Source of the DNA: Bartonella sp. ML69XJBT
Lineage (GTDB): Bacteria > Pseudomonadota > Alphaproteobacteria > Rhizobiales > Rhizobiaceae
Direction: 5' to 3'
Length of the DNA stretch: 64,000 bases
Assembly: GCF_028618515.1 (NCBI RefSeq)
Contig: NZ_JAQITB010000004.1
Coordinates: 1-64,000, forward strand
A model generated the notes under the pieces. That model saw only the letters and a list, made by a program, of their open reading frames with translations. It searched no databases and had not been told where the DNA came from. The position numbers and the translations under genes are program-made. This document shows positions 1 to 64,000 of this stretch, one piece after another; position 1 is the stretch's first letter, and each line of letters starts with the position of its first letter.

Positions 1-414
1 GCCATAATGCGAATAACCGGCTCAGTTCCAGAAGCACGGATCACCAATCGTGCGGCTTTTCCCAAACGCTGTGCGGCTTGATCTATTGCCGTTTTGACCG
101 GATTTTCTTTCAACACATTTTTGTTTTTAATCGTTACATTTTTTAAAATTTGTGGCACAGGTTCAAATCGTTTACACAATTGACTCATCGGGCTTTGACT
201 TTCCTGCATACAAGCCAATACCTGCAAAGCAGCCACCAGCCCATCGCCCGTTGTCCCAAAATCACTCAAGATAATATGTCCAGAAGCTTCACCACCAACA
301 TTATATCCCTTTTGGCGCATCGCTTCCACCACATAACGATCCCCAACATTTGTCCGCACAAGCTCCAAGCCTTTGCACTCTAAAAAGCGCTCTAGCCCAA
401 GATTTGACATAATC
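1..414 (-). pseudogene. Partial second copy of glmM 3' region
   Basis: This segment matches bases 520-933, inside the intact glmM next to it, at a constant offset of 519 bp; the match breaks at 415. It encodes the C-terminal substrate- and phosphate-binding part of phosphoglucosamine mutase, with no start and no catalytic serine loop, and it runs off the left edge of the window. It is a tandem duplication of the glmM 3' end. The near-identity over 414 bp says the event is recent. It is very unlikely to give a working enzyme. Confidence 0.9.
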
Positions 415-437
415 TTTGTAAAAAAGAAAGCATTCCT

Positions 438-1790
438 TTATGATAGGGCATCGTGATGGGTGATAACCTCCATCATCTCTGCCACCGCAGCATCCAGAAC
501 GTCTCTAGCGTCACCTTCCGCCATAATGCGAATAACCGGCTCAGTTCCAGAAGCACGGATCACCAATCGTGCGGCTTTTCCCAAACGCTGTGCGGCTTGA
601 TCTATTGCCGTTTTGACCGGATTTTCTTTCAACACATTTTTGTTTTTAATCGTTACATTTTTTAAAATTTGTGGCACAGGTTCAAATCGTTTACACAATT
701 GACTCATCGGGCTTTGACTTTCCTGCATACAAGCCAATACCTGCAAAGCAGCCACCAGCCCATCGCCCGTTGTCCCAAAATCACTCAAGATAATATGTCC
801 AGAAGCTTCACCACCAACATTATATCCCTTTTGGCGCATCGCTTCCACCACATAACGATCCCCAACATTTGTCCGCACAAGCTCCAAGCCTTTGCACTCT
901 AAAAAGCGCTCTAGCCCAAGATTTGACATAATCGTTGTCACCACGCCGTTACCCTGTAACCGTCCGGTTTTATGCCAATTTTCAGCAATCACAGCAATCA
1001 ACTGATCCCCATCAATTGTTTGCGCTTTTTCATCCACCAAGAGAACACGATCCCCATCGCCATCAAGAGCAATCCCAACATCGGCACGCACTTCATGAAC
1101 TTTTTGTTTCAAAGAAGTCAGATCGGTTGACCCACATTTTTGATTAATATTGGTACCATTTGGTGTATCATGGATAGCAAACACCTCGGCTCCCAGTTCC
1201 CACAAAGCACGTGGAGCAGCTTTATAAGCAGCGCCATTGGCGCAATCCACAACAATACGCAAAGCATCCAACCGAACATCCCGTGGCAAAGTTCGTTTAG
1301 CATATTCGATATAACGATAAATATCGCCCTCAACCCGTTTTGCATAACCAATTTCAGCAGAACTTGCTAAAGATTTTGAAAGATCTGTATCGATTAATTG
1401 TTCAATTTTTTCTTCCATTTCATCGGAAAGCTTAAAACCATCAGGACCAAAAAGCTTAATTCCATTATCATAGAAGGGATTATGAGAAGCAGAAATCATC
1501 ACCCCAAGATCAGCGCGCAAAGAGCGACAAAGCATAGCAACAGCAGGTGTTGGCACAGGTCCCAACAAAAAAGCTTCCATTCCCGCAGCTGTAAATCCTG
1601 AAACTAAGGCATTTTCCAACATATAACCAGATAATCGTGTATCCTTACCAATCACCACACGACGCGACTGACGTTGTGAGCGAAACAAAACTCCCACAGC
1701 CATCCCCACTTTCATGGCAAAATCTGGTGTCATAGGAAAAGCATTGGCTTTCCCCCGAATTCCATCTGTACCAAAATATTTTTGCGCCAT
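438..1790 (-). CDS. glmM: Phosphoglucosamine mutase GlmM
   Basis: GlmM converts glucosamine-6-phosphate to glucosamine-1-phosphate for UDP-GlcNAc, the precursor of peptidoglycan and lipid A. The protein is 450 residues, normal for the family. Visible motifs are FGTDGIRG at the N-terminus, the phosphoserine loop ISASHNP (the serine of ASHNP is catalytic), the metal loop DGDGDR, the sugar-binding EASGH, and [15 protein letters not shown] at the C-terminus. I start at the ATG of [10 protein letters not shown] because AAGGA lies 7 bases upstream. An ATG seven codons earlier lacks this support. It is the last gene of the minus-strand run cpoB-tilS-ftsH-glmM, but about 1 kb separates it from ftsH, so it may have its own promoter. 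Both of its ends have been duplicated locally. Confidence 0.97.
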
Positions 1791-1989
1791 CCCTATTTCC
1801 TTTATACGCATTCTTTTTTCTGCTCTTCCATGAGAGCAGAAACTCCGCTCAAATGAAATCCTTCATGTGACTAAGGACACGCCTTTATTCTCAAATCCTA
1901 AGAGATAACAAAGCTGCTGCCCACCACCTAAAGAAAATTTCACAACAACGACACCAAAACTCCTCATGATGTCTTGCCACTCTTCCTAT

Positions 1990-2470
1990 TAAGTCCTAAG
2001 ATTACTCATAGGGAAACACTGGCTTTGCCCTTAAATTCCATCTGTAGCAAAATATTTTTGTGCTTTTCTTACTTCCTCGATACGCACTCTTTACTTTTAT
2101 CATCCTGTTAGAGCAGAAACTCTGTGAGAGCAAAACATCCTATGAATAAGAGCATTTGCACCCCTTCATTCTCAAATCCTCAAACAACAAAATCGCCCAC
2201 TACCACCTAAAAAAATCTCTACCAAAACTACAGCAAAACTCCTAATAATGTCTTTCCGCTCTCCCTATTTAATCCTATGATCATTCATGGGAAAAACATT
2301 GGTTTTTTCTTGAATTTTCTCCGTAGCAAAATCCTTTTGTGCTATCCCCTTGATACGCACTCTTTCTTTTATCATCCTGTTAGAGCAAAAACTCTGTGAG
2401 AGCAAAACATCCTATGAATAAGAGCATTTGCACCCCTTCATTCTCAAATCCTCAAACAACAAAGCCGCCC
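1990..2470. repeat. Decayed tandem copies of the glmM 5' end
   Basis: The gap between glmM and ftsH (1812-2856) has no gene. At about 1993-2091 and 2281-2365 it repeats, with many changes, the start of glmM and its leader (compare 1731-1817). Between and after these, a block of about 90 bp at 2101-2190 recurs almost unchanged at 2370-2460. The period is about 270 bp. The copies are open to mutation: the start codon and reading frame are lost. The rest of the gap, 2471-2856, shows nothing I recognise. Confidence 0.8.
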
Positions 2471-2856
2471 ACCACCACATAGAGAAAATCTCTCCAACAA
2501 GCATATCAACGCTATCAATTATGCTTTGATATCGCACATACTAAGCAATACTATCCCTGCATGTTTTACACATACGCTCTGCTTTAAACAAAACCTCTCC
2601 TTAACAAAACCAAAGAAAAAAAACCTCTATCAAAAGACCAATACCCCATTTCACACGACAAGCACAAAGTCACCAATCTTAAGTCCCCACATCACCAGCC
2701 AGAGATCCAAGCAGACACTTTGAGAATGCAGGAATTGCACAGGGACCTTCCCCTCTGGGGGATTTCACACTCTTCCCACATTCCTTGGGAGGCGCAAGCA
2801 AGACTCGCGCCTTGCTCAAAAAAAATCCTTAGAATCCTCTCTAAAACTAAAGTGAA

Positions 2857-5070
2857 TCAAGCGTCGTTAGAAGGCTCCTGTTTTTCTTTATCACGTCCTG
2901 GAGCATTCGACTTCTTTCCAGAATTGGTTTTACTTACAGAACGATTGACGACCTTTGTCGTCCTTTTTGCGCTTTGCGTTTTTTTCTCCATCTCACGAGA
3001 TGGCCTACCTTGAGACGCAGCATCATTGGCTTTAACATCACTGGATTTTGTTGTTCCCTTTACAATTTTTGGCTCTGCTTTACCAACATTGGTTTTATTG
3101 GCATTGGTTTTCTCAGCATCAGCTTTTTTAACAACCGTTTTTTCAACATCTGTTTTCTTAACGTTTGTTTTATCCGCTGTTGATGTATAAGCCTCTGCCT
3201 TTATGACTCCCGTTTTAGGCACAGAAGAAACGCGCGGAGCACTTTCATCTTTTTGAGTGCGTGAAGGAGGTTTTCCAGCAATGACTTCATTAATTTCAGC
3301 ACCAGTTAAAGTTTCATATTCCAATAAACCTTGTGCTAAAGCGAACCATTCTTTTCTTTTTGTGTTCAGAATTTCGGTAGCACTTTTATAAGCATTATCG
3401 ATGAGTTTACGCACTTCAGCATCGATCATACGTGCTGTTTCTTCAGAGACATTTTGTGTGCGTGCCACAGAATGCCCTAAAAAGACTTCATCCTGATTAT
3501 CACCATAGGCCACATTGCCAAGCAGATCAGAAAAACCCCATCGTGTAATCATGGCGCGTGCTAATTTTGTTGCTTGTTCAATATCGGAAGCAGCACCGGA
3601 AGTGATATTTTCCTTACCAAATTTCAATTCTTCTGCCACTCGTCCTCCCATCATGATAGCCAGACGAGAAATCATCCAGCGATAACTCATGGAGTAGCGA
3701 TCACCTTCAGGCAATTGCATGACCATTCCCAAAGCTCTTCCTCTTGGTACGATTGTTGCTTTATGGACAGGATCAGCAACAGGCACACTCAACGCGACGA
3801 TAGCATGTCCTGCTTCGTGATAAGCGGTGAGTTCTTTTTCTTCTTGTGTCATAGCGGTTGAACGACGTTCAGCTCCCATCATCACCTTATCTTTGGCGTC
3901 TTCGAACTCTTGCATAGTGACGACTCTTTTATTGCGGCTAGCAGCCATGAGAGCGGCTTCATTGACAAGATTCATCAGATCAGCACCAGAAAAGCCTGGA
4001 GTCCCCCTTGCTAAAACTTTCAAATCCACATTAGGGGCTAGAGGCACATTGCGCACATGCACTTTTAAGATTTGCTCACGCCCAGAAACATCAGGGTTTG
4101 GTACCACCACTTGCCGATCAAAACGCCCTGGTCTTAACAAAGCAGGGTCGAGCACATCGGGACGGTTGGTTGCGGCAATAAGAATAATACTTTCATTAGG
4201 CTCAAAACCATCCATTTCGACCAGCAGTTGGTTTAAGGTTTGTTCACGTTCGTCGTTTCCGCCTCCAAGTCCAGCACCACGATGGCGTCCCACCGCATCA
4301 ATTTCATCGATAAAGATAATACAGGGCGAATTCTTTTTAGCCTGTTCGAACATATCGCGCACGCGGCTTGCCCCAACACCAACAAACATTTCGACGAAAT
4401 CAGAACCTGAAATAGTGAAGAAAGGTACATTAGCTTCGCCTGCCACAGAGCGTGCCAGCAGAGTTTTACCAGTCCCCGGAGGACCAACCAGCAAAACACC
4501 TCGTGGAATACGTCCCCCTAAGCGTTGAAATTTTTGTGGTTCACGTAAAAATTCAACAATTTCTTGGAGATCCTGCTTTGCTTCTTCAACGCCGGCGACA
4601 TCTTGAAAGGTCACGCGCCCCTGTGCTTCGTTAAGCAATTTTGCTTTTGATTTACCAAATCCCATTGCCCCACGTGATCCATTTTGCATTTGTCGCATAA
4701 AAAAGACCCACGCCCCAACGATAATAATAACAGGAAGCAAAGAAAACAGCAGATTAAGGAAGATACTATTGCCAGAGCTTTCAGGAATAGCTTTGACATT
4801 GACATTTCTGTTTTCCAATTTTTGTATCAAACCTGGATCTCGTGGAGCATAGGTTGAAATAACTCTGTGCTCAATGGTTTGTCCTGTTAATTTTTGACCT
4901 TGAATGGTCACAGATTTCAGCTCATTATTTTCGACTTTTTGCAAAAATTCGGAATAAGAAATCTCTCCACCACCAGAACGCTGGCTATCTCCATTAAAGA
5001 GAGAAAACGACACAATCAAAATCAAGGCAATAACTCCCCAAATGAGGACAGAGCGGTAATTGGAATTCAT
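2857..5070 (-). CDS. ftsH: ATP-dependent zinc metalloprotease FtsH
   Basis: FtsH is the membrane-anchored AAA+ protease that extracts and degrades membrane proteins and regulators such as sigma-32 and LpxC. In order: TM1 (about 8-25), a periplasmic domain, TM2 (about 103-126), Walker A GPPGTGKT (196-203), Walker B IIFIDEID (251-258), the second region of homology around 302-321, and the zinc site HEAGH (418-422). At 737 residues it is longer than the usual 610-650. The extra length is a lysine-rich, low-complexity tail from about residue 625, with imperfect pentads of the type [10 protein letters not shown] between about 634 and 665. The catalytic body looks intact. It lies between tilS and glmM, an order common in alphaproteobacteria. 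Confidence 0.98.
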
Positions 5071-5186
5071 ATTCAGCCCACTTAATTCAATATATATATT
5101 TTAATAGTTCCCCTTAACATATAACCTTGTCAGCTTCTTGCCAAGGTATGAGAAGATGTTTATTGTCTTTTTAGAGTGATTTTTCT

Positions 5187-6836
5187 TTATCTTTTCATCT
5201 CAATGTTAAAAAAAGGTTCCACAACATTCACCAGAGTGGCATCTTCACATGAGAAAAGCCAATGGAAAGGAGCCATAATTCGCTTGACGATAATATTTTG
5301 CTGAAAAACAGTAGGGTTCGTCAACTCTGGAATATCATATCCTTTGTCATTTGAAACCATCACCAGCGATTGCAAGGAAGGAAAATGAGGATTTTCAAGA
5401 TCAACATAACTCTTTTTAAGGAGAGATTTCAGTTCCTCTAAACCCGCTGCCCTAACCTTTATGGCATCAGCACCATGATTGGTAATCTGATAGCGCCCAT
5501 CCCACAAAAAAGTTGTTTTTGGCGCAACGACAGCCTCTCTCATATTTCGCGCCTCGCGCCAAAAAGCGATTCCATTTTTATTATATTCAATAACAGATCC
5601 AGCATAAGTAAAGCGCTGCTTTTTGGATGAATGAAGACACAATTTTTGCACAAGAGTGGTCAATTTTTGCCTGGGCAGCAAATAAAAACCTCCTCCCATC
5701 AACACAGCAAACAACCCAACAACAAAGGGAAAACCGGAATGATTCTGTAGAAATGGTGCAGGTTTTGCAATAAAACAACGTCCATATTCTACCATGATAT
5801 CCAGCGCCAAAATCAAATCAGCAATTATTTGTGCCTGTTGACGACGCGCCCGTGCAGCTTCATGAACCTTTTCAACAATATTGGCAAGCGTTTTGGGATG
5901 AAGCGATTGGCGCACACGCACGCGTTCAAAATTGCAATTTTCATTGCTTGGATCATCAATCCATGTTGTCCCCTTAAAATGCAAATAAGCACGCAATGTT
6001 TCACGCTTTACAGCAAGGAGTGGGCGAATCAAACGGACTTTTTGCCGCAACATCGCCTCGCGCGTCATACAAGATAAACCACGCGCAGACAACAACCCAT
6101 CATTTTTTTCGCTAACAATACAATTTTCCTGCGCACTCTTTTCTCTAGCTTCTGTAAAAGATACTCCACTATGCATAGTTTCAAAAGCTTTACCTTGCAC
6201 AATGCCAAAAGATGCTCTCACATAGCCCCCATCACGCATCCCCTCAAAGGCTACACCTTTCACAACATCTGCAAACGCCCCCGCATACCCCCCATCACGC
6301 ATACCCTCAAAAGCCTGGCTTTGCATAACACCAGAAGCCCCCGCATAAACCCCATCATGCATGCCCTCAAAGGCTACACCTTGCAAATCCTTATTTTTTC
6401 GAAGACGTTGGGAGCGCATTTGATAGGTTTCCACCTGATCATTAAGCGTATGCCCTGTCATAATAAGCGTTGCGCCTTGTTTTTGCGCTTCTTGAAACAA
6501 CAGATCATAGCGTGCAACACGGGCACTTGAAGCGATATGCGTCTTTGGTTTTTTGCCTTCCCAGCGCACGGTGACATGTTTAATGCGATGAGCACGACAA
6601 ATTTCTGCAACAATTGAAGCTTCACCAGCCGATTCTTTTCGCAATTGATGATCAACGGTGACAGCAATCATTTCTGGAGGAACGGAGAGAGTTTTTAAAT
6701 AGTCTTTGACTAAAAACAGCAAAGCCAGAGAATCACTCCCTCCTGAGACCGCAAGGATCAATTTTTGACACTGGATAAAATCCGATGTTTTAAAGAGATT
6801 TCCTGCTAGTCTAATGCACACCGTGGATGACCTCAC
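5187..6836 (-). CDS. tilS: tRNA(Ile)-lysidine synthase TilS with internal repeat insertion
   Basis: TilS makes lysidine at the wobble base of the tRNA(Ile) that reads AUA codons; it is essential in most bacteria. The PP-loop SGGSDS is at residues 31-36, followed by VDHQLRKES, the ARVARYD region and TGHTLNDQVET (127-137). The family normally continues through a short GLAGM-like turn to RPLL. Here about 110 residues (150-265) are inserted, including 3.5 copies of a 20-21-residue unit starting AFEGMRDGGY. The C-terminal domains follow. The frame is open throughout. The start is GTG: either 6836, or 6821, which has GAGG 9 bases upstream. Both overlap the end of cpoB, suggesting translational coupling. 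Confidence 0.93.
   Translation of the reverse strand: MRSSTVCIRLAGNLFKTSDFIQCQKLILAVSGGSDSLALLFLVKDYLKTLSVPPEMIAVTVDHQLRKESAGEASIVAEICRAHRIKHVTVRWEGKKPKTHIASSARVARYDLLFQEAQKQGATLIMTGHTLNDQVETYQMRSQRLRKNKDLQGVAFEGMHDGVYAGASGVMQSQAFEGMRDGGYAGAFADVVKGVAFEGMRDGGYVRASFGIVQGKAFETMHSGVSFTEAREKSAQENCIVSEKNDGLLSARGLSCMTREAMLRQKVRLIRPLLAVKRETLRAYLHFKGTTWIDDPSNENCNFERVRVRQSLHPKTLANIVEKVHEAARARRQQAQIIADLILALDIMVEYGRCFIAKPAPFLQNHSGFPFVVGLFAVLMGGGFYLLPRQKLTTLVQKLCLHSSKKQRFTYAGSVIEYNKNGIAFWREARNMREAVVAPKTTFLWDGRYQITNHGADAIKVRAAGLEELKSLLKKSYVDLENPHFPSLQSLVMVSNDKGYDIPELTNPTVFQQNIIVKRIMAPFHWLFSCEDATLVNVVEPFFNIEMKR
6159..6377 (-). repeat. In-frame 60-63 bp tandem repeats inside tilS
   Basis: Three full units and one partial unit of 60-63 bp encode AFEGMHDGVY, AFEGMRDGGY, AFEGMRDGGY and AFETMHSGVS, each followed by a variable half. 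The first unit sits where TilS proteins carry a short Gly-Leu-Ala-Gly-Met turn, so the array probably grew by duplication of that native segment. Every unit length is a multiple of three. Confidence 0.88.
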
Positions 6837-8829
6837 TCCTTTTCAGAGGTTTACAAAAGATAGATTCTAAAGTTTTAGAGTGTTTTGATTTTTTTGCGAA
6901 AAATGCACAAGACTCTTTATTTGGTTCAAGAGTCACCATACTTCTCGCCAATTTCAGCAAAATCTCAGAAGTGTAGGCTTTCTTTTTGTCTGCATACCAT
7001 ACATTAAGATAAACTTGTGCTGCTTCATGATAGCGTTTTTGTCCCAACAAAGCTTCTGCTAACCAAAACAAAGCATCATCCCTTAAAGGATCTTTTTGAT
7101 AATGCTGTTGAAAAGCACAAAAGGCTTTTTCAGCATCAACATAATTGGCAGCAAGAAGAGCATCATAGCCTTTTTTATACAACTCTTTAGAAGAGAGAGA
7201 AGAGGTATCTTTACCCTGCTGTGGTTCAATATGCTCAATTGCCCCATAGGTTTTCTCTAAAAGCTTATGAGCTTCCTGCAAATTATCTTCTGTTTGCTTG
7301 GCAAACTTATGTATTTCCTTCAGATTTTCATCCGTTTCTTTTAAATGATCATGGCTCCTCACTGTAGCATGATTGCTTTCCACATCAGCAACACTCTTCA
7401 TACCATCTTTTAGGCTATGCTCCACCACCTCTTGCTTGACAGCAAACAGACTTTCATCCCCAAGAGCACTCTCAAAAGCACAAGAATAAACAGAAGAGTC
7501 TTGTTTATCAAAAAGCTGGTGGAATTGCTTTTGAACATTTTTCAAATTGTTATGCTCAAGCACTGTTCGTATATGATGCAAAAGTTTATCCAAATCATAA
7601 TCTTTAAAGAGAGTCTTTTGATTTTCTAGGAGTGACTCTCGACTTTGCAACGCCCCCTGAACAGGGAAATCCGTAGCATCCGCGGCTTTTTCCACAGCAC
7701 CAGCAGCAGCATTCTTCACCGCATCAGCAGCCTTTTCTGCCCCACCATCAGTAGCCTTATTCACCGTATCGCCAACCTTATTTACGACATCGCCAGCTTT
7801 TTCCACCGCACCAGCAGCAGCATTCTTCACCGCATCGCCAGCCTTTTCCGCCCCACCATCAGTAGCCTTATTCACCGCATCGCCAACCTTATTCGCTACA
7901 TCGCCAGCTTTTTCCACCACACCAGCAGCAGCATTCTTCACCGCATCAGCAGCCTTTTCCGCCCCACCATCAGTAGCCTTATTCACCGTATCGCCAACCT
8001 TATTTACGACATCGCCAGCTTTTTCCACCACACCAGCAGCAGCGTTCTTCACCGCATCAGCAGCCTTTTCCGCCCCACCATCAGTAGCCTTATTCACCGT
8101 ATCGCCAACCTTATTTACGACATCGCCAGCTTTTTCCACCACACCAGCAGCAGCGTTCTTCACCGCATCGCCAGCTTTTTCCGCCCCACCATCAGTAGCC
8201 TTATTCACCGCATCGCCAACCTTATTCGCTACATCGCCAGCTTTTTCCACCGCACCAGCAGCAGCGTTCTTCACCGCATCGCCAGCTTTTTCTGCCCCAC
8301 CATCAGTAGCCTTATTCACCGCATCGCCAGCCTTATTCGCTACATCGCCAGCTTTTTCCACCACACCAGCAGCAGCATTCTTCACCGCATCAGCAGCTTT
8401 TTCCGCCCCACCATCAGTAGCCTTATTCACCGCATCGCCAGCCTTATTCGCTACATCGCTAGCTTTTTCCACCACACCAGCAGCAGCATTCTTCACCGCA
8501 TCAGCAGCTTTTTCTGCCCCACCATCAGTAGCCTTATTCACCGCATCGCCAGCCTTATTCGCTACATCGCCAGCTTTTTCCACCACACCAGCAGCAGCGT
8601 TCTTCACCGCATCAGCAGCTTTTTCCGCCCCACCATCAGTAGCCTTATTCACCGCATCGCCAGCCTTATTCGCTACATCGCCAGCTTTTTCTGCTGCACT
8701 AGAATCCGAATTATCCTTAGAATATTGTGTGAACCAGCGCGCTCCACTTTGAACAGATGAAGCAGAACAAGCTACGAGAACAGCCATATAAAAGACAGTT
8801 CTCCAATTTTTTTTACCATACATCCACAT
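6811..8829 (-). CDS. cpoB: Cell division coordinator CpoB (YbgF) with large repeat domain
   Basis: CpoB is the periplasmic partner of Tol-Pal that couples envelope constriction to peptidoglycan synthesis. The 672-residue protein has a signal peptide (1-28), nine tandem 37-residue units rich in Ala, Lys and Asp (about 49-381), a coiled-coil-like middle with a heptad-like stretch around 490-540, and a C-terminal TPR domain from 546 (ELYKKGYDALLAANYVDAEK). CpoB/YbgF proteins are usually 250-350 residues, so the repeat domain roughly doubles it. The start at 8829 has AGAGGGG 8 bases upstream. It follows pal by 42 bp and overlaps tilS. The TPR identity and context support the name. The repeat domain itself has no function I can assign. 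Confidence 0.85.
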   Translation of the reverse strand: MWMYGKKNWRTVFYMAVLVACSASSVQSGARWFTQYSKDNSDSSAAEKAGDVANKAGDAVNKATDGGAEKAADAVKNAAAGVVEKAGDVANKAGDAVNKATDGGAEKAADAVKNAAAGVVEKASDVANKAGDAVNKATDGGAEKAADAVKNAAAGVVEKAGDVANKAGDAVNKATDGGAEKAGDAVKNAAAGAVEKAGDVANKVGDAVNKATDGGAEKAGDAVKNAAAGVVEKAGDVVNKVGDTVNKATDGGAEKAADAVKNAAAGVVEKAGDVVNKVGDTVNKATDGGAEKAADAVKNAAAGVVEKAGDVANKVGDAVNKATDGGAEKAGDAVKNAAAGAVEKAGDVVNKVGDTVNKATDGGAEKAADAVKNAAAGAVEKAADATDFPVQGALQSRESLLENQKTLFKDYDLDKLLHHIRTVLEHNNLKNVQKQFHQLFDKQDSSVYSCAFESALGDESLFAVKQEVVEHSLKDGMKSVADVESNHATVRSHDHLKETDENLKEIHKFAKQTEDNLQEAHKLLEKTYGAIEHIEPQQGKDTSSLSSKELYKKGYDALLAANYVDAEKAFCAFQQHYQKDPLRDDALFWLAEALLGQKRYHEAAQVYLNVWYADKKKAYTSEILLKLARSMVTLEPNKESCAFFAKKSKHSKTLESIFCKPLKRSEVIHGVH
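7687..8685 (-). repeat. Nine 111-bp tandem repeats in cpoB
   Basis: Nine head-to-tail units of 111 bp encode AGDVANKAGDAVNKATDGGA and then EKAADAVKNAAAGVVEK, with a few substitutions (A/V, A/T, G/A). The pattern of charged and small residues, spaced in sevens, predicts amphipathic helices of the kind seen in LEA-like proteins. Third-base variation is low and variants are shared between neighbouring units, so the array has been homogenised or expanded recently. It also opens a long reading frame on the opposite strand, which is an artefact of the repeat. Confidence 0.95.
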
Positions 8830-8871
8830 AGTTTTTTCCCCTCTAGTGCTGGTCTTTAATGACCGTTCATG

Positions 8872-9378
8872 TTACTTCAGTGTTGTAACAGCACGACGAT
8901 TTTGGTTCCAACAGGAAATATCATCACACACTGCTACAGGCCTTTCTTTCCCATAAGAAATTGTTTGAATCCGTTGTGCGGAAACACCAAGAGAAATCAA
9001 ATAATCACGCACAGCGACAGCACGACGTTGTCCAAGTGCTAAATTATACTCACGTGTTCCACGCTCATCAGCATGACCTTCAATCATTATAGAATAATGA
9101 GGATAATGCAGCAACCATTCTGCTTGGCGCATCAAAACAGGTTCAGCATCAGAATCAATGGAAGAAGAATCAAGACTAAAGAACACACGGTCTCCAACGT
9201 TCACCATAAATTCTTGTCCCGAACCTGGTCCTGTCTGATTCACACCAGCACCATTCAAATACGCACTATTCATACCGTTGAGTGTACTACCACGTTCTTT
9301 TCCACAACCAACCAAAGACAGTGAGCCAAACAAGACCATAGCTAAAGGATGAAAGATAATATTTTTGATAGAGCGCAT
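8872..9378 (-). CDS. pal: Peptidoglycan-associated lipoprotein Pal
   Basis: Pal anchors the outer membrane to peptidoglycan and is recycled to the septum by TolB and TolQRA. The signal peptide ends in the lipobox LVGC, so Cys25 is the lipidated residue. The OmpA-like domain has the diaminopimelate-binding signature, GHADERGTREYNLALGQRRA, at 101-120. Length (168) is typical. GGAG lies 8 bases before the ATG. In relatives pal directly follows tolB; here trcR, yebC and a 1.5-kb spacer lie between, so pal-cpoB-tilS probably has its own promoter. Confidence 0.97.
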   Translation of the reverse strand: MRSIKNIIFHPLAMVLFGSLSLVGCGKERGSTLNGMNSAYLNGAGVNQTGPGSGQEFMVNVGDRVFFSLDSSSIDSDAEPVLMRQAEWLLHYPHYSIMIEGHADERGTREYNLALGQRRAVAVRDYLISLGVSAQRIQTISYGKERPVAVCDDISCWNQNRRAVTTLK

Positions 9379-9579
9379 GTATTAATTCTCCTTAACGAGT
9401 GCCCACAAAAATTGAAAGAATAGATTCTTTCAAAAACGTCTCAAGAATAGCTGCTAATTCCTAATGAAGAAAAAATTTTTCATTTTCACCTATTATCCTT
9501 CATTTAAACTTCCAGCATTCCTTTTCATCGCCAAGCTTTCAGCATAAAGAGAAAAATGCATTTACAGTTAACCATTTAT

Positions 9580-10272
9580 TTATGCATCATCATCCTGACG
9601 GTTTTTTTGTAGTGCATTAAGTTTTGCAAAAACTTTATCGGCATCAAAATTTTTATTATGGTCATTTTCCATATGCTCTTCCTGAAGATCAACATTTTCT
9701 GTCACGGATGCAGGCAGCAAAGATCTATCGCCTTCTACGGAGGCAGGACGATTTTTTGCCGCACGTTGGAGCTCAAAATCCAAATCGATTTGTGAACATA
9801 GTCCCAGCCCGACAGGGTCGAAAGGCACCAAGTTTGCACTATTCCAATGGGTTCTCAGGCGAATTTGCTCAATGGTTGCTTTTGTTGTACCAATTAATCG
9901 TGCAATTTGTGCGTCCTTCAATTCAGGATGATTGGTTACCAACCATAAAATACCATTGGGACGATCTTGACGTCGAGAAAGGGGGATATAGCGCGCACCT
10001 TTACGCTTTTTCTCAGGAATGCGTACCCGAGACTCGGAAATTTTTAAGCGTGCATTTTGATCAGCCTCCACCCGTGCAATTTCACTACGTGTCAACTGCC
10101 CAGAACTAATGGGATTAAGCCCCTTAATACCGTGAGCAGCTTCGCCATCAGCAATAGCTTTCACTTCCAACACGTGTAATTTACAAAACTCTGCAATCTG
10201 ATCAAAAGAAAGAGCAGTGTTATCAACCAGCCAAACAGCTGTAGCTTTGGGCATCAAAAGTTGCGTTGCCAT
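9580..10272 (-). CDS. trcR: TrcR-type cell cycle regulator (DUF1013)
   Basis: The protein belongs to the DUF1013 family, known in Caulobacter and relatives as the cell-cycle transcriptional regulator TrcR. Visible family hallmarks are the N-terminal MPKATAVWLVDNTALSFDQI, a basic central segment, and a second helix-turn-helix-like stretch (LKDAQIARLIGTTKATIEQI). The C-terminal 60 residues are variable and acidic. I place the start at the ATG giving MATQLLMPKA, with GAGAGG 11 bases upstream; an ATG three codons earlier sits too close to it. It is divergent from yebC. DNA targets cannot be read from the sequence. Confidence 0.85.
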   Translation of the reverse strand: MATQLLMPKATAVWLVDNTALSFDQIAEFCKLHVLEVKAIADGEAAHGIKGLNPISSGQLTRSEIARVEADQNARLKISESRVRIPEKKRKGARYIPLSRRQDRPNGILWLVTNHPELKDAQIARLIGTTKATIEQIRLRTHWNSANLVPFDPVGLGLCSQIDLDFELQRAAKNRPASVEGDRSLLPASVTENVDLQEEHMENDHNKNFDADKVFAKLNALQKNRQDDDA

Positions 10273-10281
10273 CTTTATCAT

Positions 10282-10654
10282 ATCCTCTCACTTTGCCTCT
10301 TTGCTTAATTTATTGAGGCAGATTATTGCCCACTCTGGAGCACTGGATCTTTTTCTTACACATCAGGTCTTCTTCACTCCCTCTTAAATTAAAGCGAGTT
10401 ATGAAATAAACCACTTTTGTCATGAAATTATATTCTGTTATAACCTGATTTTTGCTACACGACAAGAGATCTGTCTTGTCATGCTGCTCAACAGAGTATC
10501 TTTACCTTTAAGATGAATTTTCTTATAAAGGATTCATTTGATCACTTCATCTTGATACTGTGGCACATTTATTCTGGTGGGATGTATGTTTCAGCACCTA
10601 AAATTTTAGAAACATTCCCCCAAGAAAGAAAGCCCTCAAACTGGAAAGAAAACT
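10282..10654. other. Intergenic region between divergent trcR and yebC
   Basis: This 370-bp gap must hold the promoters of both genes. It is AT-rich with no open frame of note and no clear terminator. I see no strong consensus -35/-10 pair that I would defend. Confidence 0.4.
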
Positions 10655-11401
10655 ATGGCAGGTCATTCACAATTTAAAAATATTATGCACCGTAAAGGAC
10701 GTCAAGATGCAATGCGTTCGAAAATATTTTCTAAGCTTGCACGCGAAATTACCGTTGCAGCCAAACAAGGCGCCCCTGATCCAGCCATGAATCCACGCTT
10801 AAGGCTTGCTGTCCAAAATGCTAAAGCACAGTCTATGCCAAAAGACAACATTGAACGCGCCATTAAGAAAGCGTCAGGAGGAGATGTCGAGAATTATGAT
10901 GAAGTGCGCTATGAGGGCTATGGTCCAGGCGGCGTTGCTGTCATTGTCGAAGCCTTAACGGATAACCGTAACCGCACCGCTTCAAATGTACGTGCTGCTT
11001 TCACCAAATCAGGTGGTGCACTTGGAGAAACAGGATCAGTCAGCTTCATGTTTAATCGGATTGGCGAAATAATCTATAAGCCAGAAGTAGGAACAGCAGA
11101 CAGCATCATGGATGCCGCTATCGAAGCTGGTGCGGACGATGTGCAATCAGAAGAGACCGGACATCATATTACCTGTGCCTTTGAAGATATTGGTGAAGTT
11201 TCTAAAATGCTTGAAGCCACACTTGGCGAAGCAGAATCAATTAAAACCATTTGGAAAGCCACCACCCTTGCGCCCATCGATGAAGAAAAAGCTTTATCCG
11301 TTTTACGGCTTATTTCTACATTAGAAGAAGATGATGATGTACAAAATGTCTATGCTAATTTTGATGTGAGCGATGAAGTTTTAGCAAAACTGTCTGGTTA
11401 A
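10655..11401 (+). CDS. yebC: YebC/PmpR family regulator
   Basis: YebC family proteins act as transcription regulators, and some relieve ribosome stalling at proline runs. The 248-residue protein starts with the diagnostic [19 protein letters not shown] and contains the central [23 protein letters not shown] block. In many relatives yebC sits directly upstream of ruvC. Here it lies 8.7 kb away, on the opposite strand, between tolB and pal, which points to a rearrangement. A GC-rich hairpin (GCCCTGC/GCAGGGC) at 11518-11542, without a good T run, could be its terminator. Confidence 0.96.
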
Positions 11402-12157
11402 CCTCCACATGGCGAACCCACGCCATTATCATGCTATGGGCTCCCCTCTTTTCATGAGAACCACACATATCTGTCTACAAAAAGGTGTAATCGCTTCTCA
11501 TCTTTACTACAACAAACAAGCCCTGCTTCAAACGCAGGGCCATATAACCTCTCAAACATTTTCCATAAGAAGCATAAAAGTTTTTCACCAAACTTTTTCA
11601 CAGAGCTCTTTGGCTTAAAACGTCATTTCCTCAAAGAAATAACAGCCCCCCAAAGGAGCAAGAAAAACGCACAATATATTTAAATCAACACATTATTATG
11701 TAAAACTATCTTCCTTACATGGCAGAAAGAATTGTTATCGCACAAAGATCACATGATGGGCTTGCACCGTCAATCACCACCTTTAACAACGCATCTGAAA
11801 GCCTAAAAACTTACCCCAAAATATTTCACTGAAGAAGTACCCCCAAAAACTCCCACATCTCTAAATGTCATTTCTCAAAGAACTGACAGCAACAGTAAGA
11901 GCACAAAAGAGAGAGGGATTGAAAATATATCACATCAACAGATTAAAAAGCACAAACGCCCCCTTTAGCCATAAAAATGCTTATTGCCCAGACAAAAAGC
12001 ATTATCTTATACAAAAACAAAATAAATTCAACATATTAAGTTTATCTGTTTTAGATAAGTTCCCTTTAAGAGTCCACACTTTCCTGTTTAAATTGACCAT
12101 TTTTTATAAAAGATTGTCCTCTATGAAGAAACCATAAAAAGCAAATTATAAAAAGGT
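11402..12157. other. Gene-poor spacer with diverged repeats
   Basis: No gene is supported here. Bases 11621-11690 resemble 11868-11940, and 11745-11865 resembles 12650-12775, in both cases with many differences. The second pair is related to sequence next to the toxin remnant at about 12.5 kb, so this stretch probably holds an older decayed copy of that locus. Confidence 0.6.
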
Positions 12158-12475
12158 TTAAGAAGCAAAAACAACCTCAAATTGTCCTTCAATCTTTTTA
12201 ACTTTTTTAGAGCTCTCAACAATCTTGATTGTCATTTCCCAATTTTGCCAAACACACAAGCATTTTCATCACACGCATTTCTCGAAATTCTCCATTTAAA
12301 AGTTTAGACCATTGAGGCTCTGTCATTTTTAAAAGTTGACGAGCCTGTTTTCAGGTTCTTTTCTTTAAGAATTGACTCCTTTTGTGAACAATTTGCGCTT
12401 TTATAAGCATCTTTCGAGAGTCTAAAAACCAAGGTCTGCATAAACATTGGAACTACCATGAAAAACATTTATCAT
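12158..12475 (-). pseudogene. Decayed XRE-family (HigA-like) antitoxin gene
   Basis: Read on the minus strand, successive frames give MINVFHGSSNVYADLGF, then DSRKMLIKAQIVHK, then KQARQLLKMTEPQWSKLLNG and EFREMRVMKMLVCLAKLG, then MTIKIVESSKKVKKIEGQFE. This is the known order of short XRE antitoxins that pair with HigB/Gp49-type toxins: an N-terminal YADLGF, a helix-turn-helix ending in KLLNGEFR, and a C-terminal strand. At least two frameshifts and a stop break it. Confidence 0.75.
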
Positions 12476-12780
12476 CTTCATTCCTTATCTCTTGCTCTGC
12501 TCACTGGAGATGCTCTTTAATCAAGTTGATAACTGGTTTTGGTGTTGCAATAGCATGAGTTGCTTTTTTGAGAGAAATCTACGATTTCCCAGACTCTCAT
12601 GCAACAAGCAAAACACTGAATTGTCATTATAAAACAAAATCTTGCAAATCCCATGATGCGCTTGCGCCATCAATCACCACCTTTAACAACGCATCTGAAA
12701 TCCAAAAACACTTGCCAACAAATAATTCACTGAAGAAATTCCCCCAAAACTTCCGCATCTATGGGATGACGATCGATGTG
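12476..12780 (-). pseudogene. Remnant of a HigB/Gp49-like toxin gene
   Basis: Immediately upstream of the antitoxin remnant the minus strand encodes LKKATHAIATPKPVINLIKE followed by HLQ, a stop and AEQE. This matches the usual C-terminal end of phage Gp49-like HigB toxins (KKS-x-GIATPK-x-x-x-x-LI). Further upstream only short, doubtful matches remain and stops are frequent. The toxin-before-antitoxin order agrees with higBA modules. Confidence rests on the C-terminal motif and the partner. Confidence 0.5.
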
Positions 12781-12903
12781 GTATAAAATTTACAACCTCT
12801 CCAACTGATTAACAAACACAAACGGCTCTCTTAAGCTGTAGATGCTTGGTTGACCTACAACCACAGAGAATTTTACCTTGTTTATTTTTATCAACCACCT
12901 CGT

Positions 12904-14229
12904 TTATTGTACAGTAAGCAATGGCGACCATGCCGGATCAGAAGCATCATTGGGGGTCGGCAATTGGCGTTCATTGCGCCCTGTAATATCAATAGTATAA
13001 ATTTTGGGGCCCATACCTGGATTTTTGCGAAAGAACATCAAAACGCGTCCATTAGGTGCCCAAGTTGGACCTTCATTGTGAAACCCTGTAGTTAAAATGC
13101 GCTCTCCTTGTCCATCAGGGCGCATCACACCGATAGAAAATTGGCCTTCTGATTGTTTTGTAAAGGCAATATAATCACCTCGTGGAGACCAAATGGGTGT
13201 AGAATAGCTCCCCTCATTTGAGGAAATCCGCTGAATATTGCTCCCATCCGCATTCATAGTATAGATTTGCGGCTTTCCACTGCGGTCTGATGAAAAGACA
13301 ATTTGCGACCCATCCGGCGAATAAGAAGCAGATGTATCAATAGCTGCAGTTGTTGTAAGCCTCGTCATTGTGCGGGTGCGTAAATCCATGGTATAAAGAT
13401 TTGCGCTCCCATCATTTTGCAACAAACTCATAATAACTTTTTGCCCATCAGAGGAAAAACGCGGAGCAATTGTCATATTTTCAAAAGTTCCTATCAACTC
13501 TCTTTGCCCCATTTCGATTTGTTGCAAATAAACATGCGGCACTTTATTGTGCTCGTAAGCCATATAGGTAATTTCTTGTCGTTTTGGTGAAAAGCGTGGA
13601 GTGAGAACCAATTCACTGCCATCAGACATATAGATCAAATTTGCTCCATCTTGATCCATAATCGCCAAGCGTTTAATGCGTGCATTTTGTGGACCTGTTT
13701 CATCGATAAAAACAATCCGTGTATCAAAATAACCACTTTCTCCTGTCATCTCACTATAGATCTCATCAGCGATCATATGTGCAACTCGCCGCCAACGTTC
13801 TGTAGCGGTATAAAAACGGCGTCCTTTGAGTTGACGCTGTCCAAAGACATCCCATAAACGAAACTCAACTCTCAACCGCCCATCGGTTTCTCTGATCACT
13901 TGTCCAGTCACCAACCCTTGTGCTTTTATTTTTTTCCAATCAGAAAAAGCAGGGGGTCTATTAGGATTGGAAATTTTTTCAAAAAAACTTGCCTTATCAA
14001 GGGGCAAAAACAGTCCTGAGCGTTCAAGATCAGCTGTGATAACAGCAGACATTTTAAGCCCAATTGAATCATTAGAAACAAAATCTGGTATTGCAATAGG
14101 AATAGGATTAAAGTCGGCACTTGAAATAGTGCCTTTGAGTTGTGCATAAACCGATGAAAAACTCGAAAGCCACAAACCGCAAGTGACAATACACCAAGAA
14201 AAAAATTTCTGTCTCGTTATAGTCATCAT
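12904..14229 (-). CDS. tolB: Tol-Pal translocation protein TolB
   Basis: TolB is the periplasmic beta-propeller that binds Pal and is released by TolA. The 441-residue protein has a signal peptide (about 1-30, ending near VYAQ), an N-terminal alpha/beta domain, and repeated propeller blades of the form SPDG[16 protein letters not shown], [12 protein letters not shown] and [12 protein letters not shown]. Length is normal. It follows tolA by 39 bp in the tolQRAB operon. Confidence 0.97.
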
Positions 14230-14268
14230 GGAATGTATCCTTTCATTAAAGAAAAATATCTTTGTTTT

Positions 14269-15621
14269 TCATCGTGTTATTTCTTGAAGGGGATCAACAT
14301 TAAAATCAAAGCCCTGCCCCCATAAATCATATTGATCGCGTGGAAGATCAGCATAAGGTTGACATGAAAAAACGGCTGCGTACACCTGCCTTATCATAAT
14401 GTTTTGCTGGCTTTGTGCACCGCTTAGGGGATCAATGATTGGATCACCCATAACCATTCCTTCACGATTGAGAGTAAATCGCAACCGCACAACTGGACGG
14501 TTTTTTAAATCACCACCAAGCGCCACAAGTTTAAGCTTCTGTTGAATACACCCCCCAACGATACTGACAAGAGTTTGTGCCATTTTTGTGGTATCGTTGA
14601 TATTTTTTCTTGCTCCCAGAGCCTCTGGTGTATCGGAGCGTTTTGCCCCACCTCCTTGGGTACGAGCACGATTGAGGAGATTATTTTCCTCCATGGTGAG
14701 AATATCTTCAATTGTCTTATCTTTTATTTGTTGTTTTTTCTGATTGTGAGCTTGTGCATTTGCAATTTTTGCTTCTTTAGCAGGTTTTGGTTTCAACTGT
14801 GGGAGAAGAGGTTTTTCTGGCAAGGCAATTTGCGGAAGTTGTGGATGCATTGTTGTTTGCTTTACAGGTTCTTTTTTCACCACTGGAGGAGTCAATTCCT
14901 GTGGCGATACTCTTTCTTCATTTTTGCGTACCTCTAACGGCACCTCAGGCATAGCCTTTGGCGTATCCTCTGATCTTTCTAAAGGCGCCTCAGGCATAGT
15001 CTTTGATGTATCCTCTGATCTTTCTAAAGGCGCCTCAGGCATAGCTTTTGGTGTATCCTCTAATCTTTCTAAAGGCAGCTCAGGCATAGCCTTTGGCGTA
15101 TCCTCTGATCTTTCTAAAGGCAGCTCAGGTATAGCCTTTGGTGTATCCTCTACTCTTTCTAAAGGCGCCTCAGGCATAGCCTTTGGCGTAGCCTCTACTC
15201 TTTCTAAAGGTGGTTCTGTTTCCGATAATTCTGGTTTGGTTAATTCTGGAAGAGGTTTTTCCGGCGCCTTCTCTTCTCCTGATGGTGAAGGTATTGTCTC
15301 AACGCTCCGAGGTTTTTCTTTAGGTTTAAAAGGTGCAGAACTGTCTATCTGTCCCTCTCCCACATGGTGTGCATCTTCTTTTTCTTGTGGTTTAGTGGTT
15401 GGTTTTACTGCGGGAATTGCTCGCACAGGGGCATTCACAGAGCCTTGCTGAGAAGAAAGCTCTTGTGTCAAAGGAGCAAGGGTGATGGGAATTGCTTCTA
15501 ACTGTTGTGGTAAAGAAACGGGATGAATGAAGGTAATAGCCCCCCAGCTAACAAAAACGACATGGAGTGCAAGGGATAAAGCCAAGCCTCGTTTCATGCT
15601 ATGATAAGAGCCTTTGTTCAT
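14269..15621 (-). CDS. tolA: Cell envelope integrity protein TolA
   Basis: TolA spans the periplasm and links the proton-driven TolQR motor to TolB-Pal. I begin at MNKGSYHSMKRG, where AAGG lies 7 bases upstream; an ATG 16 codons earlier has no ribosome-binding site. A single membrane helix (GLALSLALHVVFVSWGAITF) is followed by a long Pro/Glu/Lys-rich stalk. The stalk contains six to seven 15-residue repeats of the type APLERSEDTPKAMPE. The C-terminal domain (from about 350) carries the conserved region VRLRFTLNREG and YAAVFSCQPYADLP. The stalk differs from the Ala/Lys helix of enteric TolA. Confidence 0.92.
   Translation of the reverse strand: MNKGSYHSMKRGLALSLALHVVFVSWGAITFIHPVSLPQQLEAIPITLAPLTQELSSQQGSVNAPVRAIPAVKPTTKPQEKEDAHHVGEGQIDSSAPFKPKEKPRSVETIPSPSGEEKAPEKPLPELTKPELSETEPPLERVEATPKAMPEAPLERVEDTPKAIPELPLERSEDTPKAMPELPLERLEDTPKAMPEAPLERSEDTSKTMPEAPLERSEDTPKAMPEVPLEVRKNEERVSPQELTPPVVKKEPVKQTTMHPQLPQIALPEKPLLPQLKPKPAKEAKIANAQAHNQKKQQIKDKTIEDILTMEENNLLNRARTQGGGAKRSDTPEALGARKNINDTTKMAQTLVSIVGGCIQQKLKLVALGGDLKNRPVVRLRFTLNREGMVMGDPIIDPLSGAQSQQNIMIRQVYAAVFSCQPYADLPRDQYDLWGQGFDFNVDPLQEITR
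14935..15215 (-). repeat. 45-bp tandem repeats in the tolA stalk
   Basis: Six units of 45 bp, starting about every 45 bases from 14949, encode LERSEDTPKAMPE-like peptides with small changes (S/V/L, A/T/I). All units keep the frame. They lengthen the periplasmic stalk by about 90 residues. Confidence 0.92.
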
Positions 15622-15695
15622 CTCTCTACCTTGCGTTTTTATTTTTATCACTTTCATATTGTTTTGCAAACAATAGATGACAGTTTATCATGATT

Positions 15696-16148
15696 TTATT
15701 GTGCGAGACTAGCTAACGAAACTTGTGAAAAGCCTGCTTTTTGAATATCGGCAAGCAATTGTAGCACTTGTTGATATTCAACGGTTTTAGCAGCCCGCAC
15801 GAAGATACGTTGGCTTTTTTGTGTAGGGTCTTTTTCCAATAAGCTTTTAAGTTGTGCAATCAAAGCCTCAGGGGTATCGTAATAATCTTGATTAATAGCC
15901 AAGCGCCCCCGTGCATCGAGTGAAACCGTGAGTGGAGTCTTGTCCATACGGACAGGTCCTGCTTGGCTATGAGGCAAATCGAGGGGGACACCGTTTACCA
16001 AAAGTGGTGCAGAAACCATAAAAATAATCAACAACACCAGCATAACATCCACAAAGGGTGTGACATTGATTTCGCTCATCAATTGACTGTGTGCATGATG
16101 CCGCCTACGTGTTTTTTTTTGAGAAGAAGAAGCAACAGAAACGCCCAT
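15696..16148 (-). CDS. tolR: TolR, ExbD/TolR-family motor subunit
   Basis: TolR is the inner-membrane partner of TolQ in the proton channel that energises TolA. The 150-residue protein has an N-terminal basic segment, the INVTPFVDVMLVLLIIFMV helix with the conserved aspartate of the proton pathway, and a periplasmic domain ending in QKAGFSQVSLA. AGGGGA lies 6 bases before the ATG. It follows tolQ by 12 bp. Confidence 0.97.
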   Translation of the reverse strand: MGVSVASSSQKKTRRRHHAHSQLMSEINVTPFVDVMLVLLIIFMVSAPLLVNGVPLDLPHSQAGPVRMDKTPLTVSLDARGRLAINQDYYDTPEALIAQLKSLLEKDPTQKSQRIFVRAAKTVEYQQVLQLLADIQKAGFSQVSLASLAQ

Positions 16149-16160
16149 AAATAATCCCCT

Positions 16161-16874
16161 TTAGAATGATGAATTCGTCGTACGTGTTTCATCGAGACGT
16201 CGTGATATAATTGTCGAAAATTCATCGGCAAAATTTTCTATTTGTGCAATAATTCGCGCACTTTCACTGGTCAATTTGTTATAAGCAATAACGGCTGGGA
16301 TTGCTGCAAACAAACCAATAGCAGTTGCCAACAGCGCTTCAGCAATACCTGGTGCCACAATGGCAAGCGAAGTATTTTGAGAGGCTGAAATAGAAAGAAA
16401 GGACCCCATAATGCCAACAACGGTTCCAAAAAGACCGATAAAAGGTCCTGCTGAGCCAAGGGTTGCAAGAAAGCCTAATTTTGATTCTATTTTTGCACTT
16501 TCACGCCCCAAAGTCAGATCCATAGCCTTATCAATCCGGCTCTGCAAACTTATCGATGTATGGATTCCTTTTTCAAGGGATTTTTTCCATTCCACCATTG
16601 CAGCCATAAAAACTGCGGATATACTATTAGTACGTTGACTTTTACATTCTGCATAAAGATCTTCTAGCGCCTTTCCCGACCAAAATATGCGTTCAAATTT
16701 TTTGATCTCACGCCGTATTCTGCGATAGGTGAAGATTTTATCAAAAATAATAGCCCAGCTCCATACAGAAGCCAGCAGTAATAAAATCATCACAGCTTTA
16801 ACAACGAAACCCGCTTGCATAAACAAATGCAATATCCCAATCATTTCTGGATTCGTGAGTTCTACATGCGGCAT
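16161..16874 (-). CDS. tolQ: TolQ, MotA/TolQ/ExbB-family motor subunit
   Basis: TolQ forms the pentameric membrane channel of the Tol motor. Three membrane segments are visible: about 18-42, about 140-162 (GFLATLGSAGPFIGLFGTVV) and about 172-196. The second includes the conserved glycine/threonine residues of the proton path. Length (237) is typical. It opens tolQRAB, with ybgC 160 bp upstream. Confidence 0.97.
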   Translation of the reverse strand: MPHVELTNPEMIGILHLFMQAGFVVKAVMILLLLASVWSWAIIFDKIFTYRRIRREIKKFERIFWSGKALEDLYAECKSQRTNSISAVFMAAMVEWKKSLEKGIHTSISLQSRIDKAMDLTLGRESAKIESKLGFLATLGSAGPFIGLFGTVVGIMGSFLSISASQNTSLAIVAPGIAEALLATAIGLFAAIPAVIAYNKLTSESARIIAQIENFADEFSTIISRRLDETRTTNSSF

Positions 16875-17036
16875 AATTTTTGTCCCTCTAACTGAAAGGT
16901 TTGTTGATGAAACAAAATAAAACAGATTATTTTATAGTTTCTAAATCTAAAAAACAAATTCCCCTCCGTCTCTTTAGCCAAAGAGTTCATACAATATCAC
17001 TTTTTAAAGTGAATACAGTTTAAACAACAATTATTT

Positions 17037-17477
17037 TTAAACAACAATTGTTGCAAAAAGCCCTTTGGGTAAACGGCGTGGTTTTCCTGCCTCATTAATA
17101 AGAGCAATTTCAACTTTTGCTGTTACCAACATCATATCCTCATGGAGAATATGTTGCTCCATAAAAAAGCGAGCCCCTTGAATGCGGTGAATTCGTGTTT
17201 TAATTGTTAACAAATGATCAATTTGTGCTGGTCGTAAAAAATGAAGTTCCATATGGCGAACAACAAAAAACAGTTTTTCCCCCTCCACACCTGCTGCTAA
17301 CATCTTGTTATTAAAACCGGTATCGCGTAAGAATTCTGAACGTCCCCGTTCAAAAAATTCGAGATACCGTGCATGATACACCACACCAGAAAAATCTGTA
17401 TCAGCAACATAAACACGCACTTGCAAATCATGAAAATCATTTTTAGGAGTGCTTGTCAAAGAATTTGTTTCAGTCAT
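17037..17477 (-). CDS. ybgC: Tol-Pal-associated acyl-CoA thioesterase YbgC
   Basis: YbgC is a hotdog-fold thioesterase encoded with tol-pal, probably acting on acyl-CoA or acyl-ACP in phospholipid metabolism. The signature VYVADTDFSGVVYHARYLEF contains the active-site aspartate, and FFERGRSEFLR follows. Length 146 is slightly above average because of a 15-residue N-terminal extension. A short direct duplication of the last codons (TTTAAACAACAATTATT-like) lies just past its stop at 17020-17050. Confidence 0.94.
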   Translation of the reverse strand: MTETNSLTSTPKNDFHDLQVRVYVADTDFSGVVYHARYLEFFERGRSEFLRDTGFNNKMLAAGVEGEKLFFVVRHMELHFLRPAQIDHLLTIKTRIHRIQGARFFMEQHILHEDMMLVTAKVEIALINEAGKPRRLPKGLFATIVV

Positions 17478-17625
17478 CTGCTCTATCCTATAAAATTATC
17501 TAAAGTCGTTTATTATTTTGTGTATGAAGCAGTTGAACGTGTTTTTGTGGTAAAAGAGTGGAATCGTTAGAACAAAGTCTGAACTTCTCCCAAACTTTTT
17601 CTGTAAGCATTTACCCACCTATGGA
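17478..17625 (-). pseudogene. Decayed copy of the ruvB 3' end
   Basis: The spacer between ybgC and ruvB repeats, with about one change in four or five bases, the last 140 bp of ruvB (compare 17660-17815). Shared landmarks include the stop region, the TTTTTGTGGTAAA-like stretch and CTTTTTCTGTAAGCAT. The frame is broken. It is a tandem duplicate of the ruvB end. Confidence 0.75.
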
Positions 17626-17657
17626 GCATTTTATGGCTCTCTTTAAAAGAAAATGTT

Positions 17658-18752
17658 TTAGTCATCTTCTCCGTCCCATAAAGTTGCCTGAAGGGATGCA
17701 TTATCCTTTGTGTCGAACAGTTGCGCGCGTCTTTGTGGTGAAGTCTGAGATGCTGGAGGACAAAGCCCTAAATGGCTCCATGCTTTTTCTGTAAGTATTC
17801 TCCCACGAGCAGTGCGTTGCATAAAGCCTTGTTGGAGCAGATAGGGTTCCACAATATCTTCCAGAGCATCACGTGGTTCCGAAAGAGCAGCAGCAATGGT
17901 TTCAATACCCACCGGTCCACCTAAAAAAGTTTCCGCAATCAAGAGCAAATAGCGGCGGTCGAGCGGGTCAAGACCAAGATGATCAACTTCCAAGCGTGAA
18001 AGGGCTTCATCAGCCACTTTTTGATCAATTTTTTTTGCCCGCCTCACCAGTGCAAAATCACAAACCCGCCGTAAAAGCCGCCCAGCAATTCGTGGAGTAC
18101 CGCGTGCACGGCGTGCAATCTCATGGGCACCATCATCACTAATCTGTACTGAAAAAAGCCGTGCATTACGTTGAACGATGTACTCCAGCTCCTCTATAGT
18201 ATAAAAATTGAGGCGAATGGGGATACCAAAACGGTCCCGCAGTGGTGTGGTCAAAAGTCCCAAACGGGTGGTTGCAGCCACTAGTGTAAATTTAGCCAGA
18301 TCAATTTTTACGGAGCGTGCCGCCGGTCCCTCACCAATGATCAGATCCAGTTGATAATCTTCCATAGCTGGATAAAGAATTTCTTCCACAGCTGGATTGA
18401 GCCGGTGGATTTCATCAATAAACAGGACATCGCGTTCCTCTAGATTGGTTAAGAGAGCTGCTAAATCTCCCGCTTTAGCAATAACTGGTCCTGAGGTAGA
18501 ACGAAAATTAACGCCTAATTCTTTAGCCATAATCTGTGAGAGCGTTGTTTTTCCCAAACCAGGTGGTCCAACGAATAACACATGGTCGAGCGCTTCGTGA
18601 CGTGCTTTGGCTGCTTCAATAAATATCTTCAAATTTGCCCGTGCAGCTTCTTGACCAATAAAGTCGTCGAGCACTTGTGGTCTTAAGGAACGATCTGGAT
18701 CGTTTTGCAGGGGAGCAGCCCCCAAAAGGCGTTGATCTTCATCTTTATGCAT
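17658..18752 (-). CDS. ruvB: Holliday junction helicase subunit RuvB
   Basis: RuvB is the AAA+ motor that drives branch migration with RuvA. I start at [11 protein letters not shown] (364 residues), where AAGGT lies 4 bases upstream; a longer reading to 18836 would overlap ruvA and adds an unconserved leader. Motifs: Walker [10 protein letters not shown], Walker [11 protein letters not shown], sensor 1 AATTRLG, the arginine finger region PLRDRFG, and a C-terminal winged helix (ETIAAALSE). It ends with an extension of about 15 residues that has been duplicated downstream. Confidence 0.96.
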
Positions 18753-18765
18753 TGTTACCTTATAC

Positions 18766-19383
18766 TCAAGTAGGAGAAGAAAGCAATTTGAGACTATGGC
18801 GTATAAGCAGTGCTGAAGAAATGTTTTCCCCCTCAAGAGCCTTCATCGCTAAAGCAAGCGCCCGTGCTGCTTGATCACGCTCAAAACCAAGCTTGATCAA
18901 AGCAGCAAGCGCCTCATTTGTTGGTTGATGGGTCTCTTCCAGATGAGGACGCGAAACATTATGGAATGCTTTTTCATGAAAGGGAAGAGCTTTACTTTTT
19001 AGTTCGCGGACAATCCTTTCACTGACTTTTTTACCAACGCCTGGAGCACGACTGATCATTGCCACATCATTTAAGGCAATCGCCTGCGCCAGTTCATCTG
19101 GTGACAAAGTCCCCAAAATTGCCAAGGCAACTTTAGCTCCCACGCCAGGAACATTTTGCAGCATACAGAACCATTCTTGTTCAACTCTTGTCGCAAAACC
19201 AAACAGGCGAATGGCTTCTTCACGCACATGGGTTTCAATAAAAAGGCTTAACGCCTCCCCCACAGCTGGTAAAGAAGCACGCAGCCGATTTGAGACAAAA
19301 ACCACATAGCCCACCCCATGAACATCAACAAGAATATGATCATCAAAAATATGTTCAAGGATACCTTTTAATTTGCCAATCAT
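18766..19383 (-). CDS. ruvA: Holliday junction subunit RuvA
   Basis: RuvA tetramers bind the four-way junction and load RuvB. The 205-residue protein starts [20 protein letters not shown] (OB-fold) and has two helix-hairpin-helix segments ([16 protein letters not shown] and [16 protein letters not shown]). A C-terminal domain ([20 protein letters not shown]) binds RuvB. It precedes ruvB by 13 bp. Between ruvC and ruvA lie four tandem copies of the ruvC end. Confidence 0.97.
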
Positions 19384-19414
19384 GCTGTAAGTCCGATCAT
19401 ATAGCCAACCCTCA

Positions 19415-20082
19415 TCATATCACAATCTTTGCATGATGAGAGACATGAGCACTCTTATGAAGCACAAGCCAGCACAGAGCAAGCACATCCGCCGCGTCAC
19501 TGCAGGCAAATTCAGCCAAGATCCACAACACCACCATCTTAGCATAATAAACAAAGATGCGTTGAAAAAGGCTCTTGTCCATCATGCCATCACCCTTGCA
19601 CGATGAGAGATACTGCTGCGGTGCACACTCAGGCACAAAGCAAGAGCAAGCACATCCGCCGCATCACTGCAGGCAAATTCAGCCAAGATCCACAACACCA
19701 ACATCTTAGCATAATAAACAAAGATGCGTTGAAAAAGGCTCTTGTCCATCATGCCATCACCCTTGCACGATGAGAGATGCTGGTGCGGTGCACACTCAGG
19801 CACAGAGCAAGAGCAAGGGCATCCGCCGCATCACTGCTGTCAAATTCAGCCAAGATCCACAACACCACCATCTTAGCATAATAAACAAAGATGCGTTGAA
19901 AAAGGCTCTTGTCCATCATGCCATCACCCTTGCACGATGAGAGATGCTGGTGCGGTGCACACTCAGGCACAGAGCAAGAGCAAGGGCATCAGCCGCATCA
20001 CTGCTATCAAATTCAGCCAAGATCCACAACACCACCATCTTAGCATAATAAACAAAGATGCGTTGAAAAAGGCTCTTACTCA
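19415..20082 (-). repeat. Four 167-bp tandem copies of the ruvC 3' end
   Basis: The segment beginning at 20082 at the end of ruvC recurs at 19915, 19748, 19581 and about 19414, exactly 167 bp apart. The three upstream-most copies are nearly identical and the one nearest ruvA is worn. Each keeps an open frame of 73 codons. It starts [17 protein letters not shown], runs through MDKSLFQRIFVYYAKM and ends in the RuvC C-terminus with the catalytic [13 protein letters not shown] motif (altered to CSDAAD in some). No ribosome-binding site is obvious. The copies separate ruvC from ruvA. Confidence 0.93.
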
Positions 20083-20592
20083 TCATGCCATCACCCTTGC
20101 ACGATGAGAGATGCTGGTGCGGTGCATACTATGGCACAGAGCAAGAGCAAGGGCATCAGCCGCATCACTGCTATCAAATTCAGCCCGTGGCAGCAAAACT
20201 TTTACCATCATATGAATTTGTTCTTTATCACCATGCCCAACACCAATAACGGATTTTTTGACTTTATTTGGAGCATATTCAAAAACAGGAAGCTTTGCTT
20301 GTGCTGGAACAAGCAAAGCAACAGCACGCGCTTGACCAAGTTTTAAAGTTGCCGTAGCATCTTTATTGACAAACACATGTTCCACGGCAGCTTCATGGGG
20401 CATGAATTGATGCACAATCTCTGAAAGTCCGTTGTGAAGCTGGCAAAGTCTGGAGGCAAGATCACATCGCACATCAGAAGAAACTGTCCCTGCTGCAACG
20501 AATTGAAAGCGATTACCGGAGAGATCGATAACACCCCACCCTGTCCGCCGTAATCCTGGATCAATGCCTATAATACGAATCGTCTCTGCCAT
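20083..20592 (-). CDS. ruvC: Holliday junction resolvase RuvC
   Basis: RuvC cuts Holliday junctions symmetrically. The 169-residue protein has the RNase-H-like core with the first catalytic aspartate in [14 protein letters not shown], the glutamate in [12 protein letters not shown], and the last pair of aspartates in [16 protein letters not shown] take the ATG of MAETIRIIG as the start by homology; another ATG six codons earlier is possible. The 3' end has been multiplied downstream without damage to the gene. Confidence 0.95.
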
Positions 20593-20754
20593 GCTCCCCA
20601 GCCTATACACTTTTACGGTGCTTTAAAAGAGGTGAGAGAGCAAAGAAAAACAAAGGCAACCAAAACGCATACTTAAAGCAAAGCACTTTCTCCCCATATG
20701 CCTCAAAACAGCAAAGAGAACACCAAATGAAAAAGCACTACATGGCAAAATTTA

Positions 20755-21273
20755 CTAAGAACGGCCAAATACAGTCTTCAGCAATTCGATTTGTTTGCCC
20801 ACTGGGTTCTCTTCTTGCAATCCATCGGTAGAGCCGTCTTCTTTGCCAATGCGCATATATTGCATACGTGCTTCTAGCCGCAGTGAACGGTCGACAAAAC
20901 CGCGGAATACTTCTGGCAGCTCGTGCCAATCAGCATTTTCCAATTGCAATGTTGGTGTATGAAGCGATACTTTAGCGATTTCTTTTTGTATTTGTTCTGG
21001 TGACATTTCTCCTTCGCGCTCAGCACGAAGAAGCAGGAGTTGAGAAGCAATTTGCATAAGCCGTGTACTTAAATACATAGCTTCTTTGGCATACATCGCA
21101 GAAATCTCTGTTGAAAGAGCACGTGCTGCTAATTTTCCTTCGGTGTCAATATAAATTGCTGTTTCTTCAATGAGCCTCATGGTCTCTTCATAGAGACGAT
21201 TAAAAGCACTTTCAAAAGCATCATGCTCAATCATGATAATGGGTTCATCATAGGGACGTTTATGTGCACTCAC
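20755..21273 (-). CDS. DUF1465 family protein
   Basis: The protein belongs to the DUF1465 family, found widely in Hyphomicrobiales, often beside ruvC. It is helical: an N-terminal segment MIEHDAFESAFNRLYEETMR, a long helix to about residue 110, and the conserved RGFVDRSLRLEARM near the C-terminus. I choose the GTG of VSAHKRPYDE as start because GGAG lies 9 bases upstream. The molecular role is unknown to me. An intergenic gap of about 160 bp separates it from ruvC. Confidence 0.8.
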   Translation of the reverse strand: MSAHKRPYDEPIIMIEHDAFESAFNRLYEETMRLIEETAIYIDTEGKLAARALSTEISAMYAKEAMYLSTRLMQIASQLLLLRAEREGEMSPEQIQKEIAKVSLHTPTLQLENADWHELPEVFRGFVDRSLRLEARMQYMRIGKEDGSTDGLQEENPVGKQIELLKTVFGRS

Positions 21274-21441
21274 GCTTTTATACTCCAAATATCAGCACAA
21301 AAATCATGCTACTCAACGAAAAGAGAAGGAAAAAGTTTCTTTTGTTGCTGTATAGAATGCATTTTTTAAATCTGACTACCTCTTTTTAAACTTTTACGCA
21401 ACGCGCTTCTTATTCTAAGGTTAACGCGTTATAAGAAAGCG

Positions 21442-22605
21442 TTACAAACGGATGAGTTCCCCTGAAGAAAACCGTTGAAGAGCTCGACGTTTTTCACAAT
21501 AATAAGCCACCCCAAATTGCAGCGCAATGCCGCTTATAATCAAGAGAGTATCGGAAAAAACCGTTCCCGTCATCATTGTTTTTAAAATTTGTCCAAACAT
21601 AGCAAAAACAGTTCCGCTTACAAAGACAGGAAGGCTGTGTTTTCCTAAAATTGCTAAGGGGTGTTTTTTGGAGACATAAAACCAATTATGCAAACGGGGC
21701 CAACAAAGGATAAGAGTTGCAAGTGCCACAATATGAAAGAGACGTGGTAAGCTTAAAAAGGTTTTATTAAAATTAAGCAAGGGGGAAGACCAACCAAGCC
21801 AGCCCAAAACACCCCACCAATTGAAACGCACCCATAACAATGAAAGCACAAGATACAAAACTGCCAAAACAACGAACACGGGCTGAAAAGCGATGTTTTT
21901 TCCTTGTTTGAGAGATAAAGTGGTTGTCAAGCCTATAATAAACAACAGTTGCCAAGATAAGGGACTTAAAAACCATTTTCCCTCTATGGGGTAAGAAGGT
22001 GGCGCAATTTCATAAAATCCACAAATGAGATAGAGCATGAACGAGCCTAAAAGCAGTAAGCCTTTATGTTTACAGCTCCAATAAAGGGCAAGAGGCGCAA
22101 ACAGCATAAGAATGATGTAAAGCGGTAAAATATTATTATATCCCAATTGATGCCCAAAGCTTAAGGTACTTAAAAATGCCGTAAGCGGTTGTGTGAAAAA
22201 GAGCCCCACATTATTCATGGTTAAGAGTTTTTCTGACCTACAGAGTAAAAAAGCACCAACAAAAAGGCTTAAAGTTACAAATGTGGTAAAAAGATATGCT
22301 CCATAAAGCTGCAAAGCTCTGTACCAAAGTTTGCGTACAATGAAAATAAAAGGCTTGTGCTGTAAACGTGCATGAAAACTGAGCCCAAGAGAAACGCCTG
22401 AAAGCAAAACAAATGCTTCTGCTGAATCAGAAAAACCGAAGTTTCTATGGGTAATAGCCTCATAGAGCGTTCCAGGAATATGATTGATAAAAATCGTTAA
22501 CAAAGCTAAAGAACGAAACACATCAATGCGTGTATCACGTTGAACAGGATGCATCTTATGGTTCAAAATATTTTTGTATCCCATAAATGGACTCCCATCA
22601 GTCAT
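21442..22605 (-). CDS. OpgC-domain membrane protein
   Basis: The N-terminal block RDTRIDVFRSLALLTIFINH, followed by the GFSDSAEAFVLLSGVSLGLS region, is typical of OpgC-like membrane acyltransferase-3 relatives. OpgC succinylates osmoregulated periplasmic glucans; in Bartonella the substrate is not known. About ten hydrophobic segments fill the 387 residues. AAAGGT lies 7 bases before the ATG. It is divergent from the ThiE-like gene. Confidence 0.85.
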   Translation of the reverse strand: MTDGSPFMGYKNILNHKMHPVQRDTRIDVFRSLALLTIFINHIPGTLYEAITHRNFGFSDSAEAFVLLSGVSLGLSFHARLQHKPFIFIVRKLWYRALQLYGAYLFTTFVTLSLFVGAFLLCRSEKLLTMNNVGLFFTQPLTAFLSTLSFGHQLGYNNILPLYIILMLFAPLALYWSCKHKGLLLLGSFMLYLICGFYEIAPPSYPIEGKWFLSPLSWQLLFIIGLTTTLSLKQGKNIAFQPVFVVLAVLYLVLSLLWVRFNWWGVLGWLGWSSPLLNFNKTFLSLPRLFHIVALATLILCWPRLHNWFYVSKKHPLAILGKHSLPVFVSGTVFAMFGQILKTMMTGTVFSDTLLIISGIALQFGVAYYCEKRRALQRFSSGELIRL

Positions 22606-22702
22606 AAAAGTAACCTTTTAATATAACAAAGAACATTTATAAGATGAAGTTTTAATTTTTAAGCGTTAAATTCCTTATATATTAAAAAAACAAGGATTTT
22701 GT

Positions 22703-23356
22703 ATGACAAAACAAAAAGATAAACGAATTGATTCCCCCTTTTTTGCTCAATTGATTTTGACATTAGATGTTCGGCGCACTTTTACCCCCGCTTTTTTACA
22801 GCAAATTTTGGCAACAAAATCTTTTGTAAGTGTCATTGTTTATGACTCTGAAGGGGATGAAGCTTTTTTACAAAAACAAGCCCAAACTTATGCGCAAGAT
22901 ATTCAAAACAATGGCGCAGCCCTTCTCATTGCTGGCGAATATCGCATTGCTGAACGAGTAAAGGCTGATGGTTTTCATAGAGAAGGTGATCTTAACGCTC
23001 TTGAACAGTTACATGATCAGAAAAAAGCACAAAAGATCATTGGTTTTGGCAATATCCGTAATCGCCATAGTGCGATGGTAGCTGGAGAAGCCGGTGTTGA
23101 TTATCTATTCTTTGGCAAACTCGGCGCTGATAAAAAGCCGCATGCCCACCCGCGCAATTTGCAACTGGCAGGATGGTGGGCAGAAATCATGGAAATCCCC
23201 GCCATTATTCAAGCAGGAAGCGATTTTTCAACCTTTGATGAGGTTCTAAAGACCACCTGTGAATTTATCGCCGTGGAAGAAGCCCTTTTTACCCATGACA
23301 ATCCCTTGCAACTTCTTAAAAAAATGCAAGAAAAATGTGCAAGCGTACCCTTGTAA
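22703..23356 (+). CDS. ThiE/TenI-like thiamine phosphate synthase family protein
   Basis: The 217-residue TIM-barrel protein resembles thiamine-phosphate synthase/TenI proteins: GFGNIRNRHSAMVAGEAGVD followed by YLFFGKLGADKKPHAHPRNL fits the phosphate-binding C-terminal half. It is the version found singly in Hyphomicrobiales, and whether it is catalytic is uncertain. AAGGA lies just before the ATG. The accessory island begins right after it. Confidence 0.8.
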   Translation: MTKQKDKRIDSPFFAQLILTLDVRRTFTPAFLQQILATKSFVSVIVYDSEGDEAFLQKQAQTYAQDIQNNGAALLIAGEYRIAERVKADGFHREGDLNALEQLHDQKKAQKIIGFGNIRNRHSAMVAGEAGVDYLFFGKLGADKKPHAHPRNLQLAGWWAEIMEIPAIIQAGSDFSTFDEVLKTTCEFIAVEEALFTHDNPLQLLKKMQEKCASVPL

Positions 23357-23689
23357 TAGGGGAAGAGAATTCGTAAATAAAGCGTTAACAAAAATCCACA
23401 CACGCACCGCCGCTCTATGACCTAGAGAGAACACACGATGACAGATATAAGGGGATAAAAATGCGTTTTGCTCACCTCAAAACTCAATAAAACTGCTTAA
23501 TAATGCAATTAAATAAGATAAAAAATCTAGCATCTTTTTTCACATAATATATTCGAAAGAAAAATCATCAAACTTTCTAGTTCAATGTCTTATAAAAAGA
23601 AGCCATGACGATTGCGGGGGAAATTATCATTATTCATATTGGTCATGAATACCAACAACGAATGATAGAGATATGAAGGGGACATAAAA
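23357..23689. other. Spacer at the left edge of the accessory island
   Basis: No gene is visible. The end of the stretch provides GGGGA 8 bases before the TIR-like gene. The sequence is AT-rich, and I see no repeat or integrase site here. Confidence 0.4.
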
Positions 23690-24442
23690 ATGGAATACAG
23701 AGGGACGTTTGAAGACCTTCAAAACATGATTCACAAGTGTGGATATCAAATCAGAGAAACCAAACCTATACAAAATGCATCCAAGAAATCAGCGCATCAA
23801 ATCAGAACCTCTGATGGAGGTATCATTAATTGGTATGAAAGCACAGGAACACTTTACGTTCAAGGCAAAGATCAAGCAGCAAAAAAGCTACAAGAAGCTT
23901 TAACTCCATATCTAGCAGAAACATCAACGACTCCTTCTCCACAGATTTCTTCCAATATCGCACAAGCACCTTCCCCAAAAATTTTTATCGTTCATGGTCA
24001 TGATCATGTTGCCCTAGAGCAAGTTAGGCTAGTTCTTTACGATCTTGGCCTCGAACCATACATCTTACCTATCAATAATGGTTTAACTATCATTGAAGCT
24101 TTGGAAAAAGAAATCTGTGAGACAACCCGTTCTACAAAATTCGGTATTGTACTGCTTACTCCTGATGACATGGGCTATGTTAAAACTGCCGGTGAAAAAA
24201 CAGCCCAACCCCGTGCGCGCCAAAATGTCATTCTCGAAATGGGTATGTTAATCTCTGTGCTTACACGAAAAAATGTCGCTATTCTCATAAAACAACATGT
24301 TGAAATCCCTTCAGATGCTCAGGGAATTATATACATTCCTTTTAATGACCACGTAAAAGAAACAGTTCCTCAACTTGCTGGTCGACTGATAGACGCTGGA
24401 TTCACCATAGATCCAAAGAAACTTGCCCTTGCATCACGTTAA
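23690..24442 (+). CDS. TIR-like nucleotide-binding protein (PF10137 type)
   Basis: The C-terminal half (about 97-240) is a TIR-like domain of the predicted nucleotide-binding family used as effectors in Cap12 and PycTIR anti-phage proteins. It begins KIFIVHGHDHVALEQVRLVL, continues with GIVLLTPDDMGY (152-163), and has RARQNVILEMGML (175-187), where Glu183 sits at the position of the NAD-cleaving glutamate. Residues 1-77 form a small separate domain ending YESTGTLYVQGKDQAAKKL, reminiscent of the TBP-like substrate domain of RNase HIII and RnlA. A proline-rich linker joins them. No cyclase, Argonaute or SIR2 gene is adjacent. A defence role as an NAD-depleting effector is inference from the family. 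Confidence 0.85.
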   Translation: MEYRGTFEDLQNMIHKCGYQIRETKPIQNASKKSAHQIRTSDGGIINWYESTGTLYVQGKDQAAKKLQEALTPYLAETSTTPSPQISSNIAQAPSPKIFIVHGHDHVALEQVRLVLYDLGLEPYILPINNGLTIIEALEKEICETTRSTKFGIVLLTPDDMGYVKTAGEKTAQPRARQNVILEMGMLISVLTRKNVAILIKQHVEIPSDAQGIIYIPFNDHVKETVPQLAGRLIDAGFTIDPKKLALASR

Positions 24443-24651
24443 ATTTGCATAATGTTTATCTTTCCTTTTTAGAGCACACGCCGTTCGCTTATCATCTTCT
24501 TGAGCAAACAAGATCCATGAGCAAAACAGCGAAGCTATTTCGAAAATTCTAGAGGCTCTCCTTTTTTCATTTTTTGATCAAACGCCTCCCACACCACAAA
24601 ACTGTCATCATTTTTATTGCCAATATGCTAAAAATATATTTTAATCCCACA

Positions 24652-24847
24652 AGCAACAATCAAGAGAGATTTAAAATTTCTAAATCCGAGCATAAAAAGA
24701 AAACAACTCTGCGAACATCTTTGGGATTCCGGGAGATTTTGCACTGTCCAAGTGCTTACCAGCACTAAAAGCAAAATGCTGACTAGGGTTCAGTTCTTTC
24801 AACTCCCGGAATACCAATGCGAGGGCGCTCGCAACCGGCAGAGGGAA
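24652..24847 (+). ncRNA. Degenerate Brt-like leader RNA, unit 0
   Basis: This is a worn copy of the structured leader seen in the five other units of the island. TTGCCA (24617) and TTTAAT (24640), 17 bp apart, precede it. It keeps the GGGATTCCGGGAG stem, the CTAGGGTT strand and the GCGAGGGCGCTCGC hairpin. The start codon of the regulator is lost (GGAATAACC replaces GGAAATGCA) and the regulator itself is deleted: its first bases run straight into the promoter of unit 1. Confidence 0.65.
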
Positions 24848-24921
24848 TAACCACAAACCAGAAATCCTCAGAACAACATTCTCATTGGCAAAAATTGCTT
24901 CAAGAGCTGTCGTCATTCTTA

Positions 24922-24950
24922 TTGCCAATCCTCTCAAATTACTTTATGAA
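24922..24950 (+). promoter_or_regulatory. Promoter of leader RNA unit 1
   Basis: TTGCCA and TATGAA are separated by exactly 17 bp. The same pair (TTGCCA or TTGTAA with TATGAA) stands at the same place in every intact unit of the two clusters, although the spacer differs, so it is probably a sigma-70 promoter. Confidence 0.7.
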
Positions 24951-24956
24951 TCGAGA

Positions 24957-25172
24957 GGTGTTTTGGTCGCATACGCAACGACCAATAGAGTGTTGGAAGC
25001 TCGAAAACTCAAACATGGAAATTGATCCTGCTTTGCAGGTGTCCCGGGATTCCGGGGGCTTTTGTTATGTCCAAGTGCCATAGGTACTAAAAGCAAAAGA
25101 CTGATTTGAGTTCAGTGCTTCCAACCTCCCGGAATAACAATGCGAGGGCGCTCGCAACCGGTGGGAGGGGAA
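24957..25172 (+). ncRNA. Brt-like structured leader RNA, unit 1
   Basis: About 215 nt precede the XRE gene. Visible stems: GGTCG/CGACC near the 5' end; long-range GTTGGAAGC/GCTTCCAAC and ACTCAAA/TTTGAGT; CCTGC/GCAGG; CCCGG/CCGGG; CTTTTG/CAAAAG; and GCGAG/CTCGC just before GGTGGGAGGGGAAATG. The long-range stems change sequence but stay paired in the other units. In Bartonella henselae a family of about 200-nt RNAs called Brt sits upstream of XRE-family Trp genes; this matches that layout. Confidence 0.8.
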
Positions 25173-25541
25173 ATGCAAAGTAAAAATCCTCAGAACAACA
25201 TTCTTATTGGCAAAAAAATTCGCTTCAGACGAAACATGCTGAAAATGTCTCAAAAACACTTAGGGCAGTCTTTAGGAGTAAGCTTCCAGCAAATTCAAAA
25301 ATATGAAACAGGATTAAATCGTGTTGGAGCTGGGCGTTTAAAGGAAATTGCTGATATCTTAAATGTTTCTATAGCCTTTTTTTACGCAGATCTCTTCACA
25401 AAACAACACCCACCCACTCATCATGATGAAGTTGCATCGAGCAGAGAAGAATATCTGCTTTTAAAAAATTTTAGAGTCCTCGCTAAAGTAAAACAAAAAG
25501 CAATTTTACAATTAATCTCTGAACCAAATGAAAACTTTTAA
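25173..25541 (+). CDS. XRE-family regulator (Trp-like), copy a
   Basis: The 122-residue protein has a Cro/C1 helix-turn-helix at about 14-68 (KMSQKHLGQSLGVSFQQIQK, then YETGLNRVGAGRLKEIADIL) and a C-terminal helical segment from about 85. I start at MQSKNPQNN, because the GGGAGGGG ribosome-binding site lies 4 bases upstream and this sequence belongs to the leader RNA. It is nearly identical to the other copies in the island. Its likely role is transcription control in tandem with the leader RNA. Confidence 0.9.
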   Translation: MQSKNPQNNILIGKKIRFRRNMLKMSQKHLGQSLGVSFQQIQKYETGLNRVGAGRLKEIADILNVSIAFFYADLFTKQHPPTHHDEVASSREEYLLLKNFRVLAKVKQKAILQLISEPNENF

Positions 25542-25667
25542 AATCATGCGGCCCCCCACAGGCTTTGTTTATCAGCATACAGCGTATTAAAAAAAGCATC
25601 CCTTTAAATGCTGATTGAATGAATAGCATGCCGCCTTTTATCTAAAGAAAAGCTGTGTTCATTCTTA

Positions 25668-25696
25668 TTGTAAATTTCCTGAAATTACTTTATGAA
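25668..25696 (+). promoter_or_regulatory. Promoter of leader RNA unit 2
   Basis: TTGTAA and TATGAA with exactly 17 bp between them, in the same position as in the other units. Confidence 0.7.
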
Positions 25697-25702
25697 TCGA
25701 GA

Positions 25703-25916
25703 GGTGTTTTGGTCGCATACGCAACGACCAAAAGGGATTCAAAACCCCTAAATCCGAGCGTAAAAATGAACCCGCTTTGCGGATATCCCGGAATTCCGGG
25801 AGATTTTGCTATGTCCAAGTGCTTACCAGCACTAAAAGCAAAATGCTGACTAGGGTTCAGTTCTTTCAACTCCCGGAATACCAACGCGAGGGCGCTCGCA
25901 ACCGGTGGGAGGGGAA
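25703..25916 (+). ncRNA. Brt-like structured leader RNA, unit 2
   Basis: Same order of stems as unit 1, with different paired sequences: the inner long-range stem is CCCTA/TAGGG instead of ACTCAAA/TTTGAGT. The hairpin CCCGCTTTGCGG, the CCCGGAATTCCGGGAG stem and the GCGAGGGCGCTCGC hairpin are kept. It ends in the GGGAGGGGAAATG start of copy b. Confidence 0.8.
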
Positions 25917-26294
25917 ATGCAAAGTAAAAATCCTTATAACGACAAATTCATTGATAAATTCATTGGCAAAAAAATTCGCTTCAGACGAAACATGCTGAAA
26001 ATGTCTCAAAAACACTTAGGGCAGTCTTTAGGAGTAAGTTTCCAACAAATTCAAAAGTATGAAAAAGGCTCAAACCGTGTAAGCGCTGGACGTTTAAAGG
26101 AAATTGCTGATATCTTAAATGTTTCTATAGCCTTTTTTTACGCTGATCTCTTCACACAACAACACCCACCCACTCATCATGATGAAGTTGCATCGAGCAG
26201 AGAAGAATATCTGCTTTTAAAAAATTTTAGAGTCCTCGCTAAAGTAAAACAAAAAGCAATTTTACAATTAATCTCTAACCAGAATGAAACCTAA
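25917..26294 (+). CDS. XRE-family regulator (Trp-like), copy b
   Basis: The 125-residue helix-turn-helix protein differs from copy a by a four-residue insertion near the N-terminus (NDKFIDKFIGKK) and by KGSNRVSAGR in place of TGLNRVGAGR in the recognition region. The latter could change DNA specificity. The C-terminal LLLKNFRVLAKVKQKAILQL is shared. It is the last unit of the plus-strand cluster. Confidence 0.9.
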   Translation: MQSKNPYNDKFIDKFIGKKIRFRRNMLKMSQKHLGQSLGVSFQQIQKYEKGSNRVSAGRLKEIADILNVSIAFFYADLFTQQHPPTHHDEVASSREEYLLLKNFRVLAKVKQKAILQLISNQNET

Positions 26295-26394
26295 AGAAAG
26301 AATGCGATACGCTCTATTTCTCCGCATGCATGGGTGTTTTAAAAAATTCCCTTCTTCATGTAGATGCCTTCTGATTGCAATGAAAAGCACACCA

Positions 26395-26530
26395 CTTTTC
26401 ATGCATCATTTCCAAACCTAGTGCTGGCATTCTTGCTTGTTGTGCCAGCATATACCATGTCGTTGCCATGACCATATCGGCTTTTGTGTTCGTGCTATTT
26501 TGGTAAGGCTTTTCTCGATAAAGCTTGATA
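26395..26530 (-). pseudogene. Decayed copy of the sel1 gene 3' end
   Basis: Bases 26397-26530 repeat the end of the adjacent Sel1 gene (26600-26730): GTGCCAGCATATACCATG and CATATCGGCTTTTGTG occur in both. Small insertions and stops break the frame. It lies just downstream of the intact gene. Confidence 0.8.
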
Positions 26531-26540
26531 GGTTTGTGTT

Positions 26541-27605
26541 TTAAAAAATAACTAGGAGATTTTCTGCTTCTTTGCGTGCTTTTTCCAGCTGTTTATCGTC
26601 CATTCCTTCAAGCATCATTTCAAGATCAGGTGCTTGTATTTTTGCTCGCTGTGCCAGCATATACCATGCCGCTGCCATGATCATATCGGCTTTTGTGCCT
26701 ATGCCGTCTCGATAAAGTCTGGCAAGGGAAACTTGTGCTGGCGCGATCATCTTGCTGGCGTTGCTGAAAAGCAAATGAAAAGCACGTTGAAAATCTGTTT
26801 CTCCTCCACGACCCTGTACAAGCCATTGGGCCAACAGAATTTGTGCTGAAGTATGGTTGTTTTGCGCCGCAACTTCCATGAGTTTGCGTGCATTGCGCTC
26901 ATCCTTTGGGCGCGTTAAAGTTCCCAGAGAAAGAATTTTTGCCGCAGCAAAAGAAGCTTCAGGATCGCCAAGAGCTGCACCTTTTAAGAACCATTTGAGC
27001 GCTTGCTCTATCGCTTCATTTTCACGACTTGGTGTGCTAACACCGGAAAGAATTTGCTTTTCGCGAGCAGCTTTATAAAGAAGCAGTTCTCCATAATAAA
27101 AATAGGCTTGCTCGACACCAGCATCTGCCGCTTTGCGAATAAATTCCTCACCAAGTTCTTGGTTTTGTGAAATAAAATTACCATCAAATAACATAAGCCC
27201 ATAACGCAATTGTGCCTGTGGCTCACCTTGTTTTGCTGCACGTCCAAACCACAAAGCGGCGCGTGCACCGTCAATAGGAACAGCACATCCTTCCATGTAA
27301 ATTCGAGCAACCAGAGTTTGGGCAAAGGGATCATTTTGTTCAGCGCGCCGGAGTGCTTCACGAAAAGCTTTCAGATAATAGCCTTGGATATAATAGTCAT
27401 AGGCTTGATCATATTCTCCAACTTGCAAAGGTTGAAAAGATTTGTCAGTATTTGAATTTGTTTGAATCGTATTTAAAGAGCGTTCAAGATTTGAAGATTC
27501 TTCAGCCATTCTCGTAGAATTTGCATCAGTGATGGCATTTGCAAAGCAAATCATTATCAGAGTGGAGAGCGCTACGTTTTTTTTTATCATGCCTTGCTTT
27601 ATCAT
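26541..27605 (-). CDS. Sel1-repeat secreted protein
   Basis: The 354-residue protein has a signal peptide (about 8-27) and at least six Sel1-like TPR repeats from about residue 75: AQTLVARIYMEG, AALWFGRAAKQGEPQAQLRY, QALKWFLKGAALGDPEA, AQILLAQWLVQG and AQVSLARLYRDGIG. Such proteins act as scaffolds in protein complexes; the partner here is unknown. The start at 27605 has GGGGAGGAG 5 bases upstream. In relatives it sits between the thiE-like gene and efp, so it is probably core, with accessory DNA inserted on both sides. Confidence 0.85.
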   Translation of the reverse strand: MIKQGMIKKNVALSTLIMICFANAITDANSTRMAEESSNLERSLNTIQTNSNTDKSFQPLQVGEYDQAYDYYIQGYYLKAFREALRRAEQNDPFAQTLVARIYMEGCAVPIDGARAALWFGRAAKQGEPQAQLRYGLMLFDGNFISQNQELGEEFIRKAADAGVEQAYFYYGELLLYKAAREKQILSGVSTPSRENEAIEQALKWFLKGAALGDPEASFAAAKILSLGTLTRPKDERNARKLMEVAAQNNHTSAQILLAQWLVQGRGGETDFQRAFHLLFSNASKMIAPAQVSLARLYRDGIGTKADMIMAAAWYMLAQRAKIQAPDLEMMLEGMDDKQLEKARKEAENLLVIF

Positions 27606-27955
27606 GAATGCTCCTCCCCCATCAATAAGAAGAAATTTTTACATTTTTCTTTCATCATTTCAAGCAGGAACACAGGGTTATCCCTGTGAAAAAAACATAA
27701 AGATACATCTGGCTTTATCACCTTATCAAGGGATGTAAAATTGCTTTGCCTTTGAATAAAGGGAAGGCTTTTATCATCTTTGTTTGTTGCTGTGTTCATT
27801 GAATAAGGCGTAAGAAGATAAAATGGCATTCTTTTATACCCAAATAGCCGATAGAAAACGCTAATAATAGAAGAAATTAAAAAACTTCAAAAAAATGAGG
27901 GCAATGGGCAGTAGCTAAAACACAAAGCAAAGCACCAGCAAAATTATGAACGAAA

Positions 27956-28234
27956 TCAAAGCGGCATTTGAAGTATATCAGAAACCAGAGGAGAAATAGG
28001 TGGTTGTATCTGTTGTATTGTTTGCATATCCAACCAAAATTTCGCTTTACTAAAACCAGCTCATTCTTATTTAACTGCAAGCTCAATACTCATAGAAGCA
28101 TGTCCGTTAAGCACTCTTAAGAGAGAAGCTCTTGTCATATGGAGATGATCCGCTAACTTTTGTATTGTTATCCCCATTTCTTGCAAGAAAGTGACTTTTA
28201 GAACTTCGCCCGGATGTGCGGGGTTATGCATCAT
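27956..28234 (-). pseudogene. Frameshifted HigA antitoxin gene
   Basis: The minus strand encodes MMHNPAHPGEVLKVTFLQEM and GITIQKLADHLHMTRASLLR, then VLNGHASMSIELAVK and a stop, with the continuation SKAKFWLDMQTIQQIQPP in another frame. MHNPxHPGEVL, the helix-turn-helix and FWLxMQ are the marks of HigA addiction-module antidotes. AAAGGAACG precedes the start. One frameshift after residue 55 removes the C-terminus. Confidence 0.85.
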
Positions 28235-28252
28235 TTGTTTTCGTTCCTTTCA

Positions 28253-28425
28253 TGAATGGTGGTCTTGATAATCAACAAGCTCCACATCTGTTCTTATAAA
28301 ACGAAAAGTAAAACACCCATTTCCATTCAGCTCTATAGAATAATATCTGTTCACCTTTAAGAGGATACATTTTGAAAGCCAAGTGCTCTCAACATTTCAA
28401 AGGTAGTAACACTTGTTAAAGCCGT
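28253..28425 (-). pseudogene. Remnant of the HigB toxin gene
   Basis: Just upstream of the higA remnant the minus strand gives TTFEMLRALGFQNVSS and, after a frame change, YYSIELNGNGCFTFRF followed by VELVDYQDHHS. This corresponds to the C-terminal half of HigB toxins (YSIRVNxxxRxxFRF ... VDYxDYH). The N-terminal half is gone and stops are present. Gene order toxin-antitoxin matches higBA. Confidence 0.7.
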
Positions 28426-28700
28426 TAAGATAACACACAATTGTCATTCGCACGTCTTGTTGTATACTATTACTATACGGTCAATAAAAATAAGATAAAA
28501 CATCATACTGGCAAATCTGGTTACATATTTGGATAAAATGATTAAAAATAGGCTATGAAACGGTTTGGGATAGACAGAAAAATTTATCCATTCTGACTAG
28601 AAATGAGGGTTATTATGAAGGCGCAAATCCCTTTACCTTTCACAAGAGCTTTTAAGTTTTTGCGTCTCAAATATAGAAAATGTCTACATTAAATAGCGAG
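28426..28700. other. Spacer without a gene
   Basis: AT-rich sequence between the higBA remnant and the TrbH-like gene. No open frame, hairpin or repeat that I can support. Confidence 0.35.
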
Positions 28701-29102
28701 TTATTTATTCTTATAAATATGTAGATAATAACTTGGTTCTCCAGCCCACTCATACTGAAGAACAGAAATTATACGTCCATCATTCTTTGGTGTGAGTGTG
28801 TAAAACAAATTTACACCCATGTTTTGTTGCTTTTGAGGTTGATCTGTATAGATCACATTATATCCATTCTGTCGCAACAGATTGATAAATAAAGGCGTAA
28901 AGTTGTCTGCTGTATTATTTTTCTTTATAATAACTGTGCTTGTAGCTGATGGTAAAGGTTTTTTGATAACGTGAACATAATCATTAGCAATGAATTTGGC
29001 AGTATTCTTCGTAATACCTTGACCGACATAATTTGATGAAAGACCTACAGATGCGCAACCCGCCGCCAACACAAGCGGTGATAGCAATAAATATTTTAAC
29101 AT
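28701..29102 (-). CDS. TrbH-like lipoprotein
   Basis: The 133-residue protein has a lipoprotein signal ending LAAGC (Cys16). It is followed by a domain with NTAKFIANDYVHVIKKPLPS, then NFTPLFINLLRQNGYNVIYT and LFYTLTPKNDGRIISVLQ. The layout resembles TrbH lipoproteins of conjugative systems. GGGGGGA lies 7 bases before the ATG. No other trb gene is near, so it may be a cargo gene or a leftover of a lost conjugative element. Confidence 0.55.
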   Translation of the reverse strand: MLKYLLLSPLVLAAGCASVGLSSNYVGQGITKNTAKFIANDYVHVIKKPLPSATSTVIIKKNNTADNFTPLFINLLRQNGYNVIYTDQPQKQQNMGVNLFYTLTPKNDGRIISVLQYEWAGEPSYYLHIYKNK

Positions 29103-29409
29103 CTTTAATTCCCCCCTTCATTTTTACTTTCTCTTAGGAAGTTCTCACACAAGAAAGAAAAGCAACTTTTCTATAATTGTACTACCACATATCGGTATCC
29201 AATTAAGCGTTAAGTCATCAATTTTTACACGTTGTTTAAAAAAACTTCCATCATTTCCATAGCATTTAAAGCTTATGCTTAACATACAAAATAAAATGAT
29301 GCGTTAGGTGATACTCTAAATTGACCAAATAAACTTTTAAGCACTCCGAGGCTACCTTTAAGAATACGCATGATTGCAGATGCACAAAGCTTGTGGAGCG
29401 TGTATGATG
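29103..29409. other. Spacer between the TrbH-like gene and XRE copy c
   Basis: No gene. The right end, from about 29340, is a worn version of the conserved tail that follows the XRE genes (ATACGCATG and GGAGCGTGTAT-like blocks). Confidence 0.4.
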
Positions 29410-29790
29410 CTAAAAGCTTTCATTTGGTTCAGACAGCAGCTGTAAAATCGCTCTTTGTTTTATCGTAGTGAGAACACGAAATCTTTTCAAAAGCAGATAT
29501 TCTTCTCTGCTCGATGCAACTTCATCATGATGGGTTGGGGTGTGTTGTTTTGTGAAGAGATCTGCGTAAAAAAAGGCTATAGAAACATTTAAGATATCAG
29601 CAATTTTCTTTAAACGTCCAGCGCTTACACGGTTTGAGCCTTTTTCATACTTTTGAATTTGTTGGAAACTTACTCCTAAAGACTGCCCTAAGTGTTTTTG
29701 AGACATTTTCAGCATGTTTCGTCTAAAGCGAATTTTTTTGCCAATGAATTTGTCATTGAAAATGTCGTTATAAGAATTTTTACTTTGCAT
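29410..29790 (-). CDS. XRE-family regulator (Trp-like), copy c
   Basis: The 126-residue helix-turn-helix protein resembles copy b in the recognition region (EKGSNRVSAGRLKKIADILN) but has a diverged C-terminus (LLLKRFRVLTTIKQRAILQL). I start at MQSKNSYND, placed after GGGAGGGGAA. It is the last unit of the minus-strand cluster. Confidence 0.9.
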   Translation of the reverse strand: MQSKNSYNDIFNDKFIGKKIRFRRNMLKMSQKHLGQSLGVSFQQIQKYEKGSNRVSAGRLKKIADILNVSIAFFYADLFTKQHTPTHHDEVASSREEYLLLKRFRVLTTIKQRAILQLLSEPNESF

Positions 29791-30007
29791 TTCCCCTCCC
29801 ACCGGTTGCGAGCGCCCTCGCATTGGTATTCCGGGAGTTTGAAAGCACTGAGCTTAATCAGCCTTTTGCTTTTAGTGCTGTAACAGCACCTGGACATAGC
29901 AAAAGCTCCCGGAATCCGGGAGATACCCACAAAGTGGGTTTATTTTATGTATTAAGCTTTCGGGCTTTCAAATCCCTATTGGTCGCTGCGTATACGACCA
30001 AAACATC
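29791..30007 (-). ncRNA. Brt-like structured leader RNA, unit c
   Basis: Same architecture as the other units. The long-range stems here are GCTTTCAAA/TTTGAAAGC and ATTAAGCT/AGCTTAAT, different in sequence from every other unit but fully paired. The promoter pair TTGTAA/TATGAA with 17-bp spacing is at 30042-30014 on the minus strand. Confidence 0.8.
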
Positions 30008-30013
30008 TTTTGA

Positions 30014-30042
30014 TTCATAAAGTAATTTGAAATTATTTACAA
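30014..30042 (-). promoter_or_regulatory. Promoter of leader RNA unit c
   Basis: On the minus strand TTGTAA and TATGAA are 17 bp apart, in the conserved position. Confidence 0.7.
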
Positions 30043-30112
30043 TAAAAATGACGACAGTGTTTCTTAACATATCATTTTTTAAGGTGAGTAGTGGTGTGCT
30101 TTTCATGCAATT

Positions 30113-30145
30113 AAAAAGCCTCATATTGAGAGAGGCTTTTAAAAA
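30113..30145 (-). terminator. Rho-independent terminator after XRE copy d
   Basis: On the minus strand a 9-bp stem (AAAAGCCTC/GAGGCTTTT) is followed by a T run. It lies downstream of XRE copy d and ahead of the next unit's promoter. The same element occurs at 30887-30920. Confidence 0.75.
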
Positions 30146-30187
30146 TACGCATGCATGCGGAGAAACAGAGCGTATAAAATCCTCTCT

Positions 30188-30565
30188 TTAGATCTCATTC
30201 TGATCAGAGATTAATTGCAAAATTGCTCTTTGTTTTACTTTAGCGAGGACTCTAAAATTTTTTAAAAGCAGATATTCTTCTCTGCTCGATGCAACTTCAT
30301 CATGATGAGTGGGAGTATGTTGTTGTGTGAAGAGATCAGCGTAAAAAAAGGCTATAGGAACATTTAAGATATCAGCAATTTCCTTTAAACGCCCAGCTCC
30401 AACACGATTTAATCCTGTTTCATATTTTTGAATTTGCTGGAAGCTTACTCCTAAAGACTGTCCTAATTGTTTTTGAGATATTTTCAGCATGTTTCGTCTG
30501 AAGCGAATTTTTTTGCCAACGAATTTATCAATGAATTTGTCGTTATAAGGATTTTTACTTTGCAT
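30188..30565 (-). CDS. XRE-family regulator (Trp-like), copy d
   Basis: The 125-residue protein has a helix-turn-helix (MLKISQKQLGQSLGVSFQQI, then QKYETGLNRVGAGRLKEIAD) and ends LISDQNEI. It combines the longer N-terminus of copy b with the TGLNRVGAG recognition segment of copy a, as if segments had been exchanged between copies. GGGAGGGG stands 4 bases before the ATG. Confidence 0.9.
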   Translation of the reverse strand: MQSKNPYNDKFIDKFVGKKIRFRRNMLKISQKQLGQSLGVSFQQIQKYETGLNRVGAGRLKEIADILNVPIAFFYADLFTQQHTPTHHDEVASSREEYLLLKNFRVLAKVKQRAILQLISDQNEI

Positions 30566-30781
30566 TTCCCCTCCCACCGGTTGCGAGCGCCCTCGCATTG
30601 TTATTCCGGGAGGTTGGAAGCACTGAACTCAAATCAGTCTTTTGCTTTTAGTACCTATGGCACTTGGACATAACAAAAGCCCCCGGAATCCCGGGACACC
30701 TGCAAAGCAGGATCAATTTCCATGTTTGAGTTTTCGAGCTTCCAACACTCTATTGGTCGTTGCGTATGCGACCAAAACACC
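30566..30781 (-). ncRNA. Brt-like structured leader RNA, unit d
   Basis: Long-range stems GTTGGAAGC/GCTTCCAAC and ACTCAAA/TTTGAGT, the same as unit 1 on the other strand. The other hairpins are conserved. This unit and unit 1 are near-identical inverted copies. Confidence 0.8.
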
Positions 30782-30787
30782 TCTCGA

Positions 30788-30816
30788 TTCATAAAGTAAT
30801 TTCAGGAAATTTACAA
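30788..30816 (-). promoter_or_regulatory. Promoter of leader RNA unit d
   Basis: TTGTAA and TATGAA on the minus strand with 17 bp between them. Confidence 0.7.
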
Positions 30817-30886
30817 TAAGAATGACGACAGTGTTTCTTAACATATCATTTTTTAAGGTGAGTAGTGGTGTGCTTTTCATGCAATT

Positions 30887-30920
30887 AAAAAGCCTCATAT
30901 TGAGAGAGGCTTTTAAAAAC
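30887..30920 (-). terminator. Rho-independent terminator after XRE copy e
   Basis: A second copy of the AAAAGCCTC/GAGGCTTTT stem with a T run on the minus strand, downstream of the frameshifted XRE copy e. Confidence 0.75.
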
Positions 30921-30961
30921 ACCCATGCATGCGGAGAAACAGAGCGTATCACATTCTTTCT

Positions 30962-31340
30962 TTAGGTTTCATTCTGATCAGAGATTAATTGCAAAATTGC
31001 TCTTTGTTTTACTTTAGCAAGGACTCTAAAATTTTTTAAAAGCAGATATTCTTCTCTGCTCGATGCAACTTCATCATGATGAGTGGGAGTATGTTGTTGT
31101 GTAAAGAGATCAGCGTAAAAAAAAGGCAATGGGAACATTTAAGATATCAGCAATTTCCTTTAAACGCCCAGCTCCAACACGATTTAATCCTGTTTCATAT
31201 TTTTGAATTTGCTGGAAGCTTACTCCTAAAGACTGCCCTAAGTGTTTTTGAGACATTTTCAGCATGTTTCGTCTGAAGCGAATTTTTTTGCCAACGAATT
31301 TATCAATGAATTTGTCGTTATGAAGATTTTTACTTTGCAT
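30962..31340 (-). pseudogene. XRE-family regulator copy e, frameshifted in a poly-A tract
   Basis: The first 76 residues match the other copies, including the whole helix-turn-helix. The frame then breaks after NVPIAFF because the homopolymer at 31117-31124 has eight bases, against seven in copy d. The remaining codons to LISDQNET continue in another frame. The truncated product would be an intact DNA-binding domain without the C-terminal helices. A single-base slip could restore the gene. Confidence 0.85.
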
Positions 31341-31553
31341 TTCCCCTCCCACCGGTTGCGAGCGCCCTCGCATTGGTATTCCGGGAGTTAAAAGCACTGA
31401 ACTCAAATCAGCATTTTGCTTTTAGTGCTGGTAAGCACTTGGACATAGCAAAATCTCCCGGAATCCCGGGATACCCGCAAAGCGGATTCATTTTATGTTT
31501 GAGTTTTCAGGCTTTTAATCCCTATTGATCGCCGCGTATGCGACCAAAACACC
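31341..31553 (-). ncRNA. Brt-like structured leader RNA, unit e
   Basis: Long-range stems TTAAAAGC/GCTTTTAA and AACTCAAA/TTTGAGTT, plus the GTGCTGGTAAGCAC hairpin and the CCCGGAATCCCGGGAT-type stem. The promoter pair is TTGCCA/TATGAA at 31588-31560, again with 17-bp spacing. Confidence 0.8.
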
Positions 31554-31559
31554 TTTTGA

Positions 31560-31588
31560 TTCATAAAGTAATTTGAGAGGATTGGCAA
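31560..31588 (-). promoter_or_regulatory. Promoter of leader RNA unit e
   Basis: On the minus strand TTGCCA and TATGAA are separated by 17 bp. The sequence equals that of unit 1 on the plus strand. Confidence 0.7.
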
Positions 31589-31599
31589 TAAAAATGACG

Positions 31600-31660
31600 A
31601 CAGCTCTTGAAGCAATTTTTTGCCAATAAGAATGTTGTTCTGAGGATTTTTACTTTGCAT
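31600..31660 (-). pseudogene. XRE copy f, deleted down to its first codons
   Basis: The start MQSKNPQNNILIGKK of the XRE gene is joined, in place of the helix-turn-helix, to sequence normally found upstream of the next unit's promoter. The reading frame runs on to 31493 as a 55-residue chimera that overlaps the leader of unit e. The same junction occurs at unit 0 on the other side of the island. Confidence 0.75.
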
Positions 31661-31873
31661 TTCCCCTCCCACCGGTTGCGAGCGCCCTCGCATTGGTATT
31701 CCGGGAGTAACAAGTACTGAACCCTAGTCAGCATTTTGCTTTTAGTGCTGTTAAGCACTTGGACATAGCAAAATCTCCCGGAATCCCGGGACACCCGCAA
31801 AGCGGGTTCATTTTTACGCTAGGGTTTAGGGCTTGTTGTCCCTCTTGGTCGTTGCGTATGCGACCAAAACATC
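31661..31873 (-). ncRNA. Brt-like structured leader RNA, unit f
   Basis: The leader is intact although its regulator is deleted. Long-range stems AACAAG/CTTGTT and AACCCTAG/CTAGGGTT, ACCCGC/GCGGGT, the CCCGGAATCCCGGGA stem and GCGAG/CTCGC are all present. TTGTAA/TATGAA with 17-bp spacing is at 31908-31880. It may persist as a free-standing RNA. Confidence 0.78.
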
Positions 31874-31879
31874 TCTCGA

Positions 31880-31908
31880 TTCATAAAGTAATTTCAGGAA
31901 ATTTACAA
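31880..31908 (-). promoter_or_regulatory. Promoter of leader RNA unit f
   Basis: TTGTAA and TATGAA with 17 bp between, minus strand; outermost promoter of the minus-strand cluster. Confidence 0.7.
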
Positions 31909-32204
31909 TAAGAATGACGACAGCTTTACTGTATGAAAGATCATAACAATATACAATGGGAAAAAACACGCAAAGACGCAACAAAACCCCCTTCTGTTTT
32001 CAAAAAATAATATCCTTGTGCTCCCAAGAGATAAATTTTCATCCCCCCTGTAAAATCTCCATAAGAATCCCCATAACAATTTTTATGCAAAAATCTTTGT
32101 GTAAATTTTTAAAAGGCTTGCGTCTTGGCATTTTTTATGATCTTGCAAAGAGTTGAAAAGCTCTTTTTTGCGGCACTTATCTAGGCTTTTCTCTCAGAGT
32201 GTAA

Positions 32205-32340
32205 AAAAGTCTACCGCAAAGACAAGCAAAGAGCTTACCGCAAAGACAAGCAAAGAGCTTACCGCAAAGATGACGAGATGAGCCTACCGCAAAGATAACA
32301 AGGAGGCTCACCCTAAAAACAACATGAGAGCTCGCTGCCA
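32205..32340. repeat. Degenerate 24-bp tandem repeat upstream of efp
   Basis: Five to six units built on TACCGCAAAGACAAGCAAAG fill 32210-32335. The first units are near-identical and the last are worn. The array sits 70 bp before efp, within its leader or promoter region. There is no other gene in 31910-32410. Confidence 0.75.
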
Positions 32341-32410
32341 AAACAACGAGGGAAAGAGCCATAAAAACAAAAGAGAGCTCTTTTTACAGGCATAGAATTG
32401 GATAGAGACG

Positions 32411-32986
32411 ATGAAAATTAATGGCAATGAAATTCGCCCTGGTAATGTAATTGAGCATCAAGGCAGCCTATGGGTTGCTGTGAAATGCAACGCCGTAAAA
32501 CCAGGCAAGGGTGGTGCATTTAATCAAGTTGAAATGAAAAACCTCATTGATGGCACAAAGCTCAATGAGCGCTTTCGTGCTGCTGAAACGGTTGAGCGCG
32601 TACGCCTTGAACAAAAGGATTTTACCTTTCTTTATCAACAAGGTGATGCTCTCATTTTTATGGATTCAGAATCTTATGAACAGCTTGAATTACAAAAGGA
32701 TTTTGTTGGTGAGCGCGCTGCTTTTCTCCAAGATGGGATGACTGTCACAGTTGAACTTTATCAAGAAAAGCCCATTGGCATATCGCTTCCCGATCAAGTT
32801 GTGGTGACGATTGCTGAAGCTGACCCCGCCATCAAAGGGCAAACGGTCACATCCTCTTATAAACCGGCCATTCTTGAAAATGGTATTCGCATTCTTGTCC
32901 CTCCCTTTATTAATGCCGGTGAACGTGTCATTGTCGATACCAACGAATTAACTTATTTGCGTCGTGCAAATGAAAAGGATAAATAA
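32411..32986 (+). CDS. efp: Translation elongation factor P
   Basis: EF-P relieves ribosomes stalled at proline runs. The 191-residue protein has the KOW-like N-domain with the modification-site loop [17 protein letters not shown] (lysine at the tip), then two OB-fold domains ending [17 protein letters not shown]. It precedes suhB by 11 bp, so the two are probably cotranscribed. Confidence 0.97.
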
Positions 32987-32997
32987 AGGAATATAAC

Positions 32998-33789
32998 ATG
33001 GCACATTCTGCAATCATGAATGTCATGGTGCAAGCCGCAATGAAAGCAGGGCGCTCGCTGGTGCGTGATTATGGAGAGGTACAAAATTTGCAAGTGTCTT
33101 TGAAGGGACCAGCAGATTATGTAAGTCAAGCAGATCGTAAAGCAGAAAAAATTATTTTTAATGAATTAAGCAAAGCGCGCCCCAAATTTGGTTTTCTGAT
33201 GGAAGAGTCTGAGGAAATCATTGGCGAAGATTCACAACACCGTTTTATCGTTGATCCTCTGGATGGTACGACAAATTTTCTCCATGGCATTCCTTTTTTT
33301 GCTGTTTCCATTGCTTTAGAGAGTCAAGGAAAAATCGTTGCTGGTGTCATTTATAATCCGGTAAGTGATGAACTCTTTACTGCTGAACGTGGTGGTGGTG
33401 CTTTTTTTAATGACCGGCGTTGTCGCGTTTCTGCACGGCGCAAGTTAGAAGATTGTGTCATTGCCACAGGCATGCCCCATTTGGGGCGCAAAGGTCATGG
33501 GACCTATCTCATTGAACTGCGCAATGTGATGGCAGAGGTTTCTGGACTTCGCCGTTTTGGCGCTGCTGCTCTTGATTTAGCTTATGTCGCTTCTGGTCGA
33601 ACCGATGGCTATTGGGAAGACAATTTACAAATTTGGGATATAGCTGCTGGAATATTAATGGTCCGCGAAGCCGGTGGTTTTGTCACCGATAAGGAAGGTG
33701 GCAACGATATCTTTCGCAAAAAAAATATCCTTGCTGGCAATGAACTTATTCGCACCAAACTAGAGAGAGTCCTCAAAAAAGGCATTTAA
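32998..33789 (+). CDS. suhB: Inositol monophosphatase family protein SuhB
   Basis: The 263-residue protein has the metal-binding motifs of the inositol monophosphatase family: EESEE (about 70), DPLDGTTNF (about 87-95) and WDIAAG (about 213). Members hydrolyse inositol-1-phosphate, and SuhB also acts in rRNA antitermination. GGAATATAAC precedes the ATG. Its last 270 bp are repeated twice downstream. Confidence 0.95.
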   Translation: MAHSAIMNVMVQAAMKAGRSLVRDYGEVQNLQVSLKGPADYVSQADRKAEKIIFNELSKARPKFGFLMEESEEIIGEDSQHRFIVDPLDGTTNFLHGIPFFAVSIALESQGKIVAGVIYNPVSDELFTAERGGGAFFNDRRCRVSARRKLEDCVIATGMPHLGRKGHGTYLIELRNVMAEVSGLRRFGAAALDLAYVASGRTDGYWEDNLQIWDIAAGILMVREAGGFVTDKEGGNDIFRKKNILAGNELIRTKLERVLKKGI

Positions 33790-34497
33790 ACCTCAAAAGA
33801 GAATAATATGCCATTACCATGGGCACCCCCGTTTCTGTTGCCAAGATCATAGGAACTCTCTCATTGCAGTCTTGCAATGTGATGAAAGTTTCTGGACTTC
33901 GCCGTTTTGGCGCTGCTGCTCTTGATTGAGCTTATGTCACTAGCCACCAAGAAGAACCGATGGCTATTGGGAAAACAATTTACAAATTTGGCATATGGCT
34001 GCTGGAATATTAATGGTCCGCCAAATCGGTGGTTTTGTCACCGATAAGGAAGGTGGCAACGATATCTTTCGCAAAAAAAATATCCTTGCTGGCAATGAAC
34101 TTATTCGCACCAAATGAGAGAGAATTCTCAAAAAAGGTATTTAAACCTCAAAAGAGAATAATATGCCATTACCATGGGCACCCCTATTTTTGGTCGCCCA
34201 AGCCACACAACCTCTCTCATTGCATTCTTGCAATGTAATGAAAGTTTCTGGACTTCGCCGTTTTGGCGCTGCTGCTCTTGATTGTGCTTATGTCACTAGC
34301 CACCAAGAAGAACCGATGGCTATTGGGAAAACAATTTACAAATTTGGCATATAGCTGCTGGAATATGAATGGTCCGCCAAATCGGTGGTTTTATCACCGA
34401 TAAGGAAGGTTGCAACGATATCTTTCGCAAAAAATATCCTTGCTGGCAATGAATACAACCCCACCAAGCTAGAGAGAATTCTCAAAAAAGGTATTTA
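33790..34497 (+). pseudogene. Two tandem copies of the suhB 3' end
   Basis: Copies at 33790-34144 and 34145-34497 repeat the suhB end (from about 33520) with a period of 355 bp, including CTTCGCCGTTTTGGCGCTGC and GATATCTTTCGCAAAAAAAA. Both carry in-frame stops (GATTGAGCTT in place of GATTTAGCTT in the first), deletions and point changes. The second copy is more worn. They cannot encode the enzyme. Confidence 0.9.
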
Positions 34498-35001
34498 AAC
34501 CTTATAGCCTTAACACTGTATTTAAAAAGTCCACAGAGCTTAAAACGCCCCTTAGAATCCAAAAAACAATGTGAAGAAGGGGTTTCAACTTTCTTTACAG
34601 AAACGATAGGAAATAACGCATGAGACAGTAACAAAAAACTATCAGTAACAATCAATGCCCCATAAACTTCAAAAGATGTAATGGACAGCTTAGCAAATAT
34701 TATTAATCCTGCTTTTTCCTCCATTCACCTACAAAAAAACTATAAGACAAAAAGTACCATCACAACAAAATGCTCTCACAAGCAACAGCCACAGCCAAGG
34801 TAAAAAGCCTCCCCTACCCCTTATATTCTCTTGATACTACGCAAAAAGAAAAAGATTGGCTCCAAACGCCTCTCCTCTTTGCTAAGAGCTGTCACATATG
34901 CCTCTCATTGCTTTTCACTGTTTTTTACCACTGCACAGGATAGAGATCCCAGCAAATTCATTGATTCATACAATACTCCCCCCATCCCCTTCATTTAATC
35001 G
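34498..35001. other. Spacer after the suhB copies
   Basis: No recognised gene. An open stretch of 80 codons on the minus strand (34482-34724, beginning MEEKAGLIIFAKLSITSFEV) has a hydrophobic middle but no convincing ribosome-binding site or family. I leave it as unproven. Confidence 0.3.
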
Positions 35002-36243
35002 TTATTTCAGATAACTTATAAAATGCTCACAAGATTGATCGTAATTCAAATATTTATTTGCGAGAATTGCTGATTGTATTTCATTCTTAAACCGTTTTTT
35101 TTCTTTATCAATAGCCGCTTGCAATGCTTGCACCTTCTTATCACCAAAGATAATTTTTAATTTCTTTTTTGAATTTTCTATTGTGATAAGCATCTCCCAA
35201 AAAATCATCCGGTTATCACATGTCTCATTTGATGACCTCATCCATGCTTCAGCACCTAATTTGTAAGCTTCTTCAAATGTTGGCATCTCTTCAGAAATAC
35301 TAAGTCCTTTTTTCTCTTCTTTATCTCTCTTTCTATAAACCTGTATTGCCCATTCAACCGTAGAGTAAAAACAACCTTTATCAAAGGCAATATATCCTTC
35401 TTTCACCGTATCAATAAGCATCTTATAGTAAATAAAAGTTTCTCTTGCTGCCTTATAATCACTAGAAATATCATACAATAATGAGAGAAGCCCCTTTTTA
35501 CAAACGTATAGCATCTCAGAATCCCCCAGCATATGATACCAGTACGGCAGTATCTTTTCTAGCGTTTCATATTCTGTATATTTAGGTAGGTCTTGATAAT
35601 AGATTCCCCTAGATGCTAAATCGTCATAGCATCCTGAAGCCTTATCTTTTTGTTGCTGTTCATATTCAGCTGTAATCATATCATCAATCATATATAACCA
35701 CCAATGAAACAACAGCATTGTAGGCTTATAGCGTTTTTTTTTCGTCAAAGGATCCACAAACTTTCGCAATTTAATGCCATTCTGTTTCATTAATCGCACG
35801 ACTTTACGATAATTTTTCTTAAAAAGTGGACGCCTCATTACTTCATTTACTCTTTCAATCTGCTCAACAGTAAATTCCACTTTCAACGCCTGTTTATAAA
35901 GAAAAAATGTATCTGCATATCCTTGAGCACAGATATCTTTCACCACCATCGGATGCTGTTGTTCGCTCATTTGAGAAAAGTGCCCAGGATTTTTTATCTC
36001 CAATATACTCCTTTCCCATTGCCTTACTCCCTCATCCCATTGTCTAATCCACTCTTTCGGTATTCTTCGCGTTTTTTGAAAAAGCCTTTGCTCTCCCTGT
36101 GCAAGAATATTTTGATATATCGCGCACTCTCGATATTTTAGCTGCAGTAATTTCTCACGATGATTTGCTAACCAAAGGCTATAGATTATGCTCGCTGCTA
36201 TGATTATTCCTACTATAACTATGAAAGTATTGTGATCACCCAT
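35002..36243 (-). CDS. Hypothetical membrane-anchored protein, 413 residues
   Basis: I do not recognise a family. Residues 7-26 (FIVIVGIIIAASIIYSLWLA) form one membrane helix, followed by a charged, helical cytoplasmic or periplasmic region rich in Lys, Glu, Tyr and Trp, without cysteine pairs or known motifs. The C-terminal third (from 300) looks coiled-coil-like. A GAGAG stretch lies close to the ATG. Its 5' end has been duplicated twice upstream, so it takes part in the same local duplication as the core genes. The gene is probably expressed, since the frame is long and clean. Confidence 0.7.
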   Translation of the reverse strand: MGDHNTFIVIVGIIIAASIIYSLWLANHREKLLQLKYRECAIYQNILAQGEQRLFQKTRRIPKEWIRQWDEGVRQWERSILEIKNPGHFSQMSEQQHPMVVKDICAQGYADTFFLYKQALKVEFTVEQIERVNEVMRRPLFKKNYRKVVRLMKQNGIKLRKFVDPLTKKKRYKPTMLLFHWWLYMIDDMITAEYEQQQKDKASGCYDDLASRGIYYQDLPKYTEYETLEKILPYWYHMLGDSEMLYVCKKGLLSLLYDISSDYKAARETFIYYKMLIDTVKEGYIAFDKGCFYSTVEWAIQVYRKRDKEEKKGLSISEEMPTFEEAYKLGAEAWMRSSNETCDNRMIFWEMLITIENSKKKLKIIFGDKKVQALQAAIDKEKKRFKNEIQSAILANKYLNYDQSCEHFISYLK

Positions 36244-36389
36244 TCTTGCTCTCTTTTATCCTCACCAACATTGAATACAGCTCGCTTACCAATTTCTCGA
36301 TATTGTATCATTATGTGTATATCCGATTCATGGGAATCTATATATTAATATACAAAATAGAGATGTTTACATTGGCAAGACGCAGCAAT

Positions 36390-36960
36390 TTGTATTTCAC
36401 TATACTGCTTTATGCACTCTCAAAAAGCCTTTGTTCTGCTTGTGCAATAGTCTTTTTATATATCTTGCATAATTTCTTATTCTTATGATTTGCGACTACC
36501 AATATTAAGATTCCACCACCACCACACCCCTATCGCTATGGCGATTAAAATCATAACGCTTAATCCTAAAACCCTATATTTCTTCTTCCCACGAATGAAC
36601 TTAATTATAGCTATTATGGCAATCATTTCCTCTACTATGAAACTAATTACCTCTTTTACTTCTTTTATCTCTTCAAGCATTCTTGCTCTCTTTTATCCTC
36701 ACCGACATTGAGTACAGCTCCCTTACCGATTCCTCGATATTGTATCATTATGTGTATATCTGCTTTGAGAAGCACTACATATTTTATTTTAATAAAAATA
36801 ATACACAAAATATAGCTTATTGCATTGGTAATATACAACAATTCGTATTTAATTATACTGCTATCATGCTTTATGCACTCTAAAAAAGCCTTATAAGCCC
36901 TCAAAAGGCATAATCCATAAAATAGGGAGCAAAGAACTAAACATCTTAACACAACAAAAC
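36390..36960 (-). pseudogene. Decayed tandem copies of the 5' end of the 413-residue gene
   Basis: Bases 36420-36700 resemble 36075-36260 (AAAAAGCCTTTG, CTTGTGCAATA and GATTTGC blocks, then the leader with GAGGATAAAAGAGAGCAAGA). 36700-36960 resembles the upstream region 36244-36430. In the first copy the start has been replaced by a 65-codon open frame (36483-36680), MLEEIKEVKEVISFIVEEMI, with two hydrophobic stretches and the same ribosome-binding region. It could be a small membrane protein but more likely is a drifting remnant. 36961-37277 holds nothing visible. Confidence 0.65.
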
Positions 36961-37277
36961 ATGCTGCCTGCTCTGTTCACCCTGTTGAGTCACATCAACA
37001 AAAAGCATTTATTTTTCCATTTATCAGCTTTTCGAACTTACAACAGTACGAAAACATTGGGCGTCTGAACTTAGCATCATTTTATCTTTACACAGACAAG
37101 ATATTCTGTACACAAAAGCTTTTTTATTAAAAATACGCCATTTCACAGAATAAAAGGTCATTCAAGAATTCAAGAAATAGCCTCTTGCCCCTCTTTTTTT
37201 CAAGAGTCCTTAAAAGCAATAAACCTACCAGAAAAGAGTGGTACTCTTAAATCTACTGGCTCTTGTATCATGAAAAC

Positions 37278-39068
37278 TTATTCGGGAGAAAATTGCAATT
37301 TGGCGAGGTAAGCATAAACGCCATTTTTTGCCACAAGCTCTGCATGGGTTCCTTCTTCCACAAGGGCGCCTTTATCCATCACGAGAATCCGATCGGCTTT
37401 TAAAATTGTTGCCAAACGGTGAGCAATCACCAATGTTGTTCGATTTTGCATGAGCCCTTCTAAGGCTTCTTGCACCAACTTTTCACTGTTTGCATCTAAG
37501 GCAGATGTTGCTTCATCAAGCAATAACAGGGGAGCATTTCTTAAAATCGCCCGGGCTATACCAATGCGTTGTTTTTGTCCACCAGAAAGCATCGTACCGC
37601 GTTCTCCCACTTCGGTATCAAAACCATTTGGTAAGGCTTCAATAAATTCAAGGGCATTGGCTGCTTGAGCAGCAGCAATAATTTGCTCTTCCACGACATT
37701 TTCTGTCCCGAACATAATATTATCGCGCAGCGTGCCATCAAAAATGTCAACATCTTGTGGAACATAAGAGATTGCACCACGTAAATCTTGCAAAGAGAGA
37801 CGATTAACTTCCACGCCATCAAAGCAAATTTTTCCACTTGTTGGATCATAAAAACGAAGAATTAAAGAAAAAATTGTGCTTTTCCCCGCCCCTGAAGCGC
37901 CAACAAAAGCAACCGTTTCACCCGCTTTGATAGAAAAAGAAAGACAACGCAAAATCTTGTCTTCTGGTCTGGAAGGATAAGTAAAATCCACCTGATCAAA
38001 AATAAGTGCGCCTTGAACAGGCTTTGCCAAAGGGGAAGGATTTCCTAGTGCTAAGATAGTAGGCTGTTCTTGTAGCAATTCGGCAAGCCGTTCAGCAGCG
38101 CCTGCTGCTTGGATTAATTCTGCGCCAAGTTCCGATAATTGTGCAAAAGTGGTTGCTCCAAAAACGGCATAGAGAACAAACTGACCTAAAGTTCCTGCCG
38201 TCATAGTGCCATTTAAAACATCTCGAGAGCCAATCCATAAAACAGCAACCACACTGCTAAAAACCAGAAAAATGGCAAAGCCAGTAAAAAAAGAACGCAA
38301 GATCACAGAAGTGCGCGCGGTCTGGAAAGCACGCTCAATCAACTGTGAGAAACGTGTCGCAACAAGTTTTTCAGCGGTAAAAGCTTGTACAGTACGAATA
38401 GCACTAACCTGTTCTGTCGCCAAAGCATTGGCATCTGCGACACGGTCCTGTGCTGCACGTGTACGTGTACGAACCTTGCGCCCAAAGACAACTAACGGAA
38501 TAGCAACAAAGGGAATAGCAAGCAGCACCAATGCAGATAATTTCGCATTAGTGATAACCATCATCACGATTGCGCCGATGACCACAATCAAATGGCGTAA
38601 AGCAGTAGAGGCGGTTGAGCCAACGGCTAATTTTATTTGCGTTGTATCGGTGAGCAGCCTTGAAACAAGTTCACCAGAATGAGACTTATCAAAAAAAGCA
38701 GGCGAAAGTTTCATAATATGGACAAAAACATCACGCCGTAAATCGGCAACAATCCGTTCTCCCAAAGTGATAACACAATAATAACGGCAAGCCGAAGCAA
38801 GGGCGAGAAGCAAAGCCAAAACAAATAACATAAAGAAATAAAAATTGATATGCCCATGGCTTGAGGCAGAAAAACCATGGTCAAACATTTTACCGATAGC
38901 AACAGGCAAAGCGAGTGTGATAAGAGCAGCAATGGTTAAAGCACAAAAAGCAAAAATAAACAGCCAACGATAACGGATAAGATAAGGAGCAAAAGTTTTA
39001 AGCGAAGAGAATGAAGAATTTTTCACAGAAGGTGTGGTAGATTTTTCTGAATGATTAAAGAGATTCAT
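37278..39068 (-). CDS. ABC exporter, fused permease and ATPase (MsbA-like half transporter)
   Basis: Six membrane segments occupy about residues 30-330; the ATPase follows. Walker A is VGASGAGKST, the Q-loop region SYVPQDVDIF, the signature MLSGGQKQRIGIARAIL, Walker B LLLLDEATSALD and the H-loop VIAHRLATI. Such proteins export lipids, peptides or drugs. It is divergent from rpmE, as in other Hyphomicrobiales. The substrate is unknown. Confidence 0.93.
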   Translation of the reverse strand: MNLFNHSEKSTTPSVKNSSFSSLKTFAPYLIRYRWLFIFAFCALTIAALITLALPVAIGKMFDHGFSASSHGHINFYFFMLFVLALLLALASACRYYCVITLGERIVADLRRDVFVHIMKLSPAFFDKSHSGELVSRLLTDTTQIKLAVGSTASTALRHLIVVIGAIVMMVITNAKLSALVLLAIPFVAIPLVVFGRKVRTRTRAAQDRVADANALATEQVSAIRTVQAFTAEKLVATRFSQLIERAFQTARTSVILRSFFTGFAIFLVFSSVVAVLWIGSRDVLNGTMTAGTLGQFVLYAVFGATTFAQLSELGAELIQAAGAAERLAELLQEQPTILALGNPSPLAKPVQGALIFDQVDFTYPSRPEDKILRCLSFSIKAGETVAFVGASGAGKSTIFSLILRFYDPTSGKICFDGVEVNRLSLQDLRGAISYVPQDVDIFDGTLRDNIMFGTENVVEEQIIAAAQAANALEFIEALPNGFDTEVGERGTMLSGGQKQRIGIARAILRNAPLLLLDEATSALDANSEKLVQEALEGLMQNRTTLVIAHRLATILKADRILVMDKGALVEEGTHAELVAKNGVYAYLAKLQFSPE

Positions 39069-39255
39069 AAGGGGTTGCTCACTCTATTAGATTGTCCATA
39101 ACCGTTGATACAATGATGTATCTTGAACACTTGTTTTTTGATGCGTGCTCGGTTATAGAAATGGTACTTTAATTAATTTATCAAAAAGACAAAGGAAGCG
39201 CACTTAAAAAATGAGCAAGTGCCACTTCATTTTACAAACACAAAAGGTTTGACGC

Positions 39256-39477
39256 ATGAAAGCGAATATTCATCCCGACTATCACAAAATTACCGTCGTT
39301 ATGACGGATGGTAGCCAATACACAACGCGTTCCACTTGGGGAAAAGAAGGGGACGTCCTGAATCTGGATATCGACCCAAGAACCCATCCAGCATGGACAG
39401 GTGGGTCTCAAACCCTCGTAGACCGTGGTGGTCGTGTTTCTAAATTCAAAAACCGTTTTGGTAATCTTGGCATGTAA
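39256..39477 (+). CDS. rpmE: Ribosomal protein bL31
   Basis: The 73-residue protein [20 protein letters not shown] to [11 protein letters not shown] is bL31 of the large subunit, of the form lacking the zinc-binding cysteines. It lies alone on the plus strand, 188 bp from the divergent ABC exporter. Confidence 0.97.
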
Positions 39478-39635
39478 AAGCCTATTTAAAAGCCTATTAT
39501 GGTAAAAGACAGAAAATGTTTCATAAAGTTTGAGCACATTAAAAACAATGAAACTTCTTGAGACAAAAAAGAATACAGTTTCATGGCTTTTACAATTCAG
39601 GCTTTTATAAAAAACACATGTAAAATTTCCAAGAA

Positions 39636-39668
39636 AAGATGCCCTGCCTTAAAATGCGGGGCTTTTTG
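39636..39668 (+). terminator. Rho-independent terminator downstream of rpmE
   Basis: GCCCTGC and GCGGGGC form a stem (one wobble pair) flanked by AAAAG and CTTTTT. The T run gives a plus-strand terminator about 160 bp after rpmE. Confidence 0.75.
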
Positions 39669-39754
39669 TGTGTCTGATAAACAATAACGGTTGATTGTGC
39701 CCGAGACCGTGATAATAGAGAGAAAAAAGAACAGAGACTCTTCCCTGAAACAGG

Positions 39755-40635
39755 CGAAAAGCAGTCTGTCACCTCAAAGCAGCGCACAATGGAATGACCA
39801 CATGCGCCTCCAGTACACTCCCAGTTCAAAAAACAGAACAATCCTTAACTCCTTGACACAAAAGCAACAAACGGACAAGAGCCCATGCATTTTGCCTCTC
39901 TTATATTGGCAATGTCTGTGCATCAATGGCAACCACTTACACAGTCCTTGAGCAAAACGCACTCTAGAAGAGCACAGTATCTTGACGGCATCATCTCATC
40001 AAGAAAAAGCCGCTAATGGAAAATTTGTTTTTATTTAAACACAAGACTGCTCGTGCTCTTTTGTCCATTTTCCCAAAGCAGCCAAATGGTTCATGCGAGC
40101 ACGATGACAAAAAGCCTTTTGCGCAGCAGCAATATTTTCATGTTTACCAGACCATGCTTTTAAGGCCGCTGCTTGCAATGCTCGTCCGTAAGAAAAGGTC
40201 AACTTCCAAGGCAATGCCCCTAAAGCATTCATAGCTGATAAATGGGCAGTCGCTTCTTCATCAGATTGTCCGCAAGACAAGGAAAGCAATTCCTGGTACA
40301 GCAGCAGGCACAGTTTGTTTAAGCACTTGAACCGTCTTTTCCGCCACCTCTTCAACAGAAGCTTTTCGCGCATCTTTACCATCAATCACCATATTGGGCT
40401 TTAAAATCATCCCCTCGAAAACAACACGAGCTTCAAACAACTCTTTAAACACAGCTGTTAAGACAGCCTGTGTCACCTCAAAGCAACAAACGGACAAGAG
40501 CCCATGCATTTTGCCTCTCTTATATTGGCAATGTCTGTGCATCAATGGCAACCACTTACACAGTCCTTGAGCAAAACGCACTCTAGAAGAGCACAGTATC
40601 TTGACGCAGCAAAACACATCCACCCTTTGCGCATC
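39755..40635 (-). pseudogene. Two partial upstream copies of the fba gene
   Basis: A 643-bp unit of fba is repeated. 40016-40480 is almost identical to 40659-41115, the gene's 3' half. 39755-39990 and 40475-40632 are two copies, similar to each other and strongly worn, of the middle of the gene (compare 41115-41320). The 3'-half copy contains the same frameshift as the main gene. None has a start codon for the enzyme. Confidence 0.88.
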
Positions 40636-40677
40636 ATCTCATCAAGAAAAAGCCGCTAATGGAAAATTTGTTTTTAT

Positions 40678-41710
40678 TTAAACACAAGACTGCTCGTGCT
40701 CTTTTGTCCATTTTCCCAAAGCAGCCAAATGGTTCATGCGAGCACGATGACAAAAAGCCTTTTGCGCAGCAGCAATATTTTCATGTTTACCAGACCATGC
40801 TTTTAAGGCCGCTGCTTGCAATGCTCGTCCGTAAGAAAAGGTCAACTTCCAAGGCAATGCCCCTAAAGCATTCATAGCTGATAAATGGGCAGTCGCTTCT
40901 TCATCAGATTGTCCGCAAGACAAGGAAAGCAATTCCTGGTACAGCAGCAGGCACAGTTTGTTTAAGCACTTGAACCGTCTTTTCCGCCACCTCTTCAACA
41001 GAAGCTTTTCGCGCATCTTTACCATCAATCACCATATTGGGCTTTAAAATCATCCCCTCGAAAACAACACGGGCTTCAAACAACTCTTTAAACACAGCTG
41101 TTAAGACAGCCTGTGTCACCTCAAAACAGCGCACAATGGAATGACCGCGTGATGGTCCATCCATCAGCACTTCTGGTTCAACAATCGGCACAATTTTTAA
41201 TTCTTGACACAAAGCAGCATAACGCGCGAGAGCCCATGCATTTTGCTTGATAGCCCCCCTTGTTGGCAGCGTCTGTGCATCAATGGCAATCACCGCACGC
41301 CATTTGGCAAAACGCGCTCCCAAAGCATAATATTCTTTTAAACGTTCACGAAGTCCATCCAACCCTTCGGTAATTGTCTCATGAGGGAAAGCCGCCAATG
41401 GTTTAGCACCGGTATCAACTTTAATCCCTGGCAAAGCACCAGCATCACGAATAACATCTGTCAACATTTTCCCCGTAGACGCTTTTTGACGAATGGTTTC
41501 ATCAAATAAGATGACACCCGAAATAGCACTCTCCATAGCTTCTTTTGCGCTAAAAAGCATTTCACGATAAGCACGCCGGTTATCCTCATTGGATTCAACA
41601 CCAATGCTTGCAAAACGCTTGCCTATTGTCGCAGTACTTTCATCGGCAGCCAAAATACCCTTACCAGCACACACCAGAGCAAGGGCTATATCTTCAAGAC
41701 GTTCACTCAT
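40678..41710 (-). pseudogene. fbaB: Class I fructose-bisphosphate aldolase, frameshifted
   Basis: The minus strand encodes residues 1-258 of a class I aldolase: ILAADESTATIGKRF, then the substrate region KVDTGAKPLAAFPHE, IVPIVEPEVLMDG and GMILKPNMV with the Schiff-base lysine. It reaches PGIAFL and then reads VLRTI and a stop. One extra base at about 40918 moves the frame. The rest, [20 protein letters not shown] to the end at 40678, continues in the next frame, for a total of 343 codons, the family's normal length. The break lies in the FLSGGQS phosphate-binding motif, and a glycine there is also changed to cysteine. Without frameshift correction the product lacks 85 residues, including the C-terminal part of the barrel. 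Confidence 0.85.
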
Positions 41711-41819
41711 TAAAAATTCCTCTTATTTTATCGCATTTCCAAAATCAGCAATACAGCCAGCACACTTAAACACAGCCCGTGACCATACAGCTTTTTCAAT
41801 TTTCTCTTCAATAAAGCCT

Positions 41820-43013
41820 TTAAGCTTGCATGAGAGCGAGAATACCAGGAAGCACCTTGCCTTCCATCCATTCTAAAAAAGCACCCCCTGCGGTGGAAAG
41901 ATAAGTAAAATCATCAGCAACACCAGCATGGTTAAGTGCAAAAACCGTATCTCCTCCTCCCGCAATTGAAATCAATTTTTTTGTCAGGCTCTGTTCTGCT
42001 GCATGACGTGCTACTGCTATGGTACCTTGATCAAAGGGCGATATCTCAAAAACCCCAAGGGGACCATTCCAGACAAGGGTAGCAGCCTCGTCAATCGCAG
42101 CATTAATATGGGCAATGGAGCGCGTCCCAATATCCAGAATCATACCTTCCTCTGGAATATCTCCAATATCATAGAGACGATGGGGAGCATCTTTTTCAAA
42201 GCGAAATGCAACAATCGCATCCACAGGAAGCAGAATCCTACATTGGCACTCCCGCGCTTTTTCCATAACCTTTTTAACTGTTTCCATCAGTGCATGTTCA
42301 CACAGTGATTTTCCAACACAGATACCTTGTGCAGCTAAAAAACTGTTGGCCATACCACCACCAATGACCAAATGATCAACCTTTTCAACCAAATGATTGA
42401 GCACAAAAAGCTTACTGGAAACCTTTGCGCCTCCAACCAATGCAATCACGGGACGCGTTGGATTGCCAAGCCCTTTTTCTAATGCTTGTAATTCACACTG
42501 TAGAGAGCGCCCCGCATAGGAAGGCAACAAATGTGTTATTCCCTCCACCGAAGCATGGGCACGATGAGAAACAGAAAAAGCATCATTCACATAGAGATCA
42601 CCATTATGGGCGAGAGCTTCAGCAAAAGAAAAATCGTTCTGTTCTTCACCTGGATGAAAACGAACATTTTCAAGCAATAAAACGCCTCCGTTTTGCAATG
42701 TCTCAACCGCTACCTGCGCTGCTGAACCAATACAATCGGATGCAAAAGTCACCGGTTGATTGATGATTTTTTCCAACACTTCCACAACGGGATTGAGTGA
42801 AAATTCTGGCTCAACTTTTCCCTTGGGGCGCCCACAATGAGATAGAAGAATAAGCTTAGCACCACGCCTTTGCAGTTCAACGAGCGTCTCTTTATGCCGT
42901 TGAAGACGCGTTTCATCGCAAACTTTGCCAAGCGCCATGGGCACATTAAAATCCACCCGCACAAGAACACGCTTTCCAGCCACATCAACATCATCAAGTG
43001 TACGAAAACCCAT
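41820..43013 (-). CDS. pgk: Phosphoglycerate kinase
   Basis: Pgk interconverts 1,3-bisphosphoglycerate and 3-phosphoglycerate with ATP. The 397-residue protein has RVLVRVDFNVPM near the N-terminus, LILLSHCGRPKG, NDAFSVSHRAHAS, the nucleotide-binding VGGAKVSSKL, and GGGDTVFALNHAG at the C-terminus. All expected substrate residues are in place. It lies between gap and fba on the same strand. The 5' end and leader have been duplicated upstream. Confidence 0.97.
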   Translation of the reverse strand: MGFRTLDDVDVAGKRVLVRVDFNVPMALGKVCDETRLQRHKETLVELQRRGAKLILLSHCGRPKGKVEPEFSLNPVVEVLEKIINQPVTFASDCIGSAAQVAVETLQNGGVLLLENVRFHPGEEQNDFSFAEALAHNGDLYVNDAFSVSHRAHASVEGITHLLPSYAGRSLQCELQALEKGLGNPTRPVIALVGGAKVSSKLFVLNHLVEKVDHLVIGGGMANSFLAAQGICVGKSLCEHALMETVKKVMEKARECQCRILLPVDAIVAFRFEKDAPHRLYDIGDIPEEGMILDIGTRSIAHINAAIDEAATLVWNGPLGVFEISPFDQGTIAVARHAAEQSLTKKLISIAGGGDTVFALNHAGVADDFTYLSTAGGAFLEWMEGKVLPGILALMQA

Positions 43014-43420
43014 CCGCTATTTCCTCTTTACTTTCCGTTGTTTTAAACAAAAACACATTGACAACCTTCGCCTTACGCAATCATCTCAATCTGCAATCAA
43101 AGAAAACAGTCCGCACACTCACCCATAATACAAAGACACACTCTCTCAGCCTTCATCAACATCACCAAGTGTATGAAAAACCATCCGCTATTTCCCCTTG
43201 ACTTTCCATTGTTTTAAACAAAAACACATTGACAACTTTGCCTTACGCAATCATCTCAATCTGCAATCAAAGAAAACAACCCGCACATTCACCCATAATA
43301 CAAAGACACACTCTCTCAGCCTTCATCAACATCACCAAGTGTATGAAAACCATCCGCTATTTCCCCTTGACTTTCCATTATTTTAAACAAAAATCCATCG
43401 ATCACCTTTGCTTTACAAAA
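43014..43420. repeat. Tandem copies of the pgk 5' end and leader
   Basis: A unit of 170-171 bp that starts in pgk codons 1-10 (CATCAACATCA-CCAAGTGTA on the plus strand) and runs through its leader recurs at about 43186 and 43356. Copies are about 95 percent alike. The copied start codons are spoiled (GTATGAAAAACCATCC against GTACGAAAACCCATCC). The stretch 43421-43680 shows no feature. Confidence 0.9.
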
Positions 43421-43683
43421 CTTTCTCTTTGCTTTTATAAAAAAGAGATCAGCAGCTCTATTTTCTCAAACTTTGTCTCGTTTATACTTTGTCTCGCTCA
43501 CAAGCACAGTTTTTCAAACATTTCTTGTTTATATGGTTTTTAAAACCAACTATGCCTGTACAAACACAAAACACACTATGCCATCACTTGGACAATACCT
43601 TGTTTTCAGCCACCAAGAACGCTTTTAGGCGTTTTTTTCAAAAAGATTGCGTCCTTATTTTTATCATAAAATTTGACCTTTTA

Positions 43684-43717
43684 ATATAAAAGAGGACCCG
43701 AAGGTCCTCTTTTATAT
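43684..43717 (-). terminator. Perfect-stem terminator overlapping the gap stop codon
   Basis: ATATAAAAGAGGACC and GGTCCTCTTTTATAT form an uninterrupted 15-bp stem with a CGAA loop. The gap stop codon lies inside the stem. It can act in both directions; a T run is within the stem rather than after it. Confidence 0.75.
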
Positions 43718-44719
43718 GGTTTTGGCAAAAGCGACTGCCGTATCACCCATGCGGTTTGAAAAACCCCATTCATTATCGTACCAAACCAAAACACGACAAA
43801 GCTGACCGTCGATCACCTTTGTTTGATCGTTATGAAAAATAGCTGAATGCGGATTATGATTAAAATCACAACTAACCAGCTTTTCTTCCGTATAATCTAA
43901 AATTCCCTTGAGTGAACCGCGTGCAGCAGTGCAAATCGCCGTATTAATTTCTTCAACTGTTGTGGAACGCTTAGCGGTAAATGTCAAATCCACCACGGAT
44001 ACATTTGGCGTTGGCACGCGAATTGACACACCATCAAGCAAACCTTTTAATTCTGGCAAAACCAATCCCACAGCCTTTGCCGCCCCTGTTGAGGTAGGGA
44101 TCATAGAAAGAGCGGCGGCGCGTGCCCGATAAAGATCACGATGCATTGTATCCAACACAGGTTGATCGCCCGTATAAGAATGGATTGTTGTCATAAAGCC
44201 CTTTTCAATGCCCACCGTATTATGCAAAACTTGTGCAACAGGTGCTAAGCAGTTTGTTGTACAAGAAGCATTTGAAACAACGTGGTGCTCTTTGCTTAAA
44301 GATTGGTGATTCACGCCATAAACCACCGTAAGATCTGCACCTTCAGAGGGTGCAGAAACAAGAACACGTTTTGCCCCCGCATCCAAGTGAGCACTTGCTT
44401 TTTCACGCGTCGTAAAAATGCCGGTACATTCCAAAGCAATATCGATATCCAAAGCTTTCCACGGCAACCGTGCTGGATCACGCTCTGCCAACACCTTGAT
44501 CAAACCACCTCCCACATCAATGGCATCACCAACCACCTTCACATGCCCTGGAAAACGCCCATGGACTGAATCATAGCGCAACAAATGGGCATTGGTTTCC
44601 ACCGATCCCAAATCATTAACAGCCACAACTTCAATATCTTTCCGCCCACTTTCTACCAGTGCCCGTAAAATATTACGCCCAATACGACCAAACCCATTAA
44701 TTGCAACGCGAACCGTCAT
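43712..44719 (-). CDS. gap: Glyceraldehyde-3-phosphate dehydrogenase
   Basis: The 335-residue protein starts [16 protein letters not shown] (NAD-binding) and has the catalytic cysteine in [24 protein letters not shown] and [13 protein letters not shown] take the ATG of MTVRVAI; an in-frame ATG five codons upstream is less likely. It is transcribed between tkt and pgk. Two worn copies of its 5' end lie upstream. Confidence 0.96.
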
Positions 44720-44739
44720 CTCACATTTCCTCATTTCTC

Positions 44740-45040
44740 TTTATAGCACAACAAATGGGTATTCGCTCCAACACTCCCAAATGGTGAAAAGCTACAAATT
44801 CCATATCTTCATCAATTACTCAATCACCCGTAAAATATTACACTCAATACACTCAAACCCATTCATTGCCACGCGAACCGTCATCTCACATTTTCCTCAT
44901 TTCTCTTTATAGCACAACAAATGGGTATTCGCTCCAACACTCCCAAATGATGAACAGCTACAAATTCCATATCTTCATTCATCACTTAATCCACAACTGT
45001 GCAAAAAATAAATATTGCCTTCGATATGTTCACAACTACT
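44740..45040. repeat. Two worn copies of the gap 5' end
   Basis: The segment covering codons 1-50 of gap and its leader (44577-44740) is repeated at about 44745-44905 and 44912-45040. The period is about 166 bp, with TATAGCACAACAAATGGGTA and GCGAACCGTCATCTCACATT as common blocks. Both frames are lost. Confidence 0.88.
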
Positions 45041-45057
45041 CATTGCACCATGAATAC

Positions 45058-47064
45058 TTATTTGGCATTTTCCTTATTGATTTCTTCCCGTTTTTTTTCA
45101 ACGTGAGCCACCACATTCTCACAAGTAATGCCAAAATGTGGATAAAGCGCCTCAATTGTTCCGCTCGCACCAAATCCATCCATGCCAATAAACACACCAT
45201 CACAGCCAATAAAGCGCTCCCATCCCTGCCCCACAGCAGCTTCAATGGCAATTTTAATGGGTGCATCGCCAATAAGAGCACGTTGATAAGAAAGAGATTG
45301 CTGGGCAAAAAGTTCAAAACAAGGCACAGAAACCACACGTGTTGGAATGCCCTTTTCTTCCAACAGCGCATGTGCTTGCACGGCAATTTGCAATTCTGAA
45401 CCAGAAGCAAACAGGGTCACCTGCGCATCATCGCTAGCAGTGAGCAATTCATAAGCACCTAGCATACAAAGATTTTCTTCTTCATGCTCTTGACGCAACA
45501 GTGGTAAATTTTGTCGGCTTAAAGCCAAAGTAGAAGGCGTTCCACGGGCTTTCAAAGCCAATTGCCAACACTCCACTGTCTCTATAGCATCAGCGGGGCG
45601 GAAAACAAAATGGTTGGGCATTGCACGCAAAGAAGCCAAATGCTCTACGGGTTGATGTGTGGGACCATCCTCACCAAGACCGATGGAATCATGAGTCATG
45701 ACATAAATCACTCGTAATCCCATCAAAGAAGAGAGCCGCATGGCAGGGCGCATATAGTCAGAAAAGCATAAAAAAGTTCCCCCATAAGGAATAAATCCGC
45801 CATGAAGGGCAAGACCATTCATCACAGCGCCCATGGCATGTTCGCGAATTCCATAATGCAGATAGCGTCCAGAAAAATCTTCAGCAGAGATGCTTTTCAT
45901 CTGGCTGCTTTTCGTATTATTAGAGCCTGTTAAGTCAGCAGAACCACCAATGGTTTCCATAACAACTTCATTGATGACTTCAAGAGCCATTTCCGAAGCT
46001 TTACGAGTAGCAACCACAGGGCGGTCTTCGACGATTTTTTGTTTATAAGCATCAATAGCGCCATCAAATCCACCCAACAAATCGCCCCGCATCAATCTTT
46101 CAAATTCCACACGTTCTGACACAGGCAGAGCAGCTAATTTTTCTTCCCACTTTTGCCGCCCTTTAGCAGCACTAAGACCCGCCAAGCGCCAATTATCAAG
46201 AATATCCGCTGGAATAACGAAAGGCTCACTCCTCCAGCCTAAAGCGATACGAGTTTCAGCAATTTCCCGTGCTCCTAAAGGAGCACCATGAACTTTATTG
46301 GTTCCAGCTTTATTGGGTGCTCCAAAACCAATGGTTGTTTTACAAGCAATCAAAGTTGGTTTATCAGAATTTTGTGCTTCTTTAATGGCATTGGCTATAG
46401 CCGTTTGGCTATGCCCATCGACTTTGTGCGTATTCCACCCAGACGCCTTAAAACGCGCTATCTGATCTGTATTATCAGCAAGGGAGATTTCACCGTCAAT
46501 AGAAATATTATTATCGTCCCACAATACAATAAGCTTGTTGAGTTTCAAATGACCCGCCAGGGAAAGTGCTTCTTGAGAAATCCCTTCCATAAGACATCCA
46601 TCGCCAACCAAGGCATAAGTATAATGGTTGATGAGATCACCAAAACGCGCATTTTGTAAGCGCTCAGCAAGCGCCATCCCCACGGCATTCGCCAACCCTT
46701 GTCCAAGAGGCCCGGTGGTTGTTTCAATACCCGCAGCATGCCCATATTCTGGATGCCCAGCAAGCTTCGAGCCTAGTTGGCGGAAATTTTTGAGATCCTC
46801 AAGAGAGATATCTTCATAACCGGAAAGATAGAGTAAAGCATAAAGCAACATAGATCCATGCCCAGCCGATAACACAAAGCGATCACGGTTAGGCCAGGAA
46901 GGATTTTTAGGATCATGGGCAAGGAACTTTGTATAAAGAACGGTAGCAATATCAGCTGCACCCATTGGCAAGCCAGGATGACCAGAATTTGCTTTTTCAA
47001 TCGCATCCATCGCAAGAAAGCGGATAGCATTGGCCATCTGATTTTGTTGTTCAGTATTTGTCAT
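45058..47064 (-). CDS. tkt: Transketolase
   Basis: Transketolase moves two-carbon units in the pentose phosphate pathway with thiamine diphosphate. The 668-residue protein has [17 protein letters not shown], the TPP-binding [18 protein letters not shown] with NN downstream ([11 protein letters not shown]), the conserved [20 protein letters not shown] and a C-terminal domain. It heads the tkt-gap-pgk-fba run, divergent from zauP-zapA. Confidence 0.97.
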
Positions 47065-47398
47065 AAATGATAAACCATTTCGTTAAACAGGTTATTCTGT
47101 TGCTTCTTCTGTATTCTCTTAGATTTTTTGAGCAATACTTTTTTCATTTCTAGGGTCGGATTTTTTACCATTCTGTAAGTAATACCAATACCATTCCCCT
47201 CACATATCCTTTGCACACATATCATTTATGCCAATACTTTTAAAAAATCCAGCCTTTAATTCATATGTGTTCTCTGCCTTGCTTGCTAAAATGTCTTACA
47301 TACTTAAAAATAAAATTTACACAAGGAAAGAAAATGAGTGATTCGTTTTTGCATAAAAAACTGATAAAGGATACAATCACTTGGAGGATAAAAATATC
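47065..47398. other. Intergenic region between divergent tkt and zauP
   Basis: No gene. It must hold the promoters of both directions. TTGGAGGAT at 47381-47389 is the ribosome-binding region of zauP. Confidence 0.4.
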
Positions 47399-47674
47399 AT
47401 GAATCAAGAAACTACGGTTCTTCCACACGCTTTAGAGCAATTAGAAAAAGCACTAAGAACCTTAGAGATCACCATTATAAATCGCAATGTTGTTATTGAT
47501 AAAAATAACGAATGGGAAGAAGAAATTCAACGAATGAACACTGATCGTAGCCATCTTGCCCAAGCGCTAGATAAAGCTGAAGCACAAGTTGAGCGGCTAG
47601 AAGCAGTAAACAAAGAAGTTTCCAAACGTTTGGTTAAAGCGATGGAAACCATTCGTGTTGTCATTGATAGATAA
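47399..47674 (+). CDS. DUF4164 coiled-coil protein (ZauP-like)
   Basis: The 91-residue protein is a coiled coil (LEQLEKALRTLEITIINRNV, then DKAEAQVERLEAVNKEVSKR) of the DUF4164 family. In Caulobacter its counterpart ZauP works with ZapA, encoded next to it, to focus the cytokinetic ring. I take the ATG of MNQETTVL with GGAGG 11 bases upstream; the TTG six codons earlier would use up that ribosome-binding site. zapA follows 12 bp later. Confidence 0.85.
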   Translation: MNQETTVLPHALEQLEKALRTLEITIINRNVVIDKNNEWEEEIQRMNTDRSHLAQALDKAEAQVERLEAVNKEVSKRLVKAMETIRVVIDR

Positions 47675-47686
47675 AGGTTTGAATGT

Positions 47687-48064
47687 ATGGAAACTGTTTC
47701 CGTCACCATTGATGGTAAAGTTTATCGCATGGCTTGCAATAAAGGACAAGAAAGCCATCTTATTGAACTTGCAGCTCGATTAGACCAATATATCGCCCAT
47801 TTGAAGAAAAATTTTGGTGAAATTGGCGATCATCGTTTATCGGTTATGGCCGGCATTATGATTATCGATGAAATGGAAGAAATCCAACGAGAAAATAAAA
47901 AACTACAAGAAAATTACGAGGCTCTTTTGCGGCTGCACAATGAAAGAGACCGCACCATGGGAAGAATTGTACGCAATACAACAGAACGCATTGAAAAGCT
48001 CACCAATCAATTGCTCCAAGATAACCAAACCAGCATTGATGTTCAAGAACGAGAGAGCTCATAA
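47687..48064 (+). CDS. zapA: Cell division protein ZapA
   Basis: ZapA binds FtsZ and bundles the Z ring. The 125-residue protein has the ZapA domain METVSVTIDGKVYRMACNKG with ESHLIELAARLDQYI, then a long coiled coil containing ELEEIQ-like heptads. It is probably cotranscribed with the ZauP-like gene. Confidence 0.93.
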   Translation: METVSVTIDGKVYRMACNKGQESHLIELAARLDQYIAHLKKNFGEIGDHRLSVMAGIMIIDEMEEIQRENKKLQENYEALLRLHNERDRTMGRIVRNTTERIEKLTNQLLQDNQTSIDVQERESS

Positions 48065-48564
48065 ACACACACTCGTTCTCAAATTGACCAGAAATATAAT
48101 TTTCCCAACAACAATCAAAAATCGGTCTCATTGTAAAAGTCGTACATATACAGCAACAAGCAAAAGAAATATTTTTCTAAAAAAGCAGTATGTATTTTGC
48201 ATAAGCTGTTGTCTCACAAACAAATACCTCTCATGAAGAATATCATGCAAAATCTCTGAACGGTTCCGTCTTTGCACTTATCAAGGAATAGACCAACAGT
48301 ACTGTTCTGCCTCCTTGCCCTTTTTGCAATTTTGTCGCTGCTTTTGCATTTAAACGGTTTATGAAAAGGATATTGGCTGTTTTATTTCCCCACCAACTCT
48401 TCATGAAATGAACAAAGAAGCAAATATTGTTCACCTCTAAACCAAGAGGCTTTAAACTGAAAAAATATTTTTATTAAGAGCTTTTAAAATGAGAAAATGC
48501 TGAATTATCATCAATCAATATCTTGGACTGTCAAAACAACTCTCCTAAAGCGTGTCCTGAAAAC
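48065..48564. other. Spacer after zapA
   Basis: No gene is visible. In relatives a 6S RNA gene often follows zapA; I looked for the long imperfect duplex with a central bubble and do not see a convincing one. Confidence 0.35.
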
Positions 48565-49060
48565 AATGTAATATCAATTTAAAGAACAATGTCTCACAAA
48601 TAGCGCAATAAAATTCACTAACCATCATCAGAATTGCTTCTTCAAAATAAAGATCGGATACCGATTGAGGAGATAATATTACAAGATTAACTCTCGCAAT
48701 CTAAAAGCCTATCGCCGCGCTGTTTTGACAATGGGTGATAAAGCAATAATGGATCTATTTGCGCACTCTCGTGAAGCACGCACACCCGTTGTGCCCGAAG
48801 CGGTAAGCAACAATAGCTATGCATACGAGTGTTTCAGCGATCTCGCGCACTGCCCCAGAGAAATGGCATCGGTTCCCGTGGACTCTGGTGCAGGATGCTG
48901 CACTCCAACCATCACTTCATAAGTATGATCTTGCTCAATTTGCCGAGCAATGCGATCCATCATAAGCACAGCTTCTTCAGGATAAAGACCAGAAGCGGAT
49001 TCAGTAGACAACATCACCGCATCGCTCTGTAAACATCAGAAACTTCTGCGCACATCAAAC
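48565..49060 (-). pseudogene. Layered partial copies of pyk
   Basis: Bases 48703-49055 repeat 49340-49710 of pyk (offset about 638 bp), including GCAATAATGG and CTCTCGTGAAGCACGCACAC, with frame damage. 48565-48690 is a second, much older copy of the CATCATAAGCACAGCTTCTT part, recognisable as CATCATCAGAATTGCTTCTT. Neither can be translated into more than fragments. Confidence 0.82.
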
Positions 49061-49130
49061 AGATGCCAAATAACATCTGCCCTCCAAAGTAAAACACTCT
49101 ACCCAAACATTTCTAATACCCCCCAACCTT

Positions 49131-50567
49131 TTAAACACCCTTTTTACCATCTTGAGAAACAACCGCAATACGCAAGAGATTTGTCGCACCAGGCGTACCA
49201 AGGGGAACGCCTGCGGTAACAAGAAAGCGGTCTCCACTTCTGCAAAAGCCTTCTTGAAAAGCAATCGCTGCTGCACGGTCAACCATATCCTCTAGATCCC
49301 GTGCATCTTCACTCACCACACAATGTAGCCCCCAAACCAAAGCCAATCGCCGCGCTGTTCCCACAATAGGTGACAAAGCAATAATGGGTCTACTTGGGCG
49401 CTCTCGTGAAGCACGCACACCCGTTGTGCCCGAAGCGGTATAAGCAACAATAGCTGCTAATGCGAGTGTTTCAGCGATTTGTCGCGCGGCCAAAGAAATG
49501 GCATCGGTTCCTGTTGACTGTGGTGCAGGATGCTGCGCTCCAACCATCACCTCATAAGTATGATCTTGCTCAATTTGCCGAGCAATGCGATCCATCATAA
49601 GCACAGCTTCTTCAGGATAAAGACCAGAAGCGGATTCAGCAGACAACATCACCGCATCGCTCCCCGCATAAACCGCTGTAGCAACATCAGAAACTTCTGC
49701 ACGTGTTGGAACAGGAGAGGAAATCATAGACTCAAGCATTTGTGTTGCCACCACCACGGGTTTTCCTGCTAAACGACAGGCTTTTATGAGTTGTATCTGC
49801 AATGCAGGAATCTTTTCCAAGGGCATTTCTACACCAAGATCTCCCCGTGCAATCATAATGCCATCACAAACATCAATAATTTTCTCTATGTGCTCCAAAG
49901 CTTGAGGTTTTTCGATTTTAGCCATCAAAGCCACTTTGCCTTTCGTCAACCGGCGCACCTCTATAATATCTTCTGGACGCTGGATAAAAGAAAGAGCGAT
50001 CCAATCCACAGGCTGTTGCAAAACAGCTTGAAGATCAGCCTTATCCTTTGACGTCACCGAACCAAAAGGCAAAATGGTATCCGGAAAACTGACACCTTTG
50101 CGATCAGAAATACGGGTTCCAGCAACCACACGGCATTCAACAAAATGGTCATTACATAACTGTGCACGTAGTTCCAACTTTCCATCATCAATCAACAGCC
50201 GATCCCCTGGTTTCACAGCAGCCAACACATCCTTATGGGGAAAATAAACACGCTGTCCATTCCCCAGCTCATCATGACTGTCTAATGTAAAACTTTGCCC
50301 AACACGCAACTCCTCTTGCCCTTTAGCAAAAGATCCAACACGCAATTTTGGTCCTTGAAGATCCACTAAAATACCAATGGGCCGGCGAACAATTTTTTCA
50401 ACCTCGCGTATGCGCTGAACCAAATCAGCCATTGTTTCACAGTCCGTATGGCTCATATTCAAACGAAAAACATCGGCTCCCGCCCTAAAAAGTTTTTCAA
50501 TCATTGCAAGAGAAAAAGAAGAAGGACCAAGAGTAGCAATAATTTTTACCTTACGTGCACGTTTCAC
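49131..50567 (-). CDS. pyk: Pyruvate kinase
   Basis: Pyk makes pyruvate and ATP from phosphoenolpyruvate. The 478-residue protein has KIIATLGPSS, the LVDLQGPKLRVG strand, the active-site MAKIEKPQALEHIEK and MIARGDLGVEMPLEKIP, then the switch AVYAGSDAVMLSAESASG. The start codon is GTG, with GAGG 9 bases upstream, and it overlaps the stop of the DUF1036 gene (GTGA). That overlap is typical of translational coupling. Confidence 0.96.
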   Translation of the reverse strand: MKRARKVKIIATLGPSSFSLAMIEKLFRAGADVFRLNMSHTDCETMADLVQRIREVEKIVRRPIGILVDLQGPKLRVGSFAKGQEELRVGQSFTLDSHDELGNGQRVYFPHKDVLAAVKPGDRLLIDDGKLELRAQLCNDHFVECRVVAGTRISDRKGVSFPDTILPFGSVTSKDKADLQAVLQQPVDWIALSFIQRPEDIIEVRRLTKGKVALMAKIEKPQALEHIEKIIDVCDGIMIARGDLGVEMPLEKIPALQIQLIKACRLAGKPVVVATQMLESMISSPVPTRAEVSDVATAVYAGSDAVMLSAESASGLYPEEAVLMMDRIARQIEQDHTYEVMVGAQHPAPQSTGTDAISLAARQIAETLALAAIVAYTASGTTGVRASRERPSRPIIALSPIVGTARRLALVWGLHCVVSEDARDLEDMVDRAAAIAFQEGFCRSGDRFLVTAGVPLGTPGATNLLRIAVVSQDGKKGV

Positions 50568-51130
50568 TGTGAAGAACCTCCTAAAAGCGAGGGGGGCTGT
50601 ACTACTGAATCACCCAACAAGGACTCTTCCGTCAACTGTACCATCCAACTGGTTTGATTACCCGTATCAATTTCCTTAAACTCCGCCTTTTGATAGCCTC
50701 GCGGAAAACAATCATGAACCCCCTGAATGGTAAATTGGCTATCTTGCACACACATCGTTATAGACCCTGCCCAGTTGCCTTTTTTCTGTGCACCCTCGGC
50801 ATAAAAATAATAAAACCGTGAAGAAAGTGGTCCCTCAATTAAGGTTTTACACTCTGTCACGGGAACCACCCACCACCCTTCACTCACCCAGCCTGAAAAT
50901 GTACGATAGCCAAGGGCAACACCAACGGACTGTTGGGTGGTATTACAAACTCTAAAATCAGCTCTTGCCAAACCAACAAACCAGCACGACAGCAGAATAC
51001 TCAAGAAAAAAACGCTCAGTTTTTTCCACAACCCCCATTCCTGTTTTTTGGCAACCACAAAACTTCCTTTATCATGTAAGCGATTAAAACAAAGCATACA
51101 GCCCTTATTCTTTTTCAAAAGCCTCATCAC
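50564..51130 (-). CDS. DUF1036 secreted protein
   Basis: The conserved DUF1036 core is FRVCNTTQQSVGVALGYRTF with GWWVVPVTECKTLIEG and FYYFYAEGA. A signal peptide (around 36-58, WKKLSVFFLSILLSCWFVGL) precedes it. The extra 35 residues at the N-terminus are unusual, so the start may lie further in, e.g. at a codon before KKQEWG. DUF1036 next to pyk is a constant pairing in Hyphomicrobiales. The function is unknown. Confidence 0.82.
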   Translation of the reverse strand: MMRLLKKNKGCMLCFNRLHDKGSFVVAKKQEWGLWKKLSVFFLSILLSCWFVGLARADFRVCNTTQQSVGVALGYRTFSGWVSEGWWVVPVTECKTLIEGPLSSRFYYFYAEGAQKKGNWAGSITMCVQDSQFTIQGVHDCFPRGYQKAEFKEIDTGNQTSWMVQLTEESLLGDSVVQPPSLLGGSSQ

Positions 51131-51341
51131 ATCTCTTACAAATCGATAGAGATATGTTTTTATCCTTTTTGGCTTCTTAATGCCTTTTTATCAATGCATA
51201 TCTTAAAAATTTTACAAAATATTTAAAGTCAATTTGTAAAAAAACGATGTAGCTTGATTGACCTCTTGTTTTTCAGGCTTTCTCAACAAAAAATTATCGC
51301 TAACAAAACAGCTTAAAACATAAAGTCCGGAGAAAAATGCA

Positions 51342-51599
51342 ATGAACACAGTGACCAATGAAACACACGCAATATCCGTAAACCAATTGCGCGCTTTTAT
51401 TGAGCGTATTGAACGATTAGAAGAAGAGAAAAAAACGATTTCTGATGATATTAAAGAGGTTTACGCCGAACTTAAAGGCTCTGGTTTTGATAGTAAAGCT
51501 GTGCGCAGCATTATACGGCTGCGTAAAAAAGAAGAGCATGAACGCATAGAAGAAGAAACCATCATCCAACTCTATAAAGATGCACTTGGGATGAGTTAA
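51342..51599 (+). CDS. gapR: GapR-type nucleoid protein (DUF2312)
   Basis: The 85-residue protein [20 protein letters not shown] and [20 protein letters not shown] belongs to DUF2312/UPF0335. Its Caulobacter member GapR binds overtwisted DNA ahead of replication and transcription forks. GGAG lies 9 bases before the ATG. It is divergent from the DUF1036-pyk pair. Confidence 0.92.
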
Positions 51600-52924
51600 C
51601 GCCATTCATCACAAGAATGGCATCAGATATTTTCTCAATATGACAGAGAAAAGGAATCACACACCTCAATTTCTTGTCAGAAATGAGCGGTGCATAGAGC
51701 TTATAACGATAATATCAACGACATGTTGGATTTTTCGCCTCTGATACAAAACAGCGCGCTACAAAAAATGCTAGAAAATGGCCACCACAAAATACTCTTG
51801 TGTTCCTAATTTGCGCACTTGTTTTAAAGAGGAGTTTCTCAATGCACCGCCCCTATTTCACAACAGGACCCATAAAGGACATCACGATCAGAATATGACA
51901 AACCAATCACTACGCACACCATCAGACTCTTCCCTCCCCAATGTTGCGGATACCCTTGGCACCTGAAAACATTCATCAACCAAGCCCCCTTATCTTCAAT
52001 CACTTTCACCCCACATGCCAATCCCGGTTGTAAGCAGCAAGAAAATGATTTGGCATGATTTATCATAAACAAATTTGCAATCAGAAAATCCTACCATATT
52101 CGAGATTCTTCTTGAAGATCAGAAATAATAAATGACCGTTATAAATCAATGCATCACTTATTGATGAATGGTTGTTTGAGAAAATATAACATCTCTTGTA
52201 CGAAAAAATCTTCTCCTCTCTCACTCCGTTATAAGGAGAGAGAATCAAAGAAACCGATGAGTGAAAACACCAAAAACTATGCACTGATTGTAAACCATAC
52301 CCTCTTTTGCACAAAGCAAATGGCAAAAAAGTTATTCAATCTCTCATCGTCAAAAATGGGCTGAGAAATGGATTGACAAACTTCCCATAATTGCACACAC
52401 GCAAAAAGGATATAATCAAAAAGCAGAAGGTCATTGAACGAAAAGAGCACTATCATAGAAAGGAAAAAAGACGCAACCCTCACACCACCAACGCAGAAAT
52501 GTGCATCAAATCAGTCAGGGTTTCAGGATTGCAAATTTGCACACAGCCGCACCCATTGCCTCCTATGATTTGCCAAGTATTTTTGGAAAGGACAAAAATC
52601 TATACATCCTTCATAAGCGTAAAGAACGCATCAATGATAAAGAATAAGCTTTGGGCTTTAGAGTAAGCGAAAACGCTTTTATGCAAAGGAGAAATTTAAA
52701 AGAGATAAATCAATGTAACAAAGCATAACAATCAATTGCAAAATAAGCTCTGAATCGGTAACTTTTCCCCCATCATTCCACACCTTGCTGCAAAATTTAT
52801 CACATGTGATAAAGCCCACAATCAACATCCCACCCTTTACAATGAATTTCAGCTCCAAAATAAGCCATGTGAAAAATGACATTAAGAAACAGACAGACTC
52901 GCACATTTTTATGGGAAAAAAGCT
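51600..52924. other. Long spacer, probably decayed coding DNA
   Basis: Thirteen hundred bases without a gene I can support. Short open stretches (for example at 52257-52364, MSENTKNYALIVNHTLFCTK) have no ribosome-binding site or family. Codon-like composition in places suggests old gene remains. Confidence 0.4.
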
Positions 52925-53494
52925 ATGGCAATCACAACAAAACGCACAATTTCCACCTTAATTGGTCCAGAAGATGCAGCCGAACTGTCCTGCTATTACC
53001 TGCGCAATGAGAATCATCTCCGCCCCTTTGAACCAGTAAGATCTGCTGATTATAACACCCTAACAGCTTAGGAAACACGCGCAAAGGCTTTTGCTCATGA
53101 GAATGCACAAGGACAAGCATATCGATATGCCACACGATTGAAAAATGACCCTACAATCATTGCCACCGTGAATTTTACCAATGTGGTTCGTGGTGTTTTT
53201 CAAGCCTGTCATCTTGGTTTTTCTGTTGACGAAAAACAGCAAGGAAAAGGTCTCATGTTCGAGATTTTATCTACTCTGATACCCCATATCTTTGCTGTTT
53301 ATCATCTCCATCGCATGATGGCAAACTATATGCCTGAAAATACCAAAAGCGGAAATTTATTGAAGCGCCTTGATTTTGAGCAAGAAGGCTATGCGAGAGA
53401 TTATCTGATGATTTCTGGCAAATGGAGAGATCATATTCTCACCTCTCGAATTCATGATCCTCAGAGCCCAAGAAATCAGTATAAAGCTTTATAA
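52925..53494 (+). pseudogene. RimJ/RimL-type GNAT acetyltransferase with an amber codon
   Basis: From the ATG at 52925 the frame runs through LRNENHLRPFEPVRSADYNT, meets TAG at codon 49 (53069-53071), and continues to the end with TVNFTNVVRGVFQACHLGFS, EKQQGKGLMFEILSTLIPHI, HRIMANYMP-like HRMMANYMPENTKSGNLLKR and ARDYLMISGKWRDHIL. This is a complete RimJ-like alanine acetyltransferase, apart from one stop where relatives have tryptophan (TGG to TAG). A shorter product from a start inside the gene would lack the acetyl-CoA fold's first strands. Confidence 0.85.
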
Positions 53495-53756
53495 GGTATT
53501 TTCACCAGATGTGAAAAGAGTATCATATCAAGCCTTACAAAATGATGAAAATGTTCCTTTTTCACTATCTTCACATAACAGGACACATATTGATTTATAA
53601 TGATAATTTAGCGTTATTCATATTGAATGAGACCCTCGAATATCGTAAGATTCTCTCATTTCAAACCTGTCTATCTTGAATCAATCAAAACCACTCGCTT
53701 GCACGTCAAAAGCGGGACTGGTGTGTGGGTAAAAATTGTATAAGAAAGAACTAAAA
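53495..53756. other. Spacer between the acetyltransferase and the integrase scar
   Basis: No gene; AT-rich. I see no attachment-site duplication or tRNA. Confidence 0.3.
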
Positions 53757-54012
53757 ATGGCTCTTCTGAACCGTCTTAGGTGCCAAGGGCTGTCGCAACA
53801 TTGGGAGCTGGCAAAGTGAATCATGATGCCGGCTTGCTTCTTCACAAGCGTAAAAATAGCAGTGCTCAATGGCTTTACCGTTATACCCTTCACGGACGCT
53901 GTCGTGAAATGGGCTTGGGGGCATTGTGAAATGTCTCTTTAAAAAAAGCCCGTGAATGTGCAAATCAATGGCGTTCTGTTTTGCATGAGGGCTGTGCCCC
54001 CATTAAAGTGCA
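53757..54012 (+). pseudogene. Phage-type tyrosine integrase, N-terminal fragment
   Basis: Frames from 53757 give MALLNRLRCQGLSQ, then KVNHDAGLLLHKRKNSSAQW, LYRYTLHGRCREMGLGAL, a stop, and NVSLKKARECANQWRSVLHE with GCAPIKV. This is the N-terminal DUF4102 arm-binding domain of P4-like integrases (GLYL...W-x-YRY...G-R-x-x-MGLG...SL-x-x-AR). The catalytic domain is absent, and a frameshift and a stop break the rest. It marks a lost or decayed integrative element. Confidence 0.8.
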
Positions 54013-54165
54013 ATCTCCCATTACTCCTCTTTCATGCGTAACTCTTTTTCCTCTCCAATATGCACACGCATTCCATACAGAATGGAGCAAAACAGAGAGG
54101 AAATGAAAAAGAAGCGATCATCCAAATCCATAAAAAGCTTCTTGAAAGAATTAACGCTAAAGCGT

Positions 54166-56025
54166 TTATAACTTTCCACATTCACTGTCTTCGCGCAATA
54201 ATTCAAGTTCTAACCATTCCTCTTCTTTGTCAGCACAATTCTTTTTTTTCTCTTCCAGAGCTATGGATAAACGCTCGAAACGCTCTTTATCCTTGCCATA
54301 GAGCGCTGGATCAGAGAGTTCTTGTTCAATTTTTTTGATTTCATCCTGCAAAGCAGCGATTTGTTCAGGCAATTTTTCCAGAGCATAAACCTGCTTATAA
54401 GACAGCTTGCGTGGCTTTATTTTCTCCCGCCCCCTAAAGTCATGATCTTTTGAAATGAGATTTTCATTCGCCCATCCACGCGGATTTGCAGATGCTTTAC
54501 GTTTTGATAACTCTTTATTTTTGCGCTCTAACGATACAGCGTTCTTATTTTGCGCTATCATATCGCTATAACCGCCAGCATACAAAATCCAATGCCCATC
54601 TCCTTGGGGCGCCAACATATGAGTCACCGTGCGATCTAAAAAGTCCCGATCATGGCTCACCAACAAAACTGTTCCAGCAAAATCGGCAATAAATTCCTGC
54701 AACAAATCCAAGGTCTCCATATCCAAATCATTGGTGGGTTCATCAAGAATCAAAAAATTTGCCGGACGCGATAGCAACCGAGCCAGCATAAGGCGCGCTC
54801 TTTCTCCCCCTGAAAATTCTTTGAGTGGTGTACGTGCTTGTTCAGGTAAAAACAAAAAATCCTTCATATAAGAAACCACATGGCGCTCTTGGCCATTGAT
54901 CACAAGAGTCTCTCCTCTCCCCCCCGTGAGATAATGCGCTAATGTTTCTTCTTCATTGAGAATACGCTGTTGATCAAGAAATGCCATGGAAAGATTATAT
55001 CCATGCCTCACCATACCACTATCAACGGCTTCTTGCCCAATGAGGGTAGAAAGCAATGTTGTCTTGCCAATACCATTGGGACCAACCAAGCCGATACGAT
55101 CACCACGCTGAATGCGTAAAGAAAAATCTTTGACAATAACGCGCTCCCCATAAGATTTTGAAATTTTCTTTGCTTCAAGGACCAATTGACCAGAATGAGA
55201 ACTTTTAGCAGCAGTCAAAAGCGCAGTTCCTGGTTGCCCTTTATAGGTTTTGTGAAGTTTTCGCAGCTCTTTTAATTCCCCCAACCGACGTACATTGCGT
55301 TTACGCCGTGCGCTCACCCCATAGCGCAACCATTGTTCTTCACGTGCAATCTGTCGTCCTAATTTATGTTGCTCTAGAGCCTCCTCTTGCAACGCCTTAT
55401 CACGCCAATTCTCAAATTCCGAAAAACGCTTTTCCAATCTTTTTGTACTACCTCGATCAAGCCAGAGGGTTGAACGCGTGACATTTTCCAAAAAACGCCG
55501 ATCATGGGAAATCACCACAATGGCTGAAGACAAAGAACATAAAGTCCTTTCTAACCATTCAATGGTTGGCAAATCGAGGTGATTGGTTGGTTCATCTAAC
55601 AGAAGAATATCTGGTTTTGCGGCAAGAGCACGCAACAAAGAGACACGCCGCTTTTCCCCCCCAGAAAGGGTCTCCAATTTTTCACTTCCTGAAAAACCTA
55701 GATTATCGCGAAGTGTATTTATCCATGGTACATCAGGGGTCTGATCTAACCCCGCTTCTACAAAGCCATGAATATCCTCAAATCCCGCACAATCGGGATT
55801 TTGTGAAACATACCGTATCGTGACTCGAGGGTGGCGAAAAATTTCCCCACCACTCGGCTCAATTATTCCTGCGGCAATTTTTAACAGCGTTGATTTTCCA
55901 CAACCATTACGCCCCACCAGCGCGATACGAGCCCCTTGCTCAACCGATAAGCAAGCTTGGTTGAGCAAGGGGGTTGTTCCAAAGGTTAGAAAAATGCGGT
56001 CAAGCCGCAAGAGCGGCAACACCAT
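54166..56025 (-). CDS. ABC-F family ATPase (Uup-like)
   Basis: The protein has two ABC domains without membrane segments. First: GRNGCGKST, LSGGEKRRVSLLRAL and LLLDEPTNHLDL. Second: GPNGIGKTT, FSGGERARLMLARLL and LILDEPTNDLDM. The C-terminal 70 residues form a charged coiled coil, as in Uup. ABC-F proteins act on stalled ribosomes or affect precise transposon excision (Uup). The ATG overlaps the stop of the upstream lipoprotein gene (TAATG), so translation is probably coupled. Confidence 0.9.
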   Translation of the reverse strand: MVLPLLRLDRIFLTFGTTPLLNQACLSVEQGARIALVGRNGCGKSTLLKIAAGIIEPSGGEIFRHPRVTIRYVSQNPDCAGFEDIHGFVEAGLDQTPDVPWINTLRDNLGFSGSEKLETLSGGEKRRVSLLRALAAKPDILLLDEPTNHLDLPTIEWLERTLCSLSSAIVVISHDRRFLENVTRSTLWLDRGSTKRLEKRFSEFENWRDKALQEEALEQHKLGRQIAREEQWLRYGVSARRKRNVRRLGELKELRKLHKTYKGQPGTALLTAAKSSHSGQLVLEAKKISKSYGERVIVKDFSLRIQRGDRIGLVGPNGIGKTTLLSTLIGQEAVDSGMVRHGYNLSMAFLDQQRILNEEETLAHYLTGGRGETLVINGQERHVVSYMKDFLFLPEQARTPLKEFSGGERARLMLARLLSRPANFLILDEPTNDLDMETLDLLQEFIADFAGTVLLVSHDRDFLDRTVTHMLAPQGDGHWILYAGGYSDMIAQNKNAVSLERKNKELSKRKASANPRGWANENLISKDHDFRGREKIKPRKLSYKQVYALEKLPEQIAALQDEIKKIEQELSDPALYGKDKERFERLSIALEEKKKNCADKEEEWLELELLREDSECGKL

Positions 56026-56444
56026 TAACGAACGCGGCGTGGACAAGGTGCCTTATACATCACACCTCTTCCATCCCGATAAGTGCACAATTGTGGTGTT
56101 TTTTGTGTATGCATTTTTTGTGCACAAGGTGCTTTGTAATAGTGTCCTTTATGCCCACGATAAGTGCACATTGCTGTTGACTGATGAATAACAATCTGTC
56201 CTTCTCGTCTTTGTTCTCTTTTCTGATTGACAGCAGCACCTGTTACTGTTCCAGCAATAGCACCAAATGCGGCACCAGTCAGTGCGGCACCAGGAGTACT
56301 TCCAGCAATTGCAGTTCCCGCCAAAGCACCTATTGCTGCTCCTCCCACACCGTAACGTGCAACACGCTGATCATTTGTAGTACAAGCTACAGTACTTAAG
56401 CCAATGGCTGAAATAACTGCCACTTTCAAAAATGATTTTAACAT
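56025..56444 (-). CDS. Glycine-zipper outer-membrane lipoprotein
   Basis: I start at MLKSFLKVAVISAIG; the lipobox STVAC puts the lipidated cysteine near residue 21. Next comes a glycine-zipper (GVGGAAIGALAGTAIAGSTP and GAALTGAAFGAIAGTVTGAA), as in 17-kDa surface antigens, and then a tail with two repeats CTYRGHKGHYYKAPC and CTYRDGRGVMYKAPC. The cysteine-bracketed repeats may bind a ligand or form disulphides. Confidence 0.82.
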   Translation of the reverse strand: MLKSFLKVAVISAIGLSTVACTTNDQRVARYGVGGAAIGALAGTAIAGSTPGAALTGAAFGAIAGTVTGAAVNQKREQRREGQIVIHQSTAMCTYRGHKGHYYKAPCAQKMHTQKTPQLCTYRDGRGVMYKAPCPRRVR

Positions 56445-56542
56445 ATTAAAACCTCTCCTTAAATTAATACATAAATATATCATTCATGCCAGCACTTCAT
56501 CGCTTGCCCCCCTCTGCCTTAATAAAATATACCGGAAGAGCT

Positions 56543-57178
56543 TTATGGAATAGGTACAGACGCCAACAATATAGCTTTTCCAGAACCTAAATGGCAAGAA
56601 AAGGTTCCACAAATACGGTTAGAAAGTGTCAAAGACGACCCAAATGACACATTTTTGTCACAAAGTGGCCATTTCACCCCTGAAAGCGTCAAGCCTTGTA
56701 AATCAGAAAAACCGATAATACTAAACAAACATCCATCGGGGAGATCATATGAAAAAGTCTTTGGTAAGACCGGCCATCCTTCTTCACAACCGCTTGTCAA
56801 CAACACTGTAATACCTTTTTCTGCCATCATCAGTGCTTGCACCATATGAGAAAGACTATGATCACTCCGTTCCCCTCCCAAGGCACCACACAAAATAAGG
56901 TGTTTGGCACCTTTTTGCAGAGCTCTCTCACATGCCAGAGCACTATCGGTCATATCTTTATCAGAGGGAAAAATCTCACGGGGCACATGAATATAGCTGT
57001 TGATTAAAGTTTGATCTGATGAATCGAAATCTCCCACCCACAACTCAGGCATCACACCAAGTGCAGCAGCATGACGCATTCCCCCATCTGCAGCAATCAC
57101 GCGACTGTTGTGAATTTGCGTGAGCAACCGATCGGTGATACAAACATCTCCATTTAACAATATTGTAAATGTTGTCAT
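56543..57178 (-). CDS. Thiamine pyrophosphokinase
   Basis: The 211-residue protein has the family pattern VIAADGGMRHAAALGVMPEL, WVGDFDSS, FPSDKDMTDSALACE and LGGERSDHSLSHM. It makes thiamine diphosphate, the cofactor of the transketolase encoded nearby. The C-terminal beta-domain begins near residue 140. Confidence 0.92.
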   Translation of the reverse strand: MTTFTILLNGDVCITDRLLTQIHNSRVIAADGGMRHAAALGVMPELWVGDFDSSDQTLINSYIHVPREIFPSDKDMTDSALACERALQKGAKHLILCGALGGERSDHSLSHMVQALMMAEKGITVLLTSGCEEGWPVLPKTFSYDLPDGCLFSIIGFSDLQGLTLSGVKWPLCDKNVSFGSSLTLSNRICGTFSCHLGSGKAILLASVPIP

Positions 57179-57439
57179 ACTATACTCTGCCTTCCGTAAT
57201 TTTTTCTCGTATCTTTTATCAAAAAGACCCGTTTCTTATGGACAATAACCGTGCTATAGCCAAAAGAATCCTTATCAAAAAGCTCCTTCCCCAAAAGCTT
57301 CTTCCCCAAAAGCTTCTTCTTACTAAAAAAAACATATACAAAGAGACCAATGAAATTTGCCACAATTCACCCTAAAAACACAGTGTATAAGAATCAACAA
57401 CACCAAATTTTTCAACGAAATATTCCCTTTCGTACCAGA

Positions 57440-58882
57440 ATGTACAGAGCACCTTTCATAAGCCTTACGCTTCTCCTTTCTGCTTGTCATATGCATCTCT
57501 CTCCCAATGATATGCTTTCTTCAGATTCTTCTGGAACAGTCAAACATGCCAGCAAGCACAATATTTATGTCACATTAAGCGCTCTACAACACCCCCGTAT
57601 TTTGCAAAAATATGGCGGTACCTATTATAACGCAAAACTTGAACGTCTATTAGCGAAGATTGTGCACGAACTAGCTAGCGTGTCACACAATCCTCAGCAA
57701 CACTATTCTGTAACAATCTTAAATTCAGAAAGCATCAATGCATTTGCCCAACCCAATGGCTCTATTTACATCACCCGTGGCATGCTTGCCTTAGCCAATG
57801 ATTCTTCAGAAGTTGCAGCAATTTTAGCCCATGAAATAGCCCATATTACCGCTAATCATGGCATTTTACGGCTGAAAAAAGAAGCGGAATTGAAGGCAAC
57901 AAATCATCTCTCCTCACACCTTTTCCCTCATGAAACAAGCAAGCTTCATAATCCTATACAAAACAAGCAACAACTGGCACAATTTTCACGCAATCAAGAA
58001 CTAGAAGCTGATTCCATTGCCTTAGAAATGCTCAAAAAAGCAGGATATGATCCGTTTGCCTCCCTACGCTTTCTCCAATCAATGGAAGCCTATAGAGTTT
58101 TCCGTAATATCTTGAGTACAGCAAAAACTTCCTCGGACTTTCTAGCAAACCACCCAACCACTCCACAACGGATTCGCCTTGTCAAAGAAAAGGCGCGTAA
58201 AATCACGACAGCGAACATAGGAAAGAGGGACCGTGCTTCTTTTCTCAAAAGCATTGATGGCATGATTTTTACTGGAAGCTTTCCTACAGGTTTTGTAAGA
58301 GACAACCAATTTATTCACCAGCAACTGCGTGTCACTTTTGGTGTGCCTAACAATTTTACCATAGAGAATTCAGCCCATACTGTTTGGGCCAGTGGACCAG
58401 ACAATATTGCCATTCGTTTTGATGCTATACCGCGCCCCTTTGCACTCTCTGCAAGTGAATATTTAAAAAGCGGATGGATTATAGGATTGGACGAATCATC
58501 CGTGCACCCCATTACAATTCAAGGACACCTTGGAGCACAAGCTCGAGCAGTCAATGCACATTGGCAATTTGATGTGGTCGTCATTTTTTTCAAAAATCAC
58601 GCTTTTCGTTTTTTAACCGCCGCCCCACATCATTCTCAACATTTTGAAGAGATTGCCACAAAAACGATACAAAGTTTTCACTCACTTTCATCATCACAGT
58701 TTAAGGAGCTGAAACCCTTGAGAATCCGTGTTGTACGCGTTCAGCAGGGAGAGAGTGTTGCAAATCTTGCCAATAAAATGCAAACAGCAACGCATAAAGA
58801 AACACTCTTTCGCATTCTCAATGCACTCTCGCCCACGCAAACTTTACGAGCAGGCACAGATGTTAAAATCATCACGGAATAA
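57440..58882 (+). CDS. M48 family metalloprotease lipoprotein (BepA/LoiP-like)
   Basis: The zinc site HEIAHITANHG, with the downstream glutamate in NQELEADSIALEML, defines an M48 peptidase. From the ATG used here the protein starts MYRAPFISLTLLLSACHMHL, a lipoprotein signal with LSAC. An upstream in-frame ATG at 57350 would add 30 residues. The C-terminal 50 residues resemble a LysM-like peptidoglycan-binding end (VVRVQQGESVANLANKMQ). It probably works in outer-membrane protein quality control. Confidence 0.88.
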   Translation: MYRAPFISLTLLLSACHMHLSPNDMLSSDSSGTVKHASKHNIYVTLSALQHPRILQKYGGTYYNAKLERLLAKIVHELASVSHNPQQHYSVTILNSESINAFAQPNGSIYITRGMLALANDSSEVAAILAHEIAHITANHGILRLKKEAELKATNHLSSHLFPHETSKLHNPIQNKQQLAQFSRNQELEADSIALEMLKKAGYDPFASLRFLQSMEAYRVFRNILSTAKTSSDFLANHPTTPQRIRLVKEKARKITTANIGKRDRASFLKSIDGMIFTGSFPTGFVRDNQFIHQQLRVTFGVPNNFTIENSAHTVWASGPDNIAIRFDAIPRPFALSASEYLKSGWIIGLDESSVHPITIQGHLGAQARAVNAHWQFDVVVIFFKNHAFRFLTAAPHHSQHFEEIATKTIQSFHSLSSSQFKELKPLRIRVVRVQQGESVANLANKMQTATHKETLFRILNALSPTQTLRAGTDVKIITE

Positions 58883-59045
58883 GGAGAGCTTTTTTATTTT
58901 TTGCACTTCTTCTTTCCTCCTACCCTCTTTCCCCTGGACTCTAAAGCATTCACAATCCCAAACCGATTGGCTTTTGTAACCAATAATAGTTTCTCACATG
59001 CCTCATAGCCACTAGCGAATTAACCTCTCAAGACTCCTCTAATGC

Positions 59046-59957
59046 CTATATCTCATAGGCATCTGCTGAATGAACGTTCAAAAGAGCAGAACGCAATTTT
59101 TGCAAAGCCCGTGCTTCAATTTGGCGCACCCGTTCTTTGGAGATTCCCAACTTTTCACCCAAAACTTCCAAAGTTGCTCCATCTTCATTCAAACGACGAA
59201 AACGAATAATTTCCAACTCTCGTTCATTGAGAATTTGCAGTGCATCATAAAGCCATTGTGTCCGCCGTTGACCATCAATTGTTTGTTCAATTAAAGCATC
59301 AGGCAGAGGATTCTCATCCACCAGAACATCCATTTTAGCAATGGGATTATCGCTATTTTCAGAAACAGAAACACTTAAAGAATTATCCGCACTGGAAAAA
59401 CGAAAATCCATCGTTTCCACATCACGCACGGAAACACCAAGCTTTTCAGCGATTGTGCGAAAGATATCTTGTTTTGAAAGAGCACTATCATCTTGCACCA
59501 ATTTTGCTCGCAAGCGGCGAAGATTAAAGAAAAGTGCTTTTTGCGAAGAACTGGTTCCTCCTCGAACGATAGACCAATTTCGTAAAATATAATCTTGAAT
59601 AGAAGCGCGTATCCACCATGTTGCATAAGTCGAAAAACGCACTTCCCGATCAGGTTCAAAACGCGCAGCAGCTTCCAACAGTCCCACATAACCTTCTTGT
59701 ACCAGATCCCCCAACGGCATTTTGAAACGTTTAAAACGGTTAGCAATCGCAATCACCAAGCGCATATGCGCAGCTGCAATTTGATGCATAGCTTCATCAT
59801 CGCGTTTATCTTTCCACCTTAGAGCCAAATCATGCTCTTTTTGTCGTTCAAGATAAGGCGCTTGCATAGCAGAACGCATCATATCACGTCCTAAGCTTTT
59901 ATCTGCATCGCTATAATTTTTGCTGCCTTTATAAACAGCATTTGAAAGATTACCCAT
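59046..59957 (-). CDS. rpoH: RNA polymerase sigma-32 factor RpoH
   Basis: The 303-residue sigma factor has region 2 (LVQEGYVGLLEAAARFEPDR, STYATWWIRASIQDYILRNW), the RpoH box around QKALFFNLRRLR and region 4 (TLEVLGEKLGISKERVRQIE). It directs the heat-shock regulon. AAGGGG lies 5 bases before the ATG. FtsH, encoded in this window, is its usual protease. Confidence 0.96.
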   Translation of the reverse strand: MGNLSNAVYKGSKNYSDADKSLGRDMMRSAMQAPYLERQKEHDLALRWKDKRDDEAMHQIAAAHMRLVIAIANRFKRFKMPLGDLVQEGYVGLLEAAARFEPDREVRFSTYATWWIRASIQDYILRNWSIVRGGTSSSQKALFFNLRRLRAKLVQDDSALSKQDIFRTIAEKLGVSVRDVETMDFRFSSADNSLSVSVSENSDNPIAKMDVLVDENPLPDALIEQTIDGQRRTQWLYDALQILNERELEIIRFRRLNEDGATLEVLGEKLGISKERVRQIEARALQKLRSALLNVHSADAYEI

Positions 59958-60420
59958 AATAACCCCTTGCGATTAAAATTATCAAAATCGATTTGCTAAC
60001 GACACCACTGTCCTTTTCAAGAAAGAACTAAAAAGTTGTTTGTTTGTATGCTGCTACTTTAACGTGTATTTTTATAATCGCAATTGTTTTTTTTATGAGA
60101 ATTGTAAAACTTATGATCCCAAGACACAGTTTTGCCTATAAAACAGCGATATAATATACACTTATTGCTAGCAAGAAATGTGCAAAAAATTTTATTTTTA
60201 TATTTTGGTGACAGAACAAAAAAATAAAAAGATCAAATAAACAAATACTGTTTCGTTTAATTATCGACTTACCTTATCCTTTAAATGACAAGCTTATTTT
60301 ATGCTCACTGCTTTACAACGCAACCAATACGTGCAATGACCTTTATAAAAAATCTAAGATAAATAAAAAAGAAAATATCCAAGTTAAAGGAGCAAAAAGA
60401 AGTATCAAAAAGCAACAAGA
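59958..60420. other. Intergenic region between rpoH and the helicase fragment
   Basis: No gene. This is where the missing N-terminal part of the helicase gene would lie in relatives; I see no recognisable helicase motif in any frame. Confidence 0.4.
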
Positions 60421-62082
60421 ATGATTGAAGAAAACGCAACAAACGTGCTAAAGGAGCAGCATAATGATAGAATTATTAAGAATAAGCTTTTTACCAGTCT
60501 AGCACTGAGAAAGAAAATAATCATGGATAGCAAGATTGTTCCACCGAATAATGTTTTTCAGGATGATATTCTTATTGAAAAACATGGCAATGGCAAATTT
60601 GAAGGTTTTCGTTTTTATGCCAACAAGAACAATACCGATCAATCAGTAGGTGTGCAAAACGCAATAGAGAATGACAATTTGATTCTTGCTTTTTCTAAAC
60701 GTGCGATGCGTTTTTCTGCTTGTGCCAATAAAGATTTTACTCTTGGTTCTGATGGAATTGTGCGTTGGATTGGTCAACCGGTAGGTCAACTTGTTAGAGG
60801 AGAAGATTTTTTTAAACCCAAGCTAATTATTTTAGCAGATGCACAATTAACGGGGGAAGCACGTGAGAATGTAGTAAAACGCTTGGAGCGTTTTATAACT
60901 TTTTATTTTGAAACCGCTTTACAACCTCTATTTGACCTGCGCAATGCCGATAGTTTGACGGATTCAACAGGTAGTCTTGCTTTAAAACTAGTTCATTCAT
61001 TAGGGATTTTACGGCGTCGAGAAGTTGCTGAAATGGTCAAAAATCTTGATCAAGAATCACGTTCTGTTCTGCGGCGTCTAGGTGTGCGTTTTGGTGCTTT
61101 CCATATCTATGTTGCAGGAATGCTTAAACCAGCTCCGGTTCAAGCTATTACCCTGCTATGGAAACTGCACAATGAGAGTGATGATCAAACGGGTTTTGGG
61201 GAAATTTTTGCAGCGTTATCCGCTGGACGAACCTCACTGGTTGTTGATTCTACTTATAACCGGCAATTTTATCAGTTAGCCGGTTACCGAATCTTAGGAC
61301 AGCGTGCTGTACGCATTGATATTTTAGAGCGTCTTGCCAATCTGATCCGCCCAGCACTTCATTGGAAGCAAGGGAGCGCGCCTAAACCCGAAGGCGCTTA
61401 TGATGGCAAAAGCTTTTTTGTGACATCGGAAATGATGTCGATTCTTGGCGCCAATGGAACCGATATGGAAGAAATTCTCAAAGGTCTTGGCTATCAATCG
61501 CATGCCATAAGCCATGCTGTTTTTGAACAACATCTCCTTACCGACAAAGCCTCTTTCCATACCTGTAGCACAGCAACAAATGTTCCTGCGGCAGAATGTG
61601 TTGGCGATCAATGGCAAGCAATTTATACTTTAGACACGGTCCAAGAAGAACAAAGCGCTGTATCCACCCATGTTGACACACAACAAACGACTATAGAGTG
61701 TTTACCAGAAGCAGAACTTGTTGGCGACTTTGCCAAGCAAAGGCGCACTATAGTAGAAGATAAAGTTATTTTATTATGGCGCTATAATCATCAATTTCAT
61801 CATCACGCCCACAAAAAGCGTGATAAATCGGGACATAAGTGGCAAAATAAAGCAAAAAAAGCGTTTAAAAAAGAAGCAAGAACAGACGAAAAGACTCCTC
61901 AAGAGACCCCATCGCCTACGAAAAATCCTTATAAAATGAACAAATCCCACAGCAAACGCGCGAGTCATAAATCCCTTCAAAAAGAAAAACAACCTAATCC
62001 GGATTCACCCTTTGCAAAATTAGCGGCACTTCGTGATCAACTTAAAAATAATAAAGACACAGTTTCCTCCAAAGATCACTAA
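60421..62082 (+). CDS. C-terminal portion of a SUPV3L1-like helicase
   Basis: The 553-residue product matches the C-terminal half of the large helicase (about 1000 residues) that precedes fdxA and carD in Hyphomicrobiales. It has DGIVRWIGQPVGQLVRGEDF, then PALHWKQGSAPKPEGAYDGK and FFVTSEMMSILGANGTD. The DEAH motor domain is absent: no Walker A GxGKT or DExH is present. The N-terminal 45 residues look unrelated. The last 90 residues are Lys/His-rich. A clean frame suggests it is either expressed as a stand-alone accessory domain or a recent remnant. Confidence 0.75.
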   Translation: MIEENATNVLKEQHNDRIIKNKLFTSLALRKKIIMDSKIVPPNNVFQDDILIEKHGNGKFEGFRFYANKNNTDQSVGVQNAIENDNLILAFSKRAMRFSACANKDFTLGSDGIVRWIGQPVGQLVRGEDFFKPKLIILADAQLTGEARENVVKRLERFITFYFETALQPLFDLRNADSLTDSTGSLALKLVHSLGILRRREVAEMVKNLDQESRSVLRRLGVRFGAFHIYVAGMLKPAPVQAITLLWKLHNESDDQTGFGEIFAALSAGRTSLVVDSTYNRQFYQLAGYRILGQRAVRIDILERLANLIRPALHWKQGSAPKPEGAYDGKSFFVTSEMMSILGANGTDMEEILKGLGYQSHAISHAVFEQHLLTDKASFHTCSTATNVPAAECVGDQWQAIYTLDTVQEEQSAVSTHVDTQQTTIECLPEAELVGDFAKQRRTIVEDKVILLWRYNHQFHHHAHKKRDKSGHKWQNKAKKAFKKEARTDEKTPQETPSPTKNPYKMNKSHSKRASHKSLQKEKQPNPDSPFAKLAALRDQLKNNKDTVSSKDH

Positions 62083-62102
62083 AATAAAAATGGAGTTCGA
62101 TC

Positions 62103-62444
62103 TTGGCCCACGTAGTAACCGACAACTGCATTCACTGTAAATATACAGACTGTGTTGAAGTTTGCCCTGTTGATTGTTTTTATGAAGGTGAAAATATGCT
62201 TGTTATTCACCCCGATGAATGCATCGACTGTGGTGTTTGTGTACCAGAATGCCCAGCAGAAGCTATTGTCCCTGATACAGAACCAGGATTAGAAAAGTGG
62301 TTAGAACTTAATCTCCAGTATGCAAACAAATGGCCTAATTTAACCACACGCAAAGACCCTCTGCCCCAAGCAAAAGAAATGGATGGCGTTCCCAACAAAT
62401 GTGAAAAATATTTTTCAGAAAATCCAGGAACTGGCGACGAATAA
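62103..62444 (+). CDS. fdxA: Seven-iron ferredoxin FdxA
   Basis: The 113-residue protein has [20 protein letters not shown] and [18 protein letters not shown], the cysteines for one 3Fe-4S and one 4Fe-4S cluster, and the long conserved C-terminus. The start codon is TTG, with GGAG 7 bases upstream; no in-frame ATG precedes it. It sits between the helicase fragment and carD. A decayed copy of its 3' end follows. Confidence 0.95.
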
Positions 62445-62460
62445 CCCCACAACATACTTA

Positions 62461-62690
62461 CAAAATAATGTCCAGAAGCCATAAACTCTGATACAGAAAC
62501 CAAGGCTAGAAAAATGCTAAGAACTCAAATTTCGTTATGCGAATAAATGACCTCATTAAACCACCTGCAAAGCCCCTCTGCTTCAAACAAAAGAAATGGA
62601 TAGCGTTCTCAACAAATAAGAAAAGTATTTTTCAAAAAAAACAAGAAGGGGCGATAAATAACAATACAACACACATCATGCGCCTTCAAA
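62461..62690 (+). pseudogene. Decayed copy of the fdxA 3' end
   Basis: This stretch follows fdxA bases 62250-62450 with about one change in four: CTGATACAGAAACCAAGGCT against CTGATACAGAACCAGGATTA, AAGAAATGGATAGCGTTC against AAGAAATGGATGGCGTTC, and AAGTATTTTTCA near the end. Stops interrupt it. It is a tandem duplicate of the gene end. Confidence 0.82.
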
Positions 62691-62964
62691 AATTGAGAGC
62701 ATTTTCTTGTAAAAATAAAAATTCTTAAGCGAAATGATTGATTCTTTTGAATTTTGATGTTAGTGTTATTTTAACACGATCATCTTTCTAAGTATTGTTC
62801 TTTGCTTTTTTTAATAAAGCAATGTATTTTTTGTTGGATTTAAAAGTACTCAACTTTTATGCTCATTCAATTAGTGTAATATACTTGGTTAAGAACACTC
62901 AACCCTCAGGTTTATAGCCTGTTTTCCGATACATTTGTTGGTCATAAAGGGAGTAAACGAAAAT
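62691..62964. other. Leader of carD
   Basis: No gene. The last 12 bases before the ATG include AGGGAG. The AT-rich run from 62740 to 62890 probably contains the carD promoter; I cannot fix its position. Confidence 0.4.
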
Positions 62965-63549
62965 ATGGCATCCCAAAATGGAACATCTTCCAATTATAAA
63001 GAATTTACAACCTCTGAATATATCGTCTACCCTACCCACGGAGTGGGACAAATCATAGCCATTGAAGATCAAGAAGTTGCAGGACATAAATTAAAACTTT
63101 TTGTCATTCATTTTGCAAAAGATAAAATGGATGTTAAAGTGCCTATTGCTAAAGCCCTTTCCGTTGGAATGCGCAAATTATCTGCTGTTGATTCTGTTGA
63201 ACGCGCATTACAAACCCTCCACGGAAAAGCACGTGTTAAACGCACCATGTGGTCACGTCGTGCGCAAGAATATGATGCTAAAATCAACTCGGGAGATCTT
63301 ATTTGTATTGCTGAAGTCGTGCGAGATCTTTTTCGCTCAAATCTACAGCCCGAACAATCTTATTCTGAACGTCAACTTTATACCGCAGCACTTGAAAGAA
63401 TGGCGCGTGAAATCGCAGTGATTAATAGTCTTTCTGAAACAGAAGCTATCAATCTCATAGAGATGCATCTCTCAAACAAACCAAAGCGTGAATTTAAAGC
63501 GAAGAGAGATGAAGCAACCTCAAGCGATGAAGCTGTTTATGCTGCGTAA
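62965..63549 (+). CDS. carD: CarD-family transcription regulator
   Basis: CarD binds RNA polymerase and stabilises open promoter complexes, notably at rRNA genes. The N-terminal RNAP-interacting domain is YIVYPTHGVGQIIAIEDQEV with LKLFVIHFAKDKMDVKVP, and the C-terminal helical domain follows from residue 70. I take the ATG of MASQNGTSSN; a TTG ten codons earlier is less likely. A strong terminator follows the stop. Confidence 0.93.
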   Translation: MASQNGTSSNYKEFTTSEYIVYPTHGVGQIIAIEDQEVAGHKLKLFVIHFAKDKMDVKVPIAKALSVGMRKLSAVDSVERALQTLHGKARVKRTMWSRRAQEYDAKINSGDLICIAEVVRDLFRSNLQPEQSYSERQLYTAALERMAREIAVINSLSETEAINLIEMHLSNKPKREFKAKRDEATSSDEAVYAA

Positions 63550-63565
63550 TAAAAATCTACTCATA

Positions 63566-63596
63566 AAATAAAACCAGCATCTTGCTGGTTTTATTT
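63566..63596 (+). terminator. Rho-independent terminator of carD
   Basis: AAATAAAACCAGCA and TGCTGGTTTTATTT form a perfect 14-bp stem with a TCT loop, 16 bp after the carD stop. The T-rich 3' arm serves as the U tract. Confidence 0.85.
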
Positions 63597-64000
63597 GTGT
63601 TGTTATTAAGCTTTTAGTGATCAAAAGGCATTTAGCAGAAAATCTGCCAAGAGCTCTTGTCCAATTGCATCTTGCTAAAATGAACAAAGTATAAGTATTA
63701 TTATAAGCTCATATCTCAAAAAAAATCGAGATCTTACTCTTTTTTGAATCCTTTTTATCCCCACCTCACAGATCCCTTAAAGAAAATAATTCGCTAAAAA
63801 GCTTATCTCATCAAAAGCACCAGAGAGCTTTTGAGCGTTCCCTTTCAAGGGCATAGGTCACACAAAAATGCACATCAAAGCTTTTCCGTCATCTGTCGCG
63901 ATAACAAAGAAAGTCTCGATATCCCAGACAAGGAGGAAGCTTTGTGTCTTCACATTCTCCATAAAGAGAACAACCAAAAAACAAACACCACCTCCCAGCA
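63597..64000. other. Spacer at the right edge
   Basis: No gene is visible up to the edge of the window. Short open stretches exist without ribosome-binding sites. Confidence 0.3.

Follow-up and report, generated by a model that had tools for sequence, protein, structure and literature searches.

The window, that is the 64,000-nucleotide stretch of the Bartonella sp. ML69XJBT contig NZ_JAQITB010000004.1 that was analysed, carries six leader units, termed 1, 2, c, d, e and f. The leader of unit 1 (24963..25170, plus strand) runs from a 5' hairpin through the Shine-Dalgarno site GGGAGGGG (25163..25170) and is followed by a Trp-type regulator ORF (25173..25541, plus strand; 122 aa from the ATG at 25173, HTH_3 by Pfam). 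Its parts follow one another on the plus strand as a hairpin GAG[TGTTGGAAG]CTC (24988..25002; GGG/CCC in other copies) presenting an a1-type strand, GTTGGAAGC (24992..25000), a b1-type strand ACTCAAA (25007..25013), a local hairpin CCTGC/GCAGG (25027..25039), the strands S1 (TCCCGGG, 25042..25048) and S2 (ATTCCGGGGG, 25049..25058), and the first hairpin of the core (25059..25099) with its conserved internal loop TATGTCCA/CTAAAAG. The second hairpin, CTGA[TTTGAGT]TCAG (25101..25115), holds a b'-type strand in its loop (25105-25111) and precedes an a'-type strand GCTTCCAAC (25117..25125), the strand S3 (CTCCCGGAAT, 25126..25135) and a hairpin GCGAG/CTCGC (25142..25155) close to the published 3' end of the Brt RNA. 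S2 and S3 would form the two sides of a C4-type basal stem, with S1 as an alternative local partner of S2 and the Shine-Dalgarno site as an alternative partner of S3. The a1 and a' strands are the two sides of the outer stem of the original prediction, and b1 and b' those of its long-range stem. In the aligned test of relatives, the a1 hairpin is helix 2, the a1 and b1 stems are helices 3 and 4 and the second hairpin is helix 10; helix 2 shows changes on both sides among relatives, and the local hairpin corresponds to helix 6.

Unit 2 (leader 25709..25914, plus strand; b1-type strand 25752-25758, S2 25793-25802, b' loop 25850-25856, S3 25870-25879) has both loop codes mismatched, looks from its sequence like a recombinant, and precedes a Trp-type HTH_3 ORF (25917..26294, plus strand). 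The remaining units lie on the minus strand. Unit c (29793..30001) comprises a1 29964-29972, b1 29952-29957, S2 29906-29915, b' hairpin 29848-29861, a' 29838-29846 and S3 29828-29837, with its Trp-type HTH_3 ORF at 29410..29790. Unit d (30568..30775) comprises a1 30738-30746, b1 30725-30731, S2 30680-30689, b' hairpin 30623-30637, a' 30613-30621 and S3 30603-30612, with its Trp-type HTH_3 ORF at 30188..30565. In unit e (31343..31547; b1 31498-31504, S2 31455-31464, b' hairpin 31397-31411, a' 31388-31395, S3 31378-31387) the Trp-type ORF is shortened (31110..31340, 76 aa from the ATG). No ORF of at least 80 aa lies directly 3' of unit f (31663..31867; b1 31819-31825, S2 31775-31784, b' hairpin 31717-31731, a' 31709-31715, S3 31698-31707) among the window ORFs; its b1 is complementary to the b' strand of unit 2. 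A seventh, decayed copy, reduced to the core (24715..24843, plus strand), lies outside the span of the original prediction; its b'/b1 match is 2 bp, and no Trp ORF was recognised 3' of it in the window ORF list. A mechanical 88-aa ORF at this copy (24817-25083) extends into unit 1. The 20-mer of the 3' hairpin occurs seven times in the window (at most 3 mismatches) against 0.01 expected, and the 20 element matches in this genome mark the element as multicopy.

The RNA of unit 1, as read from the sequence, is 199 nt long (24963 to 25161) and ends just 5' of the HTH gene, within the published Brt range of 194-203 nt. The Brt/Trp system of Bartonella henselae (Tu et al. 2016, PMC5387305) is likewise described as a multicopy RNA of about 200 nt adjoining an HTH (XRE) gene, with conservation highest at the 3' end and a cis role already proposed. 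These features assign the six units, most of which precede Trp-type regulators, to the published Brt-type RNAs of Bartonella.

The long-range stem of the original prediction was recovered as 7 bp of ACTCAAA/TTTGAGT in units 1, d and e, and as AGCTTAAT/ATTAAGCT in unit c. In unit f it is longer than the claimed CCCTA/TAGGG, reaching 7 bp (ACCCTAG/CTAGGGT). In unit 2 the CCCTA/TAGGG pairing has only 5 bp and partly occupies the stem that closes the upstream hairpin; the correctly placed strand is ATCCGAG, which is complementary to the loop CTCGGAT of another copy. The outer stem changes on both sides, as had been claimed, in units 1 and d (GTTGGAAGC/GCTTCCAAC), c (TTTGAAAGC/GCTTTCAAA), e (TTAAAAGC/GCTTTTAA) and f (AACAAG/CTTGTT), while that of unit 2 is unpaired too, with 4 bp at best. 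The covariation claim is thus supported by five of the six units, unit 2 being the exception. Both pairings envisaged for CTCCCGGAAT, with an upstream ATTCCGGGAG (ATTCCGGGGG in units 1 and d) and through CTCCC with GGGAG, are present; the picture of competing partners is wider than first drawn, as the upstream strand also pairs locally (TCCCGG). Read by analogy, the predicted stems correspond to b':b1 and a':a1, and the CTCCCGGAAT helix to a C4-type basal stem pseudoknotted with both, an arrangement that single-unit MFE folding cannot display.

The direct covariation reaches far outside the window, as evident from swap tests in Bartonella and from covariance models. Of 177 distinct Bartonella combinations of loop and leader, 126 have at least 6 Watson-Crick bp in the long-range stem (b'), as compared to 6.5% with swapped partners, and 125 of 188 have at least 7 in the outer stem (a'), as compared to 11.5%; as paralogues are related, the swapped fractions are no strict probabilities, and relatedness is uncorrected in the swap and shuffle controls of all sets. 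In this set 2 of 198 copies were unparsed, and 11 of 196 were excluded from the loop test for lack of CTGA..TCAG. An ORF of at least 100 aa lies downstream in 98 of 130 Bartonella copies with a matching loop and upstream strand, and in 26 of 53 mismatched ones (183 copies with enough sequence; Fisher p = 0.0009, relatedness uncorrected). Since matched codes accompany intact ORFs, and the same leader precedes regulators in many bacteria, a cis-regulatory role of the leader is supported, and to this extent the predicted switch on the regulator stands. Insulation of paralogues by a code of their own was unsupported, as several copies in this genome have common codes.

The Shine-Dalgarno part of the predicted switch fares differently in Bartonella. 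None of 193 copies has at least 7 Watson-Crick bp between S3 and the downstream region, and the pairing of S3 with the Shine-Dalgarno site stays a candidate; it is short and its sequence nearly invariant, so that covariation is unable to test it. Downstream matches of at least 7 bp, of the kind termed a2 and b2 in phages, occur in 9 of 193 copies for the b' hairpin (4% swapped) and in 1 of 193 for a' (3%). By the criteria used here, no intrinsic terminator was found in 195 Bartonella copies, so the published termination in this genus is probably due to Rho or decay.

A DNA search of the family matched 2 of 199, Bartonella alone. The genus-restricted family drawn from this search was rejected, as covariance models, whose E-values are rough, detected the layout in 99 of 297 genomes sampled from the family, in 43 of 337 from the class and in 13 genomes outside the class. 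Relatives thus occur in other genera, other orders and one more class, and are located on plasmids and viral contigs. For the order, model R1 gave just 4 of 397, half of these 4 being outside Bartonella, an underestimate because of strict filters and the 8 candidates scored per genome. A weak match in genome G344 showed no element on sequence reading. The layout precedes traM on Ti and rhizobial plasmids, phage antirepressor genes elsewhere and small regulators in many lineages, and of 7 ORFs that follow other-class leaders, 5 contain antirepressor domains (AntA, Rha, Bro-N and P22_AR_N). PMC5387305 calls the Brt RNAs genus-specific; the occurrence of the layout before traM and antirepressor genes makes this description too narrow. 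Among other-class loci 1 of 13, and among viral matches about 12 of 77, were unparsed; the basal stem of L409 was mis-parsed and the locus retained. Alignments were built from greedily chosen lists (38 of 45 to A1, 99 of 100 to A2, 88 of 90 to A3 and 44 of 55 to A4) with hand-picked omissions, the A3 list being already without chance hits, L161, L196, L273, L283 and near-identical rows.

In the plasmid/pattern set, b' matches upstream in 89 of 106 among the matches listed, against 451 of 3180 swapped, a count that includes ten chance-hit entries omitted from the downstream-gene reading; pattern-based sets are biased to the conserved loop. Class-wide, at least 7 bp for b' are present in 47 of 57 (7.6% swapped) and at least 6 bp for a' in 50 of 57 (12%). 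The phage-type set has at least 7 bp for a' in 49 of 73 (3.7% swapped) and an upstream match of the b' hairpin in 49 of 73 (11.1%). In all four sets (Bartonella, plasmid/pattern, class-wide and phage-type), a' and b' fit a1 and b1 more often than swapped or shuffled controls do. The aligned test on 88 non-Bartonella leaders found both-side changes in 38 of 58 pairs (25.5 shuffled) and a covariation of 0.359, against 0.157 shuffled (0 of 500) and 0.06-0.09 slid. The basal stem S2:S3 is paired to 88.3% over 39 distinct combinations, L239 being dropped since its S3 pattern is absent, as compared to 77.3% shuffled (maximum 81.5). Local S1:S2 pairing was positive in the alignment-free test alone.

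Downstream of the leader, phage-type relatives hold extra copies of a1 and b1 (a2 and b2), with at least 7 bp to the b' hairpin in 44 of 73 (12% swapped) and to a' in 24 of 73 (3%). Outside this set the excess is little or none. Matches of at least 7 bp number 9 of 103 for the b' hairpin (6% swapped) and 4 of 103 for a' (3%) among the matches listed for the plasmid/pattern set, and 8 of 57 (9%) and 6 of 57 (3%) class-wide. The Shine-Dalgarno region has at least 7 bp with a'/S3 in 38 of 67 leaders (21% swapped, 1.6% shuffled), 29 of 104 having been dropped, 27 without an assignable start and 2 without an S3 pattern. Permutation within the TraM group gave p <= 0.0005, whereas the HTH group (p = 0.29) and two small groups (4 and 3) gave no significance. 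For traM leaders the data thus support pairing of a'/S3 with the Shine-Dalgarno site. A terminator lies near S3 in 17 of 58 class-wide loci against 28 of 1160 shuffled, and 16 of the 17 start inside S3 (11 of 69 loci unparsed).

This architecture closely recalls the C4 RNA of phages P1 and P7 (AF234172; PMC5320573, PMC12197685), for which the same order of a1, b1, basal stem and first hairpin is described, with b' in the loop of the second hairpin and a' just 5' of the 3' stem; next come a2 and b2, located at the ribosome site, and an antirepressor operon. Compared by eye, the family has the C4 core fold of basal stem, two hairpins and placement of b' and a'; a1/b1 complementarity is present in four sets, and a2/b2 in phage-type copies and not in Bartonella, where an XRE regulator replaces ant. 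The b1/b' match of P1 C4 is GTTAGTG/CACTAAC by eye, the 7-bp b1 hit of the script (GU allowed) falling elsewhere in C4. P1 C4, described as a 77-nt product of processing, differs in its first hairpin, a UUCG one as against the long conserved hairpin of this family, and in its longer basal stem. Model R2 has no match at the P1 c4 region (best 4 bits in the locus), and no Rfam C4 model reached its gathering score in the loci scanned; the likeness therefore does not establish homology. No Rfam family covers the element at threshold in these loci, and below threshold C4-related and sRNA-Xcc1 models match. The former is c4-a1b1 (RF03163; L386 E 4.6e-5, L388 E 0.017), lying 5' of the core on the same strand. 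The latter (RF02221) is matched over its full 87 positions at the element in all 8 small loci from other classes (E 0.018 to 9.3) and, class-wide, in 9 of 16 (E 0.0079 to 8.8), scoring 20 to 34 bits under a gathering score of 53 bits, and is unlisted for positions 24600-26000 of the window at E <= 5. Group 1 C4-like sRNAs of Acinetobacter baumannii, a different bacterium, are reported as likewise multicopy and abundant, with an a' loop that varies among copies (PMC5320573); their C4 motif was found by Rfam search, a match that the RNAs analysed here fall short of. Group I intron and HDV-like topologies differ in helix order and were dropped.

The units probably represent the Bartonella branch, the Brt RNAs, of a large leader-RNA family built like the phage P1 C4 antisense system. 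In this model, a1, displayed in a small hairpin loop, and then b1 precede the basal stem S2:S3. The stem encloses the conserved first hairpin, the second hairpin with its b' loop and, between the latter and S3, the a' strand; ribosome site and gene lie 3' of it. The 3' half of the RNA would act as a repressor: paired upstream with a1, b1 and S2 it would leave the gene open, and paired at the ribosome site it would block translation, the untranslated message being ended by Rho or decay, so that the short RNA is abundant and little message extends downstream. In some class-wide copies an intrinsic terminator overlapping S3 would do this instead. As a2/b2 are undetectable in Bartonella, the candidate targets there are S3:Shine-Dalgarno pairing and the matching a1/b1 of other copies. 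In favour of the model, deletion of the brt1 3' part is reported to raise trp1 (PMC8070961), and TraM protein to drop without Hfq in Agrobacterium (PMC4201532). Antisense knock-down of Brt1, as reported, did not yield the longer transcript (PMC5387305), which counts against the C4-like explanation.

An unlikely rival is a rigid scaffold without switching, in which a stable free sRNA or 5' insulator is cut off from the gene by constitutive termination or decay. Published RNA-seq indeed shows much Brt RNA and little transcription of trp genes (PMC5387305), and the failure to detect an intrinsic terminator or a2/b2 in Bartonella copies fits with it; against it, S2 has two partners in relatives, ORF integrity accompanies code match, and relatives show S3-overlapping terminators and Shine-Dalgarno complementarity. 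A metabolite riboswitch, with the first hairpin as aptamer and a ligand toggling the basal stem and the downstream gene, appears improbable. The internal loop TATGTCCA/CTAAAG is highly conserved across classes, expression platforms vary between terminator and Shine-Dalgarno site, a riboswitch-type hypothesis for Brt/Trp has been published (PMC5387305) and heme has been proposed for Brt1 (review PMC8070961). However, the layout is that of an antisense RNA, phage-type copies have matching downstream targets as antisense systems do, the downstream genes read here share no common metabolic theme, and no Rfam riboswitch family appeared at gathering score in the loci scanned or in E-value searches. 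Purely trans action of Brt RNAs, whose a' and b' would target badA or other distant mRNAs, with trp adjacency as mobile-pair hitch-hiking, is very unlikely: knock-down reportedly raises badA (PMC5387305) and relatives are multicopy and sit on plasmids and viral contigs, but the a' and b' loops covary with same-transcript strands in every set tested, which a distant target does not need, and small regulators follow the leader in many lineages.

With the C4-like model, the Brt "riboswitch" puzzle becomes an antisense hypothesis that names its pairing partners and can be tested; the model also links, by analogy, the Brt RNAs of Bartonella with phage immunity. The main text of PMC5387305 mentions neither covariation, Shine-Dalgarno, C4 antisense, bacteriophage, antirepressor nor Agrobacterium. 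The findings correct the view of the Brt family as genus-specific, and place a structured RNA, which no Rfam family matches at threshold in the loci scanned, directly 5' of traM on Ti and rhizobial plasmids. TraM is a quorum-sensing antiactivator that helps set the conjugation threshold. Literature searches, with coverage of non-subscription papers, found no traM leader RNA in print. It is conceivable, though doubtful, that, across the Alphaproteobacteria, an antisense module from phage immunity was domesticated into a leader that addresses itself, which lost its ribosome-site targets in most lineages and kept its a':a1 and b':b1 codes matched. If so, the diversifying codes would provide a short address per copy, abundant Brt RNAs may recognise any leader with matching a1/b1, in cis or in trans, and recombinants such as unit 2 would rewire which leader answers which RNA, a rewiring that would extend to Ti and symbiotic plasmids, on which traM is the gene under control.

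The features in the window are the published Brt/Trp pairs of Bartonella. Seven leader copies lie in the window, six of them full (units 1, 2, c, d, e and f), and an HTH_3 regulator ORF (Trp-type) stands 3' of each full copy except f, the ORF of unit e being shortened (31110-31340; 76 aa, paralogues 122 to 126 aa). No HTH_3 ORF was recognised 3' of unit f, directly after which there is no ORF of at least 80 aa. The short ORF of unit e and the lack of such an ORF after unit f suggest gene loss with retention of the leaders. The decayed copy at 24715-24843 keeps the core and the 3' hairpin, with a mismatched b'/b1 code, and displays neither a 5' hairpin match nor a recognisable Trp ORF 3' of it. 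The unit-1 stretch matched five plasmid records, with Bartonella in all five. The element has 20 matches in the source genome and is present in 49 of 71 sampled Bartonella genomes, by DNA and by model; 22 are without any element match. Loci L066, L067 and L068, from three Bartonella genomes of 2.3 to 2.5 Mb, each carry near 1400-1700 one strongly diverged copy with the element order unchanged, followed by an HTH-type ORF. Just 5' of the leader array, 23690-24442 encodes a 250-aa protein with a CAP12/Pycsar-type TIR domain (PF10137), which matches the PADLOC candidate defence family PDC-S35 (E 1.7e-101). PMC5387305 presents Brt as an sRNA and possible riboswitch, and a review (PMC8070961) gives brt 3' deletion and heme data.

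The original prediction that the long-range stem (b':b1) and the outer stem (a':a1) change on both sides together is borne out across Bartonella and fails for unit 2, which is mismatched on both stems. The set comprised 198 distinct full-length copies, only a part of all copies. Among 185 copies there are 37 distinct loops and 177 distinct loop/leader combinations; the CTGA/TCAG-closed loop forms at least 6 Watson-Crick bp with the upstream strand in 126 of these combinations, as compared to 6.5% with swapped partners. For the outer stem, 125 of 188 copies have a 3' strand that pairs upstream over 7 bp or more (swapped, 11.5%); the upstream strand of this stem is part of a small hairpin with the stem GGG/CCC, or GAG/CTC in unit 1. 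Within the source genome, b':b1 reaches at least 6 bp in 14 of 18 full copies. The helix CTCCCGGAAT:ATTCCGGGAG, pseudoknotted with both long-range stems, is almost invariant across Bartonella, apart from a few double changes. Unit 2 (25709-25914), judged by its codes, looks like a recombinant leader: its b' fits b1 of unit f, and its b1 fits b' of L006_3131, a copy on another contig of the source genome.

A covariance model built from 38 Bartonella copies (R1) matched 13 genomes of 11 non-Bartonella genera among 394, including one weak match (G344) in which the element was absent on reading the locus; in most R1 loci read, the order is as in Bartonella and the letters differ. At family level a second model, R2, matched 99 of 297 genomes, at class level 43 of 337 and at phylum level 21 of 200; these counts take in the source genome and other Bartonella where sampled, and 13 of the 21 fall outside the class. 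A search with one leader that precedes a TraM-family gene hit 359 plasmid records, of which 264 are typed as conjugative. In four of eight annotated regions, pTi of C58 among them, the gene 3' of the leader is TraM; in two it is an HTH regulator, and two have no same-strand gene annotated directly 3'. A pattern scan gave at least 120 stretches; BLASTP clustering of the ORFs 3' of 104 leaders among the matches listed, chance hits removed, yielded TraM-like (50), HTH (19), unknown (5) and AraC-like (3) families, the last labelled by eye only. Pfam confirmed all five TraM-type and both HTH-type proteins tested, with no match for one tested protein of the unknown family. Regulation of traM is treated in PMC3907764, and TraM is lower without Hfq (PMC4201532). 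No traM leader RNA or structured RNA 5' of traM was found in the literature outside subscription papers, which is weak evidence of absence. In one traM-type leader (L161:1389-1461), a group II intron end (RF00029) lies just 5' of the b1 strand and occupies the expected a1 hairpin position; L196 has the same letters. At L156:1530-1709 an ORF that looks transposase-like by eye comes after the leader, as though it had taken the place of the original gene.

Covariation extends to these relatives. In 88 aligned non-Bartonella leaders, both-side changes occur in 38 of 58 pairs (shuffles, 25.5), and covariation is 0.359, against 0.157 shuffled and at most 0.092 slid; the covarying pairs include those of the two long-range stems and of the two closing hairpins. 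In this alignment MAFFT put the basal stem in the wrong place (67.8% paired there); tabulated directly, the stem shows 39 distinct combinations, 88.3% paired versus 77.3% shuffled. Class-wide, the b' segment has an upstream match of at least 7 bp in 47 of 57 (swapped, 7.6%) and a' one of at least 6 bp in 50 of 57 (12%). In the phage-type set, upstream pairing of at least 7 bp occurs in 49 of 73 both for a' (swapped, 3.7%) and for the b' hairpin (11.1%). A type II hammerhead ribozyme (RF02276, E 6.7e-12) lies at L403:2912-2976, ∼1.3 kb from a phage-type leader.

In the relatives, strand S2 would be able to pair either with the local S1 or with S3, its partner in the C4-type basal stem. An alignment-free test gave an S1:S2 hairpin score of at least 10 in 80% of the 88 relatives (shuffled, 13%). 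With all groups pooled, 38 of 67 leaders have a Shine-Dalgarno (SD) region that matches the a'/S3 strand by 7 bp or more (21% when swapped, 1.6% when shuffled); permutation is significant inside the TraM group (p <= 0.0005), and not in the HTH group (p = 0.29) or in two small groups. An intrinsic terminator follows the leader in 17 of 58 class-wide, 16 of the 17 starting inside S3, in 9 of 103 of the pattern/plasmid set and in none of 195 Bartonella copies. Duplex energies in three window units are −16.4 to −16.6 kcal/mol for S2:S3, −11.5 to −14.0 for S1:S2 and −10.2 to −13.3 for S3:SD. For Bartonella, the SD step of the proposed switch is putative.

The layout resembles that of C4, the antisense immunity RNA of phage P1, whose mechanism is described in PMC5320573 and PMC12197685. 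Seven ORFs after other-class leaders were tested; Pfam assigned a family to five, in each case one of phage antirepressors (AntA twice, Rha, Bro-N and P22_AR_N). Those after viral-contig leaders were read by eye only. In the phage-type set the a1 and b1 strands are repeated downstream, with b' hairpin matches in 44 of 73 (swapped, 12%) and a' matches to the downstream region in 24 of 73 (swapped, 3%). The annotated order of P1 is the same: a1 (TTGACAG), b1 (GTTAGTGC), C4, a2 (TTGACAG), b2 (GTTAGTGA), icd and ant; the b' strand of P1 C4 lies in the loop of its second hairpin and a' stands just before the 3' stem. R2 gave no match to P1 c4, and the Rfam families c4-a1b1 and sRNA-Xcc1 appeared below threshold only, in two loci and in 17 of 24 small loci, respectively. 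On these results the leaders are taken to work like C4, and both possibly belong to one superfamily; the likeness lies in the layout, with no sequence match at threshold.
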